Part shown: positions 1 to 54,833 of the stretch, one piece after another
How positions within the stretch are numbered: position 1 is the stretch's first letter
How the letters are laid out: every line of letters begins with the position of its first letter
Assembly: GCA_025800345.1 (NCBI GenBank)
Contig: JAOXSB010000163.1
Location: 1 to 54,833, forward strand
DNA length: 54,833 nt
Source of the DNA: Mangrovicoccus sp.
GTDB lineage: Bacteria; Pseudomonadota; Alphaproteobacteria; Rhodobacterales; Rhodobacteraceae
Direction: 5' to 3'
Notes under the pieces: generated by a model
Databases searched by the model: none
Seen by the model: only the letters and a program-made list of their open reading frames with translations
Told to the model about the DNA's origin: nothing
Translations under genes and position numbers: made by a program

Positions 1-659
1 CCTTTCTTTGCCGCCTTGCGCAATTCCGCCATTGCACTCTCTTGGGAGCGGGTTTCCTGAAACTGCTGGGCGATACTGGCATCCAGCCCAAGAAGGTATG
101 AAATCGCGACCTGCTGGTCCCAGTTCTGCTGCGGCCCAGACTGCTGAGTTGGTTGAACGAACCCACCACTTCCTTGTCGGCGTGCAAAGTAAGAAAAGAG
201 TGAACGGAATGTCGGACCGAACCGACTGATGGCATCCGGGTCTGTAGGAAGATCGAACAGCAATGCGCCAAGATCAGCTCGCCAGTTTATGTTCGACAGC
301 ACCAGGTCGCCAGACTTGTTGTCCAACTCGGGCTTGATCGGCCAATGCTCTGTCTCGCCAAGAAGCTTGATGCGCGCTGGTTTCATTCCAGAACGCGCTG
401 CAGAAATCGTATGTCCGCTAATGTCGGTCTGCATCTCGAATGTGTGCTGTTTCAGCTCATCGGAGCGAAAGATGCTATCGGGCTTAGCGTTACCGCCATA
501 TATGAAATGGACAAGCTCAACAAAACTGGTCTTCCCTGCCCCGTTTCGCGTTTGTCGATCTGTTGATTGTGCCGTCTTCTCAGCCAATAGGATATTGAGA
601 CCTGGCCCAAAATTGAGTGTCTTGAAACTGTCCAAATCACTTGTGAGATTGTGGATCAT
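1..659 (-). CDS. DUF2326-type ABC/SMC-like ATPase of an ABC-3C system (partial, 3' end beyond window)
   Basis: The reading frame begins at an ATG at 659 and runs off the left edge, so only about 219 N-terminal residues are visible. The start (MIHNLTSDLDSFKTLNFGPG) is followed by a P-loop reading RNGAGKTSFVEL at about residues 43-54. This fits the N-terminal half of an SMC/RecN-like ABC ATPase of the DUF2326 kind, whose coiled coil and signature/Walker B half would lie outside the window. Its ATG overlaps the stop of the upstream gene (ATGA), so the genes are translationally coupled. In ABC-3C conflict systems such an ATPase acts with a small middle component and a protein carrying an effector domain and a C-terminal domain, both of which lie immediately upstream. 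The P-loop is seen directly; the family comes from pattern recall and context. Confidence 0.75.
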   Translation of the reverse strand, partial: MIHNLTSDLDSFKTLNFGPGLNILLAEKTAQSTDRQTRNGAGKTSFVELVHFIYGGNAKPDSIFRSDELKQHTFEMQTDISGHTISAARSGMKPARIKLLGETEHWPIKPELDNKSGDLVLSNINWRADLGALLFDLPTDPDAISRFGPTFRSLFSYFARRQGSGGFVQPTQQSGPQQNWDQQVAISYLLGLDASIAQQFQETRSQESAMAELRKAAKK

Positions 660-901
660 AACACGCCCTTGCGAAGTAGGCCGTTTTCAAAACTCACCGC
701 TTTGGTAATAAACAAAAGATCTAGGGCGAGGATAAACCAATCATAGTTTATTGGAGCCCCACCCACCGCTTCACCGCGCTGCTTGCGCACCTCGTCCCAC
801 GCCCGTGAAACCGTCATGGGTTCCTTCATGCACGCAAGTATATCGGCGCCCACGGTGAGGAGCGCGCGTTCAGGGCGGATATGTTTGGTTGGTAGGATCA
901 T
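656..901 (-). CDS. ABC-3C middle component, MC6-like small protein
   Basis: This 81-residue soluble protein starts MILPTKHIRPERALLTVGAD and contains a central VSRAWDEVRKQR segment. I recognise this as the pattern of the short middle component (MC6 type) of ABC three-component systems. Its role in the family is to bridge the ATPase and the effector/CTD protein. It overlaps both neighbours by ATGA junctions (with the upstream gene at 898-901 and the downstream ATPase at 656-659), so stoichiometric co-translation is likely. There is no signal peptide or membrane segment. The family call rests on recalled motifs and on the perfect operon context. Confidence 0.7.
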   Translation of the reverse strand: MILPTKHIRPERALLTVGADILACMKEPMTVSRAWDEVRKQRGEAVGGAPINYDWFILALDLLFITKAVSFENGLLRKGVL

Positions 902-1809
902 GCGTCTGCCTCTTCCTCCACATAATCCTCAAAAATGTCGCAACGCTCGAAGAAATACGACATGACGGCCAAAACAGCGGCCTGATGCTGCGGCGTTCCG
1001 CCCATCCCGCCCGCGAAGTGTTGAAGCTCCATGAAAATATGTTCGGCGGTATGACCCTGCTGTTTCAAGTCCTGATACCGATCACGGAAGCCCTGAGCAA
1101 TCTCTTCGCCAAAATCCGGATTTGGAAACTGGTTGAAGAAGTCCTCGACCAGCCTCTCTCTACGACGCCCCTGACGGAGAAGTTCTGCAGCATCATCAGA
1201 AAGATCGTTTGCCTTCAGTTTTGACGCAGAAGGTGCCGCCAGGGGCGCGCTTTCGTCCGGATCAAGCCGCTGAATAACCATTACGACAGGTCGCAATGCC
1301 TCAAAATCGAGTTGCGCAAGTGTGCGTTGTGTTGGAGCCGGGCCGAACAAGTCTTCAAGTTGAGAAGGCGTCAAAGACATCGTGATTTCGAAAATCTCGG
1401 GATAGCTCATTTGGCCCAGCGATACGTTCGGGTTTGCCTTGCCAAGGTCTATCAACTGCTGAACCGCATCGGCAGGAAGGCCATCGTCGTCGTTGTGAAC
1501 AAAAGACCAACGCTCCATACGCGGGCCCCAATGGATGACTGCACCATTGAAATCTTCATCGACCTTCGCCTGAAGCTTATCGAGTTTTGTTGTCTTCGGC
1601 GCATAGCACTGGAAAACCGTTTTATCGCTCGCGCGATAACCATCGCATTTTAGGTCGCCTTTGTTTCCATATGGCCGCACCGCTTGGAAATCACCCGTGA
1701 AGGCATGCCCCATGATCCGCGAGAACAGATCCTCGAACGCCTTTCCTTGACTCTCAAGAAAAGCGATGCGGAACTTCAGTTGAAAAAAATGTCTTTGAAG
1801 CTCATCCAC
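898..1809 (-). CDS. ABC-3C effector: nuclease-like N-terminus plus C-terminal ABC-3C domain
   Basis: A 303-residue protein starting at a GTG that shares its G with the TAG stop of the upstream recombinase gene. The N-terminal ~110 residues (FEDLFSRIMGHAFTGDF, then YGNKGDLKCDGY and VFQCYAPK) have the E...GxxGD.kcDGy...QCYAPK layout of restriction-endonuclease-fold domains, with candidate catalytic acids and the lysine of the APK segment. The C-terminal ~120 residues (LLRQGRRRERLVEDFFNQFP ... ERCDIFEDY) match my recollection of ABC-3C C-terminal domains that dock to the ATPase complex. The likely role is DNA cleavage licensed by the ATPase during phage or plasmid attack; this is inference. The stop overlaps the MC6 start. 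Confidence 0.7.
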   Translation of the reverse strand: MDELQRHFFQLKFRIAFLESQGKAFEDLFSRIMGHAFTGDFQAVRPYGNKGDLKCDGYRASDKTVFQCYAPKTTKLDKLQAKVDEDFNGAVIHWGPRMERWSFVHNDDDGLPADAVQQLIDLGKANPNVSLGQMSYPEIFEITMSLTPSQLEDLFGPAPTQRTLAQLDFEALRPVVMVIQRLDPDESAPLAAPSASKLKANDLSDDAAELLRQGRRRERLVEDFFNQFPNPDFGEEIAQGFRDRYQDLKQQGHTAEHIFMELQHFAGGMGGTPQHQAAVLAVMSYFFERCDIFEDYVEEEADA

Positions 1810-2372
1810 TACTGGGTTCCTCCAATAGCGCGTTGAATTGTGCTTCGGTTCACCCCGAGTATTTCTGCCATGCCTGTTACGGTCTCTTGCTTTGCCGATA
1901 TTGCGGCCTTCGCGTGCTGGATCTGTGCAGGTGTCAGCGCCGGTGGACGGCCAAGACGCTTGCCGCGCTTTTTCGCGACTGCTAGGCCAGCTTTCGTACG
2001 TTCCTGGATCAAATCCCGCTCGAACTCAGCCAATGCCCCCATAATGTGGAATACCAGCCGACCGCCTGCTGTCGTTGTGTCTATCCCGTCCGTCAGGCTA
2101 CGGAATTCGATACCGCGATCACCGAACAACTTCAGAAGGTGGATCAAGTCAGCGATGGATCGTCCTACCCTGTCCAGCTTCCAGACAATCAGCAAGTCAC
2201 CCTTGCCAAGAAGATCCATCGCTTCGGAAAAACCGGTTCGGCTCTGAGCTGCTGTTGTTCCGCTTTTGGCCTGATCTGTTATGATGCGATCACATCCGGC
2301 TTCGGTCAGCGCCTCGACCTGTAAGTCTAGGTTCTGTTCTTCTGTAGATACTCGTGCGTAGCCGATTTTCAT
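1809..2372 (-). CDS. Serine recombinase, resolvase/invertase family (Tn3 resolvase-like)
   Basis: A 187-residue protein; the ATG at 2372 is preceded by AGGA at good spacing and gives the family-typical start MKIGYARVST, with catalytic Ser9. The catalytic domain continues through DRIITDQAKSG, LLIVWKLDRVGRS and GALAEFERDLIQERT, and a C-terminal helix-turn-helix (GMAEILGVNRSTIQRAI) is present. The length is normal for a small resolvase. The expected role is site-specific recombination between res sites, or resolution or inversion of element DNA. The gene is the first of the operon encoding the ABC-3C proteins and overlaps the next gene by one base. The upstream gap holds nested inverted repeats that could be its binding region. 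It could be a leftover of a Tn3-like element or a co-opted part of the defence operon. Confidence 0.88.
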   Translation of the reverse strand: MKIGYARVSTEEQNLDLQVEALTEAGCDRIITDQAKSGTTAAQSRTGFSEAMDLLGKGDLLIVWKLDRVGRSIADLIHLLKLFGDRGIEFRSLTDGIDTTTAGGRLVFHIMGALAEFERDLIQERTKAGLAVAKKRGKRLGRPPALTPAQIQHAKAAISAKQETVTGMAEILGVNRSTIQRAIGGTQ

Positions 2373-2687
2373 GGAATCCTTTTGCACGAGGTTTTTGCGG
2401 CAGTCCAGTACAATTGGAATCAAAGACTTAGCGGTAATGCGAAATGTGCCGCAAAAAGGGTCATTATTGCGGCACTGAAACGATAATTACCGTTCGACTA
2501 GAAAGCAGCAAAAGCCGAGAAAAGCCCATTTTTGACAAAAGCTGCGACCCTCGCGAATGACCGGTCTTCAGCAGACGGCCCAAAATGTGACAAAATCAAG
2601 TGAGTTTCACCAAGGGTTTTTGTCTCTGAGTTTTGTCAGTGCGTTTATGGCGTCAGCGTCATCAGGGTCGGGGGCCATTCAGATTGG
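2373..2687. repeat. Candidate res/operator region upstream of the resolvase gene
   Basis: This gene-free stretch has visible symmetry. A perfect inverted repeat GTGCCGCAA (2446-2454) / TTGCGGCAC (2467-2475) sits inside a second pair CGGTAAT (2432-2438) / ATTACCG (2486-2492). A further TTGCGGCA lies at 2395-2402, close to the resolvase start. Further left, TGACAAAA occurs at 2534-2541 and 2588-2595 and inverted at 2631-2638. Small resolvases normally bind a multi-subsite res region next to their own gene, so this is the obvious candidate, possibly doubling as operator for the operon. The spacing does not match a canonical Tn3 res layout by eye, so the call is tentative. Confidence 0.4.
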
Positions 2688-3506
2688 CTAACCAAGCCCC
2701 CAGATCATAGACTCGAAGTCAAGGCGATAAATTGATTTTAGCGGTTCCCTGACTTCAATTTCGATATCCTGACCAACGCCGTACTCAATTGTCAAATTTT
2801 TGGGTAAGATTGCCGGTCCGACAAGATAGTGCATCCAAAAATCCAATATCTGTTTGTCTGGAGTCATGATCATAGCCATAGGGACTACAAAGGCTTCGCC
2901 AGGTCCAAGGTCAGGTAGTGCAATGTCGCTGCGTATCGGACGCACATCGCCCACCTCTAGAAGGCATTCACCACCATCGTACTCATATAAGCAACCATCC
3001 TTTATGAGCTCATAGCCATAGTGAAACTGGAATATCTCCCGTGTAGTGCGGTCAAGTTCAAAGCGATCGACGGATAAATTGCCTGACTGCACCGGAACAT
3101 CACCGTGGTTCTTCACGACTAAGCCGAGGATGTAGCGCGTGTACGAGGACACGCAGCCACGCTCCGGGCAAATTTGCTGCGCGGTAAGGCGGGCATTCAC
3201 GCTCTCTAGGAGAGTCGCAGAGTAATCAGTTTCGTCCTGAACTGCTTCGGTCAACACTTCAGTCCGTAGGAATTTTAACCCGGCGAGAATCGCGAGGTCT
3301 TCCGAAGATTCCGCTTCTCCATCAACGATGGTGAGCGGCATCGCGATATAGGAAGCGACTATGGCAGGCGCGTCTTCTGGAGGCGCGCAGCACCAGGCAT
3401 AAATCTTTTCGCCTATACCGATCGAGCTGGCTGCCAAGCCGAGGACAAACGCCACCGCCGTCAAGAACCACCCTGGCTTGAACTTGCTTTCTGGGCCTTC
3501 TTCCAC
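2688..3506 (-). CDS. Unidentified membrane-anchored protein
   Basis: I do not recognise the family. The 272-residue product has one hydrophobic segment at about residues 14-32 (FLTAVAFVLGLAASSIGIG) after a short charged N-terminus, then a long, mostly beta-like, non-cytoplasmic-looking domain with several cysteines (CC, C..C, a CLYEYDGGECL loop). It therefore looks like a single-pass protein with a large periplasmic domain. The GTG start at 3506 has no strong ribosome binding site; a GAGG lies farther upstream, so the exact start is uncertain. It stands alone between the ABC-3C operon and the lanthipeptide locus, on the same strand as the nearest precursor gene but 244 bases away, so it need not belong to either. 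Confidence 0.55.
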   Translation of the reverse strand: MEEGPESKFKPGWFLTAVAFVLGLAASSIGIGEKIYAWCCAPPEDAPAIVASYIAMPLTIVDGEAESSEDLAILAGLKFLRTEVLTEAVQDETDYSATLLESVNARLTAQQICPERGCVSSYTRYILGLVVKNHGDVPVQSGNLSVDRFELDRTTREIFQFHYGYELIKDGCLYEYDGGECLLEVGDVRPIRSDIALPDLGPGEAFVVPMAMIMTPDKQILDFWMHYLVGPAILPKNLTIEYGVGQDIEIEVREPLKSIYRLDFESMIWGLG

Positions 3507-3750
3507 TTCGCGATCAGCCAGAACTAAGCCTCCCTCGCTCTGCCTAACCTACTGCAAATCATCCCAAACCTAAAAACGTTGATCGACGGTCATACCTCAT
3601 GGGTTTCTGTCCCCGGCGAAACCGACCACTTTTGGCCGCAAATGCTAACTGATGTCATTACCTGAAGAGCAAGTAGAGAACTTTCCCGCCGCTTGTTTGG
3701 TTAGCGAGGATCTATAGGTACATGAAAGCGAACCGCAGCTAGGCATCTGG

Positions 3751-3975
3751 CTATGCCAGAGTTATACCGGTCCATGCGCAAGTGTATGAACATGAACTCG
3801 CGAGTTGTATACCGTCAAGATTGATTTCACGGGCAACATCTTCAGCAAGCTCAGGCGATAGCCCTTGTGATTTGAGCGTATCAATAGGTTCATTCTTTAG
3901 CTTCGATCTAAAATCTGTATCTGCAAGCGCGAGCTTGATGACCTCTTCAGCAATTTTTTTCTGCATCATCTTCAA
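3751..3975 (-). CDS. Lanthipeptide precursor 1 (NHLP/Nif11-like leader)
   Basis: A 74-residue peptide with a charged helical leader carrying FRSKLKNEP (residues 22-30) and LSPELAEDVAREI, then a short C-terminal core with two cysteines (C62, C66) among Ser/Thr residues (S60, S61, S63, T65, T69, T72), ending TLA. The leader resembles NHLP/Nif11-type RiPP leaders, and its FR[S/T][K/R]LKNEP block is repeated in the second precursor nearby. Modification by the adjacent lanthionine synthetase is expected: dehydration of Ser/Thr, then thioether rings to C62 and C66. The start is a TTG at 3975 with GAGG about six bases upstream; the ATG at 3969 is the alternative. It lies 13 bases after the RibF-like gene, hence co-transcribed with it. 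Final ring pattern and cleavage site are unknown. Confidence 0.75.
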   Translation of the reverse strand: MKMMQKKIAEEVIKLALADTDFRSKLKNEPIDTLKSQGLSPELAEDVAREINLDGIQLASSCSYTCAWTGITLA

Positions 3976-3988
3976 CTACATCCTCGAC

Positions 3989-4717
3989 CTAAAATTCACC
4001 CGGTCCTTTTATCACAGATAACAGGCCATGGCCACTTGTAAGAGGCTCATCGAAGTCTGGCACTCCGCTCTTAACAGAAAACTTCGTTAATGCTCCATCC
4101 TTATGATATCTGCCAACATAATTCCCATCAGCCCATTCAAGGCTGCGGCTCACCTGCCAATCAAGGGTAGGATAGTAACCAGTAGCTTCGTGAAACCTAG
4201 AAATACTTCCGCGGCGCAAAGCTTCGAAGACTTCCGTTCGGTGATATCTTTCCTTCATTTTTGGCAGCACACAGACTTTACAGGATGAACCTTCGAACCT
4301 TTTCTTTAGTCCTGCCAAAGAACCCTCTTTACCTCGTCCAATCGTTTGGTTTTGGCGCAACCATAACTCCCGGACTGAACATACACTGTTCAGGAGTTCA
4401 AAAAACACACCTGGCGAAGCTTCCAGGTCAGCCGCTGTCATACGGCATAGTACAACATTTTGCCCCGAATGATGCCGGATGCGATCAATGAGTTGTTCTA
4501 GGCCCTCAACATATGGAAGGTCGCAATCACCGTTTGCTTGACGCAGCAGAACGAATGGAGACGGGTACAACAGACAAACCACTGGCTTGAAATTTGATTT
4601 TTTTTCAAAGTCTTGAAGCAGTTCTGTATGATGAGAAATCCATGGAAAGAAGCTTCCTATATACAATGAGCACGGTTCCGGTGTGCCCTCAAATTTTGGA
4701 ACAAGACAAACATCCAT
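3989..4717 (-). CDS. RibF-like nucleotidyltransferase with degenerate HxGH motif, lanthipeptide-associated
   Basis: A 242-residue protein that follows the layout of the FMN adenylyltransferase half of bifunctional RibF: an N-terminal LYIGSFFPWISHHTELL where RibF has GNFDGVHxGH, then a strand and YPSPFVLLR (RibF: F.PHP...L), ASPGVFFELLNSV (RibF: SPEEFV..L), ELWLRQNQTIGRGKEGSL (RibF: vVGeDFrFGrgr.G) and TEVFEALRRGSISRFHEATG (RibF: TRIReAL..GD...A...LG). The first His-Gly of the nucleotide-binding motif and the SST-R motif are not conserved, so adenylyltransferase activity is doubtful or altered. It is encoded divergently from precursor 2 and the synthetase and directly upstream of precursor 1, which ties it to the lanthipeptide. 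It could install or bind a nucleotide or flavin cofactor, or act as a leader-binding scaffold; the role is unknown. Confidence 0.6.
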   Translation of the reverse strand: MDVCLVPKFEGTPEPCSLYIGSFFPWISHHTELLQDFEKKSNFKPVVCLLYPSPFVLLRQANGDCDLPYVEGLEQLIDRIRHHSGQNVVLCRMTAADLEASPGVFFELLNSVCSVRELWLRQNQTIGRGKEGSLAGLKKRFEGSSCKVCVLPKMKERYHRTEVFEALRRGSISRFHEATGYYPTLDWQVSRSLEWADGNYVGRYHKDGALTKFSVKSGVPDFDEPLTSGHGLLSVIKGPGEF

Positions 4718-4785
4718 GATGTACTTTCGCTTGATATTATGGAAAACTATGGACTAACTTTAAGCAATAGACGAGGGAGATTTTT
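4718..4785. promoter_or_regulatory. Divergent promoter region of the lanthipeptide locus
   Basis: Only 68 bases separate the leftward RibF-like/precursor 1 pair from the rightward precursor 2/synthetase pair, so both promoters must overlap here or lie partly inside the genes. The stretch is AT-rich, includes TTGATA-like and TATGG elements, and ends in GAGGGAGA five bases before the ATG of precursor 2, a strong ribosome binding site suited to high precursor expression. No clear operator palindrome is visible. The promoter call rests on the divergent arrangement. Confidence 0.5.
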
Positions 4786-5022
4786 ATGTCTGATTTAGAA
4801 GAAGCACGTTCAAAGGCTAACGCCATCATCCTGAAAGCTCTAGGCGATGAAGATTTTCGAACACGTCTGAAGAATGAGCCAATGGCAACCATGAAGGACG
4901 AAGGCGTAGAGGAGAAGCTCGCAGAAGAGCTTGGCATGGAACTTAAGGTCGACGGCGAACCTATCATTACAGCATGTATCGCTTTATCATGCAGCTTCCT
5001 TAGCTCTGTCACACTGGCTTAG
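4786..5022 (+). CDS. Lanthipeptide precursor 2 (NHLP/Nif11-like leader)
   Basis: A 78-residue peptide with a long acidic helical leader containing FRTRLKNEP (residues 24-32), nearly identical to the block in precursor 1, followed by EEKLAEELGMELKVDGEP. The C-terminal core holds two cysteines (C64, C69) with T62, S68, S70, S73, S74 and T76, and ends in the same TLA as precursor 1. A strong Shine-Dalgarno (GAGGGAGA) precedes the ATG. The synthetase gene starts 20 bases downstream, the normal lanA-lanL order. The leader should be recognised by the synthetase and the core converted to a one- or two-ring lanthipeptide. No double-glycine cleavage site and no dedicated protease or exporter gene is seen nearby. 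Confidence 0.78.
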   Translation: MSDLEEARSKANAIILKALGDEDFRTRLKNEPMATMKDEGVEEKLAEELGMELKVDGEPIITACIALSCSFLSSVTLA

Positions 5023-5042
5023 GATCGCATCAGAAAGTCTGA

Positions 5043-7379
5043 ATGCTAAACTGTTCATTTGACGCACCTGATCTGTTCAAGGAAACGAGCATTTCAGGAA
5101 TATACAGATGTGTCGCCCCCTCGCTCATCCCGCCCGGAAACTTTCGGGCTTGGAAAATCCACATATCTTCACGAACTGATACTGCGTCCGCCACCTTGGA
5201 TACGGTTTGGCGATCTGCAGCTATGCTTCAGTATTCCTTCAAATATGTAGCAAATTCTGATGATTTGGCTTCTTTGAATGAAGGCAACTTCGGGCTATCC
5301 CAAGTAGGAAAGTTTGTGACGATCTACCCTTCCTCTTCAATTCATCTAGAAGAGATAGTCTCCGATCTAACGAGCCGTTTGCCATCAACACACTCTCCTA
5401 GGGTTCCATTTGATTATCAACTCGCGAGCCATACTAACGTTTTTCTAAGGTATGGTGCTTTCAACTACCTCCCAATTAGAGAGCCCATTGGAGCGATCGC
5501 CCCAGCTTGGGTGGACGAGCGTGGAGACGCCATTCCCGACAGCAGAACATCTGCTTGCCCCGACGATGCACTCCTACAACTGAAAAATCACGGGATAGAT
5601 GTTCTTGCGAAGTGTAACCCACCTTTGCTTCAGAAGCGGTATGTGGCGACTGACCTGCTCCACCATGGCCCTCGCGGGAGCATCTTTCTTGGTGTAGACA
5701 CGGAAAAACTCTCTCAGGTGATCATCAAATCAGCGCACAGGTTAGATCGCATCAGTGAGCGCGACGGAAGAAGTTCCTATGACCGCCTCAAACATGAATA
5801 CCGTGCCCTATCCAATGCCTTTGAGTTGGGTATCTCACCGCAACCATATCTTTGCGAGGAGCAGGACGATTCTGCATTCTTGGTGATGGAGTACTTGGAA
5901 GGCACATCACTGCAGTCCCATATCCAGAAACGCCTCCTCTCTTGCCAAGAACCAGACCTCCATTTTGCCCGTAGTACATTCGATAAGCTCGTGGAAATCA
6001 ATGAAGCTCTTAGAAAGATTGGCATTCATCATGGAGATCTAAGCCCTCGAAACATAATTCTGTCACCGCAAGGTATGAAAATTATCGACTTTGAGCATGT
6101 CGTTTTTTCTGACGATCTAGCTTCGGGCGTTTGGGCGAGCGGCACCCCAGGCTTCTCAATGAAGCCAAAATTCGTCACATCTCAAACTGAGCTAGATGAA
6201 AGATGTCGATATAGTTTGGAAAGCATATTCTACTTTCTGGCCACAGGTAAGGACGGGTTGGGGAGTTTCCGAAATGCAAGTGAGGCGATTAAATGGGTGA
6301 GAAACCTTAGTAAGTTACCTCAGAATGACACAGAGCGCGTATCTTTACTCACAAGCTCGAAAGGTATGGCAGTTACCGAAGCAACTCACCATTTTCGGTC
6401 TGATGGGACATCGCTTTATGATGGCTTGTCAGGAAAAATATTTGCTTATCAATATCTAAACTGCACCTCGCAAACTCATGAACCGACATCAAACGCAGTC
6501 AAACTTGTAAAAAAACTTCGAGAAACGCCTCTACACCCTGGATTCTACGTGGGTGGCTTAGGTGTGGCGCATATTCTGCGACATTTTCTTGGTTCGCCCG
6601 ATGAAGCAGAAGTAGTAGAAAAAGAGGCATTTAATATACCCAACGCATCGCCCGACTTTCTAAATGGAAGAGCGGGTCAACTACGATATTTTTGCACAAA
6701 GTACCTTGCGGCAAAGGATACCGAAGACCTACTCACAGCAAAGCAGCTCGCAGAACGTCTCTGTGAAGAATACTCACACAACGAGGCAGGGTGGAAGATA
6801 CCTCAAGGTTACGGCGACCTGTCCAACAAAACTCATGTTGGCTATGCTCATGGAGCGGCCGGCATTGTTGACTGCCTGATTGACTACTATCGCATTTCTA
6901 GATGCTCCAAGTGCCTTGAAATAATTCGACACTTTGAATCCTCGCTCGCATCAAGATTTGAGATTCGTTCGGAAATGTGGACTTGGCCGGAGGGAGGACG
7001 CGATGGCGGCGGAGCGAGTTGGTGCCATGGCGCCGTCGGTATCGGGAGATTTTATCTGGGCTATTCTTGTTTGGATCAAAATCGCGCAAGTCTTATTGCT
7101 GAAGCGATATCAAAGTACCTGTTCGAGAATGCGAGATGGCAAGGGGTTCATTATTGCCACGGCTTAGCGGGAACTATTGATTTTCTTGTAGATACCGCCA
7201 AAATTTTTCGGAGCAGCACTAACATCCGAAGAGCAGCTTCGCTTTCTAATGACGCCATGGCGTTGATGCGCAGCGCTGAACTCCCATCAGACTCATTGTT
7301 CACAGGTGAACTGGGTCTAGCCTTGGTAACCGCAAAGCAAAAATATGGGCTGAGCGCTGATTTACTGCGTATGAAATAA
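5043..7379 (+). CDS. Class IV-like lanthionine synthetase (lyase-kinase-cyclase, LanL/LanKC family)
   Basis: A 778-residue three-domain enzyme. Residues ~1-200 correspond to the phosphoSer/Thr lyase region. Residues ~200-460 form a Ser/Thr kinase domain with a VIIK lysine (K229), catalytic loop HGDLSPRN (D332, N337) and a DFE metal motif (D349). Residues ~490-778 form a LanC-like cyclase with YAHG (H603), WCHG (C661) and YCHG (C705, H706). The last two supply the Cys-Cys-His zinc ligands that class III enzymes lack, hence the class IV-like call. It should phosphorylate and eliminate precursor Ser/Thr, then catalyse Cys addition, in the cytoplasm. The C-terminus ends soon after the SLFTGELGLALV block, about where LanC domains end. 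It lies 20 bases after precursor 2. Base composition is clearly lower in GC than the chromosome to the right. Confidence 0.85.
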   Translation: MLNCSFDAPDLFKETSISGIYRCVAPSLIPPGNFRAWKIHISSRTDTASATLDTVWRSAAMLQYSFKYVANSDDLASLNEGNFGLSQVGKFVTIYPSSSIHLEEIVSDLTSRLPSTHSPRVPFDYQLASHTNVFLRYGAFNYLPIREPIGAIAPAWVDERGDAIPDSRTSACPDDALLQLKNHGIDVLAKCNPPLLQKRYVATDLLHHGPRGSIFLGVDTEKLSQVIIKSAHRLDRISERDGRSSYDRLKHEYRALSNAFELGISPQPYLCEEQDDSAFLVMEYLEGTSLQSHIQKRLLSCQEPDLHFARSTFDKLVEINEALRKIGIHHGDLSPRNIILSPQGMKIIDFEHVVFSDDLASGVWASGTPGFSMKPKFVTSQTELDERCRYSLESIFYFLATGKDGLGSFRNASEAIKWVRNLSKLPQNDTERVSLLTSSKGMAVTEATHHFRSDGTSLYDGLSGKIFAYQYLNCTSQTHEPTSNAVKLVKKLRETPLHPGFYVGGLGVAHILRHFLGSPDEAEVVEKEAFNIPNASPDFLNGRAGQLRYFCTKYLAAKDTEDLLTAKQLAERLCEEYSHNEAGWKIPQGYGDLSNKTHVGYAHGAAGIVDCLIDYYRISRCSKCLEIIRHFESSLASRFEIRSEMWTWPEGGRDGGGASWCHGAVGIGRFYLGYSCLDQNRASLIAEAISKYLFENARWQGVHYCHGLAGTIDFLVDTAKIFRSSTNIRRAASLSNDAMALMRSAELPSDSLFTGELGLALVTAKQKYGLSADLLRMK

Positions 7380-7393
7380 TTTTCGCCTGTACT

Positions 7394-7600
7394 CTAAAAT
7401 CCATGCGTCGCTCCCCGGTCGATCTCCCTATCCTTCTCGACCTCCTGGTCCTTCTCTTGATCGCTTTCGTCCTTAACCTCCAGCCTTTCGCGCGGATTGT
7501 TCAGCACAACCTTCAGCCGTTCATTCACGGGCGGCTTTGAGCCTACCATTCTGTCGAGCTTGATCGGCTTCCGAACCTGTGGCTTCAGATCATGTCCCAA
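7394..7600 (-). CDS. Small charged hypothetical protein or remnant
   Basis: I do not recognise this. A TTG at 7600 could start a 68-residue, strongly charged product (PPVNERLKVVLNNPRERLE followed by alternating D/E/K/R). No convincing ribosome binding site precedes the TTG. The frame is open for 44 codons further upstream, back to the TAG stop of the XRE regulator, with which it is in frame. It may therefore be a fragment of a once longer protein rather than an independent gene. It is convergent with the lanthionine synthetase, whose stop is 14 bases away. Confidence 0.3.
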   Translation of the reverse strand: MGHDLKPQVRKPIKLDRMVGSKPPVNERLKVVLNNPRERLEVKDESDQEKDQEVEKDREIDRGATHGF

Positions 7601-7732
7601 ACCACCGTTTGTGGCACCTACAGAAAACAGTTTGTTGATGCCGATTTTGCGAGAGCGGCCATTGGCGCAACCGCGGCGAGATGGTGCTTTGTCCGCGTTT
7701 TTCCAGTTCGTTCGGCCCGTAGCGAAGGTCGG

Positions 7733-8386
7733 CTAGTCGTTTTCGATATGCCAGCTGTTGGCAAGATCTGTCAGAGCGTAGTCGTCAGCCAAATCTTCGG
7801 CCACACGTTTAGTGACGTTGGAAATACTCTTTTCCGTGACTTTTGCGTTGACTGACCAAGAAGCTGCAGCCTCGGCTGCAACCCGCTGGATGTCGGCATC
7901 GTCAGCTGCAATATGCGAGTGCTCGGTCTGGCTGTCCTTCGAGAAGCGCTCTTTCAGGCTCAGGTACAGTTGAATAGCAAGAGCGGCATCCGACTTGCGT
8001 TGTTCGACCGGGGCGTTCTCGAAACTGCTTCCGAAAATCTCATGGAATTCTAGGTCGCCCTCTTTTGCGACCCTTTCTATCAGATCGCTTGGAATGCTGC
8101 GTTGCCCGGTCTCATAATTATACAATGCGCGTCGAGTAATGCCCATTGCCTCTGCAAACTCATTGCGAGTCATTCCTCGGAACTCGCGGCAAGTCTTCAG
8201 CCCTCGAGCAATACTCAAACTCCTTCTGCTGGTTTGAAGTTTTTGCTTGCGTAAAAAGCGTTCTCTTCGCTCGATGCCCTCTTTTGTTATTCTATTATCT
8301 TCTCTGATTCGGGCAGCACGATGCTGTGGACTGCGCTTGCGCTTCGCTTCTCTATTGAATTGTTCTAAAAATTGACTTCGGTTCAT
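7733..8386 (-). CDS. XRE-family transcriptional regulator
   Basis: A 217-residue protein with a basic N-terminal region (~1-60), a Cro/CI-type helix-turn-helix (LKTCREFRGMTRNEFAEAMGITRRALYNYETGQRSIP, about residues 64-100) and a C-terminal regulatory region of unknown fold. The ATG at 8386 is preceded by AAGGA at six-base spacing, so I prefer it to the upstream in-frame start. It is divergent from the excisionase-like and integrase genes, the usual arrangement for an element-encoded repressor that controls excision and its own synthesis across a shared ~140-base region. Confidence 0.75.
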   Translation of the reverse strand: MNRSQFLEQFNREAKRKRSPQHRAARIREDNRITKEGIERRERFLRKQKLQTSRRSLSIARGLKTCREFRGMTRNEFAEAMGITRRALYNYETGQRSIPSDLIERVAKEGDLEFHEIFGSSFENAPVEQRKSDAALAIQLYLSLKERFSKDSQTEHSHIAADDADIQRVAAEAAASWSVNAKVTEKSISNVTKRVAEDLADDYALTDLANSWHIEND

Positions 8387-8529
8387 GGGTGATCCTTGGA
8401 GCTTAATAAAGCGCTTTGGGAACATGCGTTCTCACTGAGATGCTAACATCAAAATCCGAAAATGAAAGCTAGATAGCCTACAAAATCACGCAATAACTTG
8501 CAGTTATCCGCAGTTGGGAGTGCAAGCTA

Positions 8530-8742
8530 GTGCAAGATTTTGAAGACGCGCTGACGCCGGAAGAATGGTGCAAAAAACTAAGCAAGACTGGTGCAACAAT
8601 CTCGGCACGGGCCCTGCGTACAAAAGCTAGAGAACATGGACAGTTCTACTCTCTAGGACGCGCCATGTTGCTTAGCGCGGCTCATATCGAAGCGTTGCTA
8701 AGAATTGATGCAGCTTCGAACCAGCGGACTGCGCAACAATGA
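8530..8742 (+). CDS. Excisionase-like small DNA-binding protein
   Basis: A 70-residue protein from a GTG start at 8530, with EEWCKKLSKTGATISARALRTKARE resembling the winged helix-turn-helix of AlpA/Xis-type directionality factors, followed by FYSLGRAMLLSAAHIEALL. GGGAG lies about nine bases before the start. It is transcribed towards the integrase and divergent from the XRE regulator, fitting a recombination directionality factor. The similarity is weak and the call rests mainly on size and position. Confidence 0.5.
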   Translation: MQDFEDALTPEEWCKKLSKTGATISARALRTKAREHGQFYSLGRAMLLSAAHIEALLRIDAASNQRTAQQ

Positions 8743-8825
8743 CGTCATTTTTGAAAAACGATGATTTTCCGGTGCTCAATGCATCCGATTGTTGGTCAAC
8801 TGTTAAAATGTGGATTTAATTACCT

Positions 8826-9017
8826 ATGCCGAGCCCTCGATCCCCTTCAATGCCCACAGAGCGCCAGATCAAAGAAGCCTACAAGGTTGCTCGTGAACTG
8901 TGTCCTGGTGTGCGCATAAAGGGCGTGGGGCCTGAGGGCGTAATCTTTGACTATCCTGATCGTGACGAGACAAGCCACGAATGGGAAGGCCAGCCCTTTT
9001 CAGGAGATGCCGCATGA
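8826..9017 (+). CDS. Small hypothetical protein coupled to the integrase
   Basis: I do not recognise this 63-residue protein. A helical segment (PTERQIKEAYKVARELCPGV) is followed by a beta-rich part (RIKGVGPEGVIFDYPDRDE). Its stop overlaps the integrase ATG (ATGA at 9014-9017), and similar small genes commonly sit directly upstream of tyrosine integrases in alphaproteobacterial islands. Either ATG 8826 or ATG 8850 could be the start. Its role, perhaps modulating integrase expression, is unproven. Confidence 0.5.
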   Translation: MPSPRSPSMPTERQIKEAYKVARELCPGVRIKGVGPEGVIFDYPDRDETSHEWEGQPFSGDAA

Positions 9018-10018
9018 AAAAACTACCTTATCTACGTTCTAAACTGCGCCGTGGACGTTGGTTTCACACATATCGTCGCGGCGATGTTGAGCGGTCTCTA
9101 GGTGTCCATGGACTGCACCCGAAAGATCCCAAAGTCTTGGCCGCATGGGCAGCAGAACACGCGCGTTGGCAGGAAATGCCTCCGGATACCGATACCCCTG
9201 AGGCAGGAACATTTGCTTGGGCGCTGGATCTCTACATCTCCGGCAATCAGAAATGGGCAAAGTATGCAGAAGGAACACGCGCGGCCCGATCTGCGATCTT
9301 TGCGCGCTACCGCAAGACTCAGGGCGCGCGCCCGGTCAAGACGATCACGGGCGAAGTTGTAGAACGCGCCCTGTATGCAAAGGGCGGGCATGGTGCTGTA
9401 AACGAGCACAAAGCGCTCAAGCCGGTCTTTGAACACCTCCGTCGCTTGGGTTTCATCCGCAAAAATCCATTGGTCGGGATCGAGTTAGATAAACCCAAGA
9501 TTAAAGGATTTCCTGTCGCCGATGCAGAAGACATTGAAGCCTTCCAAAAGCGCTGGCCAGTGGGCACTCGTGAACGCCTGATTTTTGATTTGGGTTTATT
9601 TACTGGCGCGGCTCGCACTGATCTAGCCAAACTAGGCCGGAAGAACATCAAGGGCGACCTGTTAGTCTATGAGCGCCAAAAAAGTGGGATAATCGCGCGT
9701 GTGCCGCTTACGGCTGAACTCCGAGCGGCCATCAATCGCACTCCAGATATTGCTCCCGCATTTATCCTTACCGGTGCCGGTAAGCCTTTCAAGGCCACAA
9801 GTCTGGGTAATGAATTCGGCGGCGCAGCTCGCGAAGCTGGGATAGCTTCTCGCCTTCATGGCCTGCGCAAAGCTTTCTGCATTTATTGGGCTGAAAACGA
9901 CGCGACCACTCACCAGATCGCGGCGATGGCTGGGCATATGAGCCTTTCTGAGGTAGAGCGTTATACGCGCGCTGCTGATCGTGAACGAATGGTCAAGTTG
10001 CTAGTAGGGGTCGCCTAG
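9014..10018 (+). CDS. Tyrosine recombinase (integrase) of the element
   Basis: A 334-residue phage-type integrase. An N-terminal arm-binding-like basic region and a SAM-like core-binding domain (~65-155) precede the catalytic domain with R201 (TGAARTDL), K223 (QKSG), H282-x-x-R285 (HGLR), H308 (GHMS) and nucleophile Y317 (ERYTRA): the complete RKHRHY set. The ATG at 9014 has CAGGAGA upstream; the in-frame start at 8981 lies inside the preceding gene. The gene points at, and ends 83 bases from, the 3' end of tRNA-Arg(CCT), the classic integrase/attachment-site layout. It should catalyse insertion and, with the excisionase-like protein, excision of the island. Confidence 0.92.
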   Translation: MKKLPYLRSKLRRGRWFHTYRRGDVERSLGVHGLHPKDPKVLAAWAAEHARWQEMPPDTDTPEAGTFAWALDLYISGNQKWAKYAEGTRAARSAIFARYRKTQGARPVKTITGEVVERALYAKGGHGAVNEHKALKPVFEHLRRLGFIRKNPLVGIELDKPKIKGFPVADAEDIEAFQKRWPVGTRERLIFDLGLFTGAARTDLAKLGRKNIKGDLLVYERQKSGIIARVPLTAELRAAINRTPDIAPAFILTGAGKPFKATSLGNEFGGAAREAGIASRLHGLRKAFCIYWAENDATTHQIAAMAGHMSLSEVERYTRAADRERMVKLLVGVA

Positions 10019-10021
10019 ATT

Positions 10022-10049
10022 GGGACACGCTTACCCTGAAACGGGACAC
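10022..10049. repeat. Direct repeat in the attachment-site flank
   Basis: Between the integrase stop and the tRNA gene, GGGACAC occurs at 10022-10028 and 10043-10049, start-to-start 21 bases, that is two helical turns. Phased short direct repeats beside an attachment site are typical of integrase arm-type or excisionase binding sites. Only two copies are visible, so this is a candidate only. Confidence 0.3.
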
Positions 10050-10100
10050 ACCTTCGTAACCAACTGTAAAATAGGATAAATAAACGTGAACTTTGTCAAA

Positions 10101-10177
10101 TGGCGACCCCGGCAGGATTTGAACCTGCAACCTATCCCTTAGGAGGGGATTGCTCTATCCAATTGAGCCACGGGGCC
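10101..10177 (-). tRNA. tRNA-Arg (anticodon CCT); attachment site of the element
   Basis: The minus strand reads acceptor GGCCCCG, D arm GCTC/GAGC, anticodon stem ATCCC/GGGAT around loop CTCCTAA (anticodon CCT), T stem GCAGG/CCTGC around TTCAAAT, acceptor CGGGGTC, discriminator G and an encoded CCA. All stems pair, with one G-U in the acceptor. It decodes AGG. The 3' end faces the integrase, so the recombination core should lie in the 3' half and remain intact after integration. No second copy of the tRNA 3' segment is visible at lower coordinates, so the other junction lies outside the window. Confidence 0.96.
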
Positions 10178-10195
10178 TTGCTGAGGGCGAGATTA

Positions 10196-11203
10196 TCAGC
10201 CCTCAGCCCCTGCCACCACGGCTTTTTTCGCAGATGCAGCACGGCTCGGCAGCGCCAGAATATCGGCCAGATCAAGCCGCTCTGCCCCGTCTAGATCGCA
10301 GCCAAGCGAGATGATCTGCACCGCCTCCAATTCCTGCGCCAACCACCCGGCTTGCAGCATCAAACTGCTCAAGGGGGGGTGGCCCGCATCTTGGGGCGCG
10401 GAAAGCACCAAACGCGCCGGGGCCCAAACCGCCACATCGCCTGCGGCCAAAACCGCGTCAATCTCGGTGCGGCTCACCGAAGCACGCCAATCCAGCCCTT
10501 GCCCATCAAGCAGCCAGGCCGCTTGATCTTGCGACAGCAAATCGATTTGCAATTGTGCCTCAGGGGCATCCAAAAGCTCTGGCCGCAGGCTCAATGGCCC
10601 GGGCAGAACCACCAGCCCGCCGGAAGGCGCCAAGGGATCAAGCCCGATATGGGCCCGGGCCGCCCCAGCGATTTGCCCAAGCCAGGATGGCAAACGCGGA
10701 TCCCCAATGAGCTCGGGGGCCAAAACCAATATCCAAGGATGAAAACTCACCGCTGCTGTATCGGTCGCCGCATCAACCAAAGCCGGGGCCAGCGCCGCGC
10801 GACTGCGCGATATTTCCACCCCAAGGGCAAATGGCCCGCGATCTAATTTCTCGATTCGAACTTGAATATGCCGCGCACGATTATGAATCAGCGCCCGGGC
10901 AGCGATACGTTCGGCCAGGGTTTCCAACAGATCATAACGCTGCTCGGCCAAGCAATGTTCCACGGCTTCCACCAGCATGTCATAGCTGAGGATGCCATCC
11001 ACATCATCGTCCAAATCCGCCGAGGGCGGCGCCACATCCAGCACCAGGGTAAAGCGCAACCGCTGGGCGCTGCCCCGTTCGCTGCCAAAGGCCCCTATTT
11101 CCACTTTGCAGATATAATCGCGCAAGCTGATCCGGTCTTGGCCAAGGCTGCCAATGGCGCTTTCCGCGCCCCGGGTCATGTCAAATCCGTCCAATGCGCT
11201 CAC
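10196..11203 (-). CDS. folB: Dihydroneopterin aldolase-type protein (FolB) with C-terminal extension
   Basis: A 335-residue protein. Residues ~22-140 match FolB (ICKVEIGAFGSERGSAQR, the LSYDML tyrosine, LLETLAERIA, and the IEKLDRGP lysine), which converts 7,8-dihydroneopterin to 6-hydroxymethyldihydropterin in folate synthesis. A further ~190 residues of unknown function follow, making it well over twice the usual ~120-residue enzyme. The GTG start at 11203 overlaps the stop of the upstream quinone oxidoreductase gene (GTGA), so the two are coupled; an ATG eight codons in is the alternative. The extension has no motif I recognise. Confidence 0.8.
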   Translation of the reverse strand: MSALDGFDMTRGAESAIGSLGQDRISLRDYICKVEIGAFGSERGSAQRLRFTLVLDVAPPSADLDDDVDGILSYDMLVEAVEHCLAEQRYDLLETLAERIAARALIHNRARHIQVRIEKLDRGPFALGVEISRSRAALAPALVDAATDTAAVSFHPWILVLAPELIGDPRLPSWLGQIAGAARAHIGLDPLAPSGGLVVLPGPLSLRPELLDAPEAQLQIDLLSQDQAAWLLDGQGLDWRASVSRTEIDAVLAAGDVAVWAPARLVLSAPQDAGHPPLSSLMLQAGWLAQELEAVQIISLGCDLDGAERLDLADILALPSRAASAKKAVVAGAEG

Positions 11204-12177
11204 GGCTTCAACAACAGCTTGCCGCGATGCTGCGCCGCTTCCATGAGTTTATGGGCCAAAACCGCTTCTTCCAGGGGCAAAACCTTATGGGTGACCGGGC
11301 GCAATTTGCCCTGCGCGAATAGCGGCCAGACTTTGGTCCGCAGATCCGCCGCCACTTCTGCCTTAAACGCATCCGAGCGCGAGCGCAGGGTCGAGCCGGT
11401 CAGATGCAGCCGCTTGAGCATTAGGGGCATCAAATCAATCTCCACCCGGGAGCCCAGATTAAAGGCCAGCTGGATGATCCGCGCATCATGGCGCGCGGTT
11501 TTGATGTTCCGGGCGATATATTCGCCGCCGATGATGTCCAAAATAATGTCCATCCCGCCTTCACCGCGGCAGATGGTGACGAAATCTTCCGTGGTGAAAT
11601 CGATGGCGCGATAGGCTCCAAGCCCGGTCACATATTCCATCGCCTCGGGGGAATCGACAGTGGTGAACACATTCAGCCCCAGAGCCACGCCCAATTGCAC
11701 TGCCGTGGTGCCAATCCCGCCCGAGCCCCCATGGACCAGGAAATTGGCCGCCTCAGGCACGTCATGGCCATGGAACACATTGCTCCAGACGGTGAAATAA
11801 GTCTCGGGCAGACCTGCGGCATCCACAGGGTCGACGCCTTCAGGGATGGGCAAGCAATGATCGGCGCGCACCGCCACATATTCGCCATAGCCCCCGCCAT
11901 TGGTCAAAGCGCAGACCAAATCGCCTTTGTCCCAGCCGGTGACATCCTCGCCCAGGCTGACAATCTCGCCAGAGACTTCAAGCCCCAGCAGATCCGAAGC
12001 GCCTTTGGGCGGCGGGTAATGGCCCCGCCGCTGTACCAAATCAGGGCCATTCACCCCGGCAGCGATAATACGAATCAGAACTTCGCCCGCGGCCAAACGC
12101 GGCACAGGCCGTTGGGCTTGCACCAAAACATCCGGTGTTCCGGGCTTTTGCATGTGAATCACGCGCATATCTTGCAT
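11200..12177 (-). CDS. Zinc-free MDR-family NAD(P)H quinone oxidoreductase (PIG3-like)
   Basis: 325 residues from the ATG at 12177 (MQDMRVIHMQKPGTPDVL), the normal length for the PIG3-like quinone oxidoreductase family; an AAAAGG precedes it. It has a GroES-like N-terminal half (GEVLIRIIAAGVNGPDLVQRRG) and a Rossmann nucleotide-binding half (LVHGGSGGIGTTAVQLG). The structural zinc cysteines of classical alcohol dehydrogenases are absent. The expected activity is NADPH-dependent reduction of quinones or other electrophiles in the cytoplasm. It is co-transcribed with folB downstream and divergent from the LysR gene. Confidence 0.85.
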   Translation of the reverse strand: MQDMRVIHMQKPGTPDVLVQAQRPVPRLAAGEVLIRIIAAGVNGPDLVQRRGHYPPPKGASDLLGLEVSGEIVSLGEDVTGWDKGDLVCALTNGGGYGEYVAVRADHCLPIPEGVDPVDAAGLPETYFTVWSNVFHGHDVPEAANFLVHGGSGGIGTTAVQLGVALGLNVFTTVDSPEAMEYVTGLGAYRAIDFTTEDFVTICRGEGGMDIILDIIGGEYIARNIKTARHDARIIQLAFNLGSRVEIDLMPLMLKRLHLTGSTLRSRSDAFKAEVAADLRTKVWPLFAQGKLRPVTHKVLPLEEAVLAHKLMEAAQHRGKLLLKP

Positions 12178-12312
12178 GAGTTTCGGCCTTTTGATCTCGC
12201 ACGGGGTCTCTCTCCTCTCCCCTCTGACAGGGGCCGTGTCAACGCTGCATAACTCCAACCCCATTTTGATCAAGATCGCTTTACCCGGTAGAATCCGCGC
12301 CAAGACACGTTA

Positions 12313-12328
12313 GTTTCCCAAGTGAAAC
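12313..12328. promoter_or_regulatory. Possible operator palindrome upstream of the LysR gene
   Basis: GTTTC (12313-12317) and GAAAC (12324-12328) form an interrupted palindrome 26 bases before the LysR GTG start, in the region divergent from the quinone oxidoreductase gene. LysR-type regulators often bind such T-N11-A palindromes at their own promoter. A single imperfect match is weak evidence. Confidence 0.3.
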
Positions 12329-12353
12329 AACCCAGCAAAGGGGCCGGTCCATC

Positions 12354-13265
12354 GTGGATCTAAAAGATTTACACTGCCTGACCGCATTGGCACGTCATCA
12401 ACATTTTGCCCGTGCCGCTGCCGATTGCGGCATGTCGCAACCGGCATTTTCGATGCGCATCCGCAATCTCGAAGCGCGGCTCGGGGCGACAATCGTGCGC
12501 CGGGGCAACAGGTTTCAAGGCCTCACCGAAGAGGGCAATCGCATCGTCATCCATGCCCGGCGCATTCTCGATGGGGTGCGCGCTTTGGAACAAGATGTAC
12601 GCGCCGGGCGCGGAGAGATTACCGGGCGGTTGAGCCTGGCCACAGTGCCCACCGCCGTGGCCTTTGCGGCGCAATTGGCGATCTGGCTGAAAGACGCCCA
12701 TCCCGGCATTCATTTACAAATTGAAACAACCAATTCCCTGGCCTTGCAGCAGGGGGTTGAGGCCAGCGGGTTTGATGCGGGCATCACCTATGGCGAAGGC
12801 GCCTCGCGCGATTTGCTCTGTGTCGATCCCCTTTATGACGAAACATATATGCTGCTCTGCCCCCGCGCCTTGCTGCCCGCAGAGCTGAGCACCGCCGAGG
12901 CGCTATCTTGGCGGCAAGTGGCGGATCTGCCCCTCAGCCTTTTGGGCCCTGAAATGCAGAACCGGCGGATACTAGACAGAATTTTCTCCCAAAGCGGGGT
13001 GGAACCCCATGTGATCTGCGAAGCGGGCGAGTTCATGGCAGCCATCGTCATGGCAGCCCAAGGGGGGGCGGCTACGGTGCTGCCCAAGATCATGGCTGAC
13101 ACTTTTACAACATGGACCGGCACCGTATTACTTCCCATCACAGATCCGGTCGTCCAGACAGAGATTTGTCTGATCACCCCCCATCGCCAGACCCAAATCC
13201 CAGTGGTGGAGGCGTTGCGGCAAGTGGTGCAAGCGCGGCTCCATGATAATCCAGCCTTATCGTAA
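12354..13265 (+). CDS. LysR-type regulator, probable regulator of formate dehydrogenase
   Basis: 303 residues from a GTG start with AAAGGGG upstream. The N-terminal winged helix (DLHCLTALARHQHFARAAADCGMSQPAFSMRIRNLE) is a typical LysR HTH, followed by the effector-binding domain (~90-295). It lies directly upstream of fdsGB-fdsA in the same direction, the position of fdsR-like regulators in related operons. It probably activates formate dehydrogenase in response to formate or a related acid; this is inferred from position. Confidence 0.85.
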   Translation: MDLKDLHCLTALARHQHFARAAADCGMSQPAFSMRIRNLEARLGATIVRRGNRFQGLTEEGNRIVIHARRILDGVRALEQDVRAGRGEITGRLSLATVPTAVAFAAQLAIWLKDAHPGIHLQIETTNSLALQQGVEASGFDAGITYGEGASRDLLCVDPLYDETYMLLCPRALLPAELSTAEALSWRQVADLPLSLLGPEMQNRRILDRIFSQSGVEPHVICEAGEFMAAIVMAAQGGAATVLPKIMADTFTTWTGTVLLPITDPVVQTEICLITPHRQTQIPVVEALRQVVQARLHDNPALS

Positions 13266-13274
13266 CATCGCATA

Positions 13275-13319
13275 ATCGAATTTGACGTTCAGACAATCGG
13301 AATGCACCCTGATCGGAAT
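13275..13319 (+). promoter_or_regulatory. Phased direct repeats upstream of fdsGB
   Basis: The 66-base gap before fdsGB contains ATCGGAAT at 13296-13303 and again at 13312-13319, with a shorter ATCGAAT at 13275-13281. Spacings of about 16 and 21 bases and the location just before the ribosome binding site (AAGGAGAG) suggest a binding site for the adjacent LysR protein or another regulator. No -35/-10 pair stands out. Confidence 0.3.
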
Positions 13320-13331
13320 AAGGAGAGGGTC

Positions 13332-15023
13332 ATGGCACCATTGGATGAGCGCGCAGGCGTTTGGAAAGGCAAAACCGGGCGCAAGGGTCGCTCGCAGCCC
13401 AAAGGGCGCCAGGTCGAGGACAGCGCCTTGGAAGAGATCCGCGCCCTGCTCGGGGCAGCGCCCCGCCGCCGGGATTTGCTGATCGAATTTCTGCACCTGA
13501 TCCAAGATCGCTATGGCCATCTCAGCGCCGCCCATATGGCCGCATTGGCCCATGAAATGCGCCTGGCCCAATCAGAGATCTATGAAGTCGCAAGTTTTTA
13601 CGCACATTTTGATCTAACAGCCGGAGGCGAGGCCCCGCCCCCTGCTTTGACCATCCGGGTCTGCGACTCGCTCTCTTGCGCCATGGCCGGGGCCGACGCG
13701 CTGCATGATGCCCTGGCCGAGGGTATGGACCCGGCCGAGATCCGCGTGCTGCGCGCCCCTTGCATGGGCCGCTGCGACAGTGCGCCGGTACTGGAACTGG
13801 GCCATCACCATATTGGCGAAGCTTCCCCGGAAAAGGTGCAAGACGCTTTGGCCGCCGAGCGCATCCATGCGGAACTCCCCGATTATGAGGCGCTGGCACA
13901 ATATCGCGCAAATGGCGGGTATGAAACGCTCGCCGGTCTGCGCGAGAATGGCGATTGGGAAGCGGTGCAAGAACAGGTGCTGTCCAGCGGATTGCGCGGG
14001 CTTGGCGGCGCGGGGTTCCCATCCGGGCGCAAATGGGGCTTTGTTCGGGCCAATCCCGGCCCCCGCTATCTGGCGGTCAATGGCGATGAGGGCGAGCCGG
14101 GCACCTTCAAAGATCGCTATTATCTGGAACGCAGCCCGCATCTTTTCTTGGAAGGGATGCTGATCGCCGCCTGGGCGGTGCAGGCAGAGACCTGTTTTAT
14201 CTATCTGCGCGACGAATATCCCGGCATCCGCAAAGCCTTGCTTACGGAAATCGCCGCCCTGGAAACCGCTGGCATTATCGCGCCTGGCTATATCGATCTG
14301 CGCCGGGGCGCGGGGGCCTATATTTGCGGCGAAGAAAGCGCCATGATCGAAAGCATCGAAGGCAAGCGCGGCCTGCCCCGGCACCGCCCGCCTTTCGTGG
14401 CCCAAACCGGCATCTTTGGCCGCCCCACATTGGTGCATAATGTGGAAACCTTGCTTTGGGTGGCGCGGATCTGCCGCGAAGGCCCGCAGATCTTAAGCGA
14501 CGTAGAGCATAACGGGCGCATAGGGCTGCGCAGCTATTCGGTTTCAGGCCGAGTGGCCAATCCTGGCGTTTATTTGCTGCCTGCTGGCTCCACCATCCTA
14601 GAGGTGATCGCTGCTGCCGGCGGCATGGCCGAGGGACATGTGTTCAAAGCCTATCAACCCGGCGGGCCGTCTTCGGGCATTCTGCCTGCGCGCCTGAATG
14701 ACGTGCCGCTGGATTTCGACACGCTGCAACCCCATGGCAGCTTCATCGGCTCAGCCGCGGTTGTGGTCCTGTCCGATCAAGACAGCGCCCGGGGAGCGGC
14801 GCTGAATATGCTGCGGTTTTTCGAAGATGAAAGCTGCGGGCAATGCACCCCTTGCCGTATGGGCTGCGCCAAAGCGGTGCAGCTGATGCAGGAACCAAGC
14901 TGGGATCAGGATCTGCTAGAGGATCTGTGCACCGTGATGGGTGATGCCTCGATCTGCGGTCTGGGCCAGGCCGCGCCCAATGCAATCCGCTTGACCATGA
15001 AACATTTCGGCGAGGAGATCTGA
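13332..15023 (+). CDS. fdsB: NAD-dependent formate dehydrogenase, fused gamma-beta subunit (FdsG-FdsB)
   Basis: 563 residues from the ATG at 13332, preceded by AAGGAGAG. The N-terminal ~160 residues are a NuoE-like 2Fe-2S domain (C111, C116, C144, C148). The rest is a NuoF-like flavoprotein with GGAGFPSG, the FMN/NADH-binding NGDEGEPGTFKDR and a C-terminal 4Fe-4S motif ESCGQCTPCRMGC. Separate FdsG and FdsB subunits are thus joined in one chain. It passes electrons from the molybdenum subunit to NAD+ in the soluble cytoplasmic complex. The fdsA ATG follows after one base, so translation is coupled. Confidence 0.92.
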   Translation: MAPLDERAGVWKGKTGRKGRSQPKGRQVEDSALEEIRALLGAAPRRRDLLIEFLHLIQDRYGHLSAAHMAALAHEMRLAQSEIYEVASFYAHFDLTAGGEAPPPALTIRVCDSLSCAMAGADALHDALAEGMDPAEIRVLRAPCMGRCDSAPVLELGHHHIGEASPEKVQDALAAERIHAELPDYEALAQYRANGGYETLAGLRENGDWEAVQEQVLSSGLRGLGGAGFPSGRKWGFVRANPGPRYLAVNGDEGEPGTFKDRYYLERSPHLFLEGMLIAAWAVQAETCFIYLRDEYPGIRKALLTEIAALETAGIIAPGYIDLRRGAGAYICGEESAMIESIEGKRGLPRHRPPFVAQTGIFGRPTLVHNVETLLWVARICREGPQILSDVEHNGRIGLRSYSVSGRVANPGVYLLPAGSTILEVIAAAGGMAEGHVFKAYQPGGPSSGILPARLNDVPLDFDTLQPHGSFIGSAAVVVLSDQDSARGAALNMLRFFEDESCGQCTPCRMGCAKAVQLMQEPSWDQDLLEDLCTVMGDASICGLGQAAPNAIRLTMKHFGEEI

Positions 15024-15024
15024 T

Positions 15025-17829
15025 ATGGCCGATGGCGCATCCCTGACCCCGCCGCAAACCGTGACCTTGACCCTTGATGGGCGCGAGATCACCGTGCCCG
15101 AAGGCAGCACCATTTGGGAAGCGGCCAATGGCGGGGGATTCAAAATCCCCCATCTGTGCCACAAGCCCGCGCCGGGATATCGGCCAGATGGCAATTGCCG
15201 GGCCTGCATGGTCGAGGTGGAGGGCGAGCGCAATCTTGTGGCCTCCTGCATCCGCTCGGTGAGCGACGGCATGGTGGTGCAAACCGCCAGCCCGCGCGCG
15301 GAAAAATCCCGCGCCATGGTGTTGGAACTGCTGCTGGCCGATCAGCCAGAGGCCGCCCATGATGCCTCGAGCCATTTCTCGGAAATGGCCGCACTTGCGG
15401 GCGTCAGCCAAAGCCGTTTTCCCGCCAAAGATCCCGGCTGCGTGCCGCTTCTGGATAACAGCCATGTGGCCATGGCCGTCAATCTGGATGCCTGCATCCA
15501 CTGTAATCTTTGCGTGCGCGCCTGCCGTGACGTGCAGGTCAATGATGTGATCGGCATGTCCGGGCGCGGGGCCAGCGCCCAGATCGTGTTCGATCTGAAC
15601 GACCCCATGGGCCACAGCTCTTGCGTGGCCTGCGGGGAATGCGTGCAAGCTTGCCCCACTGGCGCGCTCATGCCCGCCAGCGCTGTGGATGCGGATCAGC
15701 GCGGCGACAGCCAGGATTTCGACCGCGAGGTCGAAAGCGTTTGCCCCTATTGCGGGGTGGGCTGCCAGATCTCGTTCAAGATCAAAGACGACAAAATCAA
15801 ATATGTCGAAGGCATCAATGGCCCGGCCAATGAAAACCGCCTTTGCGTCAAGGGCCGCTTTGGCTTTGACTATATCGCCCATCCCCACCGCCTGACCAAA
15901 CCGCTGATCCGCCGCGCAGATGCCCCGCCCAAAGGGCTGAATGTGGATCCGGGCAATCTGATGACCCATTTCCGCGAAGCAAGCTGGGACGAGGCCATCG
16001 CTGTGGCCGCGGGCGGGCTGGCCAAGCTGCGCGATGAAGATGGCCGGCAAGTGGCGGGCTTTGGCTCGGCCAAATGCTCTAATGAAGAGGCGTATCTGTT
16101 CCAAAAGCTGATCCGCCAGGGCTTTGGCCATAACAATCTGGATCACTGCACCCGGCTTTGCCATGCGTCTTCCGTGGCAGCCTTGCTGGAAAATGTGGGC
16201 TCTGGTGCGGTGTCGGCCACGTTTAACGAGATCGAAAATGCCGATGTGGCCATCGTCATCGGCTCCAACCCCACAGAGAACCACCCGGTCGCCGCGACCT
16301 ATTTCAAGCAATTCACCAAACGCGGCGGCAAGCTGATCGTGATGGACCCGCGCGGCCATGGGATGAAGCGCCACGCCACCCATATGCTGCAATTCAAACC
16401 CGGCGCCGATGTTTCCATGCTCAACGCGATCATGCATGTGATCGTGCAAGAAGAGCTTTATGACGCCGAATATATCGCCACCCATACGGAAAACTGGGAG
16501 GCCATGAAGGCCCATCTGGCAGGATTCTCGCCCGAGAAAATGGCCCCTGTCTGCGGCATTGACCCAGACAGTTTGCGCGCTGTGGCCCGCGATTTCGCCA
16601 CCGCGAAAGCGGGAATGATCTTTTGGGGCATGGGGGTCAGCCAGCATATCCACGGCACCGACAATTCCCGCTGCCTGATCAGCCTGGCGCTGATGTGTGG
16701 GCATATCGGGCGGCCTGGCACTGGGCTGCATCCGCTGCGCGGCCAAAACAATGTGCAAGGGGCCTCGGATGCCGGGCTGATCCCCATGTTCCTGCCCGAT
16801 TACCAAAGCGTCACGGAAAGCGCTGTCCGCGCGCCTTTCATGGAAAGCTGGGGCGAGATCTGGGACGGAACCCGAGATTTCAGCGCCGAAAAAGGCCTGA
16901 CCGTGGTGGAGATCATCGAGGCCATCCATGCAGGCGAGATCCGCGGCATGTATATCATGGGTGAAAACCCGGCCATGTCCGACCCGGACGTGGAACATGC
17001 CCGCGATGCGCTGGCCCGGCTCGATCATCTGGTGGTGCAGGATATTTTCCTGACCGAGACCGCGAATTTCGCCGATGTGATCCTGCCTTCTAGCGCCTGG
17101 CCAGAAAAAACCGGCACCGTCACCAATACCAATCGTCAGGTGCAAATGGGCCGCCCGGTGCTGCCCCCGCCCGGAGACGCTCGCGAGGATTGGTGGATCG
17201 AACAGGAAATGGCCCGCGCTTTGGGGCTGAACTGGACTTATGCCCATCCGCGCGAGATATTCGCCGAGATGTCCGGCCATATGCCCTCGCTGGACAATAT
17301 CACTTGGGAACGGCTGGAGGCGGGCGCGGTGACTTATCCGTCGCTCAGCCCCGAGGATCCCGGCCAGCCCATCGTCTTTGGCGATGCCTTCCCCCGCGCG
17401 GGCGGCAAGGCGCGCTTTACCCCCGCAGAGGTCACCCCGCCCGATGAGCTGCCCGACGCAGAGTATCCCTTCGTGCTGATCACTGGGCGGCAGCTTGAGC
17501 ATTGGCACACGGGCTCCATGACCCGGCGCAGCACGGTGCTGGACGCGGTAGAGCCCCAGGCCAATTGCTCCATGCATCCGCGCAGCCTGCGCGAGCTGGG
17601 GCTAGAGCCAGGGGACCGGGTGCGGTTGAGCACCCGCCGCGGCAGTGTCGAGGTGATGGTACGGGCTGATCGCGCCGTGGCCGAAGGCAATGTGTTCTTG
17701 CCCTTCGCCTATGTGGAAGCGGCAGCCAACACCCTGACCAATGCAGCCCTAGACCCTTACGGGAAAATCCCAGAGTTCAAATTCTCAGCCCTCAAGGTCG
17801 AAAAAGCCCCGGCTGTGGCGGCGGAGTGA
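15025..17829 (+). CDS. fdsA: NAD-dependent formate dehydrogenase alpha subunit (Mo-bisMGD)
   Basis: 934 residues. An N-terminal 2Fe-2S ferredoxin domain (CHKPAPGYRPDGNCRAC...) is followed by two 4Fe-4S motifs (CIHCNLCVRAC and CVACGECVQACPTG), the CPYCGVGC cluster of the catalytic domain, and the molybdopterin domains. The active-site cysteine is C379 in HCTRLCHASS, so this is a Cys, not a Sec, enzyme. It oxidises formate to CO2 in the cytoplasm. The ATG is one base after the fdsGB stop with GAGGAG upstream. The accessory genes fdsC and fdsD that usually follow in related operons are absent here. Confidence 0.93.
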   Translation: MADGASLTPPQTVTLTLDGREITVPEGSTIWEAANGGGFKIPHLCHKPAPGYRPDGNCRACMVEVEGERNLVASCIRSVSDGMVVQTASPRAEKSRAMVLELLLADQPEAAHDASSHFSEMAALAGVSQSRFPAKDPGCVPLLDNSHVAMAVNLDACIHCNLCVRACRDVQVNDVIGMSGRGASAQIVFDLNDPMGHSSCVACGECVQACPTGALMPASAVDADQRGDSQDFDREVESVCPYCGVGCQISFKIKDDKIKYVEGINGPANENRLCVKGRFGFDYIAHPHRLTKPLIRRADAPPKGLNVDPGNLMTHFREASWDEAIAVAAGGLAKLRDEDGRQVAGFGSAKCSNEEAYLFQKLIRQGFGHNNLDHCTRLCHASSVAALLENVGSGAVSATFNEIENADVAIVIGSNPTENHPVAATYFKQFTKRGGKLIVMDPRGHGMKRHATHMLQFKPGADVSMLNAIMHVIVQEELYDAEYIATHTENWEAMKAHLAGFSPEKMAPVCGIDPDSLRAVARDFATAKAGMIFWGMGVSQHIHGTDNSRCLISLALMCGHIGRPGTGLHPLRGQNNVQGASDAGLIPMFLPDYQSVTESAVRAPFMESWGEIWDGTRDFSAEKGLTVVEIIEAIHAGEIRGMYIMGENPAMSDPDVEHARDALARLDHLVVQDIFLTETANFADVILPSSAWPEKTGTVTNTNRQVQMGRPVLPPPGDAREDWWIEQEMARALGLNWTYAHPREIFAEMSGHMPSLDNITWERLEAGAVTYPSLSPEDPGQPIVFGDAFPRAGGKARFTPAEVTPPDELPDAEYPFVLITGRQLEHWHTGSMTRRSTVLDAVEPQANCSMHPRSLRELGLEPGDRVRLSTRRGSVEVMVRADRAVAEGNVFLPFAYVEAAANTLTNAALDPYGKIPEFKFSALKVEKAPAVAAE

Positions 17830-17940
17830 TCCGCCCCACGCGCCCGATTGGGGTCAAGAAAACGGGAAGGCACTGAAACCCGCTGGACGCGCCTGGCGGG
17901 CTCTGCAAAATGCCCTGAACGCGGATGAAGGGGCAGAGCC

Positions 17941-19200
17941 ATGCAAGCGCTTGACGGGGTTAAAATTCTTGATTTCACCCATGTGCAAGCAGGGCCAAGC
18001 TGCACCCAGCTATTGGCGTGGTTCGGCGCCGATGTGATCAAGATCGAACGCCCAGGCAGCGGCGATATCACCCGCAGCCAATTGCGCGACATCGCCGATG
18101 TGGACAGCCTTTATTTCACCATGCTGAACCACAATAAACGCTCGATCGAGCTCGATGTGAAAAGCGCGGGCGGCCAAGAGGTATTGATCCGCCTGATGCA
18201 GCATTGTGATGTGATGGTGGAGAACTTTGCCCCTGGCGCGCTGGAGCGCATGGGTTTTCCTTGGGAACGCATCCAAGAGGTGAACCCGCGCCTGATCCTG
18301 GCCTCGATCAAAGGCTATGGGCCAGGGCCCAATGAAGATGCGAAAGTCTATGAAAATGTCGCCCAATGCATTGGCGGCTCGGCCTCTACCACCGGGTTTC
18401 GCGATGGGCTGCCCTTGGTCACCGCCTCGCAAGTGGGGGATGCGGGCACCGGGCTGCATCTGGCCCTTGGCATTCTCGCGGCGCTTTATCAGCGCGAAAG
18501 CACCGGGCGCGGGCAAAAAGTGATGGCGGCGATGCAGGATAGCGTGCTCAACCTGTGCCGGGTCAAACTGCGCGATCAGCAGCGCCTGGCCCATGGCCCC
18601 CTGCCCGAATACAGTCAACATGGCGAGGGCATCCCGTTTGGCGATGTCACTCCCCGGGCGGGCAATGATTCCGGCGGCGGTCAACCCGGACGGGTGCTGA
18701 AATGCAAAGGTTGGGAGAACGATCCCAATGCCTATACCTATTTCGTGCTGCAAGCCCCAGCCTGGGGCGCGATTTGCGATGTGATTGGCGAGCCGGATTG
18801 GAAAACCGCACCAGGCTATGACAGCCCCGCCGCCCGGCTCGATAAGCTGAGCGCAATTTTCGAGCGGGTCGAGCAATGGACCATGGAGCGGGGCAAATTC
18901 GAAGTGATGGAGATCTGCGCCCCGCTCAACATCCCCGTGGGCCCGGTCATGTCCAGCAAGGATTTGATGGAAGATCCGGCCCTGCGCGCCAGCGGCACGG
19001 TGGTGGAGCTCGATCACCCCACCCGCGGGGCCTATGTTTCGGTGGGCAATCCGGTGAAAATGTCCGCCAGCCACACCCCAGTGACCCGCGCGCCGCTACT
19101 GGGCGAGCATAGCGAAGAGATCCTGGCACAGCTTGGCTATAGCCCCGAGGATCTTGCCCGCCTGACGCAAAGCGGGGCCATGGGCCGGGCAAAGCCTTAA
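17941..19200 (+). CDS. frc: Formyl-CoA:oxalate CoA-transferase
   Basis: 419 residues of the CaiB/BaiF class III CoA-transferase family. It is closely collinear with E. coli YfdW/Frc: [69 protein letters not shown] and [14 protein letters not shown]. The catalytic aspartate corresponds to D167 (VGDAGTG). It transfers CoA from formyl-CoA to oxalate, releasing formate; the partner oxalyl-CoA decarboxylase is not in the window. It follows fdsA by 111 bases on the same strand, so the released formate can be oxidised by the neighbouring dehydrogenase. Confidence 0.9.
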
Positions 19201-19323
19201 CCTTGCCTGCCCTATCATGGCCCGAAAGCTTGGCATTGCCCGTCAATTTGCCACTGATTGATTGCAAGCCAGCCCCTCTAACCGTTACTCTGAACCAATG
19301 ACACAGATGCATTTGATCCGCTT

Positions 19324-20373
19324 ATGACCGCGACCCCGCCGTTTTCATCGGACAGCCCGGACCAGCGCCGCCCCTTGACCCTGCGTGATGTCTCGGAGGC
19401 TTCCGGGGTCAGCGAAATGACCGTGAGCCGGGTCTTGCGCAATCGCGGCGATGTCTCAGACCGCACCCGCGCCAAAGTGCTCGAGGCGGCCAAACGGCTG
19501 GGCTATGTGCCCAATAAAATCGCCGGGGCTTTGGCCTCGCAACGGGTCAATTTGGTGGCGGTGATCATCCCTTCCATGTCTAATCTGGTGTTTCCCGAAG
19601 TCATGACCGGGATCACTTCGGTGCTGGATGACACGCCGCTGCAACCGGTGGTGGGGATCACCAATTACAAGCCCGATAAAGAAGAAGAAGTGCTCTATGA
19701 AATGCTGTCCTGGCGGCCTTCGGGCGTGATCATCGCCGGGCTAGAGCATACAGAGCCCGCCAAAGCGATGCTGCGCAATGCGGGCATTCCCATTGTTGAG
19801 ATCATGGATACCGATGGTGAGCCCATAGATGCCATGGTGGGGATCTCCCACCGCCGGGCAGGCAAAGTCATGGGCGAGGCGATTTTGGAAGCGGGCTATC
19901 GCCGGATCGGGTTTATGGGCACGAAAATGCCGCTCGATCACCGGGCGCGCAAACGCTTTGAAGGCTTCACCCAAGCCCTGGCCAAAGGCGGGATCGAAGT
20001 CGAGGATCAAGAATTTTACTCGGGCGGGTCCGGCCTGGCCAAAGGGCGCGAGTTGACCGCTGAAATGCTCAAGCGCAGCCCGGATTTGGATTTCATCTAT
20101 TACTCCAACGATCTGATCGCCGCGGGCGGGCTGCTCTGGTGCCAAGAGGCTGGGATTGACGTGCCTGGCAAGCTTGGCCTGGCCGGGTTCAATGGGCTCA
20201 ATCTGCTCAAAGGCTTGCCCAAGCAATTGGCCACCACCGATGCTTGCCGGCTGGAAATCGGCCGCGCCGCCGCCGAGATCATCGCCAAGCGCAGCAACGA
20301 TCCTAATTTGCCCGGCGGGGATCGGGTGATGCTGGACCCGCCATTGCAACCTGGCGACACGCTGCGCAGCTGA
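19324..20373 (+). CDS. LacI/GalR-family regulator (GntR gluconate-repressor-like)
   Basis: 349 residues. The N-terminal HTH (LTLRDVSEASGVSEMTVSRVLRN) and hinge (GYVPNKIAGALASQ) are typical of LacI/GalR. The ligand-binding domain (~75-345) most resembles the gluconate repressor branch, for example YYSNDLIAAGGLLWCQEAGI. It probably represses a sugar-acid operon. The glycerate kinase gene about 1.5 kb away is a possible target, but the genes between are on the other strand and no operator is visible. Confidence 0.82.
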   Translation: MTATPPFSSDSPDQRRPLTLRDVSEASGVSEMTVSRVLRNRGDVSDRTRAKVLEAAKRLGYVPNKIAGALASQRVNLVAVIIPSMSNLVFPEVMTGITSVLDDTPLQPVVGITNYKPDKEEEVLYEMLSWRPSGVIIAGLEHTEPAKAMLRNAGIPIVEIMDTDGEPIDAMVGISHRRAGKVMGEAILEAGYRRIGFMGTKMPLDHRARKRFEGFTQALAKGGIEVEDQEFYSGGSGLAKGRELTAEMLKRSPDLDFIYYSNDLIAAGGLLWCQEAGIDVPGKLGLAGFNGLNLLKGLPKQLATTDACRLEIGRAAAEIIAKRSNDPNLPGGDRVMLDPPLQPGDTLRS

Positions 20374-20395
20374 TTGCAGCCCGCGCGCGCCCTTC

Positions 20396-21361
20396 TTACA
20401 GCACGGATTCTCTGGCCGCTTTGGTCTCTTTGGCCAGGGCGGCGGCTTTGCGCTTGTCCTCGATCGCCTCCTGCGTGAGCTCCGCATTCAGGGTCGCGCC
20501 CATCAAGACCGATAAAATGGTCAGATAGAGGAACATCAACAGCGCGATAATCGCCCCGATGGAGCCATAAACCCCGCTATAGGCCCCGGCAAAGGCAAGG
20601 TAATGGGAAAAGCCCCAAGATGCGGGCAGCCAAATGGCGATGGCCAGCAGCGCCCCTGGGGAAAACAAATGCACCCGCGCCCCTGGCCCATTAGGGGCAA
20701 AGCGGTACAGCACCCAGATCCCGCCAAACACCACGCCCCCGGCGATCACCCAGCGCGATAGGGTCAAAACCCGCCCGGTGGCCCAAGCGATCAGCTCTGG
20801 CGGCACCAGTTCCGCGAAAATATCCAAGGTTAGCAATTGCACCACCATGGGCACCGCCACCAGCGCAAGCGCCGAAATGGTGATCACCAATATCATTGCC
20901 AGGGTCAGGATCAGCGCCATGATATTGCCCCAGATCCCGCCTCTTTGGGGGGCGCCATGGATCGCATTCATCGCTCGGATCAACGCATCGGTGCCGCGCC
21001 GGGCCGACCAAAGCGCCGCCCCGGTGGTCAGCGCCGTGGTCCAGCCCAAAGTGCCTGTGTTGGTCGACACCAAACTGGTGAGCTGATCTTTGATGATATT
21101 ATACGCCTCGGCGGGGATGAATTCTTCGAGCAAGGCCAATTGATGCTCTACCAAGCTGGGGTCGGTCACCAGCCCCACCACAGCGATCAACGCAGCCAGC
21201 GCGGGAAACAGCGAGAGCATGGCAAAAAACGCGCCGCCTGCGGCCACCAGCGAGAGGTTCGCCGCCTCGGCCCGGGCGAAAATCCCGCTGAGCAGCCGCC
21301 AAATCGGCCCGACCATCTTGACCAAGGGCCAATTTCCCGCGCGTTTCGCCACAGATTTCAT
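20396..21361 (-). CDS. YihY/virulence factor BrkB family inner-membrane protein
   Basis: 321 residues from the ATG at 21361, with GAGG a few bases upstream. About six hydrophobic segments and family landmarks are present (LSLVAAGGAFFAMLSLFPAL near the start, LWSARRGTDALIRAMNAIHG in the middle, FSPGALLAIAIWLPASWGFS near the end), then a charged cytoplasmic tail. This is the YihY/UPF0761 family of integral membrane proteins. The molecular function is not established, and neighbours give no hint. It is convergent with the LacI gene. Confidence 0.85.
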   Translation of the reverse strand: MKSVAKRAGNWPLVKMVGPIWRLLSGIFARAEAANLSLVAAGGAFFAMLSLFPALAALIAVVGLVTDPSLVEHQLALLEEFIPAEAYNIIKDQLTSLVSTNTGTLGWTTALTTGAALWSARRGTDALIRAMNAIHGAPQRGGIWGNIMALILTLAMILVITISALALVAVPMVVQLLTLDIFAELVPPELIAWATGRVLTLSRWVIAGGVVFGGIWVLYRFAPNGPGARVHLFSPGALLAIAIWLPASWGFSHYLAFAGAYSGVYGSIGAIIALLMFLYLTILSVLMGATLNAELTQEAIEDKRKAAALAKETKAARESVL

Positions 21362-21422
21362 TGCTCCGCCCCTCATACTCAACTGCCTTTTACCCCCGTG
21401 GCGCAAGGGCGCCAGAAACCGC

Positions 21423-21860
21423 TTAACGGGCCAGCGCCCATTGCATGCGGCATCGCCCCGATTGCAACAGCCCTGCCCGCCCGCGTACAAAGACGGCGCA
21501 ATCCAAAACCTCCCGCGCGGGCTCTTCAAGGCGTTTCTTGTCGCGGATCTCGAAACCGATTGTGATCACATCACCGCAAAGCACCGGCGCTTTGAACTGC
21601 CAATGCCAATGCAGCGCCACCGGAGCAACCTGTCGCAGCGGCTTTTGAATTTGCGCCTCTACCAAGCTCAGCACCAAAAGCCCATGGGCCAGCCGGTCGG
21701 GATAGCCCGCTGCCTGGGCCGCTGCGCGATCCATATGAGGGGCATAGCAATCCCCGGTCAGCGCCGCGAATTCATCAATCATCGCGGCGGTGATCTTGAT
21801 GGGCGCCCCGGCAAATGCCGCGCCGATGGCAAGATCCGAAAAATCGCCGGGCGGGCTCAT
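21423..21860 (-). CDS. MaoC-like hot-dog hydratase
   Basis: 145 residues with the hydratase-2 pattern MIDEFAALTGDCYAPHMD ... RLAHGLLVLSL, giving the Asp/His pair of MaoC-type enoyl-CoA hydratases in a single hot-dog domain. It likely acts on a short acyl-CoA in the cytoplasm; the substrate is unknown. It overlaps the glycerate kinase stop by four bases at its 5' end, placing it as the last gene of a leftward operon. Confidence 0.8.
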   Translation of the reverse strand: MSPPGDFSDLAIGAAFAGAPIKITAAMIDEFAALTGDCYAPHMDRAAAQAAGYPDRLAHGLLVLSLVEAQIQKPLRQVAPVALHWHWQFKAPVLCGDVITIGFEIRDKKRLEEPAREVLDCAVFVRGRAGLLQSGRCRMQWALAR

Positions 21861-23134
21861 AGCCGGACCTCATGGCCCGGCAGATAGATGGCGCGAAAAT
21901 CATTCACATTGGTGCCTGTGGGGCCAGGCGCAAACAAATCCCCCGCTGCCTCAAAGGCGCTGTACGCATCGTTTTGCGCCAAATCCTGGGCTGGATCACG
22001 CCCGGCCAGGCGCATACGCGCGCAGCTTGTGCTATCGGCAAAAGCCCCCGCATTGGCCTCGGAGCCATCTATCCCATCCGTATCTGCAGCCAATGAGGCC
22101 CAACCGGGCACAGCGTCCAAATCCTGGGCCAATGAGAGCAGAAATTCGCTGTTGCGCCCGCCGCGTCCTGGGCCGCGCAGGGTCACCGTGGTCTCGCCCC
22201 CCGAAATGATCACAACGGGTTTGGCAAAAGGGTGATCCTGCTGCAGAACCTGAGCCGCAATGGCGCTATGCACATGGGCGACCTCGCGCGCCTCGCCTTC
22301 CACCGCATCCGAAAGGATCACCGCCCCCACCCCTTGGGCCAGCGCCGCGGCTTGGGCCGCCCGCAGGCTGATCCCTGCGGAGGCAATCACCTGATGACTT
22401 TGGCCCGCAAAAACCGGGTCACCGGGCATTGGGGCATCGGCCTCTGGCCTGGCCAAATGCGCCATCACCTCAGGGGGCAGGCACAACCCATATCGCGCCA
22501 CCAGATCCAGCGCTTGGGCGCGGCTCACATGGTCAGGCACCGTCGGCCCTGACGCCACCTGAGCAGGATCATCCCCCGGCACATCCGAGACGATCAAACT
22601 GTGCAGCCGAGCCGGCGCCGCCGCCGCCGCAAGCCACCCACCTTTGATCCCGCTCACATGTTTGCGGATCGCATTCATTCCCGCGATGGGCATGCCCGAG
22701 GCCAATAGCGCCTCATTCACCGCCTGTTCATGGCGCAGATCCAGCCCTGCAGGAGGGCATGGCAGCAGGGCCGAGCCGCCGCCGCAAATCAGCGCCACCA
22801 CCAAATCCTGCGGCCCCAGCCCCTGGACGGCCTGGAACAGCGCGGCACTGGCCGCCAGCCCGGCCCGGTCAGGCACCGGATGGGCAGCCTCCAGCACCTG
22901 GATCTGGCGACATGGCGCGCCATAGCCATAGCGGGTGACCACCACCCCGGAGAGCGGGCCATCCCAAATCCGCTCAAAAGCCTGGGCCAGCTGCGCCGCC
23001 CCTTTGCCCGCCCCAATAACAACCGTGCGCCCTTTGGGGCGCGGCGGCATGTGTTTGGCCAAGATCTGATCTGGATGCGCGGCCGCAATCGCTGCATCAA
23101 ACAAAGAGGTGAGGAACCCGCGCGCGGCCTTCAC
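21857..23134 (-). CDS. Glycerate 2-kinase, MOFRL (type II) family
   Basis: 425 residues, GTG start overlapping the preceding stop (GTGA). The N-terminal kinase domain has VVIGAGKGAAQLAQAFE, ALICGGGSALLPCP and GMNAIRKHVSGIKGGWLA, and the MOFRL domain has VIISGGETTVTLRGPGRGGRNSEF followed by DTDGIDGSEANAGAFAD. It phosphorylates D-glycerate to 2-phosphoglycerate, feeding glyoxylate or tartrate-derived glycerate into glycolysis. It is related to TtuD/GckA, but the exact symbol is uncertain. It is coupled to the MaoC gene downstream and the Dabb gene upstream. Confidence 0.87.
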   Translation of the reverse strand: MKAARGFLTSLFDAAIAAAHPDQILAKHMPPRPKGRTVVIGAGKGAAQLAQAFERIWDGPLSGVVVTRYGYGAPCRQIQVLEAAHPVPDRAGLAASAALFQAVQGLGPQDLVVALICGGGSALLPCPPAGLDLRHEQAVNEALLASGMPIAGMNAIRKHVSGIKGGWLAAAAAPARLHSLIVSDVPGDDPAQVASGPTVPDHVSRAQALDLVARYGLCLPPEVMAHLARPEADAPMPGDPVFAGQSHQVIASAGISLRAAQAAALAQGVGAVILSDAVEGEAREVAHVHSAIAAQVLQQDHPFAKPVVIISGGETTVTLRGPGRGGRNSEFLLSLAQDLDAVPGWASLAADTDGIDGSEANAGAFADSTSCARMRLAGRDPAQDLAQNDAYSAFEAAGDLFAPGPTGTNVNDFRAIYLPGHEVRL

Positions 23135-23442
23135 AGCTCAAAATCGCAGACAAAGATCCCCTCAAGCCCGCTTTGCACCGCGCTTACCAAACGCGCGCCC
23201 ACCGCCCTGTGCTGCGCATCTGCCAGATAGGCATCGCGCGCCGCCGCATCGGCAAAATCGAACCAAAAGAGATCGCTGAACCCGTGGGTTACAAGGGTTT
23301 CCGGCGAGCAATTCGCGCGGGTCTGAAAATCCAAAACCCCGTCCAGATGCCCCCTTAGGGCTTTCAAATCATGATATAGCGCGGCTTTCGCCGCAGCGCT
23401 GATGCCGGGCTGAAACCGCAAATGCACCATATGCCGGATCAT
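23131..23442 (-). CDS. Stress-responsive alpha/beta-barrel (Dabb) domain protein
   Basis: 103 residues from the ATG at 23442 (MIRHMVHLRFQPGIS), four bases after the stop of the lytic transglycosylase gene. It has the Dabb layout: an N-terminal strand with VHLRF, a helix, SDLFWFDFADAAARDAYLAD and H near AQHRAVG. Such small dimeric ferredoxin-like proteins have varied or unknown roles. Its stop overlaps the glycerate kinase GTG. Confidence 0.8.
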   Translation of the reverse strand: MIRHMVHLRFQPGISAAAKAALYHDLKALRGHLDGVLDFQTRANCSPETLVTHGFSDLFWFDFADAAARDAYLADAQHRAVGARLVSAVQSGLEGIFVCDFEL

Positions 23443-23446
23443 CGCG

Positions 23447-24724
23447 TCAACCGCCGCGCAAGCGCTGCAATAGCGCGGTATTGGCATATCCATCAGGCAG
23501 CAGCCCGCGCGCCGATTGCCAGCGTTTGATCGCTTTGATCGTATCGGGCCCCACCTTGCCATCGATCCCATTGGTGGAGAACCCCGCAGCGGTGAGCCGT
23601 TCTTGCAGCTCGCGCTTCTCCGAGCTGCGCAGCGCCCGGTCCCCGCGCGGCCAAGAAGCTTGGATCGCCGGACGGCCCGCCAAACGGTCCGATAAATGCC
23701 CCACGGCCATCACATAAGCGGTGGAACTGTTATAGGCTTTGATCGCCTCGAAATTGGCAAAGATCATAAAGGCTGGGCCGCGCGCCCCCGCCGGCAGCAA
23801 GATCGCCCCGCGCCCATATTTCGGCACCGGCTGGCCCGAGACCAAACGCACCCCCATACGGTGCCATGCCGCGACATTTTTCTGCGTCTCCGGCCCCGAT
23901 TGGGCGAAATCAAACCCTTTGGGCAAACGCACTTCGACCGCCCAGGGCTTGCCCTTTTTCCAGCCATGACGCGCAAGGTAATTGGCGGTGCTGGCCAAAG
24001 CGTCGCTGGGATCATCAGACCAAATATCCCGCCGCCCATCGCCGGTGATATCCACCGCATATTTGAGAAAGCTCGACGGCATGAATTGGGTATGGCCCAT
24101 CGCCCCGGCCCAAGAGCCGCGCATCCCGCGCGGGCTCACATCCCCTGCTTGCAGGATCTTCAACGCCTGCACCAATTCGCTTTCGAAAAACGCCCCGCGC
24201 CGCCCATCATAGGCCAAGGTCGCCAGCGCCCCAATGGTCGGGGTATTGCCGCGATAGCCGCCATAAGAGCTTTCCAGCCCCCAAATCGCCACGACCACTT
24301 CTTTTTCCACGCCGTAACGCTGCTCGATCCGGTTTAGCAGCGTGGGGTATTTGCGCAGCATTGCCTGGCCGGTCTTGATCCGCCCCGCCGAGACCGCCCC
24401 ATCGAGATATTCCCAAATCTGTTTGGAGAATTCCGATTGGTTGCGATCATTCGAGATCACATCCGCATTATACTGCACCCCAGCAAAACCCGCATTAAAG
24501 GTTTGCGCGCGCACCCCTTGGGATTGGGCCCGGGGCCAAAATTCCTGGATCCAGCGCTGAAACCCGAGATTTGACACAGCCAAAGGCACCCGCGCGCTCA
24601 GATCAGGCCGGGGCATCGGCCGGGGCCATGCGGCGGCTTGCAGCAAGCTTTCGCTGGCGGGCAATGGCTGCAGGCCCATGGGCAAAGCCAAGCATGTAAG
24701 AAGGGCAAAAAGAGCGCGGCGCAT
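23447..24724 (-). CDS. Lytic murein transglycosylase, MltB-like (SLT_2) with peptidoglycan-binding domain
   Basis: 425 residues from the ATG at 24724, preceded by GGGAAG. A signal peptide (~1-24, ending LPASE) directs it to the periplasm. The MltB-type catalytic domain (~48-345) contains the catalytic E151 in WGLESSYGGYRGN and GSWAGAMGHTQFMPSSFLKYA. A PG_binding_1 domain forms the end (LQERLTAAGFSTNGIDGKVGPDTIKAIKRWQ). It cleaves glycan strands, forming 1,6-anhydro ends, in cell-wall turnover. No lipobox is obvious, so a soluble form is likely. Confidence 0.9.
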   Translation of the reverse strand: MRRALFALLTCLALPMGLQPLPASESLLQAAAWPRPMPRPDLSARVPLAVSNLGFQRWIQEFWPRAQSQGVRAQTFNAGFAGVQYNADVISNDRNQSEFSKQIWEYLDGAVSAGRIKTGQAMLRKYPTLLNRIEQRYGVEKEVVVAIWGLESSYGGYRGNTPTIGALATLAYDGRRGAFFESELVQALKILQAGDVSPRGMRGSWAGAMGHTQFMPSSFLKYAVDITGDGRRDIWSDDPSDALASTANYLARHGWKKGKPWAVEVRLPKGFDFAQSGPETQKNVAAWHRMGVRLVSGQPVPKYGRGAILLPAGARGPAFMIFANFEAIKAYNSSTAYVMAVGHLSDRLAGRPAIQASWPRGDRALRSSEKRELQERLTAAGFSTNGIDGKVGPDTIKAIKRWQSARGLLPDGYANTALLQRLRGG

Positions 24725-24832
24725 ATGACTTCCCTGCTCGGAATAGCGGATCACCTTATTTTGCCTCAGCCTAACATGGAGGCCATCAGCTCGGAAGATC
24801 CCCAAAGATCACTTTCGCCAGTTCAAGCGCCG

Positions 24833-27136
24833 TTATTTACGCCTGGTGCGCAGCACTTTGCGCTTGCCTGCCGCCCCGGATTTTCCGCGCGCCTTGGCCC
24901 GTGATTTGTTCTTTGGCTTCGACGGCCTGGTGCCGCGGCCCCGCCGCGCTGCGCCAGAGGGGCCACGGGCCAGCGCCGCCCCATCCACTTCGAGCAGTTC
25001 CAGAGCAATGCCGCCGGTGACGGGCTCTGCCTCGGCCAAACGCACCAGAGCATGCTGGCCAAGCCCTAATGTCAGCCCCGTGTCAGAGCCCATCAAGGTC
25101 TGAGCCTGGGCATCGAAATGGAAAAACTCCCGCCCCAGAGAGCGCACCGGCACCAGCCCATCAGCCCCGGTTTCATCAAGCCGCACGAACAGACCAAAGC
25201 GTGTGACCCCAGTGATCCGGCCGGTCATCTCGCTGCCCACACGTTCCGACAGGAAAGCGGCAAGATAGCGGTCCGTGGTGTCCCGCTCTGCCTGCATCGA
25301 GCGCCGCTCGGTATCCGAGATATGTTTGGCGGTCTCTTCGAGCCGCGCCACCTCGGCCTCGGTCTGCCCGTCGGGCTTGCCGCCAATGCCATCGCCCCAG
25401 CCATGGGCCGCGATCAGCGCCCGATGCACCACCAGATCCGCATAGCGGCGAATGGGCGAGGTGAAATGCGCATATTCCCGCAAAGCCAGGCCAAAATGGC
25501 CCAGATTATCCGGCCCGTAATAGGCTTGGGTCATCGATCGCAACGTGGCCATATTGATGACTTCGGCATCATCATGATCCACCGCTTGTTCCAACAGCCG
25601 GTTCAAATGGCGGGTTTGCAGCACTTGGCCTTTGGCCAGGGTCAGCCCAGCGGCCTGGGCGGTCTCGCGCAGCGCATCAAGCTTTTCCGGCGCGGGCTCT
25701 TCATGGACCCGATAAAGCAGCGGGCGGCGTTTCGCGCCCAGCGTTTCAGCGGCGCAGACATTGGCCAGCACCATAAATTCCTCGATCAAGCGATGGGCAT
25801 CAAAGCGCTGGCGAAAGGCCACGGAGCTCACGCGCCCATCCTCCGACAGCACGATCTGACGCTCTGGCAGGTCCAGATCCAGCGGCTGGCGCCGTGCCCG
25901 CGCCTCACGGGCGGCATAATAAGCCTCGAACAATGGGCGGATCACGCTTTCCAGCAATGGCTCCGTGCGCTCGCTCAGCTCACCATCCATAGCCGCCTGC
26001 GCCTCGCCATAGGTGAGCGAGGCGGCCGAGCGCATCATCCCCCGCAGAAATTGATGATCGATTTTATCCCCATCGGCGCTGAGCCGCATGCGCAACGCAA
26101 TACAAGGGCGCGGCACGCCCTCATGCAGCGAACACAGATCCGCCGAAAGCCGATCCGGCAGCATCGGCACCACCCGGTCGGGGAAATAGCTGGAATTGCC
26201 CCGTTTGCGGGCTTCTCGATCCAGGGCAGAGCCAGGCGGCACGTAATGGGCCACATCAGCAATGGCCACCCAGACCACATGGCCGCCGGGATTGTCCGGG
26301 GCGGTGTCGGGCTCGGCATAGACCGCATCATCGTGATCGCGCGCATCAGCGGGATCAATGGTCACCAGTGGCAAATCCCGCAGATCTTCGCGCCCGCCCA
26401 AAGGCGCGGGCTTGCGCCCATCAGCCTCGGCCATGACCTCATCGGGGAAAGCATCAGGGATGCCATATTCATGAATCGCGATCAGCGAGACCGCTTTGGG
26501 CGCGCTGGCATCGCCAAGCCGCACCAATATCCGCGCCGAAGGCAGACCCAGCCGCGATTTCGGCCCGGCCTGCTCTGCCTCGACCAATTCCCCATCTTTG
26601 GCCCCGCCTGTGGCCCCGGGGGCGACCCGCCATTCTTTGTCGTTTTTCTTGTCGATGGGCACGATCCGCCCGCCTTCAGCGCCTTTGCGGAAAATTCCCA
26701 AAATCCGGCGCTGAGTGGTGCCAATCCGGCGCATGAGCCGGGCTTCATAGGCATGGCCATCCTCGCTCACATGGGTGAGCCGGGCCAAGATCCGGTCCCC
26801 CTGCCCCAAAGCCGGGTCCGCAGCCCGCGGCAAGAACAGCACCACTGGCGGCACCCCCTCCCCATGCCATTCCAATGGTTTGGCGAAAAGATCCCCATCA
26901 GGGGTGGGCGGCAGGATTTCCAGCACGCTCACCGGCGGCAAACGGTCCGGGTCTTGATAGCTGCGTCGTTTCTTTTCCAGATGCCCCTCTGCCTCAAGCT
27001 CTTTGAGCACCCGTTTGAGATCAATCCGCGCCGCGCCCTTGATCCCAAAGGCTTTGGCGATCTCGCGTTTCGAGGTCTGGCTGGGATGGGCGGTGATCCA
27101 GTCCAGGATTTCTTGCTTTGTGGGGATGCGGCTCAT
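24833..27136 (-). CDS. rnr: Ribonuclease R
   Basis: 767 residues. An N-terminal winged helix (RIPTKQEILDWITAHPSQTS) and cold-shock-like OB domains lead to the RNB catalytic domain, with TIDPADARDHDDAVY supplying the metal-binding aspartates. An S1 domain (RITGVTRFGLFVRLDETGADG) follows at about 630-710. The tail is highly basic (Arg/Lys-rich for about 40 residues), as in RNase R rather than RNase II. It is a processive 3'-5' exoribonuclease acting on structured RNA. It lies upstream of the transglycosylase gene with a 108-base gap. Confidence 0.95.
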   Translation of the reverse strand: MSRIPTKQEILDWITAHPSQTSKREIAKAFGIKGAARIDLKRVLKELEAEGHLEKKRRSYQDPDRLPPVSVLEILPPTPDGDLFAKPLEWHGEGVPPVVLFLPRAADPALGQGDRILARLTHVSEDGHAYEARLMRRIGTTQRRILGIFRKGAEGGRIVPIDKKNDKEWRVAPGATGGAKDGELVEAEQAGPKSRLGLPSARILVRLGDASAPKAVSLIAIHEYGIPDAFPDEVMAEADGRKPAPLGGREDLRDLPLVTIDPADARDHDDAVYAEPDTAPDNPGGHVVWVAIADVAHYVPPGSALDREARKRGNSSYFPDRVVPMLPDRLSADLCSLHEGVPRPCIALRMRLSADGDKIDHQFLRGMMRSAASLTYGEAQAAMDGELSERTEPLLESVIRPLFEAYYAAREARARRQPLDLDLPERQIVLSEDGRVSSVAFRQRFDAHRLIEEFMVLANVCAAETLGAKRRPLLYRVHEEPAPEKLDALRETAQAAGLTLAKGQVLQTRHLNRLLEQAVDHDDAEVINMATLRSMTQAYYGPDNLGHFGLALREYAHFTSPIRRYADLVVHRALIAAHGWGDGIGGKPDGQTEAEVARLEETAKHISDTERRSMQAERDTTDRYLAAFLSERVGSEMTGRITGVTRFGLFVRLDETGADGLVPVRSLGREFFHFDAQAQTLMGSDTGLTLGLGQHALVRLAEAEPVTGGIALELLEVDGAALARGPSGAARRGRGTRPSKPKNKSRAKARGKSGAAGKRKVLRTRRK

Positions 27137-27187
27137 GGGATGTCCCTAACATGGCCGCGAGGGGCCGTCATGGTGAAAGCACTAAAG

Positions 27188-27655
27188 TCAGACGCGGTGA
27201 TAGGGGCTGCCTGCGAGGATCGTGGCGGCGCGATAAAGCTGTTCGGCCAGCATCACCCGCGCCAACATATGGGGCCAAACCATCGGCCCAAAAGACAGCT
27301 TTGCCCGGCATTTATCGCGCAAGCTAGGATCAAGCCCATCGGCCCCGCCGATAAAAATGGTCAGATCTCGGGTGCTTTCATCGCGCCAACGGGCCAATTG
27401 CTTGGCAAATTCCGGTGAGGACAGCATCTTGCCCCGCTCGTCCAGCGCCAAGCACAGCGCCCCATCCGGGGCTTGCCGGGCCAGCGCCTCGGCCTCCACC
27501 GGCGGGGTGGCGGGTTTGGGCTCGACCTCGGCCATGCGGGCAAAACTCAATCCTAATGGACGCCCGGACCGGTCAAACCTGGTCAGATAATCGTCCAGCA
27601 ACGCGGCTTCGGGCCCCTTACGCAAGCGGCCCACCGCAGCAATCGTCACGCGCAT
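27188..27655 (-). CDS. rlmH: 23S rRNA (pseudouridine1915-N3)-methyltransferase
   Basis: 155 residues, the normal RlmH length, with the SPOUT-fold signature FIGGADGLDPSLRDKC and the C-terminal MVWPHMLARVMLAEQLYRA...PYHR segment that forms the SAM-binding knot. It methylates pseudouridine 1915 in helix 69 of 23S rRNA. It follows rsfS by six bases on the same strand, a conserved pair. Confidence 0.95.
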   Translation of the reverse strand: MRVTIAAVGRLRKGPEAALLDDYLTRFDRSGRPLGLSFARMAEVEPKPATPPVEAEALARQAPDGALCLALDERGKMLSSPEFAKQLARWRDESTRDLTIFIGGADGLDPSLRDKCRAKLSFGPMVWPHMLARVMLAEQLYRAATILAGSPYHRV

Positions 27656-27661
27656 GTTGCC

Positions 27662-28048
27662 TTAGGCGGTCTCGGCGCCCGTCGGCATCCACATCTTTTC
27701 AAGCTGATAGAACTCGCGCACTTCAGGCCGGAAAAGGTGGACAATCACATCGCCACTATCAATGAGAACCCAATCGCCTTGGTCCTTACCCTCGATTTTG
27801 CACGAAATCCCATATTCGGATTTCAGCGTATCGGTGAGCTTTTCGGCCAATGCCACAACCTGGCGACTGGACCGACCCGAAGCGATGACCAAATGATCGG
27901 CCATTTCCGAGCGGCCGCGGAGGTCAATCGACACCACGTCTTCGGCTTTGTTCTCATCGAGTGTGGAAAGGATCTGCGTCAGAAAGGTCTCGCCTTTGAG
28001 CGCATCAGGGGCCCCGGCAATCGAGGCATGGGGTGCGGCCTGTGACAT
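27662..28048 (-). CDS. rsfS: Ribosomal silencing factor RsfS
   Basis: 128 residues from the ATG at 28048, which has GAGG five bases upstream; a TTG 16 codons earlier is a possible longer start. It has ILSTLDENKAEDVVSIDLRGRS, MADHLVIASGRSSRQVVALA and GDWVLIDSGDVIVHLFRPEVREFY, all diagnostic of RsfS/YbeB/Iojap. It binds uL14 and blocks subunit joining under starvation. It is paired with rlmH. Confidence 0.93.
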   Translation of the reverse strand: MSQAAPHASIAGAPDALKGETFLTQILSTLDENKAEDVVSIDLRGRSEMADHLVIASGRSSRQVVALAEKLTDTLKSEYGISCKIEGKDQGDWVLIDSGDVIVHLFRPEVREFYQLEKMWMPTGAETA

Positions 28049-28494
28049 GGCCGCCTCTGCGGAAGCAGTCAGAACTGTGTCCTCCAAATAGGGCAAGGGC
28101 CAATCCCCCGCCGGAACACAGCCAGGTTAACATTTTCCGTGTAACCGCTCAATGACAGGGGCAAGAGCTCAGAAAACCTGCGCTGAATCCGCATCGAATC
28201 GCGCTCGCGCCCCTTATTTGGCTGGTGATGCTGCCCCGCTCAAATCCCGAGCGAGCGAGAGAATCGCCCCCAATCACCGGGCCGCGCCTGCCCTAAGGGC
28301 CCAGCCCCCCTTGATCGGCAGGCGCGGTCAGGATAGGCGGGGCCATGCAGCGAGAAATCACACTCGACGACCGATCCCGCCTGCCCTGGCGCTTTCACGG
28401 TCAAGCCAGAACCGTCACCGCACGGCTCTGATCCCAGGCGCGCGCCCTGCCCGCCAGCCAAGGATCCAATCAGACTGCAAGAACGGACATAGCA
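28049..28494. other. Intergenic region between rsfS and leuC
   Basis: This 446-base stretch separates divergent rsfS and leuC and must hold both promoters. Reading frames across it are short or lack translation signals. I see no tRNA, no Leu-codon-rich leader peptide and no terminator hairpin pair, so there is no sign of leucine attenuation. Short GC-rich repeats such as CACGG...CACGG near 28390-28420 do not form a clear operator. Confidence 0.4.
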
Positions 28495-29895
28495 ATGGCC
28501 AAGACGCTTTACGACAAAATCTGGGATGCCCATCTCGCCCATGAGGCCGAAGACGGCACCTGCCTGCTCTATATTGATCGCCACCTCGTGCATGAGGTCA
28601 CCAGCCCCCAGGCCTTTGAAGGTCTGCGCATGGCGGGCCGCACGGTGCGCGCGCCCGAGAAAACCATCGCGGTACCCGATCACAACGTGCCCACCACGCT
28701 GGATCGCGAAAAGGGGATCGAGAATCCCGAAAGCCGCATTCAGGTGGAAGCGCTCGACAAAAACGCCAAGGATTTCGGCATCCACTATTACCCGGTGACT
28801 GACGTGCGTCAGGGCATCGTGCATATCGTGGGCCCGGAACAAGGCTGGACCTTGCCGGGCATGACCGTGGTTTGCGGCGACAGCCACACCGCCACCCATG
28901 GCGCTTTTGGCTCCCTGGCCCATGGCATCGGCACTTCGGAAGTGGAACATGTGCTGGCCACCCAGACCCTGATCCAGAAGAAATCCAAAAACATGAAGGT
29001 CGAGATCACCGGCAAGCTCCGCCCCGGCGTGACCGCCAAGGACATCACCTTGTCGGTGATCGGCAAAACCGGCACCGCCGGCGGCACCGGCTATGTGATC
29101 GAATATTGTGGTGAAGCCATCCGGGATCTGTCCATGGAAGGCCGCATGACCGTGTGTAACATGGCCATCGAAGGCGGCGCCCGTGCGGGTCTGATCGCCC
29201 CCGATGAGAAAACCTTTGAATATGTCAAAGGCCGCCCCCATGCGCCCGAAGGCGCGGATTGGGACAAGGCCATGGAATGGTGGCAGACGCTTTACTCCGA
29301 TGACGACGCGGAATGGGATGAGATCATCACCATCCCGGCCGAAGAGATCGCGCCGGTCGTGACCTGGGGCACCTCGCCCGAGGATGTGCTGCCGATCACC
29401 GAAACCGTGCCGCAGCCGGAATCCTTTGAAGGTGGCAAAATCGATGCGGCCCGCCGGTCTATTGAATATATGGGCCTGACCGCTGGGCAAAAACTGTCGG
29501 ATATCGAGATCGACACCGTGTTCATCGGGTCCTGCACCAATGGCCGGATAGAAGATCTGCGCGCTGCTGCGGAGATCTTGAAAGGCAAAAAGATCAAAGA
29601 CGGCATCCGCGCCATGGTGGTGCCGGGCTCTGGTCTGGTGCGGGCGCAAGCCGAAGAAGAAGGCCTGGCCGAGATTTTTAAGGACGCAGGCTTTGAATGG
29701 CGCCTTGCGGGCTGCTCCATGTGCTTGGCCATGAACCCAGATCAGTTGCAACCGGGCGAGCGTTGTGCTGCGACTTCGAACAGGAATTTCGAAGGCCGTC
29801 AGGGCCGCGGCGGGCGCACCCATCTTCTCAGCCCCGCTATGGCCGCTGCCGCCGCAGTGACAGGGCGTCTTACGGATGTCCGCGAATTGATGTGA
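28495..29895 (+). CDS. leuC: 3-isopropylmalate dehydratase large subunit
   Basis: 466 residues of the aconitase family. The 4Fe-4S ligands are C347 (GSCTNGR), C407 and C410 (GCSMC). [20 protein letters not shown] and [18 protein letters not shown] are further LeuC hallmarks. With LeuD it isomerises 2- to 3-isopropylmalate in leucine synthesis. The HdeD-like gene follows after seven bases, then leuD, so the two subunits are expressed together with an inserted membrane protein gene. Confidence 0.97.
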
Positions 29896-29902
29896 GGGTA
29901 AT

Positions 29903-30457
29903 ATGAAGCTTTGGCTGAAATGGATGATCCTGGGCGTTTTATCGTTGGTTTTTGGGGGGTTCGTGCTGGCCCATCCTGTGGCGGCCTCCATCGCCGTGAC
30001 CACTCTGGCCGGGATCCTCTTTATGGTGTCTGGGGGCTTTCAAGCCTTCGTTGCGCTGGATGAACACACCACGCGGGGCAAGGTGCTAAGCCTGGCCCTG
30101 GCGGTTCTGCTCATGCTGCTTGGGGGCTCGCTGGCCTTTAACCCGCTCCAGGGGATGATCTCTCTGGCGCTGGTGGTCACGATCCTTTTTGCCGCCAATG
30201 GGCTGATGCGCCTGGTTCTGTCCTGGCAAATGCGCGAGACACCATTTTTCTGGCCAATGCTGATCTCTGGAGCGTTTTCGGTGCTCTTGGCTGGCTTTAT
30301 TGCGGCGAATTTCTTTGAAGTCGCGCCGCAATTGCTGGGCATTCTTTTGGGCATCGAGCTGCTTTTCAACGGGGTCGGGCTGATCGTGCTGGCGCTGTTC
30401 ATCCGTCGCCATGGCGAAGCGATCCTGACCAAGCTCAAGAACAAAACCGGCGGCTGA
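29903..30457 (+). CDS. HdeD family (DUF308) membrane protein
   Basis: 184 residues with about six hydrophobic segments in the paired-helix pattern of DUF308/HdeD (VLSLVFGGFVLAHPVAA, LAGILFMVSGGFQAF, LAVLLMLLGGSLAFNPLQG and so on). HdeD is linked to acid resistance in E. coli, but most homologues are uncharacterised. It lies between leuC (7-base gap, GAGGGTAAT before the ATG) and leuD (21-base gap), so it is co-transcribed with the leucine genes. Confidence 0.85.
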   Translation: MKLWLKWMILGVLSLVFGGFVLAHPVAASIAVTTLAGILFMVSGGFQAFVALDEHTTRGKVLSLALAVLLMLLGGSLAFNPLQGMISLALVVTILFAANGLMRLVLSWQMRETPFFWPMLISGAFSVLLAGFIAANFFEVAPQLLGILLGIELLFNGVGLIVLALFIRRHGEAILTKLKNKTGG

Positions 30458-30478
30458 GGCCGTCGCGGAGAACTCGAT

Positions 30479-31084
30479 ATGGACAAATTCACCAAACTGA
30501 CCGGGGTGGCGGCACCGATGCCGCTGATCAATATCGACACCGATATGATCATCCCCAAAATGTTCCTAAAAACCATCAAACGTTCCGGCCTGGGCAAGAA
30601 CCTATTTGATGAGATGCGCTTTGATGGCGAGGGCAATGAAATCGCAGATTTCGTGCTTAACCAGCCGTCTTACCGCAATGCGGAAATTCTGGTGGCGGGC
30701 GATAATTTCGGCTGCGGTTCCTCGCGGGAACACGCGCCCTGGGCGCTGCTCGATTTCGGCATCCGCTGCGTGATCTCCACCAGCTTTGCCGATATTTTCT
30801 TTAACAACTGCTTCAAGAACGGCATCCTGCCCATCGTTCTGCCTCAGGAAGATGTGGACAAGCTGATGGATGACGCCCAGCGCGGGGCCAATGCCACAAT
30901 CACCGTGGATCTGGAGAACCAGACCATCACCGGCCCCGATGGCGGCGAGATCGCTTTTGAAGTGGATGCATTCCGCAAGCATTGCCTGCTCAATGGTCTC
31001 GACGATATCGGCCTGACCATGGAGAAAGCTGCCTCTATCGACGCGTTTGAAGCCAAAGCCTCCCAGGCGCGCCCCTGGGTCTAA
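30479..31084 (+). CDS. leuD: 3-isopropylmalate dehydratase small subunit
   Basis: 201 residues, normal length. Landmarks are [43 protein letters not shown] and [13 protein letters not shown]. It forms the swivel domain that completes the LeuCD active site. An intrinsic terminator follows, ending the leuC-hdeD-leuD unit. Confidence 0.97.
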
Positions 31085-31106
31085 GTGCCCTTGGCCATTC
31101 AGCATC

Positions 31107-31140
31107 AAAGCCCTCGCCACCTGGCGGGGGCTTTTCTTTT
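31107..31140 (+). terminator. Rho-independent terminator after leuD
   Basis: AAAGCCCTCGCC (31107-31118) pairs with GGCGGGGGCTTT (31123-31134) around a four-base loop, with a single T-G wobble, followed by a T-rich run to 31140. It lies 22 bases after the leuD stop on the plus strand. Confidence 0.88.
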
Positions 31141-31199
31141 TCCGGGTTGGCCAGTGCAGGGTTAAATGCGCGTTAAGGCTTTGCGGCCAAGGCTCGCCC

Positions 31200-32222
31200 A
31201 TGCGTTTGATCCTTTGCCTGCTCTGCCTTTGGCCGCTGCCACTTGCGGGGGCCGAGACCCTGCGCCTGGCGCTGTTCAACACGGAGCTTTCCTATAAGGG
31301 TCCGGGGCTATTGCTGCGCGCGATCAACCGGGGCGAGGCAAAACCCATGGCCGTGGCCGCCCTAGTGGCCGAGGCAAAGGCCGATGCGGTGCTGCTATTG
31401 CGCTTTGATTGGGATTTAGAAGGCGCGGCGCTGACCGCGTTTGCGGCGCAATTGGCGGCATTGGGGCCAGATTATCCGCACCGGCTGGCGCTGCGCCCCA
31501 ATGGCGGATTGCCCAGCGGGTTGGATTTGGACGGGGATGGGCGGCGCGGCGGGCCGGGCGACGCTCAAGGTTATGGGCTGTTTGCCGGGCAAAACGGAAT
31601 GGCCCTGCTCTCGCGCCTGCCGATTAAAACAGGCGCTCTGCGTGATTTCAGTGCCTTTCTCTGGCGTGATCTACCCGGCGCGGATCTGCCCCAATATCGG
31701 GATGGCAGCCCTTTCCCCAGTGCCAAAGCCCAGGCCATGCGGCGGCTATCCTCGGTGGGTCATTGGGATATTCCCCTGATCCTGCCCCAAGGGGGGCAGC
31801 TGCATATATTGGGGTTTCATGCCAGCCCGCCGGTATTTGACGGATCCGAGGACGCGAATGGGCGGCGCAATGGGGATGAGTTGGCGTTTTGGCGTCATTA
31901 TCTGGATGGCGCTTTGCCAGACCCGCCCCCCAAGGCTCCGGTGGTGGTGATCGGCGCTGGCAATATTGACCCAATGCGCGGCGAAGGCCGCCGGGACCAG
32001 ATCCGCGCTTTGCTCGACCATCCAAGGCTGCAAGACCCCCTACCCGGCCAGGCAAGCGTGAATTGGCAGGGCATCACTGAGCCGCCCGACTTGCGGGTGG
32101 ATTATATCCTGCCAGATCAGCGTTTGAACGTCACGGGAGCGGGGATGATCTGGCCAGATCAAAGCGCGGCGGGGCCAGGGCTGCATCACGCGTTGATCTG
32201 GCTGGATCTGCGCCTGCCTTGA
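31200..32222 (+). CDS. Endonuclease/exonuclease/phosphatase family protein, secreted
   Basis: 340 residues from the ATG at 31200, beginning with a signal peptide (MRLILCLLCLWPLPLAGAE). The mature part resembles the exonuclease-endonuclease-phosphatase fold: RLALFNTELSYKGPG at the start, GNGM-like active-site remnants around QNGMALLSRLPI, the substrate-loop histidine region ILGFHASPP and a C-terminal RVDYILPDQ...GLHHALIWLDL (D-Y-I and H motifs). It probably hydrolyses phosphodiesters in the periplasm; the substrate is unknown. It sits between leuD and leuB but after a terminator. Confidence 0.8.
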   Translation: MRLILCLLCLWPLPLAGAETLRLALFNTELSYKGPGLLLRAINRGEAKPMAVAALVAEAKADAVLLLRFDWDLEGAALTAFAAQLAALGPDYPHRLALRPNGGLPSGLDLDGDGRRGGPGDAQGYGLFAGQNGMALLSRLPIKTGALRDFSAFLWRDLPGADLPQYRDGSPFPSAKAQAMRRLSSVGHWDIPLILPQGGQLHILGFHASPPVFDGSEDANGRRNGDELAFWRHYLDGALPDPPPKAPVVVIGAGNIDPMRGEGRRDQIRALLDHPRLQDPLPGQASVNWQGITEPPDLRVDYILPDQRLNVTGAGMIWPDQSAAGPGLHHALIWLDLRLP

Positions 32223-32284
32223 CCCTGCTTGGACCCCGCGATAGGCGCAGGGCAGATTTTTTGATCCCATGAAGGAGCCCGCCC

Positions 32285-33394
32285 ATGTCCACGCCCTCCC
32301 TGTTGATCCTGCCTGGCGATGGCATTGGTCCAGAAGTGATGGCGGAAGTGCGCCGCATCATTGATTGGTATGGTGACAAGCGCGGCCTGGCCTTTGAAGT
32401 GTCCGAAGATCTGGTGGGCGGCGCGGCCTATGATGCCCATGGCACGCCCTTGCATGACGACACCATGGCCAAAGCCCAAGAGGTGGACGCGGTGCTGCTG
32501 GGCGCTGTGGGCGGCCCGAAATATGACGATCTGGATTTCTCGGTAAAGCCCGAACGCGGCTTGCTGCGTTTGCGCAAAGAAATGGATCTTTTCGCCAATC
32601 TGCGCCCCGCGCAATGTTTCGACGCGCTGGCGGATTTCTCCAGCCTGAAACGCGATGTGGTGGCCGGGCTCGACATTATGATCGTGCGCGAATTGACCAG
32701 CGGCATCTATTTCGGCGAGCCCCGCGGCATCCACACGGAAGGCAATGAGCGCGTCGGCGTGAACACCCAGCGCTATACGGAATCCGAGATCGAGCGCGTG
32801 GCCCGTTCCGCCTTTGAATTGGCCCGTCGCCGGGGCAACAAAGTGTGCTCTATGGAAAAGGCCAATGTGATGGAAAGCGGCATCCTCTGGCGCGAGGTGG
32901 TCCAGGAAGTCCATGACAAAGACTATGCGGATGTGGAGCTCAGCCATATGTATGCGGATGCGGGCGCCATGCAGCTTTGTCGCTGGCCCAAGCAATTCGA
33001 TGTGATCGTCACCGATAACCTGTTTGGGGATCTGCTCTCGGACGCGGCGGCCATGCTCACCGGATCGCTGGGCATGCTGCCCTCTGCCAGCTTGGGCGCG
33101 CCTATGGAAAATGGCCGTCCGAAAGCGCTTTATGAGCCGGTGCATGGCTCTGCTCCGGATATTGCGGGCCAAGGCAAAGCCAACCCGATCGCCTGTATCC
33201 TGAGCTTCGCCATGGCCCTGCGCTATTCCTTTGACGCAGGCGACGAGGCCGACCGTCTGGAACAGGCGGTGGAAAAAGTTCTGGCCGATGGTCTGCGCAC
33301 TGCCGATTTGATCGGCGAAGAAGGCCGCAGCCCGGTCTCGACCGCGGAAATGGGCAGCGCGGTCCTCGCCGCTTTGGACTCAAGCCTGGCCTAA
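32285..33394 (+). CDS. leuB: 3-isopropylmalate dehydrogenase
   Basis: 369 residues, normal LeuB length. It has [41 protein letters not shown], the metal-binding [18 protein letters not shown] and the NAD-binding [20 protein letters not shown]. It oxidatively decarboxylates 3-isopropylmalate to 2-oxoisocaproate. AAGGAG precedes the ATG. The gene ends convergent to flgI. Confidence 0.97.
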
Positions 33395-33406
33395 TCTAAA
33401 ACATGA

Positions 33407-33439
33407 GCGCCTTGGGGGCTTCATCTGCCCCCAAGGTGC
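33407..33439. terminator. Hairpin between convergent leuB and flgI
   Basis: CCTTGGGGGC (33410-33419) and GCCCCCAAGG (33427-33436) form a perfect 10-base stem around a seven-base loop, extendable by three pairs including one wobble. There is no T run on either side, so it is a hairpin suited to slowing transcription from both directions rather than a textbook intrinsic terminator. Confidence 0.6.
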
Positions 33440-33475
33440 ACCCGCATAAATCTGAACCGGGCGCATCGCGTTGCT

Positions 33476-34579
33476 TTAGCGGACAATGAATTCCGCGTGC
33501 AGCGCCCCGGCAGCTTTGATGCTTTTCAGGATATCGATCATATCTCGCGGCGCGACGCCCAATGCGTTGAGCCCCTCCACCACTTGCGACAAAGACGTGC
33601 CCCCGGCGATTTCTGCGAGTCCGGTGCCCGGATCTTCGTCAATCTCAACGCCGGTTCGAGGCACGACAATGGTCTCGCCATCGGAAAACGGGTTGGGTTG
33701 CACCGCAATCGGCGCCTCTTGCACGCGCAAGGTCAGATTGCCCTGCGACACGGCCACCCGCGAGATACGCACATCCTCGCCCATCACAATAGTGCCAGAG
33801 CGTTGGTCCACCACCACCCGCGCGCGGGTTTGCGGCGCGACGGTGATATTTTCAATCTGCGCCAAAGCCCGCGTGGGGGAGCCCGCGCGGGTAGCGGCAA
33901 TATCTAATTGCACCGTACCCGCATCCATCGCATTGGCCACCCGCCGAGAATAGCGACCATTGATCGCCTGTTCGATCAAAAGCGCGGTGGTGAAATCCGG
34001 GGTGCGCAGAGCCAGGCGCAAGGACCGCAAGGCGCTGAAATCGAAATCGAGCTCTCGTTCGACCCGCGCGCCGGACGGGATCACCCCAGCAGTGGGCACG
34101 CCTTCGGTCAAGGATGCCGCCTCTCCGCCCACTGCAACGCCGCTGGCAATCACCGTGCCTTGGGCCACAGCATAGATCTGGCCATCTGCGGCGTTCAGAG
34201 GGGTCATAATCAGCGTGCCGCCCAACAAGCTTTCCGCATCCCCAATGGCCGAGACCGTAACATCGATCTGGCTGCCGACCCTGGCAAACGCCGGCAAAGC
34301 GGCGGTGACAAACACCGCTGCCACATTTTTCGGCCGAAACTGTTCGCCGGTGACATTCACCCCAAGGCGCTCAAGGATGTTGGACATAATCTCTTCGGTA
34401 AACGGGGCATTGCGCAGACCGTCTCCGGTGCCGTTGAGCCCAACAACAAGCCCATAACCCACCAGATCATTGCCGCGGACCCCATCAAATTCCACCAGAT
34501 CTTTGAGCCGGATTTCCGCCGCCGCAGCGGGATAGGCAAAGCTCATCAATGCCAATAGAATTGCGCTTAGAACCCTCAC
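33476..34579 (-). CDS. flgI: Flagellar P-ring protein
   Basis: 367 residues with a signal peptide (~1-21, ending YPAAAA) and the FlgI hallmarks RLKDLVEFDGVRGNDLVGYGLVVGLNGTGD and a C-terminal SLSQVVEGLNALGVAPRDMIDILKSIKAAGALHAE. It forms the periplasmic P ring around the rod. The GTG start overlaps the flgL stop (GTGA). It is the last gene of a leftward motB-flgE-flgK-flgL-flgI run. Confidence 0.95.
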   Translation of the reverse strand: MRVLSAILLALMSFAYPAAAAEIRLKDLVEFDGVRGNDLVGYGLVVGLNGTGDGLRNAPFTEEIMSNILERLGVNVTGEQFRPKNVAAVFVTAALPAFARVGSQIDVTVSAIGDAESLLGGTLIMTPLNAADGQIYAVAQGTVIASGVAVGGEAASLTEGVPTAGVIPSGARVERELDFDFSALRSLRLALRTPDFTTALLIEQAINGRYSRRVANAMDAGTVQLDIAATRAGSPTRALAQIENITVAPQTRARVVVDQRSGTIVMGEDVRISRVAVSQGNLTLRVQEAPIAVQPNPFSDGETIVVPRTGVEIDEDPGTGLAEIAGGTSLSQVVEGLNALGVAPRDMIDILKSIKAAGALHAEFIVR

Positions 34580-35586
34580 CGCAGATACTCCGCCAAGGAC
34601 ATGCCCGCCAACCGCGCGGTGATGTTATAGACCATCTGCAACTGGGTCTGAGCCTCTTCCAGCCGTGTGGCGCTTTCAAAAGGATCGACACCGATAAGGT
34701 TGTCTCGCATCTCCAGCAGGCTCATCCGCTCTGCGGTATTGCGCACGGAAATTTCTTCAATATAGGCCTCCGCGGTGCCAATCTCCGCCCGCGCCAGCAC
34801 CAAATCGCGCTCTACATTCAGCATGGCTGTCCCGGTTTCCTCGGCCAGCGCCCTGCGTTCGTTCAAATTCCCCGACAGCAATCCGCGATCCATCAAGGCC
34901 GCGATACTGAATTCTTTGATAACATTACGGATCTCGTCATCCTGCGCCCGCAATTCCAAGCGCACATAGCTCACATCGGACAATTGATAAGGCGCAAGCG
35001 GATCCTCGCCGCCAAGATACACCATGGCGTCAAACCCGCCACCAGGCGTGTCAAACCAGGCATCTACCGCCGCGCGAATATCACCATGGTTTGAGAGCCC
35101 CGCCACCGCATTGCTAAGCTCAGACAGCAGCAGCTCGGGCGAGGCAACCGCCGGGCGGTCCACCGCATTGCCCGCAAAAAGGCTGCGATTGCCATCGCGG
35201 CTGTTGAGCTGGCTCATAATCGCTTCAAAGCGCTGTGCCGCTTCGGCCAAACTGGCGCTCAGCAATTGCTCATCGCCCGGGTTCACAGCCGCCAAAAGCT
35301 TGGGCCCGCTATCGGCCATGCTGGCTTGGACCGCGCCCAAAGCGGTTTGCATGCTGGCGGCAAAATTGCCAGCCTCCACCAGCACGATGTCATATGCCGC
35401 CGACGCCGTAAGACTGGCTTCCACCGCCGAAAGCACGCTGAAATCTCCCCCCAATCGCTGCGGGATATCAGCTGTTTGCGAGGTCGACAGTTCAGTGATG
35501 AGGCGGTTCATTTCTTGCCGCACTGCCAGGTTATGGCCGCGCATTGCGTAAGATTGGGCGAGATCGCCCAGACCAGAGAGAGCCAT
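34576..35586 (-). CDS. flgL: Hook-filament junction protein FlgL (HAP3-like)
   Basis: 336 residues with flagellin-like terminal helices: an N-terminal heptad region (LAVRQEMNRLITELSTSQTAD) and a C-terminal ATRLEEAQTQLQMVYNITARLAGMSLAEYL. There is a variable middle and no signal peptide, as expected for a type III-exported axial protein. It overlaps flgI and follows flgK by three bases, the standard flgK-flgL order. It is divergent in sequence, so the assignment leans on position. Confidence 0.85.
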   Translation of the reverse strand: MALSGLGDLAQSYAMRGHNLAVRQEMNRLITELSTSQTADIPQRLGGDFSVLSAVEASLTASAAYDIVLVEAGNFAASMQTALGAVQASMADSGPKLLAAVNPGDEQLLSASLAEAAQRFEAIMSQLNSRDGNRSLFAGNAVDRPAVASPELLLSELSNAVAGLSNHGDIRAAVDAWFDTPGGGFDAMVYLGGEDPLAPYQLSDVSYVRLELRAQDDEIRNVIKEFSIAALMDRGLLSGNLNERRALAEETGTAMLNVERDLVLARAEIGTAEAYIEEISVRNTAERMSLLEMRDNLIGVDPFESATRLEEAQTQLQMVYNITARLAGMSLAEYLR

Positions 35587-35589
35587 GGG

Positions 35590-37044
35590 TTAGATCCTTG
35601 ACAAAATAGTGAACATTTCATCGATCACTTGAATGACTCGGGCATTGGCCGCATAGGCTTGCTCAATCACCAAGAGTTTTTGCATTTCCTGATCCGTATC
35701 GACCCCGTTTTCGAGCTCGATCTGGAGCAAGGCGGCATGCTGCGTCGTGACAAAAGACAGCTCCACCTCAAGGCTTTGCAACTGCCCCCCCAGGGATGAC
35801 AACATATCAGAGCTCAGGCTCTGGGCCGAACGGGCGATGCCCGAGAAATTTCCCGAGGCAGGCACCCGATCCGCCTGGAATGCATCCCGCAGCGCGGTGA
35901 GCAAATTGGCATCCCCAATCGGGCCCGCACTGCTTGCTTGCAACCCGTCGCGCAAGCGCCACAACTCGCCGCCCTGGGCCGGATCAACCGCGGCATTGAC
36001 TTCGATACGACCCGCAAGCCCAAGCTCTGTGAGCGGATCAAACGCCCCGCCGCTATCGGTCAACAGACCCGGATCGCCAGGGGCGAGCGTCGAATCCAGC
36101 GCGGGGTCGGCGAAGCGTTCAATCAAATCCCGCGCCACCGCATCCAATTGCGCCTGCGCATCCGGGCCAAATTCATCGCGGATGTCGAAATTCGCCGCCA
36201 GGCGGCCACCATCCAAATCATGGGGGGCTTCGCCCAGATTGATCGGGGTATCGCCGATGCTAATTCCGGAGAGCTGGCCACCCGCCAGGCTGAGCCCTGC
36301 ATCCATCGCCGTAGCGGGGGTAAAGTTCAGTTGCGCCGCTTTTCCATCCAACAGCATCGCTCCTTGCGGGGTCATCAAAGCGACCACCCCTTCTCCGCGG
36401 TCGAGCTCGCGCACTGGGATGATTTCGGCCATAGAATCGATCAATTGCTGGCGCTGATCGAGCAAGCTTGAGACATCTTCACCTGCAGCCGTGTAGCGAC
36501 GAATTTTCCCGTTCAGATCTTCGATCTGCTGCAAGGCGGTGTTCACGGTAGCAACATCCTTGGCAATTGCCGCATCCGCCCGCGCGCGGGAATCCTGAAC
36601 GAAATCACTCAAATCCCCAAGATGGGTGGTCACATCTTTGAGACGTTCGACCACCTCGCCCAGACGCGATTCAGAATCCGGGCCAGAGATCGCCGAAATC
36701 ATCGCCGCATCCAATTGCGCCAAACGATCATCCAGCGATCCAGGTTCCCCAGGCAGCCCAATCCGGGCTTCAAGCAAGCCCAAAAAACCTGTTTGCGTAT
36801 CGATGCGGGCCAAATCTGCATCTGCATTGCGCCGATCCTGCAAGGCCACTTGATCCACATGGCGGGTGACGCCAACGATCTGCACCCCGCCCCCGGTGCC
36901 CTGCCAACGAGAGGTCACCTCAAGCTCGCGGGTGCGATACCCTTCGGTCATGGCATTTGCGAGATTTGAGGCAATAATATCGGTGGAGCGCGACGCCGCG
37001 GTCATTCCCGAAATTGCATTGGACAGTGCAGAACTCAAAGACAT
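35590..37044 (-). CDS. flgK: Hook-associated protein 1
   Basis: 484 residues. The N-terminus (SLSSALSNAISGMTAASRSTDIIASNLANAMTEGYRTRELEV) is the flagellar rod/hook signature, and the C-terminus (ENGVDTDQEMQKLLVIEQAYAANARVIQVIDEMFTIL) is the matching axial helix. It is exported through the flagellar type III system to the hook tip. It lies between flgE (28-base gap) and flgL. Confidence 0.93.
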   Translation of the reverse strand: MSLSSALSNAISGMTAASRSTDIIASNLANAMTEGYRTRELEVTSRWQGTGGGVQIVGVTRHVDQVALQDRRNADADLARIDTQTGFLGLLEARIGLPGEPGSLDDRLAQLDAAMISAISGPDSESRLGEVVERLKDVTTHLGDLSDFVQDSRARADAAIAKDVATVNTALQQIEDLNGKIRRYTAAGEDVSSLLDQRQQLIDSMAEIIPVRELDRGEGVVALMTPQGAMLLDGKAAQLNFTPATAMDAGLSLAGGQLSGISIGDTPINLGEAPHDLDGGRLAANFDIRDEFGPDAQAQLDAVARDLIERFADPALDSTLAPGDPGLLTDSGGAFDPLTELGLAGRIEVNAAVDPAQGGELWRLRDGLQASSAGPIGDANLLTALRDAFQADRVPASGNFSGIARSAQSLSSDMLSSLGGQLQSLEVELSFVTTQHAALLQIELENGVDTDQEMQKLLVIEQAYAANARVIQVIDEMFTILSRI

Positions 37045-37072
37045 GGTAAACGCACCTCAGGGCGAGCAAAAA

Positions 37073-38392
37073 TTATCGTTTGATATTCGTGGTTTCTTGG
37101 AGCATCTCATCCACGGTCTGGATCACCTTCGCATTGGAGCTATAGGCCCGCTGAGTAGAGATCAGCTGCGTCAGTTCATTGGCCACATCCACGGTGGATT
37201 CCTCGCGCGCATAGCTCACGATGTCGCCGGTTGGACCATCCCCCGCATCCCATAGGAAATAGGAGCCGCTCTCATTGGAGATTTGATAGGTTTGGTTATC
37301 CATGGCGATCAAACCATTGGGGTTGGGCATATCCACCAATGGGATCTGATAAATGGTCCGGGTGATCCCAATATCGAACAGCGCATGGACATAGCCGTTC
37401 GCATCCACATCCACCGCCATCATATTACCCACAGGCGAGCCATCCTTAGAGATCCCCACCGGCGCAAATGCATCCGACAATTGGGTGATCCCATCGCTGT
37501 TATTGAGCAGCCCGATATTGATCGAAAGCGGGTCTGGGTTCAGGCCCCGCTGAACGATGATATTGCCTGTGTTGGGATCGTAATTCCCGCCGGCGCCGGT
37601 GTTCACCACCGAAGCCAATGTGCCCCCATCGGTCAGCGTGTCATTGAAGGTTAGCGTATAGCTGCCGATCACCGCCCCGGCCTGGGCACTGTCGCGAATT
37701 TCCATGCTCCATTCATTGGAGGCAGGATCGGTCGGCGCTGCGGGAATGGTGGGGGTAAAGGTGATCTCGAAATTTTCCGAGGTTCCCAAATTATCGAAAT
37801 ACTCGACCGAAGTGGTCTCCGGCCCAGCGGTGGACCCCGCCTCGGTGCTGGTTGCAGGCAAGTTTAGCCCCAAAGTCATCTGGGTGGTGGGCTCGCCAGC
37901 AAACTGGTTAACGTTAATTTGGATCGGCTCAAGACCATCGGCCGTATCGCGAGGGTAATTGGGAATGCTGCCGTCAGGCTGGGCCGGCCAGCCCATCAAG
38001 ACCACGCCTGTATCCGTGCGCAGATAGCCATCCGCATCGGTTCGAAACGAGCCGGTGGTGGTGAGCATCATCGGAAATTCACCGTTATTCACCGCCACCG
38101 CGGTTTCCGAGGTGACCGGCAGCATGCCCCGCCCGCGCACTGCCAAATCGGTAGAATTGGTCGTGTTGATCAAAGGGCCACGTTCATCGATCAAGCGCGA
38201 GGTGGTGGTGCGCACACCGCCTGCCGAATATGAATCGCCGCTGCTAGTGATCACCATGGAATGGAAATCCGCCTCCATTCGCTTGTACCCGTAGGTCGAG
38301 GAATTGGCGATATTGTCCGAAATAGTGCCGAGTTTACTGGCATTCGCCGCCAGGCCCATCACACCAGCATTCATCGAGGAGGAAATCGTCAT
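37073..38392 (-). CDS. flgE: Flagellar hook protein
   Basis: 439 residues, with N-terminal SSSMNAGVMGLAANASKLGTISDNIANSSTYGYKR and C-terminal ESTVDVANELTQLISTQRAYSSNAKVIQTVDEMLQET, the conserved terminal helices of the hook/rod family, around Thr/Asn/Gly-rich D1-D2 domains. GAGGAGG precedes the ATG. It polymerises into the hook. It is upstream of flgK; motB is 114 bases further upstream. Confidence 0.94.
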   Translation of the reverse strand: MTISSSMNAGVMGLAANASKLGTISDNIANSSTYGYKRMEADFHSMVITSSGDSYSAGGVRTTTSRLIDERGPLINTTNSTDLAVRGRGMLPVTSETAVAVNNGEFPMMLTTTGSFRTDADGYLRTDTGVVLMGWPAQPDGSIPNYPRDTADGLEPIQINVNQFAGEPTTQMTLGLNLPATSTEAGSTAGPETTSVEYFDNLGTSENFEITFTPTIPAAPTDPASNEWSMEIRDSAQAGAVIGSYTLTFNDTLTDGGTLASVVNTGAGGNYDPNTGNIIVQRGLNPDPLSINIGLLNNSDGITQLSDAFAPVGISKDGSPVGNMMAVDVDANGYVHALFDIGITRTIYQIPLVDMPNPNGLIAMDNQTYQISNESGSYFLWDAGDGPTGDIVSYAREESTVDVANELTQLISTQRAYSSNAKVIQTVDEMLQETTNIKR

Positions 38393-38506
38393 ATGCGCGC
38401 GCCTTTCTGCTTCACCGCATCACCGTCGATGAGCAGAGCTACAGGCCCGCGTTTAACACGCCGCTAACAGCTAAAATGCGAAACACTCTTTCTCAGGCAA
38501 ACCCAG

Positions 38507-39361
38507 TTACAGATCATCGCGCAGCAAGATCAATTCCAGGCGATTGTTCCGCTCTGCCATAGGGTTAGGGTCCATTTGCTGACGATCCGCAAACCCCGAG
38601 ACCCGCGCCACGCGCTCGGGCAATAGCCCATTTTCTTGCAACAAAACCCGCGCCGCTTCGGCCCGCGCCGCAGAGAGATTCCATTTCGGGTTATCCGATT
38701 GCACCACCGGGCGCGCGGCCAAATAGCCATTGATCGCCACATCGTTGCGCACCAGCCGCATGACCTCGGCCACCACCGCCAATGTCTGCCGCAGAACCGG
38801 GCGCGGGCTGTCTTGCTCCGGCTCGAACAGCGGCGAGCCCGGAATATCGAAAATCTCGATCACCAGGCCTTCATCGCTCAGCCGGGTCACCACATGGCGC
38901 AGCTCGCGCAGCGCTGCCATGCTTTCACCACCGCGCTGCTCGAGTTCCTCAAGCAGCTCTTCCGCAGCCATTTGAGGCGTCGTGCCGCTCCCCTCTCGCG
39001 GCTCTAAAAGCAGATCCACCCCCGTGGCCCCCTGCGCCTGATTATGCTCGGTCGGGTGTTCATTGCTGGCCCCTGTGCCCGATTGGGCGAGCTCTTTCTC
39101 GGCGAAGACATCATCGCCCCAAAAAGCCCCATCCCCGCCACCAGAGACCTCGTTCAAAGGAATGGTCGGCGAGAAATAATCCGCCAGGCCACTGCGCTGC
39201 GATTCCGTGGTCGCATTGAGCAGCCACATCAACAAAAAGAACGCCATCATCGCGGTCACAAAATCCGCATAGGCCACTTTCCAGGCCCCGCCATGATGGC
39301 CATCGCCACCGCTGACCTTTTTCTTCTTGATGATAATCGGTGCCAATTCGTCCGAAGACAT
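38507..39361 (-). CDS. motB: Flagellar stator protein MotB
   Basis: 284 residues: a basic N-terminus, one transmembrane helix AYADFVTAMMAFFLLMWLLNA with the proton-channel aspartate D33, a plug-like segment (SGLADYFSP), a linker and a C-terminal OmpA/MotB domain (LSAARAEAARVLLQENGL ... RVSGFADRQQMDPNPMAERNN RLELI) that anchors the stator to peptidoglycan. The partner motA is not in the window. Confidence 0.92.
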   Translation of the reverse strand: MSSDELAPIIIKKKKVSGGDGHHGGAWKVAYADFVTAMMAFFLLMWLLNATTESQRSGLADYFSPTIPLNEVSGGGDGAFWGDDVFAEKELAQSGTGASNEHPTEHNQAQGATGVDLLLEPREGSGTTPQMAAEELLEELEQRGGESMAALRELRHVVTRLSDEGLVIEIFDIPGSPLFEPEQDSPRPVLRQTLAVVAEVMRLVRNDVAINGYLAARPVVQSDNPKWNLSAARAEAARVLLQENGLLPERVARVSGFADRQQMDPNPMAERNNRLELILLRDDL

Positions 39362-39483
39362 GACCTATCACCCCATAATTCACCCAATGCCATTGCTAGG
39401 CCCGCGGGGTTTCAAAGGGGTTAGCGCACCCCGAAAAGCGCGCGTCAGAATAGGATGAATTTTAGCGGCAATGGGGCGCGCGT

Positions 39484-40266
39484 TTACGCGGCCCCCATGG
39501 CGTTCGCCTGATCGCGGGCGGTCTCCATCAGGCGGCGCATTTCAGCAATCGCCGGGGTCAGCCCACGAAAGATTGCCTCGCCAATGAGGAAATGACCAAT
39601 ATTGAGCTCACGGACCTCTGGCAGCGCCGCGATGGGCGTTACCGAATCATAGGTGAGCCCATGGCCCGCATGTACTTCGAGCCCCAAACTATCGGCGAAA
39701 CTGGACATATCCCGCAAACGCGCCAATTCGGCGGCCGCCGCCTCATCGCGGCCTTCGGCCACCGCATCGCAATAGCCGCCCGTATGCAATTCGATCACTT
39801 CCGCGCCAATGCGGTGGGCCGCTTCAATCTGGCGACGCTCCGCCGCGATAAAGATCGACACCCGGCACCCCGCATCGCGCAAGGGCGCAATAAAATGCGC
39901 CAGCTTGTTTTCCTCTCGCGCCACTTCAAGACCGCCTTCTGTGGTCTTTTCCTCGCGCTTTTCCGGCACGATACAGACCGCATGGGGTTTATGCCGCAAA
40001 GCGATATCTTGCATCTCTTGGGTGGCCGCCATCTCGAAATTCAGCGGCACTGAAAGCATCGCCATCAACCCATCAATATCCCCATCAGAGATATGGCGGC
40101 GATCTTCGCGCAAATGGGCGGTGATACCATCGGCCCCGGCTTCCTCGGCCAATTTCGCCGCGCGCAGGGGATCGGGATAATCCCCGCCTCGGGCATTTCG
40201 CACCGTGGCCACATGGTCGATATTCACACCCAAACGCAACGGGGGCAGTTTTGTGGTCTCGCTCAT
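39484..40266 (-). CDS. pdxJ: Pyridoxine 5'-phosphate synthase
   Basis: 260 residues. [53 protein letters not shown] and [14 protein letters not shown] are diagnostic of PdxJ TIM barrels. It condenses 1-deoxyxylulose 5-phosphate with 3-amino-2-oxopropyl phosphate to pyridoxine 5'-phosphate. AAGGAGG precedes the ATG at 40266. It is the next gene after the DUF2062 gene on the same strand. Confidence 0.97.
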
Positions 40267-40322
40267 CGCAGTCCTCCTTGCAGCCCAGAGGCAGCAGCCA
40301 TCTGAGCAGATCTAGAAGAGAT

Positions 40323-40925
40323 TTAGAGCGGACGCTTCAGCGCCTGAGCTCTACGGCGCTGATAAGCTTCAATCAGGGGCTTTGACAAGGCATAGGCCAA
40401 AAACGCCCCAATCAGACCTGGGATCACCCCCCCCACCAGATAAGGCAAGAAAACCGTTTTGAAGAAACCAGCCAGTTGTTCCCAATGGGGTTGAGTATCC
40501 CGCCAGATTGAAGCGAGGTTCCACCACAATTCCCCAAAGGCTTGGGAAAAAGCCTCGAGCGGGCTGATACGTGGCAATGCCTCTGTCCCGCGGTGCAAAA
40601 GGGTATTTCCAATGCGCAGAGACAGCGTGGCAATCAACGGAAAGGTAATTGGATTGCCCACGAAAGTCGCAAGCATGGCCGCAAAAACATTTCCCCGCAC
40701 CAAAAGCGCCAATGCCGCCCCAAGCAGAAAATGCAGCCCGAAAAACGGGGTGAAGGTGATGAAAACACCCGCCGCAATGCCACGCGCGATACGTTGTGGG
40801 GGATCAGGCAAACGGCGCAGGCGATGGCCGATATAGCTCGCGGCGCGCCCCCAACCGCCTTTGGGATACACGCTTTCCTGCGCCACTTGCAGGTAACTGC
40901 GCTTTTGCTTGCGTTTAAAAACCAA
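40323..40925 (-). CDS. DUF2062 membrane protein
   Basis: 200 residues with the DUF2062 pattern: RRLPDPPQRIARGIAAGVFITFTPFFGLHFLLGAALALLVRGN, a ...GNPITF motif (FVGNPITFPLIATLSLRIGN) and a C-terminal transmembrane pair. Three to four membrane segments are evident. The function is unknown. It is encoded between rsh and pdxJ with short gaps (15 and 56 bases), probably one transcription unit from rpoZ. Confidence 0.85.
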   Translation of the reverse strand: MVFKRKQKRSYLQVAQESVYPKGGWGRAASYIGHRLRRLPDPPQRIARGIAAGVFITFTPFFGLHFLLGAALALLVRGNVFAAMLATFVGNPITFPLIATLSLRIGNTLLHRGTEALPRISPLEAFSQAFGELWWNLASIWRDTQPHWEQLAGFFKTVFLPYLVGGVIPGLIGAFLAYALSKPLIEAYQRRRAQALKRPL

Positions 40926-40940
40926 GCTTAACCCTCAACC

Positions 40941-43085
40941 TCACTGCGCCGGAATCGGCCTAGGCACCTTTCCGCGGTGCCGGGCAAGCGCAGCCACGTC
41001 GCTATCTGCCTCAAGGGCGGTCATGACGCGATGCAAATGCTCGGCATCTCTTAGATCCACATCGATCAACAACCGATAAAAATCCGGTTTGCGATCAGAA
41101 AAAATCACGTTGGAGATATTGGCCTTCTGCTCACCGATCAATGTGCAGATTCGCCCCAGCACCCCAGCGTCATTACTAATGGTGACGTCGATACAGACTG
41201 TGTTCACCGCCGCATGGGGGCCCGAATGCCAATGAAGATCAATCCAGCGGTCTAATTGATCGTCAAATTCCGCTAAGCGCTGACAATCAATCGCGTGCAC
41301 CTCAACCCCCTGGCCCGGCATGGTCAGCCCCACAATGCGCTCGCCCGGCACCGGGCGGCAGCATTTTCCCGTGCTCCAGCTTTGTCCGGGCTCCAGGCCC
41401 AAAACCGCGCGTTTGGCATCAATCCCCTCGACCCGACGATCCGCCAATTCGGGATAGAGCGTGTCCACCACAGTTTTGGCTCCGATCTCGCCACTGCCAA
41501 GTCGGGCCAAAAGCTCTTCCACATCATCGACCAGACCCAATTGACGCGCAGCGGTGGTCAAAGCTTTGTCCGTGGCTTTCTTATCCACATGCTCAAACGC
41601 CACACGCGCCAATTCCCGGCCCAATTTCACAAAACGCGAGCGATGATCTGCGCGCAACGCCCGGCGAATGGCCGAGCGCGCCTTGCCGGTCACCGCAATA
41701 TCCATCCAGCTGGCTTGCGGGGTTTGGCCCTCGGCGGTGAGGATCTCGACCGAGACCCCATTGCGCAGCCGGGTCCATAGCGGCACCCGGCGCCCATCAA
41801 CCTTGGCCCCAGCACAGGCCGAGCCGATCCGTGTATGGATGGCAAACGCAAAATCCAGCGGTGTCGCCCCCCGAGGCAGCTTGACCACTTCGCCTTTGGG
41901 CGTGAAGCAAAACACCTTGTCGGAATACATCTCCAGCTTCACAGCCTCGAAGAATTCGTCATCATCGGCGCTGGCTTCGAAATGCTCTGTTAGCCCGGCA
42001 ATCCAAGAGGCAGGATCCACGGCAAAGGGGTTTTCCGTGCGCTCACCATCGCGGTAAGCCCAATGGGCCGCCACGCCCGCTTCGGCAACCTCATGCATTT
42101 CTTGAGTGCGGATTTGCACCTCGACCCGTTTGCCATCGCGGCCCAGCACAGCGGTGTGCAAGCTGCGATAGCCATTTTGCTTGGGCTGGCTGATATAATC
42201 CTTGAACCGGGTGGGCACGGCGCGCCACCGGCGATGGATCGCCCCCAAAGCGCGGTAGCAATCCATCTGGCCATCGGTGATCACCCGAAAACCGTAAATA
42301 TCCGAAAGCCGGGAAAAGCTCTGATCCTTTTGCTCCATCTTGCGCCAGATGGAATAGGGGCGCTTGGCCCGCCCCACCACAACGCAAGAGATGCCTTCGG
42401 CGGCCATTTCTCGCTCGATATCCTCTTGGATGCGCCCCACCACATCCCCCGCATCCCCTTGCAATTTCACAAAGCGGCGCATGATCGATTCACGGCCCTT
42501 GGGGTTGAGCACCTGAAAGGACAGATCCTCGAGCTCGTCACGCATCCATTGCATCCCCATACGCCCGGCCAAAGGCGCATAGATATCCATGGTCTCACGG
42601 GCTTTGCGGGCTTGCTTTTCCGGGGGCAGCGATTGGATCGTGCGCATATTATGCAAACGGTCGAACAGCTTGACCAAAATCACCCGCAAATCCCGGCTCA
42701 TGGCCATGAACAGCTTGCGGAAATTCTCGGCCTGTTTGGTCTCGGTGGAGGTGAGCTGCAAATTCGTCAGCTTGGTCACCCCATTGACCATCTGGGCAAT
42801 CTCATCCCCAAACTGGCCCGAGATTTCCTCGTAGCTGACCGAGGTATCCTCCAAAGTGTCATGAAGGATCGCGGTGATAATGGTCGCATCATCCAAGCGT
42901 TGCTCTGCCAATAGTGCAGAAACCGCTACGGGATGAACGATATAGGGCTCTCCAGAACGGCGAAACTGCCCTTCATGGGCAGCCAAAGCGCAATCATATG
43001 CGGCAGTGATCAGGGCGGCGTCAGACCTTGGATTGTAGCTTTGGATCCGCTCAACCAGATCCTGCGACGCAATCAACTCTTCCAA
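40941..43085 (-). CDS. rsh: Bifunctional (p)ppGpp synthetase/hydrolase (RSH)
   Basis: 714 residues. The HD hydrolase domain is intact (H51, H75-D76 and E79-D80 in AILHDTLEDT). The synthetase domain (~240-350) has RFKDYISQPKQNGYRSLHTAV and VEVQIRT. TGS (~390-450, VFCFTPKGEVVKLPRGATPLDFA) and C-terminal ACT (~640-705) domains follow. It is the single alphaproteobacterial stringent-response enzyme, making and degrading (p)ppGpp. It lies 21 bases downstream of rpoZ, the usual partnership in this group, and omega is itself part of the ppGpp site 1 on RNA polymerase. Confidence 0.95.
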   Translation of the reverse strand: MEELIASQDLVERIQSYNPRSDAALITAAYDCALAAHEGQFRRSGEPYIVHPVAVSALLAEQRLDDATIITAILHDTLEDTSVSYEEISGQFGDEIAQMVNGVTKLTNLQLTSTETKQAENFRKLFMAMSRDLRVILVKLFDRLHNMRTIQSLPPEKQARKARETMDIYAPLAGRMGMQWMRDELEDLSFQVLNPKGRESIMRRFVKLQGDAGDVVGRIQEDIEREMAAEGISCVVVGRAKRPYSIWRKMEQKDQSFSRLSDIYGFRVITDGQMDCYRALGAIHRRWRAVPTRFKDYISQPKQNGYRSLHTAVLGRDGKRVEVQIRTQEMHEVAEAGVAAHWAYRDGERTENPFAVDPASWIAGLTEHFEASADDDEFFEAVKLEMYSDKVFCFTPKGEVVKLPRGATPLDFAFAIHTRIGSACAGAKVDGRRVPLWTRLRNGVSVEILTAEGQTPQASWMDIAVTGKARSAIRRALRADHRSRFVKLGRELARVAFEHVDKKATDKALTTAARQLGLVDDVEELLARLGSGEIGAKTVVDTLYPELADRRVEGIDAKRAVLGLEPGQSWSTGKCCRPVPGERIVGLTMPGQGVEVHAIDCQRLAEFDDQLDRWIDLHWHSGPHAAVNTVCIDVTISNDAGVLGRICTLIGEQKANISNVIFSDRKPDFYRLLIDVDLRDAEHLHRVMTALEADSDVAALARHRGKVPRPIPAQ

Positions 43086-43106
43086 GGTCTACTCCGATAG
43101 GCAGGG

Positions 43107-43460
43107 TTAGCTGGGCCCTTGCGCTTCCATCAATGCGCGCAGCAGCTTTTCTTCGGACATGTCATCCTCGGCGGGTTTATCCGCCTCAACACCCATGAGC
43201 AGGGACATGGCGTCGTCTTCGGGCTCGTCCACCTCGATCTGAGTCTGTTTGCTCTCGATCATGCGCTCGCGCAGATCATCCGCCGATTGCGTTTCCTCAG
43301 CGATCTCGCGCAGAGATACGACAGGGTTTTTGTCGTTATCACGATCCACAGTGAGCGGGCCGCCCGAAGCGATCTCGCGCGCCCGATGGGCAGCAAGCAT
43401 TACCAATTCAAAGCGGTTAGGTACCTTGTCGACGCAGTCTTCAACCGTCACGCGGGCCAT
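43107..43460 (-). CDS. rpoZ: RNA polymerase omega subunit
   Basis: 117 residues from the ATG at 43460, with AAGGGG upstream. [33 protein letters not shown] is the omega signature, and the acidic C-terminal tail ([23 protein letters not shown]) is usual in alphaproteobacteria. It promotes assembly of RNA polymerase and contributes to the ppGpp-binding site. First gene of the rpoZ-rsh unit. Confidence 0.95.
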
Positions 43461-43559
43461 GAGAATCCCCTTCGGAGTCCAGAAGAAACCGCGATTTATC
43501 CTTTGGGCTCGGGCTTGACAAGACCCAATGCACCAAAGCCCGCGCGAAACCAAAGGCCC

Positions 43560-44123
43560 TCACATCCCAGGGCCAGAGACTCGCACAACCTCGGCCAAGG
43601 CCTCTGGCGGTAAATTATCTCGTAATTCGACGGCGGTTTTGTTGAGGATAGGATGACACCAATCAGGGGAAATTTCCGCCAAAGGAACCAACACAAATGC
43701 TCTTTCGTGCAATCTTGGGTGCGGCAATATCAATTCTTTGGGAGCTTTGATGCTTTGCAATTCCGGTGTAAGCTCCATCCATCGGAGGAATGTTTTACGG
43801 TTTGGCAATATTTTTTGCGCATCAGCAATCAAATCTAAGTCAAGTGTTCTTGGTCCCCAACGCTTTGAACGATCACGGCCGAATTCGGCTTCTATCTCTA
43901 ATAAAACCGTCAATGCCTCATCAGCACTGCCCGGGAATTGAACAGAAACTGCACCATTTAAAAAATTTGGACCCGCGCCTTTGGGAAATGCTGGGGTCTC
44001 ATACAAGGAGCTAACTCTATGAATATCAAAAGAGCATTCCGAAAGCCTGTTGATTGCGCAGTCAATTGACGTCGCGGGATCTCCGTAGGTGGAGGCAAGA
44101 TTTGATCCAATTGCAACTAGCAT
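43560..44123 (-). CDS. folK: 2-amino-4-hydroxy-6-hydroxymethyldihydropteridine pyrophosphokinase
   Basis: 187 residues with all HPPK landmarks: AIGSNLAS at the start, SSLYETPAFPKGAGPNFLNGAV, EIEAEFGRDRSKRWGPRTLDLDL and LILPHPRLHERAFVLVPL. It pyrophosphorylates 6-hydroxymethyldihydropterin, the step after FolB in folate synthesis. Codon use is noticeably richer in A/T than in rsh or ispH on either side. It is encoded upstream of rpoZ on the same strand with a 99-base gap, and divergent from the NYN gene. Confidence 0.94.
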   Translation of the reverse strand: MLVAIGSNLASTYGDPATSIDCAINRLSECSFDIHRVSSLYETPAFPKGAGPNFLNGAVSVQFPGSADEALTVLLEIEAEFGRDRSKRWGPRTLDLDLIADAQKILPNRKTFLRWMELTPELQSIKAPKELILPHPRLHERAFVLVPLAEISPDWCHPILNKTAVELRDNLPPEALAEVVRVSGPGM

Positions 44124-44250
44124 CGGGTTTGTAAAACTGTCATGATTTAGCCTGACCTCACGTCATTAGGCCTGTGGTCGCTATAAGCTCGCCAGGGGCT
44201 AACCAGCAAACTCATGCTCTTGGCAAGCCAATTTTTGGAAGGAAACTTTG

Positions 44251-44838
44251 ATGTTTTACCGCGACGAGCGTTTGGCGCTTTTTATTGATGGCTCCAACCT
44301 CTACGCAGCTGCTAAGGCGTTGTCGTTTGACATCGACTACAAGCTGCTCCGGCAAGAGTTCATGCGGCGAGGAAAGTTGCTTCGGGCATTTTACTACACC
44401 GCCTTGCTGGAAAATGATGAATATTCTCCCATCCGCCCGCTGGTGGATTGGTTGAATTACAATGGCTTCACCATGGTGACCAAACCAGCCAAAGAATATG
44501 TGGACAGCCAAGGCCGCCGCAAGGTCAAGGGCAATATGGATATCGAACTGACCGTCGACGCCATGGAGATTGCCGCCCATGTGGACCACATTGTGCTGTT
44601 CTCTGGCGATGGCGATTTCCGCCCCTTGATTGAGGCTCTGCAACGCAAAGGCGTTCGCGTTTCGGTGGTATCAACCATTCGCTCGCAACCGCCGATGATT
44701 TCCGATGAACTGCGCCGCCAGGCAGACAATTTCATTGAGCTTGATGAGCTTAAAGATGTCATCGGTCGCCCGCCGCGCGAGCCTGCGGAATATGAACGTC
44801 GCCCCGGTGCTGTTGAAGGCGTGACCAGCGAATACTAA
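44251..44838 (+). CDS. NYN domain protein (DUF88/LabA-like)
   Basis: 195 residues from the ATG at 44251, with GGAAGGAA upstream. It has the NYN PIN-like fold motifs ALFIDGSNLYAAA (first Asp), KGNMDIELTVDAMEIA and HIVLFSGDGDFRPLIEALQRKGVRVSVVST, supplying the acidic metal site of LabA/DUF88 putative ribonucleases. The likely activity is metal-dependent RNA cleavage; the target is unknown. It is commonly found near folK/rpoZ in Rhodobacteraceae, as here. Confidence 0.87.
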   Translation: MFYRDERLALFIDGSNLYAAAKALSFDIDYKLLRQEFMRRGKLLRAFYYTALLENDEYSPIRPLVDWLNYNGFTMVTKPAKEYVDSQGRRKVKGNMDIELTVDAMEIAAHVDHIVLFSGDGDFRPLIEALQRKGVRVSVVSTIRSQPPMISDELRRQADNFIELDELKDVIGRPPREPAEYERRPGAVEGVTSEY

Positions 44839-44980
44839 TCGAGGCACGGCGCCCATTTCGGGGCCAAGATGCATATCAGCGCTCAGGAAAACCACTTGGG
44901 CCTGATCCTCAAACCAGCTAGATCTTCGCGCGTGCCCCAGACCAGGGGCGCGCGCTTTCTATTTGGGATGGGCACCAGCC

Positions 44981-45940
44981 ATGACAGCCACCGAAAAACC
45001 GCCTCTGACCCTTTTTCTTGCCGCCCCGCGAGGATTTTGCGCCGGGGTGGACCGGGCGATTAAGATCGTGGAAATGGCACTCGAGAAATGGAGCGCGCCG
45101 GTCTATGTGCGCCACGAGATCGTCCATAATCGCTATGTGGTGGATGGGCTGCGGGCCAAAGGCGCGGTATTTGTCGAAGAGCTCGAAGAATGCCCCGATG
45201 ACCGGCCGGTGATTTTCTCGGCCCATGGGGTGCCCAAAACCGTCCCCGACGAAGCCAGCCGCCGCGAAATGCTGTTTGTGGATGCCACCTGCCCTTTGGT
45301 GTCCAAAGTCCATATGGAAGCCGGGCGGCATCACGAGAAGGGCCTACAAATCATCATGATCGGCCATGCGGGCCATCCGGAGACCATCGGCACTATGGGG
45401 CAACTGCCCGCAGGCGAAGTGCTGTTGGTGGAGAATGTCGCGGATGTGGCCAATGTCACCCCGCGCGATCCGCAAAGGCTCGCTTTCGTGACCCAAACCA
45501 CCCTTTCGGTGGATGATACGATCGATATCGTCGCCGCGCTTCAGATGCGGTTTCCCGCCATTGTCGGCCCCCACAAAGAAGATATTTGCTACGCCACCAC
45601 CAATCGCCAGGAATCGGTGAAAGCCATTGCGCCAAAAGCCGATGCGATCTTGGTGGTCGGTGCGCCAAATTCTTCCAACTCCAAACGCTTGGTGGATGTG
45701 GGCCGCAATGCAGGTTGCCGCTATGCACAATTGGTGGAGCGCGCCGATGACATCGATTGGCGGGCGCTTGAAGGCATCTCCAGCCTGGGCTTGACCGCTG
45801 GTGCCTCGGCTCCAGATGTGTTGATCGAAGAAGTGATCCAAGCCTGCCGAGATCGGTTTGATCTGACCATCGAAACCGTGGAAACCGCGCGAGAGAATGT
45901 GGAATTCAAAGTCCCGCGGGTGCTGCGCGAGCCGGTTTGA
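44981..45940 (+). CDS. ispH: 4-hydroxy-3-methylbut-2-enyl diphosphate reductase
   Basis: 319 residues from the ATG at 44981; an upstream in-frame start at 44963 is less likely. The three Fe-S cysteines are C20 ([11 protein letters not shown]), C104 ([11 protein letters not shown]) and C203 ([10 protein letters not shown]), with [13 protein letters not shown] and [13 protein letters not shown] as further signatures. It catalyses the last step of the MEP pathway, forming IPP and DMAPP. It heads a rightward run with the DUF3429 gene, the methyltransferase and rnhA. Confidence 0.96.
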
Positions 45941-45981
45941 ACCAAGGCGCGGATAGAGCACGCATAGGGCATGAGGCGCAT

Positions 45982-46458
45982 ATGAAAGACCTGCAACAGA
46001 ATTCCGATCCAGAGATCCCTCGCGCTGCGCTTATCCTTGGCTTGGCCGGTGTCATCCCGTTTTTCTGGGGGGCCCTGACCGAGATTAGCCCAGCCTTGCT
46101 GCAATGGGGCCAAGAGATCTTGGGTGGGCGCTTCATCGGTCAATATGTGCAGATTTTCTACGGCACCATCATCTTATCATTCATGTCCGGGGTTCTGTGG
46201 GGATTTGCCACCAAAGCCCAAGGCAGCACAGCCGCCCTTGGCTATGGGCTGAGCACCCTGCCCGCCCTTTGGGCATTTTTCTTTGTGGGAGGCGGGGCAG
46301 ATCGCTCTAGCTGGTTTCTCATTGCGGGGTTTTTAGGGCTTTTGGGCTTGGATTATGGGTTTTGGCGGCTTGGGCTGGCCCCATCCTGGTGGATGTCCCT
46401 GCGCAATTTTCTGACCCTGTTGGTGGTGGGCTGCCTCACGCTGGGGCTGTTGTTTTGA
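45982..46458 (+). CDS. DUF3429 family membrane protein
   Basis: 158 residues from the ATG at 45982, with GAGG just upstream. There are four to five hydrophobic segments ([85 protein letters not shown]), typical of DUF3429. The role is unknown. The stop overlaps the proposed TTG start of the methyltransferase (TTGA), suggesting coupling. Confidence 0.85.
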   Translation: MKDLQQNSDPEIPRAALILGLAGVIPFFWGALTEISPALLQWGQEILGGRFIGQYVQIFYGTIILSFMSGVLWGFATKAQGSTAALGYGLSTLPALWAFFFVGGGADRSSWFLIAGFLGLLGLDYGFWRLGLAPSWWMSLRNFLTLLVVGCLTLGLLF

Positions 46459-47060
46459 CCCTCTCGCCCCATGCAGATGCGCAGACCATCGCGGTCTATG
46501 ACGAAAATGCCGCCGGTTACGCGGATATGTTCGACACGGGCAAACCCTATCCCCGGCTTGAGGCGTTTTTGACAGGGCTCGCCCCCGGCGCGCGTTTACT
46601 GGATCTGGGCTGCGGGGTTGGCGCGATGTCGGCGCGCATGGGCGCGGCAGGCCATGATGTGCTGTCGCTTGATGCCTCAGAAGGCATGGCCCGCATCGCC
46701 AAAACCCGCCATGGGATCGAGGTCCGCTTAGGCAGCTTTGATGATATCCCCAAGCTTGGGAAATTCGATGGAATCTGGGCGCATTTTTCCCTGCTTCATG
46801 CACAGCGCAGGGCCCTGCCCGGCTATCTTTGCGATATCCACCAGGCCTTGCATCCTGGGGGACGGTTTCTCATAGGGATGAAATCTGGAAAGGGTGACGC
46901 CCGCGATGGGCTAGGTCGCCACTATACCTATGTCACCGAGGAAGAATTGACCGTTATGATGCAATGCGCGGGCTTTACCGTGACCGAGATCGACACAGGG
47001 GCCTCCAAGGGCTTTGACGGGGTTCAGGCCCCTTGGGTCATCATCTGTGCCCATGGCTGA
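46455..47060 (+). CDS. Class I SAM-dependent methyltransferase
   Basis: 201 residues if it starts at the TTG at 46455, which overlaps the previous stop; no better start lies before ALLDLGCG-type motif I ([20 protein letters not shown]). Later motifs are [28 protein letters not shown] and [15 protein letters not shown]. It is a small cytoplasmic methyltransferase with unknown substrate. Its end overlaps rnhA by eight bases in another frame. Confidence 0.82.
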
Positions 47061-47511
47061 GCTTTATGCCTATACTGATGGCGCCTGCAGTGGCAATCCT
47101 GGCCCTGGCGGCTGGGGAGCGTTGTTGATCGCGCGTCAAGGCGATGAAGTGCTGCGCGAGCGGGAGCTGTCTGGCGGCGCGGCGCAGACCACCAATAACC
47201 GGATGGAATTGCTCGCCGCCATCACGGCGCTGGAAACCTTGGAACGCCCCTCTTCACTGACCCTGGTGACCGACAGCGCCTATGTGAAAGACGGGATCAC
47301 CAAATGGCTGGCGGGCTGGAAACGCAATGGTTGGAAAACCGCAGCGAAAAAGCCCGTGAAGAATGAAGATCTGTGGAAACGGCTCGATGCGGCCCAAGCT
47401 CGTCATGAAATCGATTGGCAATGGGTCAAGGGCCATGCGGGCCATCCGGAGAACGAACGCGCCGATGCCCTGGCTCGTGCGGGGATGGCCCCGTTCAAGC
47501 CAGAGAAATGA
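47053..47511 (+). CDS. rnhA: Ribonuclease HI
   Basis: 152 residues from the ATG at 47053. [20 protein letters not shown], the ...[14 protein letters not shown] glutamate, [23 protein letters not shown] and the final [15 protein letters not shown] give the full D-E-D-D active site and the handle region. It removes RNA from RNA-DNA hybrids. It is convergent with fmt, only six bases apart. Confidence 0.96.
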
Positions 47512-47517
47512 TAAAGC

Positions 47518-48417
47518 TCATGAGAGGCTTTCGGGCATCTCATAGCCGCGCAGGAAATCTTCGGCCGCAAGCGGCTTGCCCCCCGGGCGCTGAGCCCGGG
47601 TGATCTGCACCGCGCCCTCGCCGCATGCGATGCGCAGCCCGCCCAGATGCGTGCCTGGCACCCCAGAGCCCTCTGCGAGGCGCGATCCAAGCAGTTTCAC
47701 CCGAGCACCATTGATTTCGCACCAAGCGCCCGGGAATGGCGCGATGCCTCGGATCAGGCGGTCAATCTCGACCGCAGGCCGGGTCCAATCCACCCGGGCT
47801 TCAGATTTATCGATCTTCTCGGCGTAGGTGACGCCCATCTCGGGTTGCGGATCCGGGGACAAGTTATCGAATTGCGCCAGCGCCACTACCACCAGCCGCG
47901 CCCCCTGTTCGGACAGCCGGTCATGCAGATCTGCCGCGGTATCCTCGGCCCCGATCGGCAGCGCCTCGCGCAGCAATACCGGGCCGCTATCGAGCCCAGC
48001 TTCCATTTGCATGATACAGATCCCGGTTTCAGCGTCGCCAGCCATGATCGCCCGCTGGATCGGCGCCGCCCCGCGCCACCGGGGCAAAAGCGACGCGTGG
48101 ATATTCACGCAGCCGCCTTTGGGCGCGTCCAGCACCGCTTGGGGCAGGATCAGCCCATAGGCCACGACCACAGCGATATCGGCATCAAGCGCGGCAAATT
48201 CTTGCTGCGCCTCTGGACTGCGCAAACTGGTGGGATGACGGACAGGCAAACCCAGCGTTTCGGCCCGCGCTTGCACTGGGCTGGGCCGAGGCTTTTTTCC
48301 CCGCCCGGCCGGTCGCGGCGGCTGGCAATAGACACAGACGATCTCATGACCTGCCTGCACCAAGGCGTCTAGAACCGGAACGGAAAATGCCGGTGTGCCC
48401 ATGAAAGTGATCCGCAT
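47518..48417 (-). CDS. fmt: Methionyl-tRNA formyltransferase
   Basis: 299 residues from the ATG at 48417, preceded by GAAGGGG; the reading frame extends upstream into repeat DNA and is not coding there. [19 protein letters not shown]107 in [18 protein letters not shown] and the C-terminal OB domain ([20 protein letters not shown] onwards) mark Fmt. It formylates initiator Met-tRNA. It clusters with two deformylase-family genes upstream, from which a 347-base repeat-bearing gap separates it. Confidence 0.95.
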
Positions 48418-48497
48418 ATCCGCCCCTTCGCGCCTGTTTCCGCCCCGTACCTGCCCGCCCGCTGCAGCACTGACAAGCCCTGCGGAGCAAAGAGGGC

Positions 48498-48568
48498 GCT
48501 CCCGCCCGGATTTGGCCCTATCGGGCCGCATCCCGTTGGGCCCAGCAGCCGCGCAAAAGCGCGGCTGC
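48498..48568. repeat. GC-rich palindromic intergenic repeat, copy A (inverted)
   Basis: Part of the 347-base gene-free gap 48418-48764. GCTCCCGCCC ... GTTGGGCCCAGCAGCC (48498-48550) is the inverted relative of copy B, and it runs into a perfect hairpin GCAGCCGCGC (48545-48554) / GCGCGGCTGC (48559-48568) with an AAAA loop. The remaining gap between copies A and B (GC-rich, with CGCGCAACCGCAGCGCGCAGCG) shows no gene. Confidence 0.65.
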
Positions 48569-48630
48569 CCTCCACAGGACCGGATCCCGAGCGCTTTCGT
48601 TCAATCTGCCGCGCAACCGCAGCGCGCAGC

Positions 48631-48682
48631 GCTGCTGGGCCCAACCAGCCAAGGCGCGATAGCGCCGCGGATGGGCGGGAGC
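48631..48682. repeat. GC-rich palindromic intergenic repeat, copy B
   Basis: GCTGCTGGGCCCAACCAGCC followed by AAGGCGCGATAGCGCCGCGG and ATGGGCGGGAGC. Copy C, 5.9 kb away, matches it at all but a few positions over about 46 bases, and copy A is a more diverged inverted version. The inner GGCGCGATAGCGCC part is itself a short palindrome. A mobile REP/MITE-like intergenic element is the simplest reading. Confidence 0.7.
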
Positions 48683-48764
48683 CTCCCTTTGCCTCAGCAG
48701 ACAATGCCTAACCAGAACGCAGGTTACGCGTCGCCGCCACACCGTGAACAGCTATGCAGCAGGC

Positions 48765-49265
48765 TCAGCCTCGCCGCAATTTCTCATAGCGTTTGAGCAA
48801 CATTTGACGCCGAGTTCGGCTCAGCCGATCCAAATAGATCTTGCCGTTCAAATGATCAATCTGATGTTGCACACTGGTGGCCCAAAGCCCGGAAAACTCG
48901 CGCTCGACCTCGGCCCCTGCCCCATCAAGATAGCGCACCACCACCCGCGCCGGGCGCTCAAATTTGGCCGAAATCCCCGGCAGGTTGGGGCTAGCCTCTT
49001 CATGGCTGCGCATTTCCTCAGAAGCGGCCACCAATTCGGGATTGGCCATACGCACCGCTTGGCCCCGGCTTTCCGATGCATCCACCACCGCCAGCCGCGC
49101 CATCACCCCGATTTGGGGCGCTGCCAACCCTACCCCGGGCATGGCTTCCATGGCCGCAATCATCTCGTCCCAAATGGCGCGCACCACCTCATCTACCACG
49201 GCCACTGGCGCTGCCGGGGTTTGCAGCCGTTTATCGGGCCATGGGATAAAGGGGCGATGCGCCAT
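48765..49265 (-). CDS. Peptide deformylase-like protein with substituted catalytic residues
   Basis: 166 residues, clearly deformylase-fold: motif 1 GVGLAAPQ (44-51) is intact. Motif 2, EGCLS in active enzymes, reads EASPN here, so the metal-binding cysteine is replaced (S92). In motif 3 the catalytic glutamate of HExxH is glutamine (H134-Q135-x-x-H138). As written it should not bind iron or hydrolyse N-formyl groups normally. It lies 12 bases downstream of an intact deformylase gene in the same operon, so it may be a regulatory or ribosome-binding paralogue. The frame is open and full-length, arguing against a pseudogene. Confidence 0.82.
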   Translation of the reverse strand: MAHRPFIPWPDKRLQTPAAPVAVVDEVVRAIWDEMIAAMEAMPGVGLAAPQIGVMARLAVVDASESRGQAVRMANPELVAASEEMRSHEEASPNLPGISAKFERPARVVVRYLDGAGAEVEREFSGLWATSVQHQIDHLNGKIYLDRLSRTRRQMLLKRYEKLRRG

Positions 49266-49277
49266 GGCTTAGTCCTT

Positions 49278-49799
49278 TTAAGACCGCGCGCGGTCGCGCT
49301 TTAGCTTGACCATCTTGCGGGTGATCAATTGCCGCTTCAGCCCTGACAGATAATCAATGAACAGCTTGCCATCGAGGTGATCAATCTCATGCTGCACGCA
49401 AGTGGCCCAAAGCCCGTCAAATGTCTCGCGCTGCTCAGCCCCTTTCGGATCGATCCATTGCACTGTCACCTCTTTGGGCCGGGTCACTTCCGCATAGACA
49501 TCGGGGATCGACAAACAGCCCTCTTCATAGACGCTGGTCTCGTCTGAGCTCTCAAGGATCTGCGGATTGAACATGGCCATGGGGCGCGGGCTTTCGCCCT
49601 CTTCCTTAACGCAATCCATCACAATCAACCGGGTGTTGATCCCGATCTGCGGCGCGGCCAGCCCAATGCCCGGCGCTTCATACATGGTCTCAAGCATATC
49701 CTCAGCCAGCTTGCACAGCTCATCGGAAAGATCAGCCACAGGGGCAGAGGCTTTTTTCAGCCGCGGGTCGGGATGGATCAAGATCGGATAGAGAGACAT
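49278..49799 (-). CDS. def: Peptide deformylase
   Basis: 173 residues from the ATG at 49799 (MSLYPILIHPDPRLKK); an ATG three codons earlier is also possible and neither has a strong ribosome binding site. The three motifs are intact: GIGLAAPQ (44-51), EGCLS with C95, and HEIDH with H137, E138 and H141. It removes the formyl group from nascent proteins, working opposite to Fmt encoded in the same cluster. Confidence 0.95.
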   Translation of the reverse strand: MSLYPILIHPDPRLKKASAPVADLSDELCKLAEDMLETMYEAPGIGLAAPQIGINTRLIVMDCVKEEGESPRPMAMFNPQILESSDETSVYEEGCLSIPDVYAEVTRPKEVTVQWIDPKGAEQRETFDGLWATCVQHEIDHLDGKLFIDYLSGLKRQLITRKMVKLKRDRARS

Positions 49800-49979
49800 A
49801 TCTGCCATCTAAGACAGGCGCAGGGTTGGTGCAATCTCTGCCCCGGTTCCCGGCATGGTTTTTGCCGCCATTTTCGCAAATTTCCGCGCCATCCCAGGGC
49901 CATCTCCCGTCGCGCCCCCTTGCGAGCCGCGCATATCCCGTTAGCTTCCCCCTGTTCCCAGTTGCCGGCAGGAGGCCCC

Positions 49980-51170
49980 ATGTCCCAGTCCTTTGACCCC
50001 CGTTTTGACCAAGCCCATGATCGCCGGGGCAGCAATTGCAGCAAATGGGACGGGATGGAGCGGATTTTTGGTGTGCCTTCCCAAGATGGGCTGGCCATGT
50101 GGGTGGCGGATATGGATTTCCGCGCTCCCGATTGTGTTCAGCGCGCCCTAGCCGATTACACCGCCCGCGGCATTTATGGATATGCGGACACAGAAACCGC
50201 TCTGGCCGAGGCCACCGCTTGGTGGATGCAAACCCGCCATGGCTGGGCGCTGGACCCCAGCCATGTGATGAGCACCAATGGGATGGTCAATGCGGTGGCC
50301 CTGGCTTTGGACGCGTTCAGCGCCCCAGGCGATGGGGTGGTGATCTTCACCCCGGTCTACCACGCGTTTCGCCGGGTGATCGAAGCCTCAGGCCGCCATG
50401 TGGTGGATTGCCCCCTGGCCGAACAAGAAGACCGCCATGTTATGGATCTCGCCGCTTATGACGCTCTGATCACGGAAAACACTAAAATCATCATCCTTTG
50501 CTCGCCCCATAATCCCGGCGGGCAGGTCTGGACCCTTGATGAATTGCGCGCCCTGGCCGATTTCGCCAAGCGCCATGATCTGATCTTGATCTCAGACGAG
50601 ATCCATCACGATCTGGTTTACCCCGGACATACGCATACCCCCATGGCAGTGGCCGCTCCGGAAATCGCTGAGCGGCTGGTGATGATGAGCGCCACCACCA
50701 AAACTTTTAACATCGCAGGCGCGCATATCGGTCAGGTCACCATTGCTGATCCCGCCCTGCGCGCCCGCTTCATGGCCAGTAAAAAAGCCACCGCCACCGG
50801 CCCTGGATCATTTGGGTTGATCATGGCCGAGGCTGCATATTCGCCCGAGGGCGCGGAATGGCTGGACGGGCTAATGGCTTATCTTGATGGCAATCGAAAG
50901 CTCTTTGACCAGGGGATTGCGGCAATTCCAGGGCTGCGCTCCATGCCGCTAGAGGCCACCTATCTGGCCTGGGTGGATCTATCGGGCACTGGCATGAGCC
51001 AAAGCGAGATCACCCATAGGGTGCGCCAAAACGCCAAAATCGCTGCCAGCCCCGGCGCGGATTTTGGCCCGCGCTCAGAGCATTGGCTGCGATTTAACCT
51101 GGGCATGCCACGCGCCCAAATAACTGAGGCCGTCTCGCGCTTGCAAAACGCCTTTGGCGATCTGCAATAA
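49980..51170 (+). CDS. PLP-dependent aminotransferase, MalY/PatB family (putative C-S lyase)
   Basis: 396 residues from the ATG at 49980, preceded by CAGGAGG. The fold type I features are CSPHNPGG (N178), DEIHHDLVYPG (D206) and the PLP lysine K241 in SATTKTFNIAGAH; AMWVADMDFRAP at the start marks the MalY/PatB branch, which often cleaves cystathionine or other C-S bonds. The exact substrate cannot be told. It is divergent from def and convergent with cobM. Confidence 0.87.
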   Translation: MSQSFDPRFDQAHDRRGSNCSKWDGMERIFGVPSQDGLAMWVADMDFRAPDCVQRALADYTARGIYGYADTETALAEATAWWMQTRHGWALDPSHVMSTNGMVNAVALALDAFSAPGDGVVIFTPVYHAFRRVIEASGRHVVDCPLAEQEDRHVMDLAAYDALITENTKIIILCSPHNPGGQVWTLDELRALADFAKRHDLILISDEIHHDLVYPGHTHTPMAVAAPEIAERLVMMSATTKTFNIAGAHIGQVTIADPALRARFMASKKATATGPGSFGLIMAEAAYSPEGAEWLDGLMAYLDGNRKLFDQGIAAIPGLRSMPLEATYLAWVDLSGTGMSQSEITHRVRQNAKIAASPGADFGPRSEHWLRFNLGMPRAQITEAVSRLQNAFGDLQ

Positions 51171-51188
51171 GCGCGGCGGCGGCGCAGA

Positions 51189-51956
51189 TCAGGCCTCTTT
51201 CACCGGGCGCAGCACATGGGGTTTGGTGGGATCATAAAGGGCGCTGTCAGGAAATTCCGTGACCTCGGCCAGCGCCGGTCCCACCAGGATCAAAGCGGTG
51301 CGGGTGATTTTGCTCTCGCGCACTTTTGCCTGAATATCCGACAAACTGCCCCGCAGGATCATCTGATCGGGCCAGCCCACGCGATACACCACCGCCACAG
51401 GGCATTCCGCCCCGTAATGGGGCGTCAGCACCCGCTCAATCTCGCGCAGAGCGCGGATGCCCAGATGGATCGCCAATGTGGTGCCAGTGCGGGCAAAGTT
51501 TTCCAGCGTCTCACCGGCGGGCATGCCCGTGGATTTCATAGAAACCCGAGTCAGCACGATGGATTGCGCCACTTCCGGCACGGTGAGTTCTTGCCCCAGT
51601 GCCGCCGCCGCCGCCGTGTAGGCAGGCACGCCGGGGATAATCTCATAGGCGATCCCGTCACGCTTCAGCAGGCGAATTTGCTCTGCGATTGCTCCATAAA
51701 GCGAAGGATCGCCCGAATGCACCCGGGCCACATCCTCGCCGCGCTCCCGCGCCTGCAAAATCAACCCATGGGTTTCCTCTAAAGTCATGGGTGCCGTATC
51801 GGCCACCAAAGCCCCTTCGGGGGCGCCGGCCACCACTTCGGCGGGCACAAGCGAGCCCGCATATAGGCAAACCGGGCAGGCCGCGATGCGTTTGGCCGCT
51901 TTCAAAGTGAGCAGTTCCGGATCGCCGGGACCGGCCCCGATAAAATAGACTTTCAT
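51189..51956 (-). CDS. cobM: Precorrin-4 C11-methyltransferase
   Basis: 255 residues. KVYFIGAGPGDPELLTLKAAKRI at the start, VARVHSGDPSLYGAIAEQI, IPGVPAYTAAAAALGQELTVPEVAQSIVLTR and TLAIHLGIRAL are typical of CobM/CbiF tetrapyrrole methylases. It methylates C11 of precorrin-4 using SAM. It lies 18 bases after the cobJ fusion in a leftward cob cluster (cobL, cobI, cbiG-cobE-cobJ, cobM). Confidence 0.93.
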   Translation of the reverse strand: MKVYFIGAGPGDPELLTLKAAKRIAACPVCLYAGSLVPAEVVAGAPEGALVADTAPMTLEETHGLILQARERGEDVARVHSGDPSLYGAIAEQIRLLKRDGIAYEIIPGVPAYTAAAAALGQELTVPEVAQSIVLTRVSMKSTGMPAGETLENFARTGTTLAIHLGIRALREIERVLTPHYGAECPVAVVYRVGWPDQMILRGSLSDIQAKVRESKITRTALILVGPALAEVTEFPDSALYDPTKPHVLRPVKEA

Positions 51957-51974
51957 GGGCTTTCCTTTCCCGGT

Positions 51975-53792
51975 TCAGGCCGCGCCTGCGTGTTTTTTGG
52001 CATAGCCCCGCGGGGTATACATGGCCGGGCCATCGCCGCGTTCGACCTGCCGCGATTGCGACGAGCCCACCAATACCACGGTGAGCATATCCACCTCGTC
52101 CACTTCCAACGCCTCGAGCGGGCGATAGCGCAGATGCTCTTCGGGCCGCCCCAAAGATGTGGCCAGCAGAACCGGGCAATCCGCGGGGCGGTGTTTGAGC
52201 AAAATATCCCGCGCCTCGGCCAAAAGCGTGCGGCGGGTTTTCGACACCGGGTTGTAGAAAGCGATGACAAAATCGCCTTCGGCTGCGGCTTTGATCCGGC
52301 GCAGGATATCGTCACGCGGGGTCAGCAGATCGCTTAGGGAGATCGCACAAAAATCATGCCCCAATGGCGCGCCCGCCCGCGCGGCCGCCCCTTGCAGCGC
52401 CGAGACCCCGGGCGCGCTCGAGACCGCAACGCGCATGGCAGCGTCGCTAAGATCGCCCTTATCAAGCAATTCAAACACCAATGCGCCCATAGCATAGATA
52501 CCCGCATCCCCCGAGCAGATCAGCGCCACGCGCTTGCCCTGCGCCGCCAGTTCCAGCGCATAGCGGCAGCGCTCTGTCTCGCCGCCCAAGGGGAAATCAT
52601 GGCGCGGCTTGCCCGCCGCCAGCGGCCCCAGAAGATCGATGTAAAGCCCATAGCCCACAAGCTCATCGGCCTGAGCCACCAATTTGCTGGCCTCAGGGGT
52701 GCGCCAATCAGCCTGACCCGGCCCGATCCCCACCAGTGCCAAATGCCCCCGTGCCCGTCCGGGCAAGGCATCTGGGTGCTCTGCATCAATGGGCTGAGGC
52801 GCACGGGCCAAGGCGCAGGTCACGGTCGCGCCTTTGCGCTTTTCCACGGCCAGCACCGCATCGGGCCCGGCCAGCGCCAACGCCGCCCCTTCGGACACCC
52901 CATGGCAGCCGATCTCGGCAAAAACCACATCGGACGGGTTGGCCAAGCGGGCTGCCTCGGCTTCCAACTCGGCTGGGGTAAAGAGCCTTAACGGCACGCC
53001 CAAACGCTCTGCCAGCGCCAGCATAGCCGGTTCATCCGCCTTAAGATCCACACTGGCCAGCGCGGCAACCGCACCAGGCGCGATACCGGCCTCTGCCAGC
53101 ACCTCTTGCGCCAATGCCCAAAGATCCTCGGGGGCTGCGTCACGGGCACAGCCCAGACCCAGCACATAATGCTGCGGATGATAGACCAAACGCTTAGGCC
53201 CGGCCTCCTGCGGCGTTTCACTGACCACCAGGCTGACCGGATCGGCCCCCTCGCGGGGCTCCAGATCAAACAGCGCCCCCTCTGGGCGCAGCCCTGCCCC
53301 GGCCAAGATCGCCGCCATCGCGTCTTTGGCATCCTCGGGGTTGGCCAGGCGGTGCCCAGCGGGCGGCATATCCAGCGCCACACCCAGAGCCAGATCCCCT
53401 GCGGTGGTGACCGCCGCCCTGGCCTGGAGCGCTGCAGAGATCTCATGGGCCAAACGATTGGCCCCTCGGTGACCACCCAAAAGCGGCACCACCACAGCGC
53501 CATCATCGGAGACCGAAAGCACGGGCGGCTCCAACCGTTTATCGGCCAGCAAAGGTGCCACCGCCCGGATCAAAATCCCCGAAGCGCAGACCCCGACAAT
53601 CGGCGTGCCCGCGGCAAATAATGCCCGCGCATGATCCAGCACATTGGCAAATTCCACATCGCAGCCCGATGTGCGGTCCGCGCGGCCATGCAGCGGCAGG
53701 CCCAAAGCCTTGGCCACGCGCCGCGCGGTGTCTTGGCCCGAGGCGTTGATACATAGCACAACCGGGGTCACAGAAGCGGCAGTCACAGCCAT
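51975..53792 (-). CDS. cobJ: Fused CbiG/CobE-like and precorrin-3B C17-methyltransferase (CobJ)
   Basis: 605 residues with three parts. Residues ~1-140 resemble the CbiG N-terminal/core region (IVGVCASGILIRAVAPLLADK, SVSDDGAVVVPLLGGHRGANRLA). Residues ~205-325 resemble CobE/CbiG-C (LGLGCARDAAPEDLWALA ... LASVDLKADEPAMLALAE). Residues ~345-605 are a CobJ/CbiH methylase (GHLALVGIGPGQADWRTPEA, LICSGDAGIYAMGALVFELL, SSAPGVSALQGAAARAGAPLG). Standalone CobJ is about 250 residues. It carries out C17 methylation and ring contraction in the corrin pathway. It overlaps cobI by 10 bases. Confidence 0.9.
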   Translation of the reverse strand: MAVTAASVTPVVLCINASGQDTARRVAKALGLPLHGRADRTSGCDVEFANVLDHARALFAAGTPIVGVCASGILIRAVAPLLADKRLEPPVLSVSDDGAVVVPLLGGHRGANRLAHEISAALQARAAVTTAGDLALGVALDMPPAGHRLANPEDAKDAMAAILAGAGLRPEGALFDLEPREGADPVSLVVSETPQEAGPKRLVYHPQHYVLGLGCARDAAPEDLWALAQEVLAEAGIAPGAVAALASVDLKADEPAMLALAERLGVPLRLFTPAELEAEAARLANPSDVVFAEIGCHGVSEGAALALAGPDAVLAVEKRKGATVTCALARAPQPIDAEHPDALPGRARGHLALVGIGPGQADWRTPEASKLVAQADELVGYGLYIDLLGPLAAGKPRHDFPLGGETERCRYALELAAQGKRVALICSGDAGIYAMGALVFELLDKGDLSDAAMRVAVSSAPGVSALQGAAARAGAPLGHDFCAISLSDLLTPRDDILRRIKAAAEGDFVIAFYNPVSKTRRTLLAEARDILLKHRPADCPVLLATSLGRPEEHLRYRPLEALEVDEVDMLTVVLVGSSQSRQVERGDGPAMYTPRGYAKKHAGAA

Positions 53793-54490
53793 GGATCGGT
53801 CTCCTTTGCGACCAAAATCATAGAGAAATACGGGGCCTCTTCCGGGGCCTCAGCCAAAGGCAAACAAACCCCGTCGGGCAGGCCTGCACGGGCGACATAA
53901 GTGGCACGATCAAGCAGCCCTTGCGCTGCCAGGAAGGTCCGGATGCGCGGCAGGTGGCGGCCCAGTTTCATGAGCACCAGGGTTTCGGCCCCGTCCATAC
54001 GGGCGCTGAGCTGGGCATCGGGCAAGGTAGCTGGCAGTATCGTGACCACTCCATCACGGGCCGCCAAGGGCAAGCGGGCCTGCGCCGCACATGCGGTGAT
54101 CGACGTCACCCCAGGCACCACTTCCACCAAGAAACGATCCGCCAGGCGCGCTTGCAAATACATGAAAGAGCCATAAAAAAGCGGATCGCCCTCACAAAGC
54201 GCCACCACATCGCGCCCGGCTTGCAGATGGGCTGCGATTTCCGCCGCGCCTTGATCATAAGCGTCTTGGGCCGGTTTGCGCGCGCGGCTCATGGGCACAT
54301 CAATGCGGATCTCCGCCGCGCCCGCCGGGATCAGATCCGCCGCGATGGAACGGGCAAAGCTCTCGCCCCCGGCCAAGGCCGGATATGCGATCACCTGGGC
54401 GGCCTCGATCAGCCCCGCCGCCCGGCGGGTGATCAAGCCCGGATCCCCCGGCCCAAGCCCTACCCCAATCAATACGCCTTGCTCAGCCAA
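53783..54490 (-). CDS. cobI: Precorrin-2 C20-methyltransferase
   Basis: 235 residues from a TTG at 54490, chosen because AAGGAG stands six bases upstream; the frame extends further upstream only into the repeat. LIGVGLGPGDPGLITRRAAGLIEAA, VALCEGDPLFYGSFMYLQARL and VVPGVTSITACAAQARLPLA identify CobI/CbiL. It methylates C20 of precorrin-2. Its end overlaps the cobJ fusion gene. Confidence 0.92.
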   Translation of the reverse strand: MAEQGVLIGVGLGPGDPGLITRRAAGLIEAAQVIAYPALAGGESFARSIAADLIPAGAAEIRIDVPMSRARKPAQDAYDQGAAEIAAHLQAGRDVVALCEGDPLFYGSFMYLQARLADRFLVEVVPGVTSITACAAQARLPLAARDGVVTILPATLPDAQLSARMDGAETLVLMKLGRHLPRIRTFLAAQGLLDRATYVARAGLPDGVCLPLAEAPEEAPYFSMILVAKETDPWL

Positions 54491-54534
54491 GACCTGCTCC
54501 TTTTCCGCAAATTCCCTGCGTTTTCCCCAAGGCC

Positions 54535-54603
54535 CAGCCGCGCGCAAGCGCGGCTGCCGGGCCCAACCAGCCAAGGCGCGCCAGCGCCGCGAATGGGCGG
54601 GAG
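54535..54603. repeat. GC-rich palindromic intergenic repeat, copy C
   Basis: In the 126-base gap between cobL and cobI, a perfect hairpin CAGCCGCGC (54535-54543) / GCGCGGCTG (54548-54556) is followed by GGGCCCAACCAGCCAAGGCG (54558-54577) and on to ATGGGCGGGAGC (54592-54603), almost identical to copy B at 48637-48682. Lying inside an operon, it could influence cobI expression or mRNA stability. Confidence 0.7.
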
Positions 54604-54616
54604 CGCCCCTGTTTTA

Positions 54617-54833
54617 TCATGACTTGATCAGCGCCCATTGGGTGACTGGCATCAAACGGTCCCAGCCACGATAGGGCCCCACCGGACGCGCCCGGGAAAT
54701 CTCGATCCGGGTCAGCGTGCCGCCATATCTTGCCTGCAAGTCCAATAGCAGCGCTTCGCTTTCCAAGGTCACCGCATTGGCCACCAGCCGCCCATGGGGT
54801 TTGAGCGCCTGCCAAGCCGCCACAAACACCTGC
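54617..54833 (-). CDS. cobL: Precorrin-6Y C5,15-methyltransferase, C-terminal end (partial)
   Basis: Only about 71 codons are visible; the 5' part lies beyond the right edge. LKPHGRLVANAVTLESEALL and LTRIEISRARPVGPYRGW match the end of the CbiT-like decarboxylating methyltransferase domain of CobL, and the VGPYRGW-type tail is characteristic. It methylates C5 and C15 and decarboxylates precorrin-6Y. It is first of the visible cob genes, upstream of cobI. Confidence 0.85.
   Translation of the reverse strand, partial: QVFVAAWQALKPHGRLVANAVTLESEALLLDLQARYGGTLTRIEISRARPVGPYRGWDRLMPVTQWALIKS

What the first reader, a model, noticed from the sequence alone, without database searches (positions are those of the whole stretch)
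3751..7379. Compact class IV-like lanthipeptide locus in an alphaproteobacterial genomic island
The sequence shows two small precursor peptides with a shared leader block and a 778-residue lyase-kinase-cyclase enzyme that keeps the zinc ligands C661, C705 and H706. Three-domain synthetases with zinc ligands (class IV) are known mainly from actinobacteria. Here the genes sit in a tRNA-borne island beside a defence operon, with no obvious transporter or protease. Product structure and role are unknown.
Basis: partly seen in the sequence, partly recalled or inferred. Interest (0 to 1): 0.88.

Follow-up and report, generated by a model that had tools for sequence, protein, structure and literature searches.

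The report
Divergent class IV-type lanthipeptide locus
A horizontally acquired gene set in an alphaproteobacterium probably makes two small ring-containing peptides with one three-part enzyme of the zinc-using (class IV) type, using a precursor leader family previously reported only with a different enzyme class, plus an unexplained companion protein.

Summary
Window 3751-7379 encodes two homologous precursors, and a 778-aa lyase-kinase-LanC enzyme whose zinc ligands are exactly C661, C705 and H706. Lyase (7 of 8 mapped) and kinase residues are also kept. The best whole-chain solved structure is CuvL, by memory a class IV synthetase (Z 28, versus 24 for class III ThurKC). In trees the enzyme leaves both the zinc-less LanKC clade and the canonical actinobacterial LanL clade. 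It joins zinc-bearing three-domain enzymes from a Paracoccaceae MAG, Chloroflexota, Rhodococcus and Nocardioides, but on a long branch. It fails the curated LanL cut-off (332 of 650 bits), so it works like a LanL without being a canonical one. The precursors belong to the NHLP leader clan, as do precursors beside the Chloroflexota relatives; a published survey named NHLP leaders only among its class II families. A 242-aa gene between the precursors is a degenerate FAD-synthetase-like protein. The 'tRNA-borne island' is plausible (integrase next to tRNA-Arg, low GC, candidate defence genes PDC-M68), but no second att site or empty site was found, and the island's far side is off the contig. Product, export and role are untested. 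New variant of a known kind.

The parts
4786..5022 (+). Precursor peptide B (78 aa), NHLP-clan leader; C-terminal part ...KVDG-EPIITACIALSCSFLSSVTLA with two Cys
   Evidence: ORF with ribosome-binding site GAGGGAG; Os1348/NHLP model E 3e-5, below cut-off; homologous to precursor A
3751..3975 (-). Precursor peptide A (74 aa from TTG; in-frame ATG at 3969), NHLP-clan leader; C-terminal part ...NLDG-IQLASSCSYTCAWTGITLA with two Cys
   Evidence: Os1348/NHLP model E 2e-4, below cut-off; 40% identity over 68 aa to B; no further copies in the genome above noise
5043..7379 (+). Three-domain lanthipeptide synthetase (778 aa), class IV-type
   Evidence: Pfam RamC_N, Pkinase, LANC_like; NCBIfam LanL 331.6 bits; AF2 model matches CuvL over 703 residues
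5151..5552 (+). Lyase domain; K38, H40, K67, K90, D124, R136, R168 correspond to ThurKC K65, H67, K94, K117, D152, R163, R191; ThurKC K108 corresponds to G81
   Evidence: phmmer alignment to 8sao read against PMC10604976
5622..6362 (+). Kinase domain with K229, D332, N337, D349; C-lobe short and poorly modelled
   Evidence: invariant in 13-sequence alignment; pLDDT under 50 at 407-461
6405..7349 (+). LanC cyclase domain with zinc ligands C661 (7023-7025), C705 and H706 (7155-7160)
   Evidence: C661 and C705 invariant, H706 nearly invariant in 13 relatives
3989..4717 (-). 242-aa degenerate FAD-synthetase-like (nucleotidyltransferase-type) protein, directly upstream of precursor A
   Evidence: PF06574 E 0.0085 over 7-150 of 158, below cut-off; top of 1919 sequences against a RibF profile, E 0.0094; motif sites changed
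4718..4785 (.). 68-base divergent intergenic region, inferred shared promoter region for both gene pairs
   Evidence: gene layout; no promoter scan was run
8981..10018 (+). Tyrosine integrase (context of the island)
   Evidence: PF00589 E 1.3e-11
10101..10177 (-). tRNA-Arg(CCT), presumed attachment site (context)
   Evidence: ARAGORN; no second copy of its 3' end in the genome
3..1809 (-). Candidate defence genes PDC-M68B (3-659, cut by contig start) and PDC-M68A / ABC-3C CTD10 (898-1809) (context)
   Evidence: PADLOC E 1.2e-50 and 4e-24; Pfam CTD10 E 1.2e-15

Best explanation
This is a compact lanthipeptide biosynthetic locus. The synthetase most likely binds the helical NHLP-type leader of each precursor, and its kinase domain phosphorylates Ser/Thr in the C-terminal segment. 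The lyase domain would remove phosphate to give Dha/Dhb. The zinc-bearing LanC domain would add the two conserved Cys thiols to make up to two (methyl)lanthionine rings in each of two related peptides. The leader is presumably removed, and the peptide exported, by proteins encoded off this contig or elsewhere in the genome. The FAD-synthetase-like protein is probably part of the unit, as a tailoring or accessory protein (inferred). SHOWN by sequence: the genes, domain order, conserved catalytic and zinc residues, precursor homology, NHLP-clan relationship of leaders here and in relatives, and composition. INFERRED: every reaction, ring count, leader cleavage, export and biological role.
For: Domain matches. 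Lyase residues of biochemically tested ThurKC kept at 7 of 8 positions. Kinase K229, D332, N337, D349 and zinc C661 and C705 invariant, H706 nearly so, across 13 relatives. AF2 model (pLDDT 73) best matches CuvL across the whole chain, Z 28.1 with 703 aligned, versus ThurKC Z 24.1. The four best hits of a precursor A/B profile among 3154 ORFs of relatives' loci are all near their own lyase-kinase genes (L014 8299-8697, L015 12563-12910 and 7104-7682, Salipiger L009 7374-7706). NHLP/Os1348 models hit L014, L015, L016 and L009 peptides as well. The four genes share GC 0.44-0.475 and GC3 0.40-0.47, unlike the rest of the island (0.50-0.55) or chromosome (0.59-0.62).
Against: No biochemical evidence. 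Scores of enzyme and precursors are below all curated cut-offs. The enzyme is a long branch with a short, poorly modelled kinase C-lobe. ThurKC K108 is Gly81 here. No protease or exporter is linked, whereas Chloroflexota and Rhodococcus relatives have S8 peptidases nearby. No close orthologue exists to show conservation of the four-gene arrangement: only one relative in 395 sampled family genomes, at 32% identity. The start codon of the enzyme has no strong ribosome-binding site.
Confidence: 0.82

Rival explanations
1. The enzyme belongs with class III (LanKC): its nearest true kin are metal-independent synthetases and the zinc residues are incidental or secondarily regained.
For: The lyase-kinase half aligns with class III ThurKC, PneKC and SalKC. 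With the sister removed, a clade with LanKC is not formally rejected (p-AU 0.059; cyclase domain alone 0.215).
Against: All three zinc ligands are kept, as in the whole related set, while ThurKC has S726/F770/D771 there and the LanKC references searched lack the motifs. LanL model ahead of LanKC by 93 bits. Both trees leave it on the zinc-bearing side. Best structure is CuvL.
Confidence: 0.08
2. The locus is decaying or inactive: precursors and enzyme are intact open frames but the island lost its protease, exporter and perhaps regulation.
For: No protease or transporter on this contig's part of the island; no C39 peptidase in the assembled genome; single, divergent copy; shortened kinase C-lobe.
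Against: All four frames are intact, active-site residues are kept, both precursors retain homologous leaders and Cys positions. Class III and IV clusters often lack a linked protease; ThurKC's was encoded elsewhere in the genome.
Confidence: 0.1
3. The 242-aa FAD-synthetase-like protein is a functional nucleotidyltransferase that adenylates or otherwise nucleotidylates the peptide (or makes a flavin-type cofactor for the pathway).
For: It precedes precursor A by 13 bases on the same strand and shares its composition; whole-domain match to FAD synthetase, best of 1919 sequences.
Against: The match is weak and a direct alignment with the genome's own RibF is no better than shuffles. The HxGH site reads IxHH and the SSTxxR site reads HRTxxF. 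The single-sequence model is unusable (pLDDT 37.5). No partner flavoenzyme is seen.
Confidence: 0.12
4. The lanthipeptide is part of anti-phage defence (chemical or abortive), since it sits beside PDC-M68 genes.
For: PDC-M68A/B in the same island; lanthipeptide clusters and phage-defence genes co-localise, shown for class II (PMC12715929).
Against: Co-location on mobile islands is expected without shared function. The module is separate in composition and is not in the defence operon.
Confidence: 0.06

Closest known systems
Class IV lanthipeptide synthetase LanL (VenL, SgbL, CuvL)
   Same: Lyase-kinase-LanC order, zinc ligands, adjacent small precursors; nearest curated model is LanL and nearest whole structure is CuvL 8cav
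   Different: Below LanL cut-off (332/650 bits), outside the canonical LanL clade, about 80-150 residues shorter, NHLP-clan precursors instead of ALQxL-type peptides such as those beside Kitasatospora LanL
Unnamed zinc-bearing three-domain enzymes of Chloroflexota/Thermomicrobiales (L014-L016), Rhodococcus L010, Nocardioides L013, Paracoccaceae MAG L011
   Same: Zinc motifs; in L014-L016 also NHLP-type precursors with a [VL][DEQ]G motif before the Cys-rich segment
   Different: 24-32% identity; no FAD-synthetase-like gene found in them; three of these loci carry S8 peptidases
Class III LanKC (ThurKC, PneKC, SalKC)
   Same: Domain order and lyase/kinase residues
   Different: LanKC lacks the zinc ligands and may form labionin
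NHLP-leader class II lanthipeptides (LanM)
   Same: Leader clan (NHLP/Os1348) reported in class II families II 2, 13, 17, 25, 29 (PMC7268733)
   Different: No LanM dehydratase; no GG-type C39 site at the leader end
FAD synthetase / RibF N-terminal module (PF06574)
   Same: Whole-module similarity of the 242-aa protein
   Different: Catalytic motifs altered, no riboflavin-kinase module; genome has its own intact RibF

Membership tests
[quoted passage not shown]
   Pfam RamC_N, Pkinase, LANC_like; whole-chain structural match to CuvL
Class IV lanthipeptide synthetase (LanL) | Three zinc ligands in the cyclase domain (C, C, H) | tested here: met
   C661, C705, H706, aligned in 13 relatives; metal binding itself not measured
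Class IV lanthipeptide synthetase (LanL) | Score over curated NCBIfam LanL equivalog cut-off | tested here: not met
   331.6 of 650 bits; S. clavuligerus control scores 1216
Class IV lanthipeptide synthetase (LanL) | Falls in one clade with canonical LanL | tested here: not met
   Tree; AU test p 0.0009, with the caveat of a long branch
Class IV lanthipeptide synthetase (LanL) | Makes (methyl)lanthionine in a cognate precursor | not testable with these tools
   Needs co-expression and mass spectrometry
Class III lanthipeptide synthetase (LanKC) | Cyclase without zinc ligands | tested here: not met
   All three ligands present
Class III lanthipeptide synthetase (LanKC) | Falls in the LanKC clade | tested here: inconclusive
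   Best trees exclude it, AU p 0.0435 / 0.059 / 0.215
NHLP-clan RiPP precursors | NHLP/Os1348 leader model match | tested here: inconclusive
   E 3e-5 and 2e-4, below curated cut-offs 40 and 50.9 bits; relatives' precursors behave the same
NHLP-clan RiPP precursors | Double-glycine (GG/AG) leader end with a C39 exporter | tested here: not met
   Leaders end ...VDG-EPI and ...LDG-IQL; no C39 domain in the assembled genome
FAD synthetase (RibF N-terminal module) | Pfam gathering score and HxGH / SSTxxR motifs | tested here: not met
   16.4 of 27 bits; IxHH at residues 27-30, HRTxxF at 159-164
tRNA-borne integrative island | Integrase next to a tRNA 3' end and foreign composition | tested here: met
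tRNA-borne integrative island | Duplicated attachment site or an empty site in a relative | tested here: inconclusive
   No second copy of the tRNA 3' end in the draft genome; sister genome has the two flanks on different contigs; contig cut at base 1

The most novel reading that the evidence does not exclude
A largely undescribed, mostly non-actinobacterial branch of zinc-dependent three-domain synthetases works on NHLP-clan precursors. In this member the pathway adds a nucleotide-derived (or other) tailoring step carried out by a repurposed FAD-synthetase-like protein encoded with precursor A, giving a modified two-peptide lanthipeptide.
Probability: 0.12. Interest if true: 0.75.

Novelty: new variant of a known kind. 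Interest (0 to 1): 0.5.

Why it matters
A 2025 review states that class IV lanthipeptides are found only in Actinobacteria and Firmicutes (PMC12328550), with one Chondromyces product as an exception (PMC9576775). The survey behind that view named NHLP leaders only among its class II families (PMC7268733). If confirmed, this locus and its relatives would show that class IV-type chemistry is spread over several more phyla and that NHLP leaders can feed a lyase-kinase-cyclase enzyme. That bears on how leader recognition and synthetase classes were recombined in evolution, and gives new substrates and enzymes for peptide engineering.

Tried and rejected
(1) Single-sequence scans of genome and viral contigs with the enzyme found no relatives; the alignment-based scan of viral contigs also failed. 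(2) The 242-aa protein had no relatives in plasmids, viral contigs or 296 family genomes; its single-sequence AF2 model was useless (pLDDT 37.5), so no fold search was run on it. Direct comparison with the genome's RibF gave nothing; only the profile comparison supports kinship. (3) Linked C39 peptidase/exporter: none in the assembled genome. (4) Further precursors in the genome: none above noise. (5) Duplicated att site and empty site: not found. (6) Class II LanM: rejected, since no LanM dehydratase domain was matched and the LanM model hits only the cyclase part. (7) PADLOC hits of the enzyme (PD-T4-6, mad6) cover only the kinase and are the general kinase relationship, not a defence assignment.
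Full report
1. What is there. The window is one whole contig (54,833 bases) of a 3.38 Mb draft genome. Four genes form two divergent pairs around a 68-base gap. On the plus strand lie precursor B (4786-5022) and the synthetase (5043-7379). On the minus strand lie a 242-aa gene (3989-4717) and precursor A (3751-3975). The two precursors are homologous along their length (40% identity over 68 aa; score 136, best of 2000 shuffles 60). They share the leader block DFR-KLKNEP, two Cys in the C-terminal segment and the end TLA. No third copy is found in the genome.

2. The enzyme. Pfam finds the RamC N-terminal lyase domain, a kinase and a LanC domain. NCBIfam ranks LanL first (331.6 bits, cut-off 650), then LanKC (238.8, cut-off 575). 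The lyase residues tested by mutation in ThurKC (PMC10604976) were mapped through the alignment with chain 8sao. Seven of eight are kept: K38, H40, K67, K90, D124, R136, R168; ThurKC K108 is G81. The kinase residues K229, D332, N337, D349 and the zinc ligands C661 and C705 are invariant, and H706 nearly so, in 13 zinc-bearing relatives. Class III ThurKC has Ser, Phe and Asp at the zinc positions, and the LanKC references fetched here lack the motifs. An AlphaFold model built with these relatives (mean pLDDT 73.4; kinase C-lobe 407-461 unreliable) has its best whole-chain match in CuvL, 8cav/8car: Z 28, 703 residues aligned, against Z 24 for ThurKC. CuvL is named in the PDB title as the trifunctional synthetase of curvocidin; that it is class IV rests on my own knowledge. 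In the alignment with CuvL its third zinc position reads Cys, not His.

3. Relatives and phylogeny. The enzyme is rare. Among 395 sampled genomes of its family only one Paracoccaceae MAG has a relative (32% identity, cut at its contig end), and 385 sampled genomes of the class gave no other match. An alignment-based scan of species genomes found three-domain relatives with the zinc motifs in Chloroflexota, Actinomycetota, Pseudomonadota (Massilia, Maricaulis, an alphaproteobacterial MAG), Cyanobacteriota and Myxococcota. One was already known in Haematobacter on a plasmid. In the full-length tree the window groups with the MAG (100/99) inside a set with Chloroflexota, Rhodococcus and Nocardioides (97/96). 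It lies outside the LanKC clade (100/100) and outside the canonical LanL clade. The cyclase-only tree agrees. The branches are long. Holding the window with canonical LanL is rejected (p-AU 0.0009). Holding window plus MAG with LanKC is rejected only marginally (0.0435; 0.059 without the MAG; 0.215 on the cyclase alone).

4. The precursors are NHLP-like. Both window peptides match the NHLP-clan models weakly (E 3e-5 and 2e-4, below cut-offs). A profile made of just the two was run against 3154 ORFs of the relatives' loci. Its four best hits are small Cys-containing ORFs near the lyase-kinase genes of L014, L015 (two) and Salipiger L009. NHLP models hit peptides in L014, L015, L016 and L009 as well. 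A motif [VL][DEQ]G precedes the Cys-rich segment in the window and Chloroflexota peptides. The second group (Haematobacter, Massilia, Cellulomonas and others) has upstream peptides with a similar leader (AKxDPxFFxxLIFxPE) and repeated Cys-rich cores. A survey of lanthipeptide clusters named NHLP leaders only among class II families (PMC7268733). A 2025 review places class IV only in Actinobacteria and Firmicutes (PMC12328550), although one Chondromyces class IV product has been made (PMC9576775). I found no paper in the held library that describes NHLP leaders with LanL-type enzymes; absence there is not proof of absence.

5. The 242-aa gene. It has a sub-threshold match to FAD synthetase over the whole module (E 0.0085). 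It ranks first of 1919 sequences (decoys and shuffles) against a profile of 30 RibF proteins (E 0.0094). The nucleotidyl-transfer motifs are altered: GxFDGxHxGH reads GSFFPWISHH (residues 21-30), and SSTxxR reads HRTxxF (159-164). The riboflavin-kinase module is missing, and the genome has a normal RibF elsewhere. No relatives were found. Its position 13 bases before precursor A and its shared base composition (GC3 0.40, like precursor A) suggest it belongs to the unit. Its function is open; I hold a catalytic tailoring role at about 12%.

6. Context. A tyrosine integrase (8981-10018) lies next to the 3' end of tRNA-Arg (10101-10177). GC falls from about 0.60 right of the tRNA to 0.45-0.55 left of it, and the four genes are lower still (0.44-0.475). 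The island is therefore likely, not proven, and its far end is off the contig. No exporter or leader protease is visible; no C39 domain occurs in the assembled genome. Relatives in Chloroflexota and Rhodococcus have S8 peptidases nearby, and class III proteases are known to lie elsewhere in a genome (PMC10604976). Lanthipeptide clusters next to defence genes are documented for class II (PMC12715929).

7. Mechanism. Leader binding, phosphorylation of Ser/Thr, phosphate elimination and zinc-assisted Cys addition follow from established work on LanKC and LanL. None of it was tested for this enzyme. Each C-terminal segment holds two Cys, so at most two thioether rings per peptide are possible. Whether the two peptides act together is unknown.

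8. Verdict. A real, intact, divergent class IV-type lanthipeptide locus. It works like a LanL system but is not a canonical member. Its distinctive features are the NHLP-clan leaders and the FAD-synthetase-like companion. New variant of a known kind; moderate interest.

Noticed in passing
L008 7372-7851; L022 8964-9422; L031 8915-9415; L023 361-738; L021 9236-9703; L033 9306-9851: Upstream of zinc-bearing three-domain enzymes in Haematobacter, Massilia, Cellulomonas, an alphaproteobacterial MAG, a cyanobacterium and Maricaulis lie precursors with an NHLP-like leader and Cys-rich cores, in several cases tandemly repeated (for example CGNTCTSSCDNTCGGSCGFTTNLTD twice in L031). This looks like a broad, little-described family.
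   Followed up: partly
L009 7035-7319, 7374-7706, 7821-9407: Salipiger plasmid: two Thr/Cys-containing NHLP-like peptides before a 528-aa lyase-kinase protein without a cyclase domain, followed by a methyltransferase gene.
   Followed up: no
L019, L025, L026, L029, L030, L032, L073: Lyase-kinase proteins of about 380-490 aa without a LanC domain in Acidobacteria, Verrucomicrobia and Actinomycetota; a possible dehydratase-only RiPP family, though some may be truncated.
   Followed up: no
window 3-1809 (-): PADLOC candidate system PDC-M68 (ABC-3C-like with CTD10), cut by the contig start.
   Followed up: partly
window 1809-2423 (-): Resolvase/invertase-type serine recombinase inside the island.
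   Followed up: no
window 2688-3506 (-): 272-aa protein with one likely N-terminal membrane segment and no family match, next to precursor A; possible immunity or unrelated island gene.
   Followed up: no
window 7733-8425 (-): XRE-type regulator beside the synthetase.
   Followed up: no
L102 1091-6334: In Streptomyces sp. NBC_01351 a lanKC gene lies inside a cluster annotated as daptide biosynthesis.
   Followed up: no

Follow-up and report, generated by a model that had tools for sequence, protein, structure and literature searches.

The FMN-adenylyltransferase (FMNAT) module of RibF has been examined by mutation in the FAD synthetase of C. ammoniagenes. Excerpts of PMC3509593 report that replacement of H28 (H28A, H28D), H31 or N125 lowers kcat from 17 per min to below 0.1. 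In the same excerpts, ATP binding without Mg is very weak or reduced in H28A and H28D and weak or very weak among the H28 and H31 variants, whereas these inactive variants bind FMN at near wild-type strength. Passages of PMC7279473 state that aromatic residues are needed at F62 and F128 and that Ala or Lys at F62, Y106 or F128 removes FMNAT activity. On the side of lanthipeptide synthesis, the kinase domain of LanL-type enzymes is described as phosphorylating Ser/Thr in the part of PMC2843593 considered here, and a portion of PMC10604976 describes a DF(G/E) motif in ThurKC, an enzyme of class III. Among the results returned by our literature search, no lanthipeptide pathway with a RibF-type fold was found, in agreement with the earlier note on this DNA, which knew of none; the literature searched also yielded no pseudoenzyme of RibF or FAD synthetase.

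Here we describe a lanthipeptide cassette of Mangrovicoccus sp. in which a gene for a distant RibF relative, designated P0001, is located between two precursor genes. The window analysed is the whole stretch of 54,833 nucleotides of contig JAOXSB010000163.1. The features of the locus are collected in Table 1.

Table 1. Features of the cassette and of the surrounding island
Feature	Position	Strand	Basis or remark
ABC-3C CTD10 protein	898-2423	(-)	PADLOC PDC-M68A match
272-aa protein	2688-3506	(-)	hydrophobic N-terminal stretch
Precursor 1, NHLP-type leader, core ...LASSCSYTCAWTGITLA	3751..3975	(-)	TTG at 3975, first ATG at 3969
P0001, RibF/FMNAT-like protein, 242 aa	3989..4717	(-)	domain and model evidence
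P0001, nucleotidyltransferase domain	residues about 10-180		
P0001, short beta-rich tail	residues 183-242		
Divergent intergenic region of P0001 and precursor 2, 68 bases	4718..4785	(.)	geometry of starts
Precursor 2, NHLP-type leader, core ...IITACIALSCSFLSSVTLA	4786..5022	(+)	domain and alignment evidence
P0004, class IV-like lanthionine synthetase, 778 aa	5043..7379	(+)	3' of precursor 2
Tyrosine integrase	8981..10018	(+)	Pfam and PHROGs
tRNA-Arg(cct), probable integration site	10101..10177	(-)	tRNA call

The cassette and its genomic setting

The cassette consists of two precursors, one synthetase and one extra gene, P0001. The precursors are 36% identical to each other, and no further copy was found in the genome at E 0.1. 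Their NHLP-type matches were weak and confined to the leader; the best leader model, NF038399, gave 24.0 and 21.2 bits, under its cut-off of 40. The start of precursor 1 is likelier to be at 3969, because GAGG precedes that ATG.

In P0004, Pfam reported RamC_N (lyase) at residues 37-170, Pkinase at 208-421 and LANC_like at 455-769. The kinase part contains HGDLSPRN and DFE, and the LanC part contains WCHG at 660 and CHGLAG at 705, of which WCHG and CHG presumably provide the Cys and Cys-His zinc ligands of the LanC site. The best NCBIfam model was LanL (NF038150) with 331.6 bits, under the equivalog cut-off of 650. When 390 genomes of the order were searched, the synthetase was found in one, which was its own; its best relatives were 24-31% identical, and a search of IMG/VR with the synthetase alignment gave zero confirmed relatives.

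The cassette probably lies on an integrated element that makes up the left part of the window, because the integrase adjoins tRNA-Arg(cct), ending 82 bases from it. To the left of this site, over positions 1-10000, the GC content drops from about 0.60 to 0.45-0.53; that of the cassette is 0.45-0.49 and that of the chromosome to the right is 0.58-0.62. A second copy of the attachment site was sought and not found. The contig begins inside the island and does not reach its far end, which lies further to the left. The ABC-3C CTD10 protein is encoded beside a serine resolvase and is possibly defence cargo of the island. The 272-aa protein matched no Pfam, PHROG or PADLOC family.

P0001 is encoded by an intact frame of 242 codons with an ATG start and zero internal stops. 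Since this frame has remained intact despite the divergence of the protein, the gene is likely to be used as a protein. The precursor-1 ORF follows on the same strand, 3' of the P0001 stop, and the gap is 13 bases to its opening TTG and 19 bases to its first ATG. On the other side, P0001 and precursor 2 are divergent with 68 bases between their starts, and no promoter-like match was found within this region. The spacing of 13 bases and the divergent arrangement had both been given in the earlier note, and both held. P0001 would probably be made from the message of precursor 1.

Relationship of P0001 to RibF

When P0001 was compared with 24,736 Pfam families, FAD_syn (PF06574) was the sole family reported (E 0.0085), with residues 15-157 aligned on positions 7-150 of the 158-position profile. 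The score was 16.4 bits, under the curated cut-off of 27. No family was matched in NCBIfam, PHROGs or PADLOC. Subsequently, P0001 was compared with 27 RibFs using hhalign, and one collinear alignment over 190 columns was obtained (score 29.6, P 0.0017). None of 500 shuffles reached this score, the best giving 27.5 over 13 columns; one of 166 unrelated ORFs scored higher (33.5), yet over 50 columns. Furthermore, BLASTP against the RibF of an IMG/VR contig (L130) showed 26% identity over 167 aa with 37.0 bits and an E value of 7e-8 that applies to that single pair. In a set of 68 ORFs for RibF or standalone FMNAT proteins, this RibF was again the best match (E 1e-5). With an HMM of 23 alphaproteobacterial RibFs, P0001 obtained 4.1 bits, which is inside the range of 1000 shuffles (top 5.8), and BLASTP gave no meaningful match to the RibF of the same genome.

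It is fairly clear from these sequence comparisons that P0001 is distantly related to the FMNAT half of RibF, as the earlier note had proposed; the FAD_syn match, hhalign and BLASTP all point to this family, and they leave the closest branch less clear than the family. No Flavokinase match was reported by Pfam in P0001 or in its last 61 residues when scanned separately, and this tail gave no Pfam match of any kind.

Predicted structure

Prediction of P0001 from the single sequence gave a pLDDT of 37.4 and no usable model. A usable model was built with four RibF fragments as alignment rows. In this model, residues 11-180 were mostly at pLDDT 70-88, and the tail (183-242) was under 50. The best PDB match by Foldseek was the C. 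ammoniagenes FAD synthetase (E 3.7e-7), and comparison with that structure (2x0k) gave Z 17.6 and an rmsd of 3.0 over 181 residues, a match which the RibF rows partly dictated. S. pneumoniae SP_1110 (3op1) followed with Z 17.0 and the T. maritima FAD synthetase with Z 15.8 to 12.8. CoaD, NMNAT and pantothenate synthetase belong to the same superfamily as the FMNAT fold; CoaD, NMNAT and other families were at Z about 11, below the FAD synthetases. The guided model indicates that residues about 10-180 have the Rossmann-like FMNAT fold, and the comparison with RibF suggested in the earlier note thus came out in favour of that fold, in a model steered by RibF rows.

Active-site residues and possible retained chemistry

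In motif 1, GNFDGVHxGH is replaced by GSFFPWISHH, so that HxGH reads ISHH and the second His alone of the two remains. SSTxxR is replaced by HRTEVF, in which Thr alone is retained. Among 58 RibF ORFs sampled from the top-scoring search loci together with the genome's own RibF, HxGH was present in all 58 and the SSTxxR pattern in 57. In C. ammoniagenes numbering, the changed positions are H28 to I, G30 to H, H57 to S, F62 to L, Y106 to F, F126 to Q, F128 to I, S164 to R and R168 to F. The kept positions are H31, N125 (the catalytic Asn), R161 and T165; also retained are both Pro residues of the PHP segment, which reads YPSP, and aromatic character at the Y106 position. The description of the motifs as broken in the earlier note applies to the first His of HxGH and to most of SSTxxR, but not to the second His or the catalytic Asn. 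We rejected the reading that P0001 is simply broken and hence meaningless, because the equivalents of H31 and N125 are retained.

FAD synthesis by P0001 is unlikely, because in the C. ammoniagenes enzyme a change of the first His alone abolishes it, according to the excerpts of PMC3509593. A separate RibF, with a FAD_syn score over the cut-off, is encoded in the same genome, so housekeeping does not require P0001.

Standalone FMNAT genes encoding 'FAD synthetase family' proteins of 254-300 aa were found on Paracoccus, Thioclava, Terrarubrum and Variovorax plasmids (L136-L140). The five proteins have no riboflavin-kinase Pfam match and keep HxGH. Their genes adjoin HutD, isochorismatase, flavin reductase or 4-HPA 3-hydroxylase genes. 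The existence of such genes, some of them beside flavin-dependent enzymes, would be in line with P0001 being an ordinary FAD synthase supplying a flavoenzyme. However, the five proteins score 132-141 bits with FAD_syn, compared with 16.4 for P0001, and none of the cassette genes was recognised as encoding a flavoenzyme. We consider this identity highly improbable and rejected it on the lost motifs and the low FAD_syn score.

In the FMNAT superfamily, the nucleotide is mostly transferred to an acceptor that bears a phosphate, while class III/IV synthetases form phospho-Ser/Thr peptide intermediates. These two properties together mean that P0001 could nucleotidylate a phosphorylated precursor, as a tailoring enzyme that keeps nucleotidyl transfer and has a new acceptor. 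The second His and the Asn equivalent to N125 are retained, and the neighbouring P0004 has a LanL-type kinase domain, of the kind described as phosphorylating Ser/Thr in excerpts of PMC2843593. Furthermore, GSFFPWISHH fits the NMNAT-type consensus GxFxPx[H/T]xxH, quoted in the portion of PMC12599879 considered here, at all but the [H/T] position, where Ile stands; given this near-fit, residual nucleotide chemistry may persist. On the other hand, H28 is essential in the C. ammoniagenes enzyme (PMC3509593, in excerpt), and SSTxxR and the flavin-pocket aromatics are mostly lost and lost, respectively, so that binding of ATP and of the acceptor may be gone. We regard such a transferase as unlikely. 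A narrower proposal, that P0001 captures the phospho-Ser/Thr intermediates made by the synthetase and either transfers a nucleotide to them, giving a nucleotidylated lanthipeptide, or holds them and thereby steers ring formation, appears very unlikely.

The retained FMN binding of the dead His variants (PMC3509593, in excerpt) is also compatible with a ligand sensor or self-protection factor, in which P0001 would still bind flavin or nucleotide and set expression or immunity. Among the proteins scanned with Pfam, none beside the synthetase was recognised as another immunity protein or as a transporter. However, the F62, F126 and F128 positions are L, Q and I in P0001, and Pfam reported no DNA-binding or other additional domain. 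A role of this kind seems quite unlikely.

Search for relatives and recurrence

No relative of P0001 was found by exact peptide patterns in genome contigs and IMG/VR, or in phages at E 1. In plasmids, tblastn gave no match at E 0.01 and two weak matches (E 3 and 7) up to E 10. In overlapping genome samples, P0001 was found in 1 of 195 and 1 of 394 genomes, itself each time, and in 2 of 398, the second being a frame with stops. At E 0.05, 13 of 385 genomes matched, namely its own and 12 marginal matches. Nine of these 12 were inspected (all but L012, L015 and L019); one was a true RibF in register, and the others were spurious frames or different proteins, among them RecR and an AMP ligase. When 20 genomes with synthetase relatives were searched, one matched, again with a frame containing stops.

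We also scanned in six frames 84 loci around synthetase relatives (80 from the relative search and four plasmid loci), many of which match the LanC part only. Neither a P0001-like ORF (best E 2.5) nor a RibF-like ORF (best E 3.1) was detected. Recurrence of the gene beside lanthionine synthetases elsewhere, which the earlier note had put forward as a check, was thus not observed, in sets where the synthetase itself has no close relative. The note had named such an absence as refuting its proposal, and it counts against the proposal weakly, because a search of this kind has low power when the cassette is so rare. Related systems apparently work without a P0001-like gene. Because the synthetase relatives are distant (24-31%), this result does not tell a new partner and a passenger apart.

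Twenty-four loci with longer synthetase matches were picked by hand, and their neighbours were read. In Haematobacter, Massilia, Legionella and MAGs (L004/L025, L030, L031, L033, L035, L059 and L063), class III/IV-like synthetases come after precursor-like ORFs that share the leader motif FFHxLxFxPE, with a RibF-like neighbour in none; the Legionella locus (L031) has two precursor-like ORFs in tandem. A Salipiger plasmid (L005:5035-7407) encodes a synthetase-like protein whose 528 aa leave no room for a LanC domain beyond the lyase and kinase parts. Ahead of it are two short ORFs that resemble each other and have Thr/Cys-rich ends, and a methyltransferase comes next; this is possibly a dehydration-only RiPP locus. 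In Halomonas cerina (L024:11020-12252), a flavoprotein-like frame with GGGQAGY near its start is found two genes past a class III/IV-like synthetase.

Since P0001 recurs neither beside other synthetases nor anywhere searched, it could be a passenger, that is, unrelated island cargo or a decaying gene lying by chance between the precursors. The loss of its catalytic motifs would agree with this, as would an island that carries other accessory genes (integrase, resolvase and ABC-3C-type protein) at GC 0.45 compared with about 0.60. Against it, the frame is intact, the modelled domain is complete, and a slot between paralogous precursors, with a gap of 13-19 bases, is an unlikely site for a passenger. 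We therefore hold a passenger to be a serious but doubtful alternative.

A candidate accessory of the lanthipeptide cassette

The explanation that we favour, still tentatively and at somewhat less than even chances, is that P0001, as a standalone FMNAT-type domain, has lost FAD synthesis and serves as an accessory of the cassette directed at the peptide or the synthetase. In this view, the class IV-like lanthipeptide cassette of the genomic island would have taken up a RibF N-terminal domain. Its FAD-forming activity would have been lost, as the C. ammoniagenes mutants suggest, and it would most likely bind a precursor peptide or the synthetase. The homology, the precursor-flanked position, the dispensability for housekeeping and the intact frame count for this explanation. 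The lack of any relative in the sets searched, the RibF guidance behind the good model and the 84 loci with no comparable gene count against it. No peptide-binding feature was identified in P0001, including its low-confidence tail.

If P0001 acts on peptides, a housekeeping fold that makes a cofactor has been turned into a partner of a peptide pathway, of a kind absent from the lanthipeptide literature as represented in our search results, and a new step of modification or control would be indicated. If it is a passenger, P0001 is a warning against reading function from one unrepeated neighbourhood.

Comparison with known systems

P0004 has RamC_N, kinase and LanC in the same order as class IV LanL and class III LanKC, and it shares DFE with ThurKC as that enzyme is described in the portion of PMC10604976 cited above. 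It differs from class IV LanL as a distant branch, with a score below the NF038150 cut-off. P0001 resembles the standalone FMNATs in length class and in layout, a short tail coming after the FMNAT domain; MAFFT sets WADGNYVGRY of P0001 opposite their PPAGxYxVRG. In those proteins, however, the motifs are intact and the neighbours are not lanthipeptide genes, whereas the motifs of P0001 are lost; P0001 may be derived from a gene of this type. With the FMNAT module of RibF (2x0k), P0001 shares the fold, as far as the guided model indicates, together with the motif register, the second His, the catalytic Asn and the Thr of SSTxxR. It differs from RibF (PF06574) in the first His, most of SSTxxR, the pocket aromatics and the riboflavin-kinase module, none of which it has.
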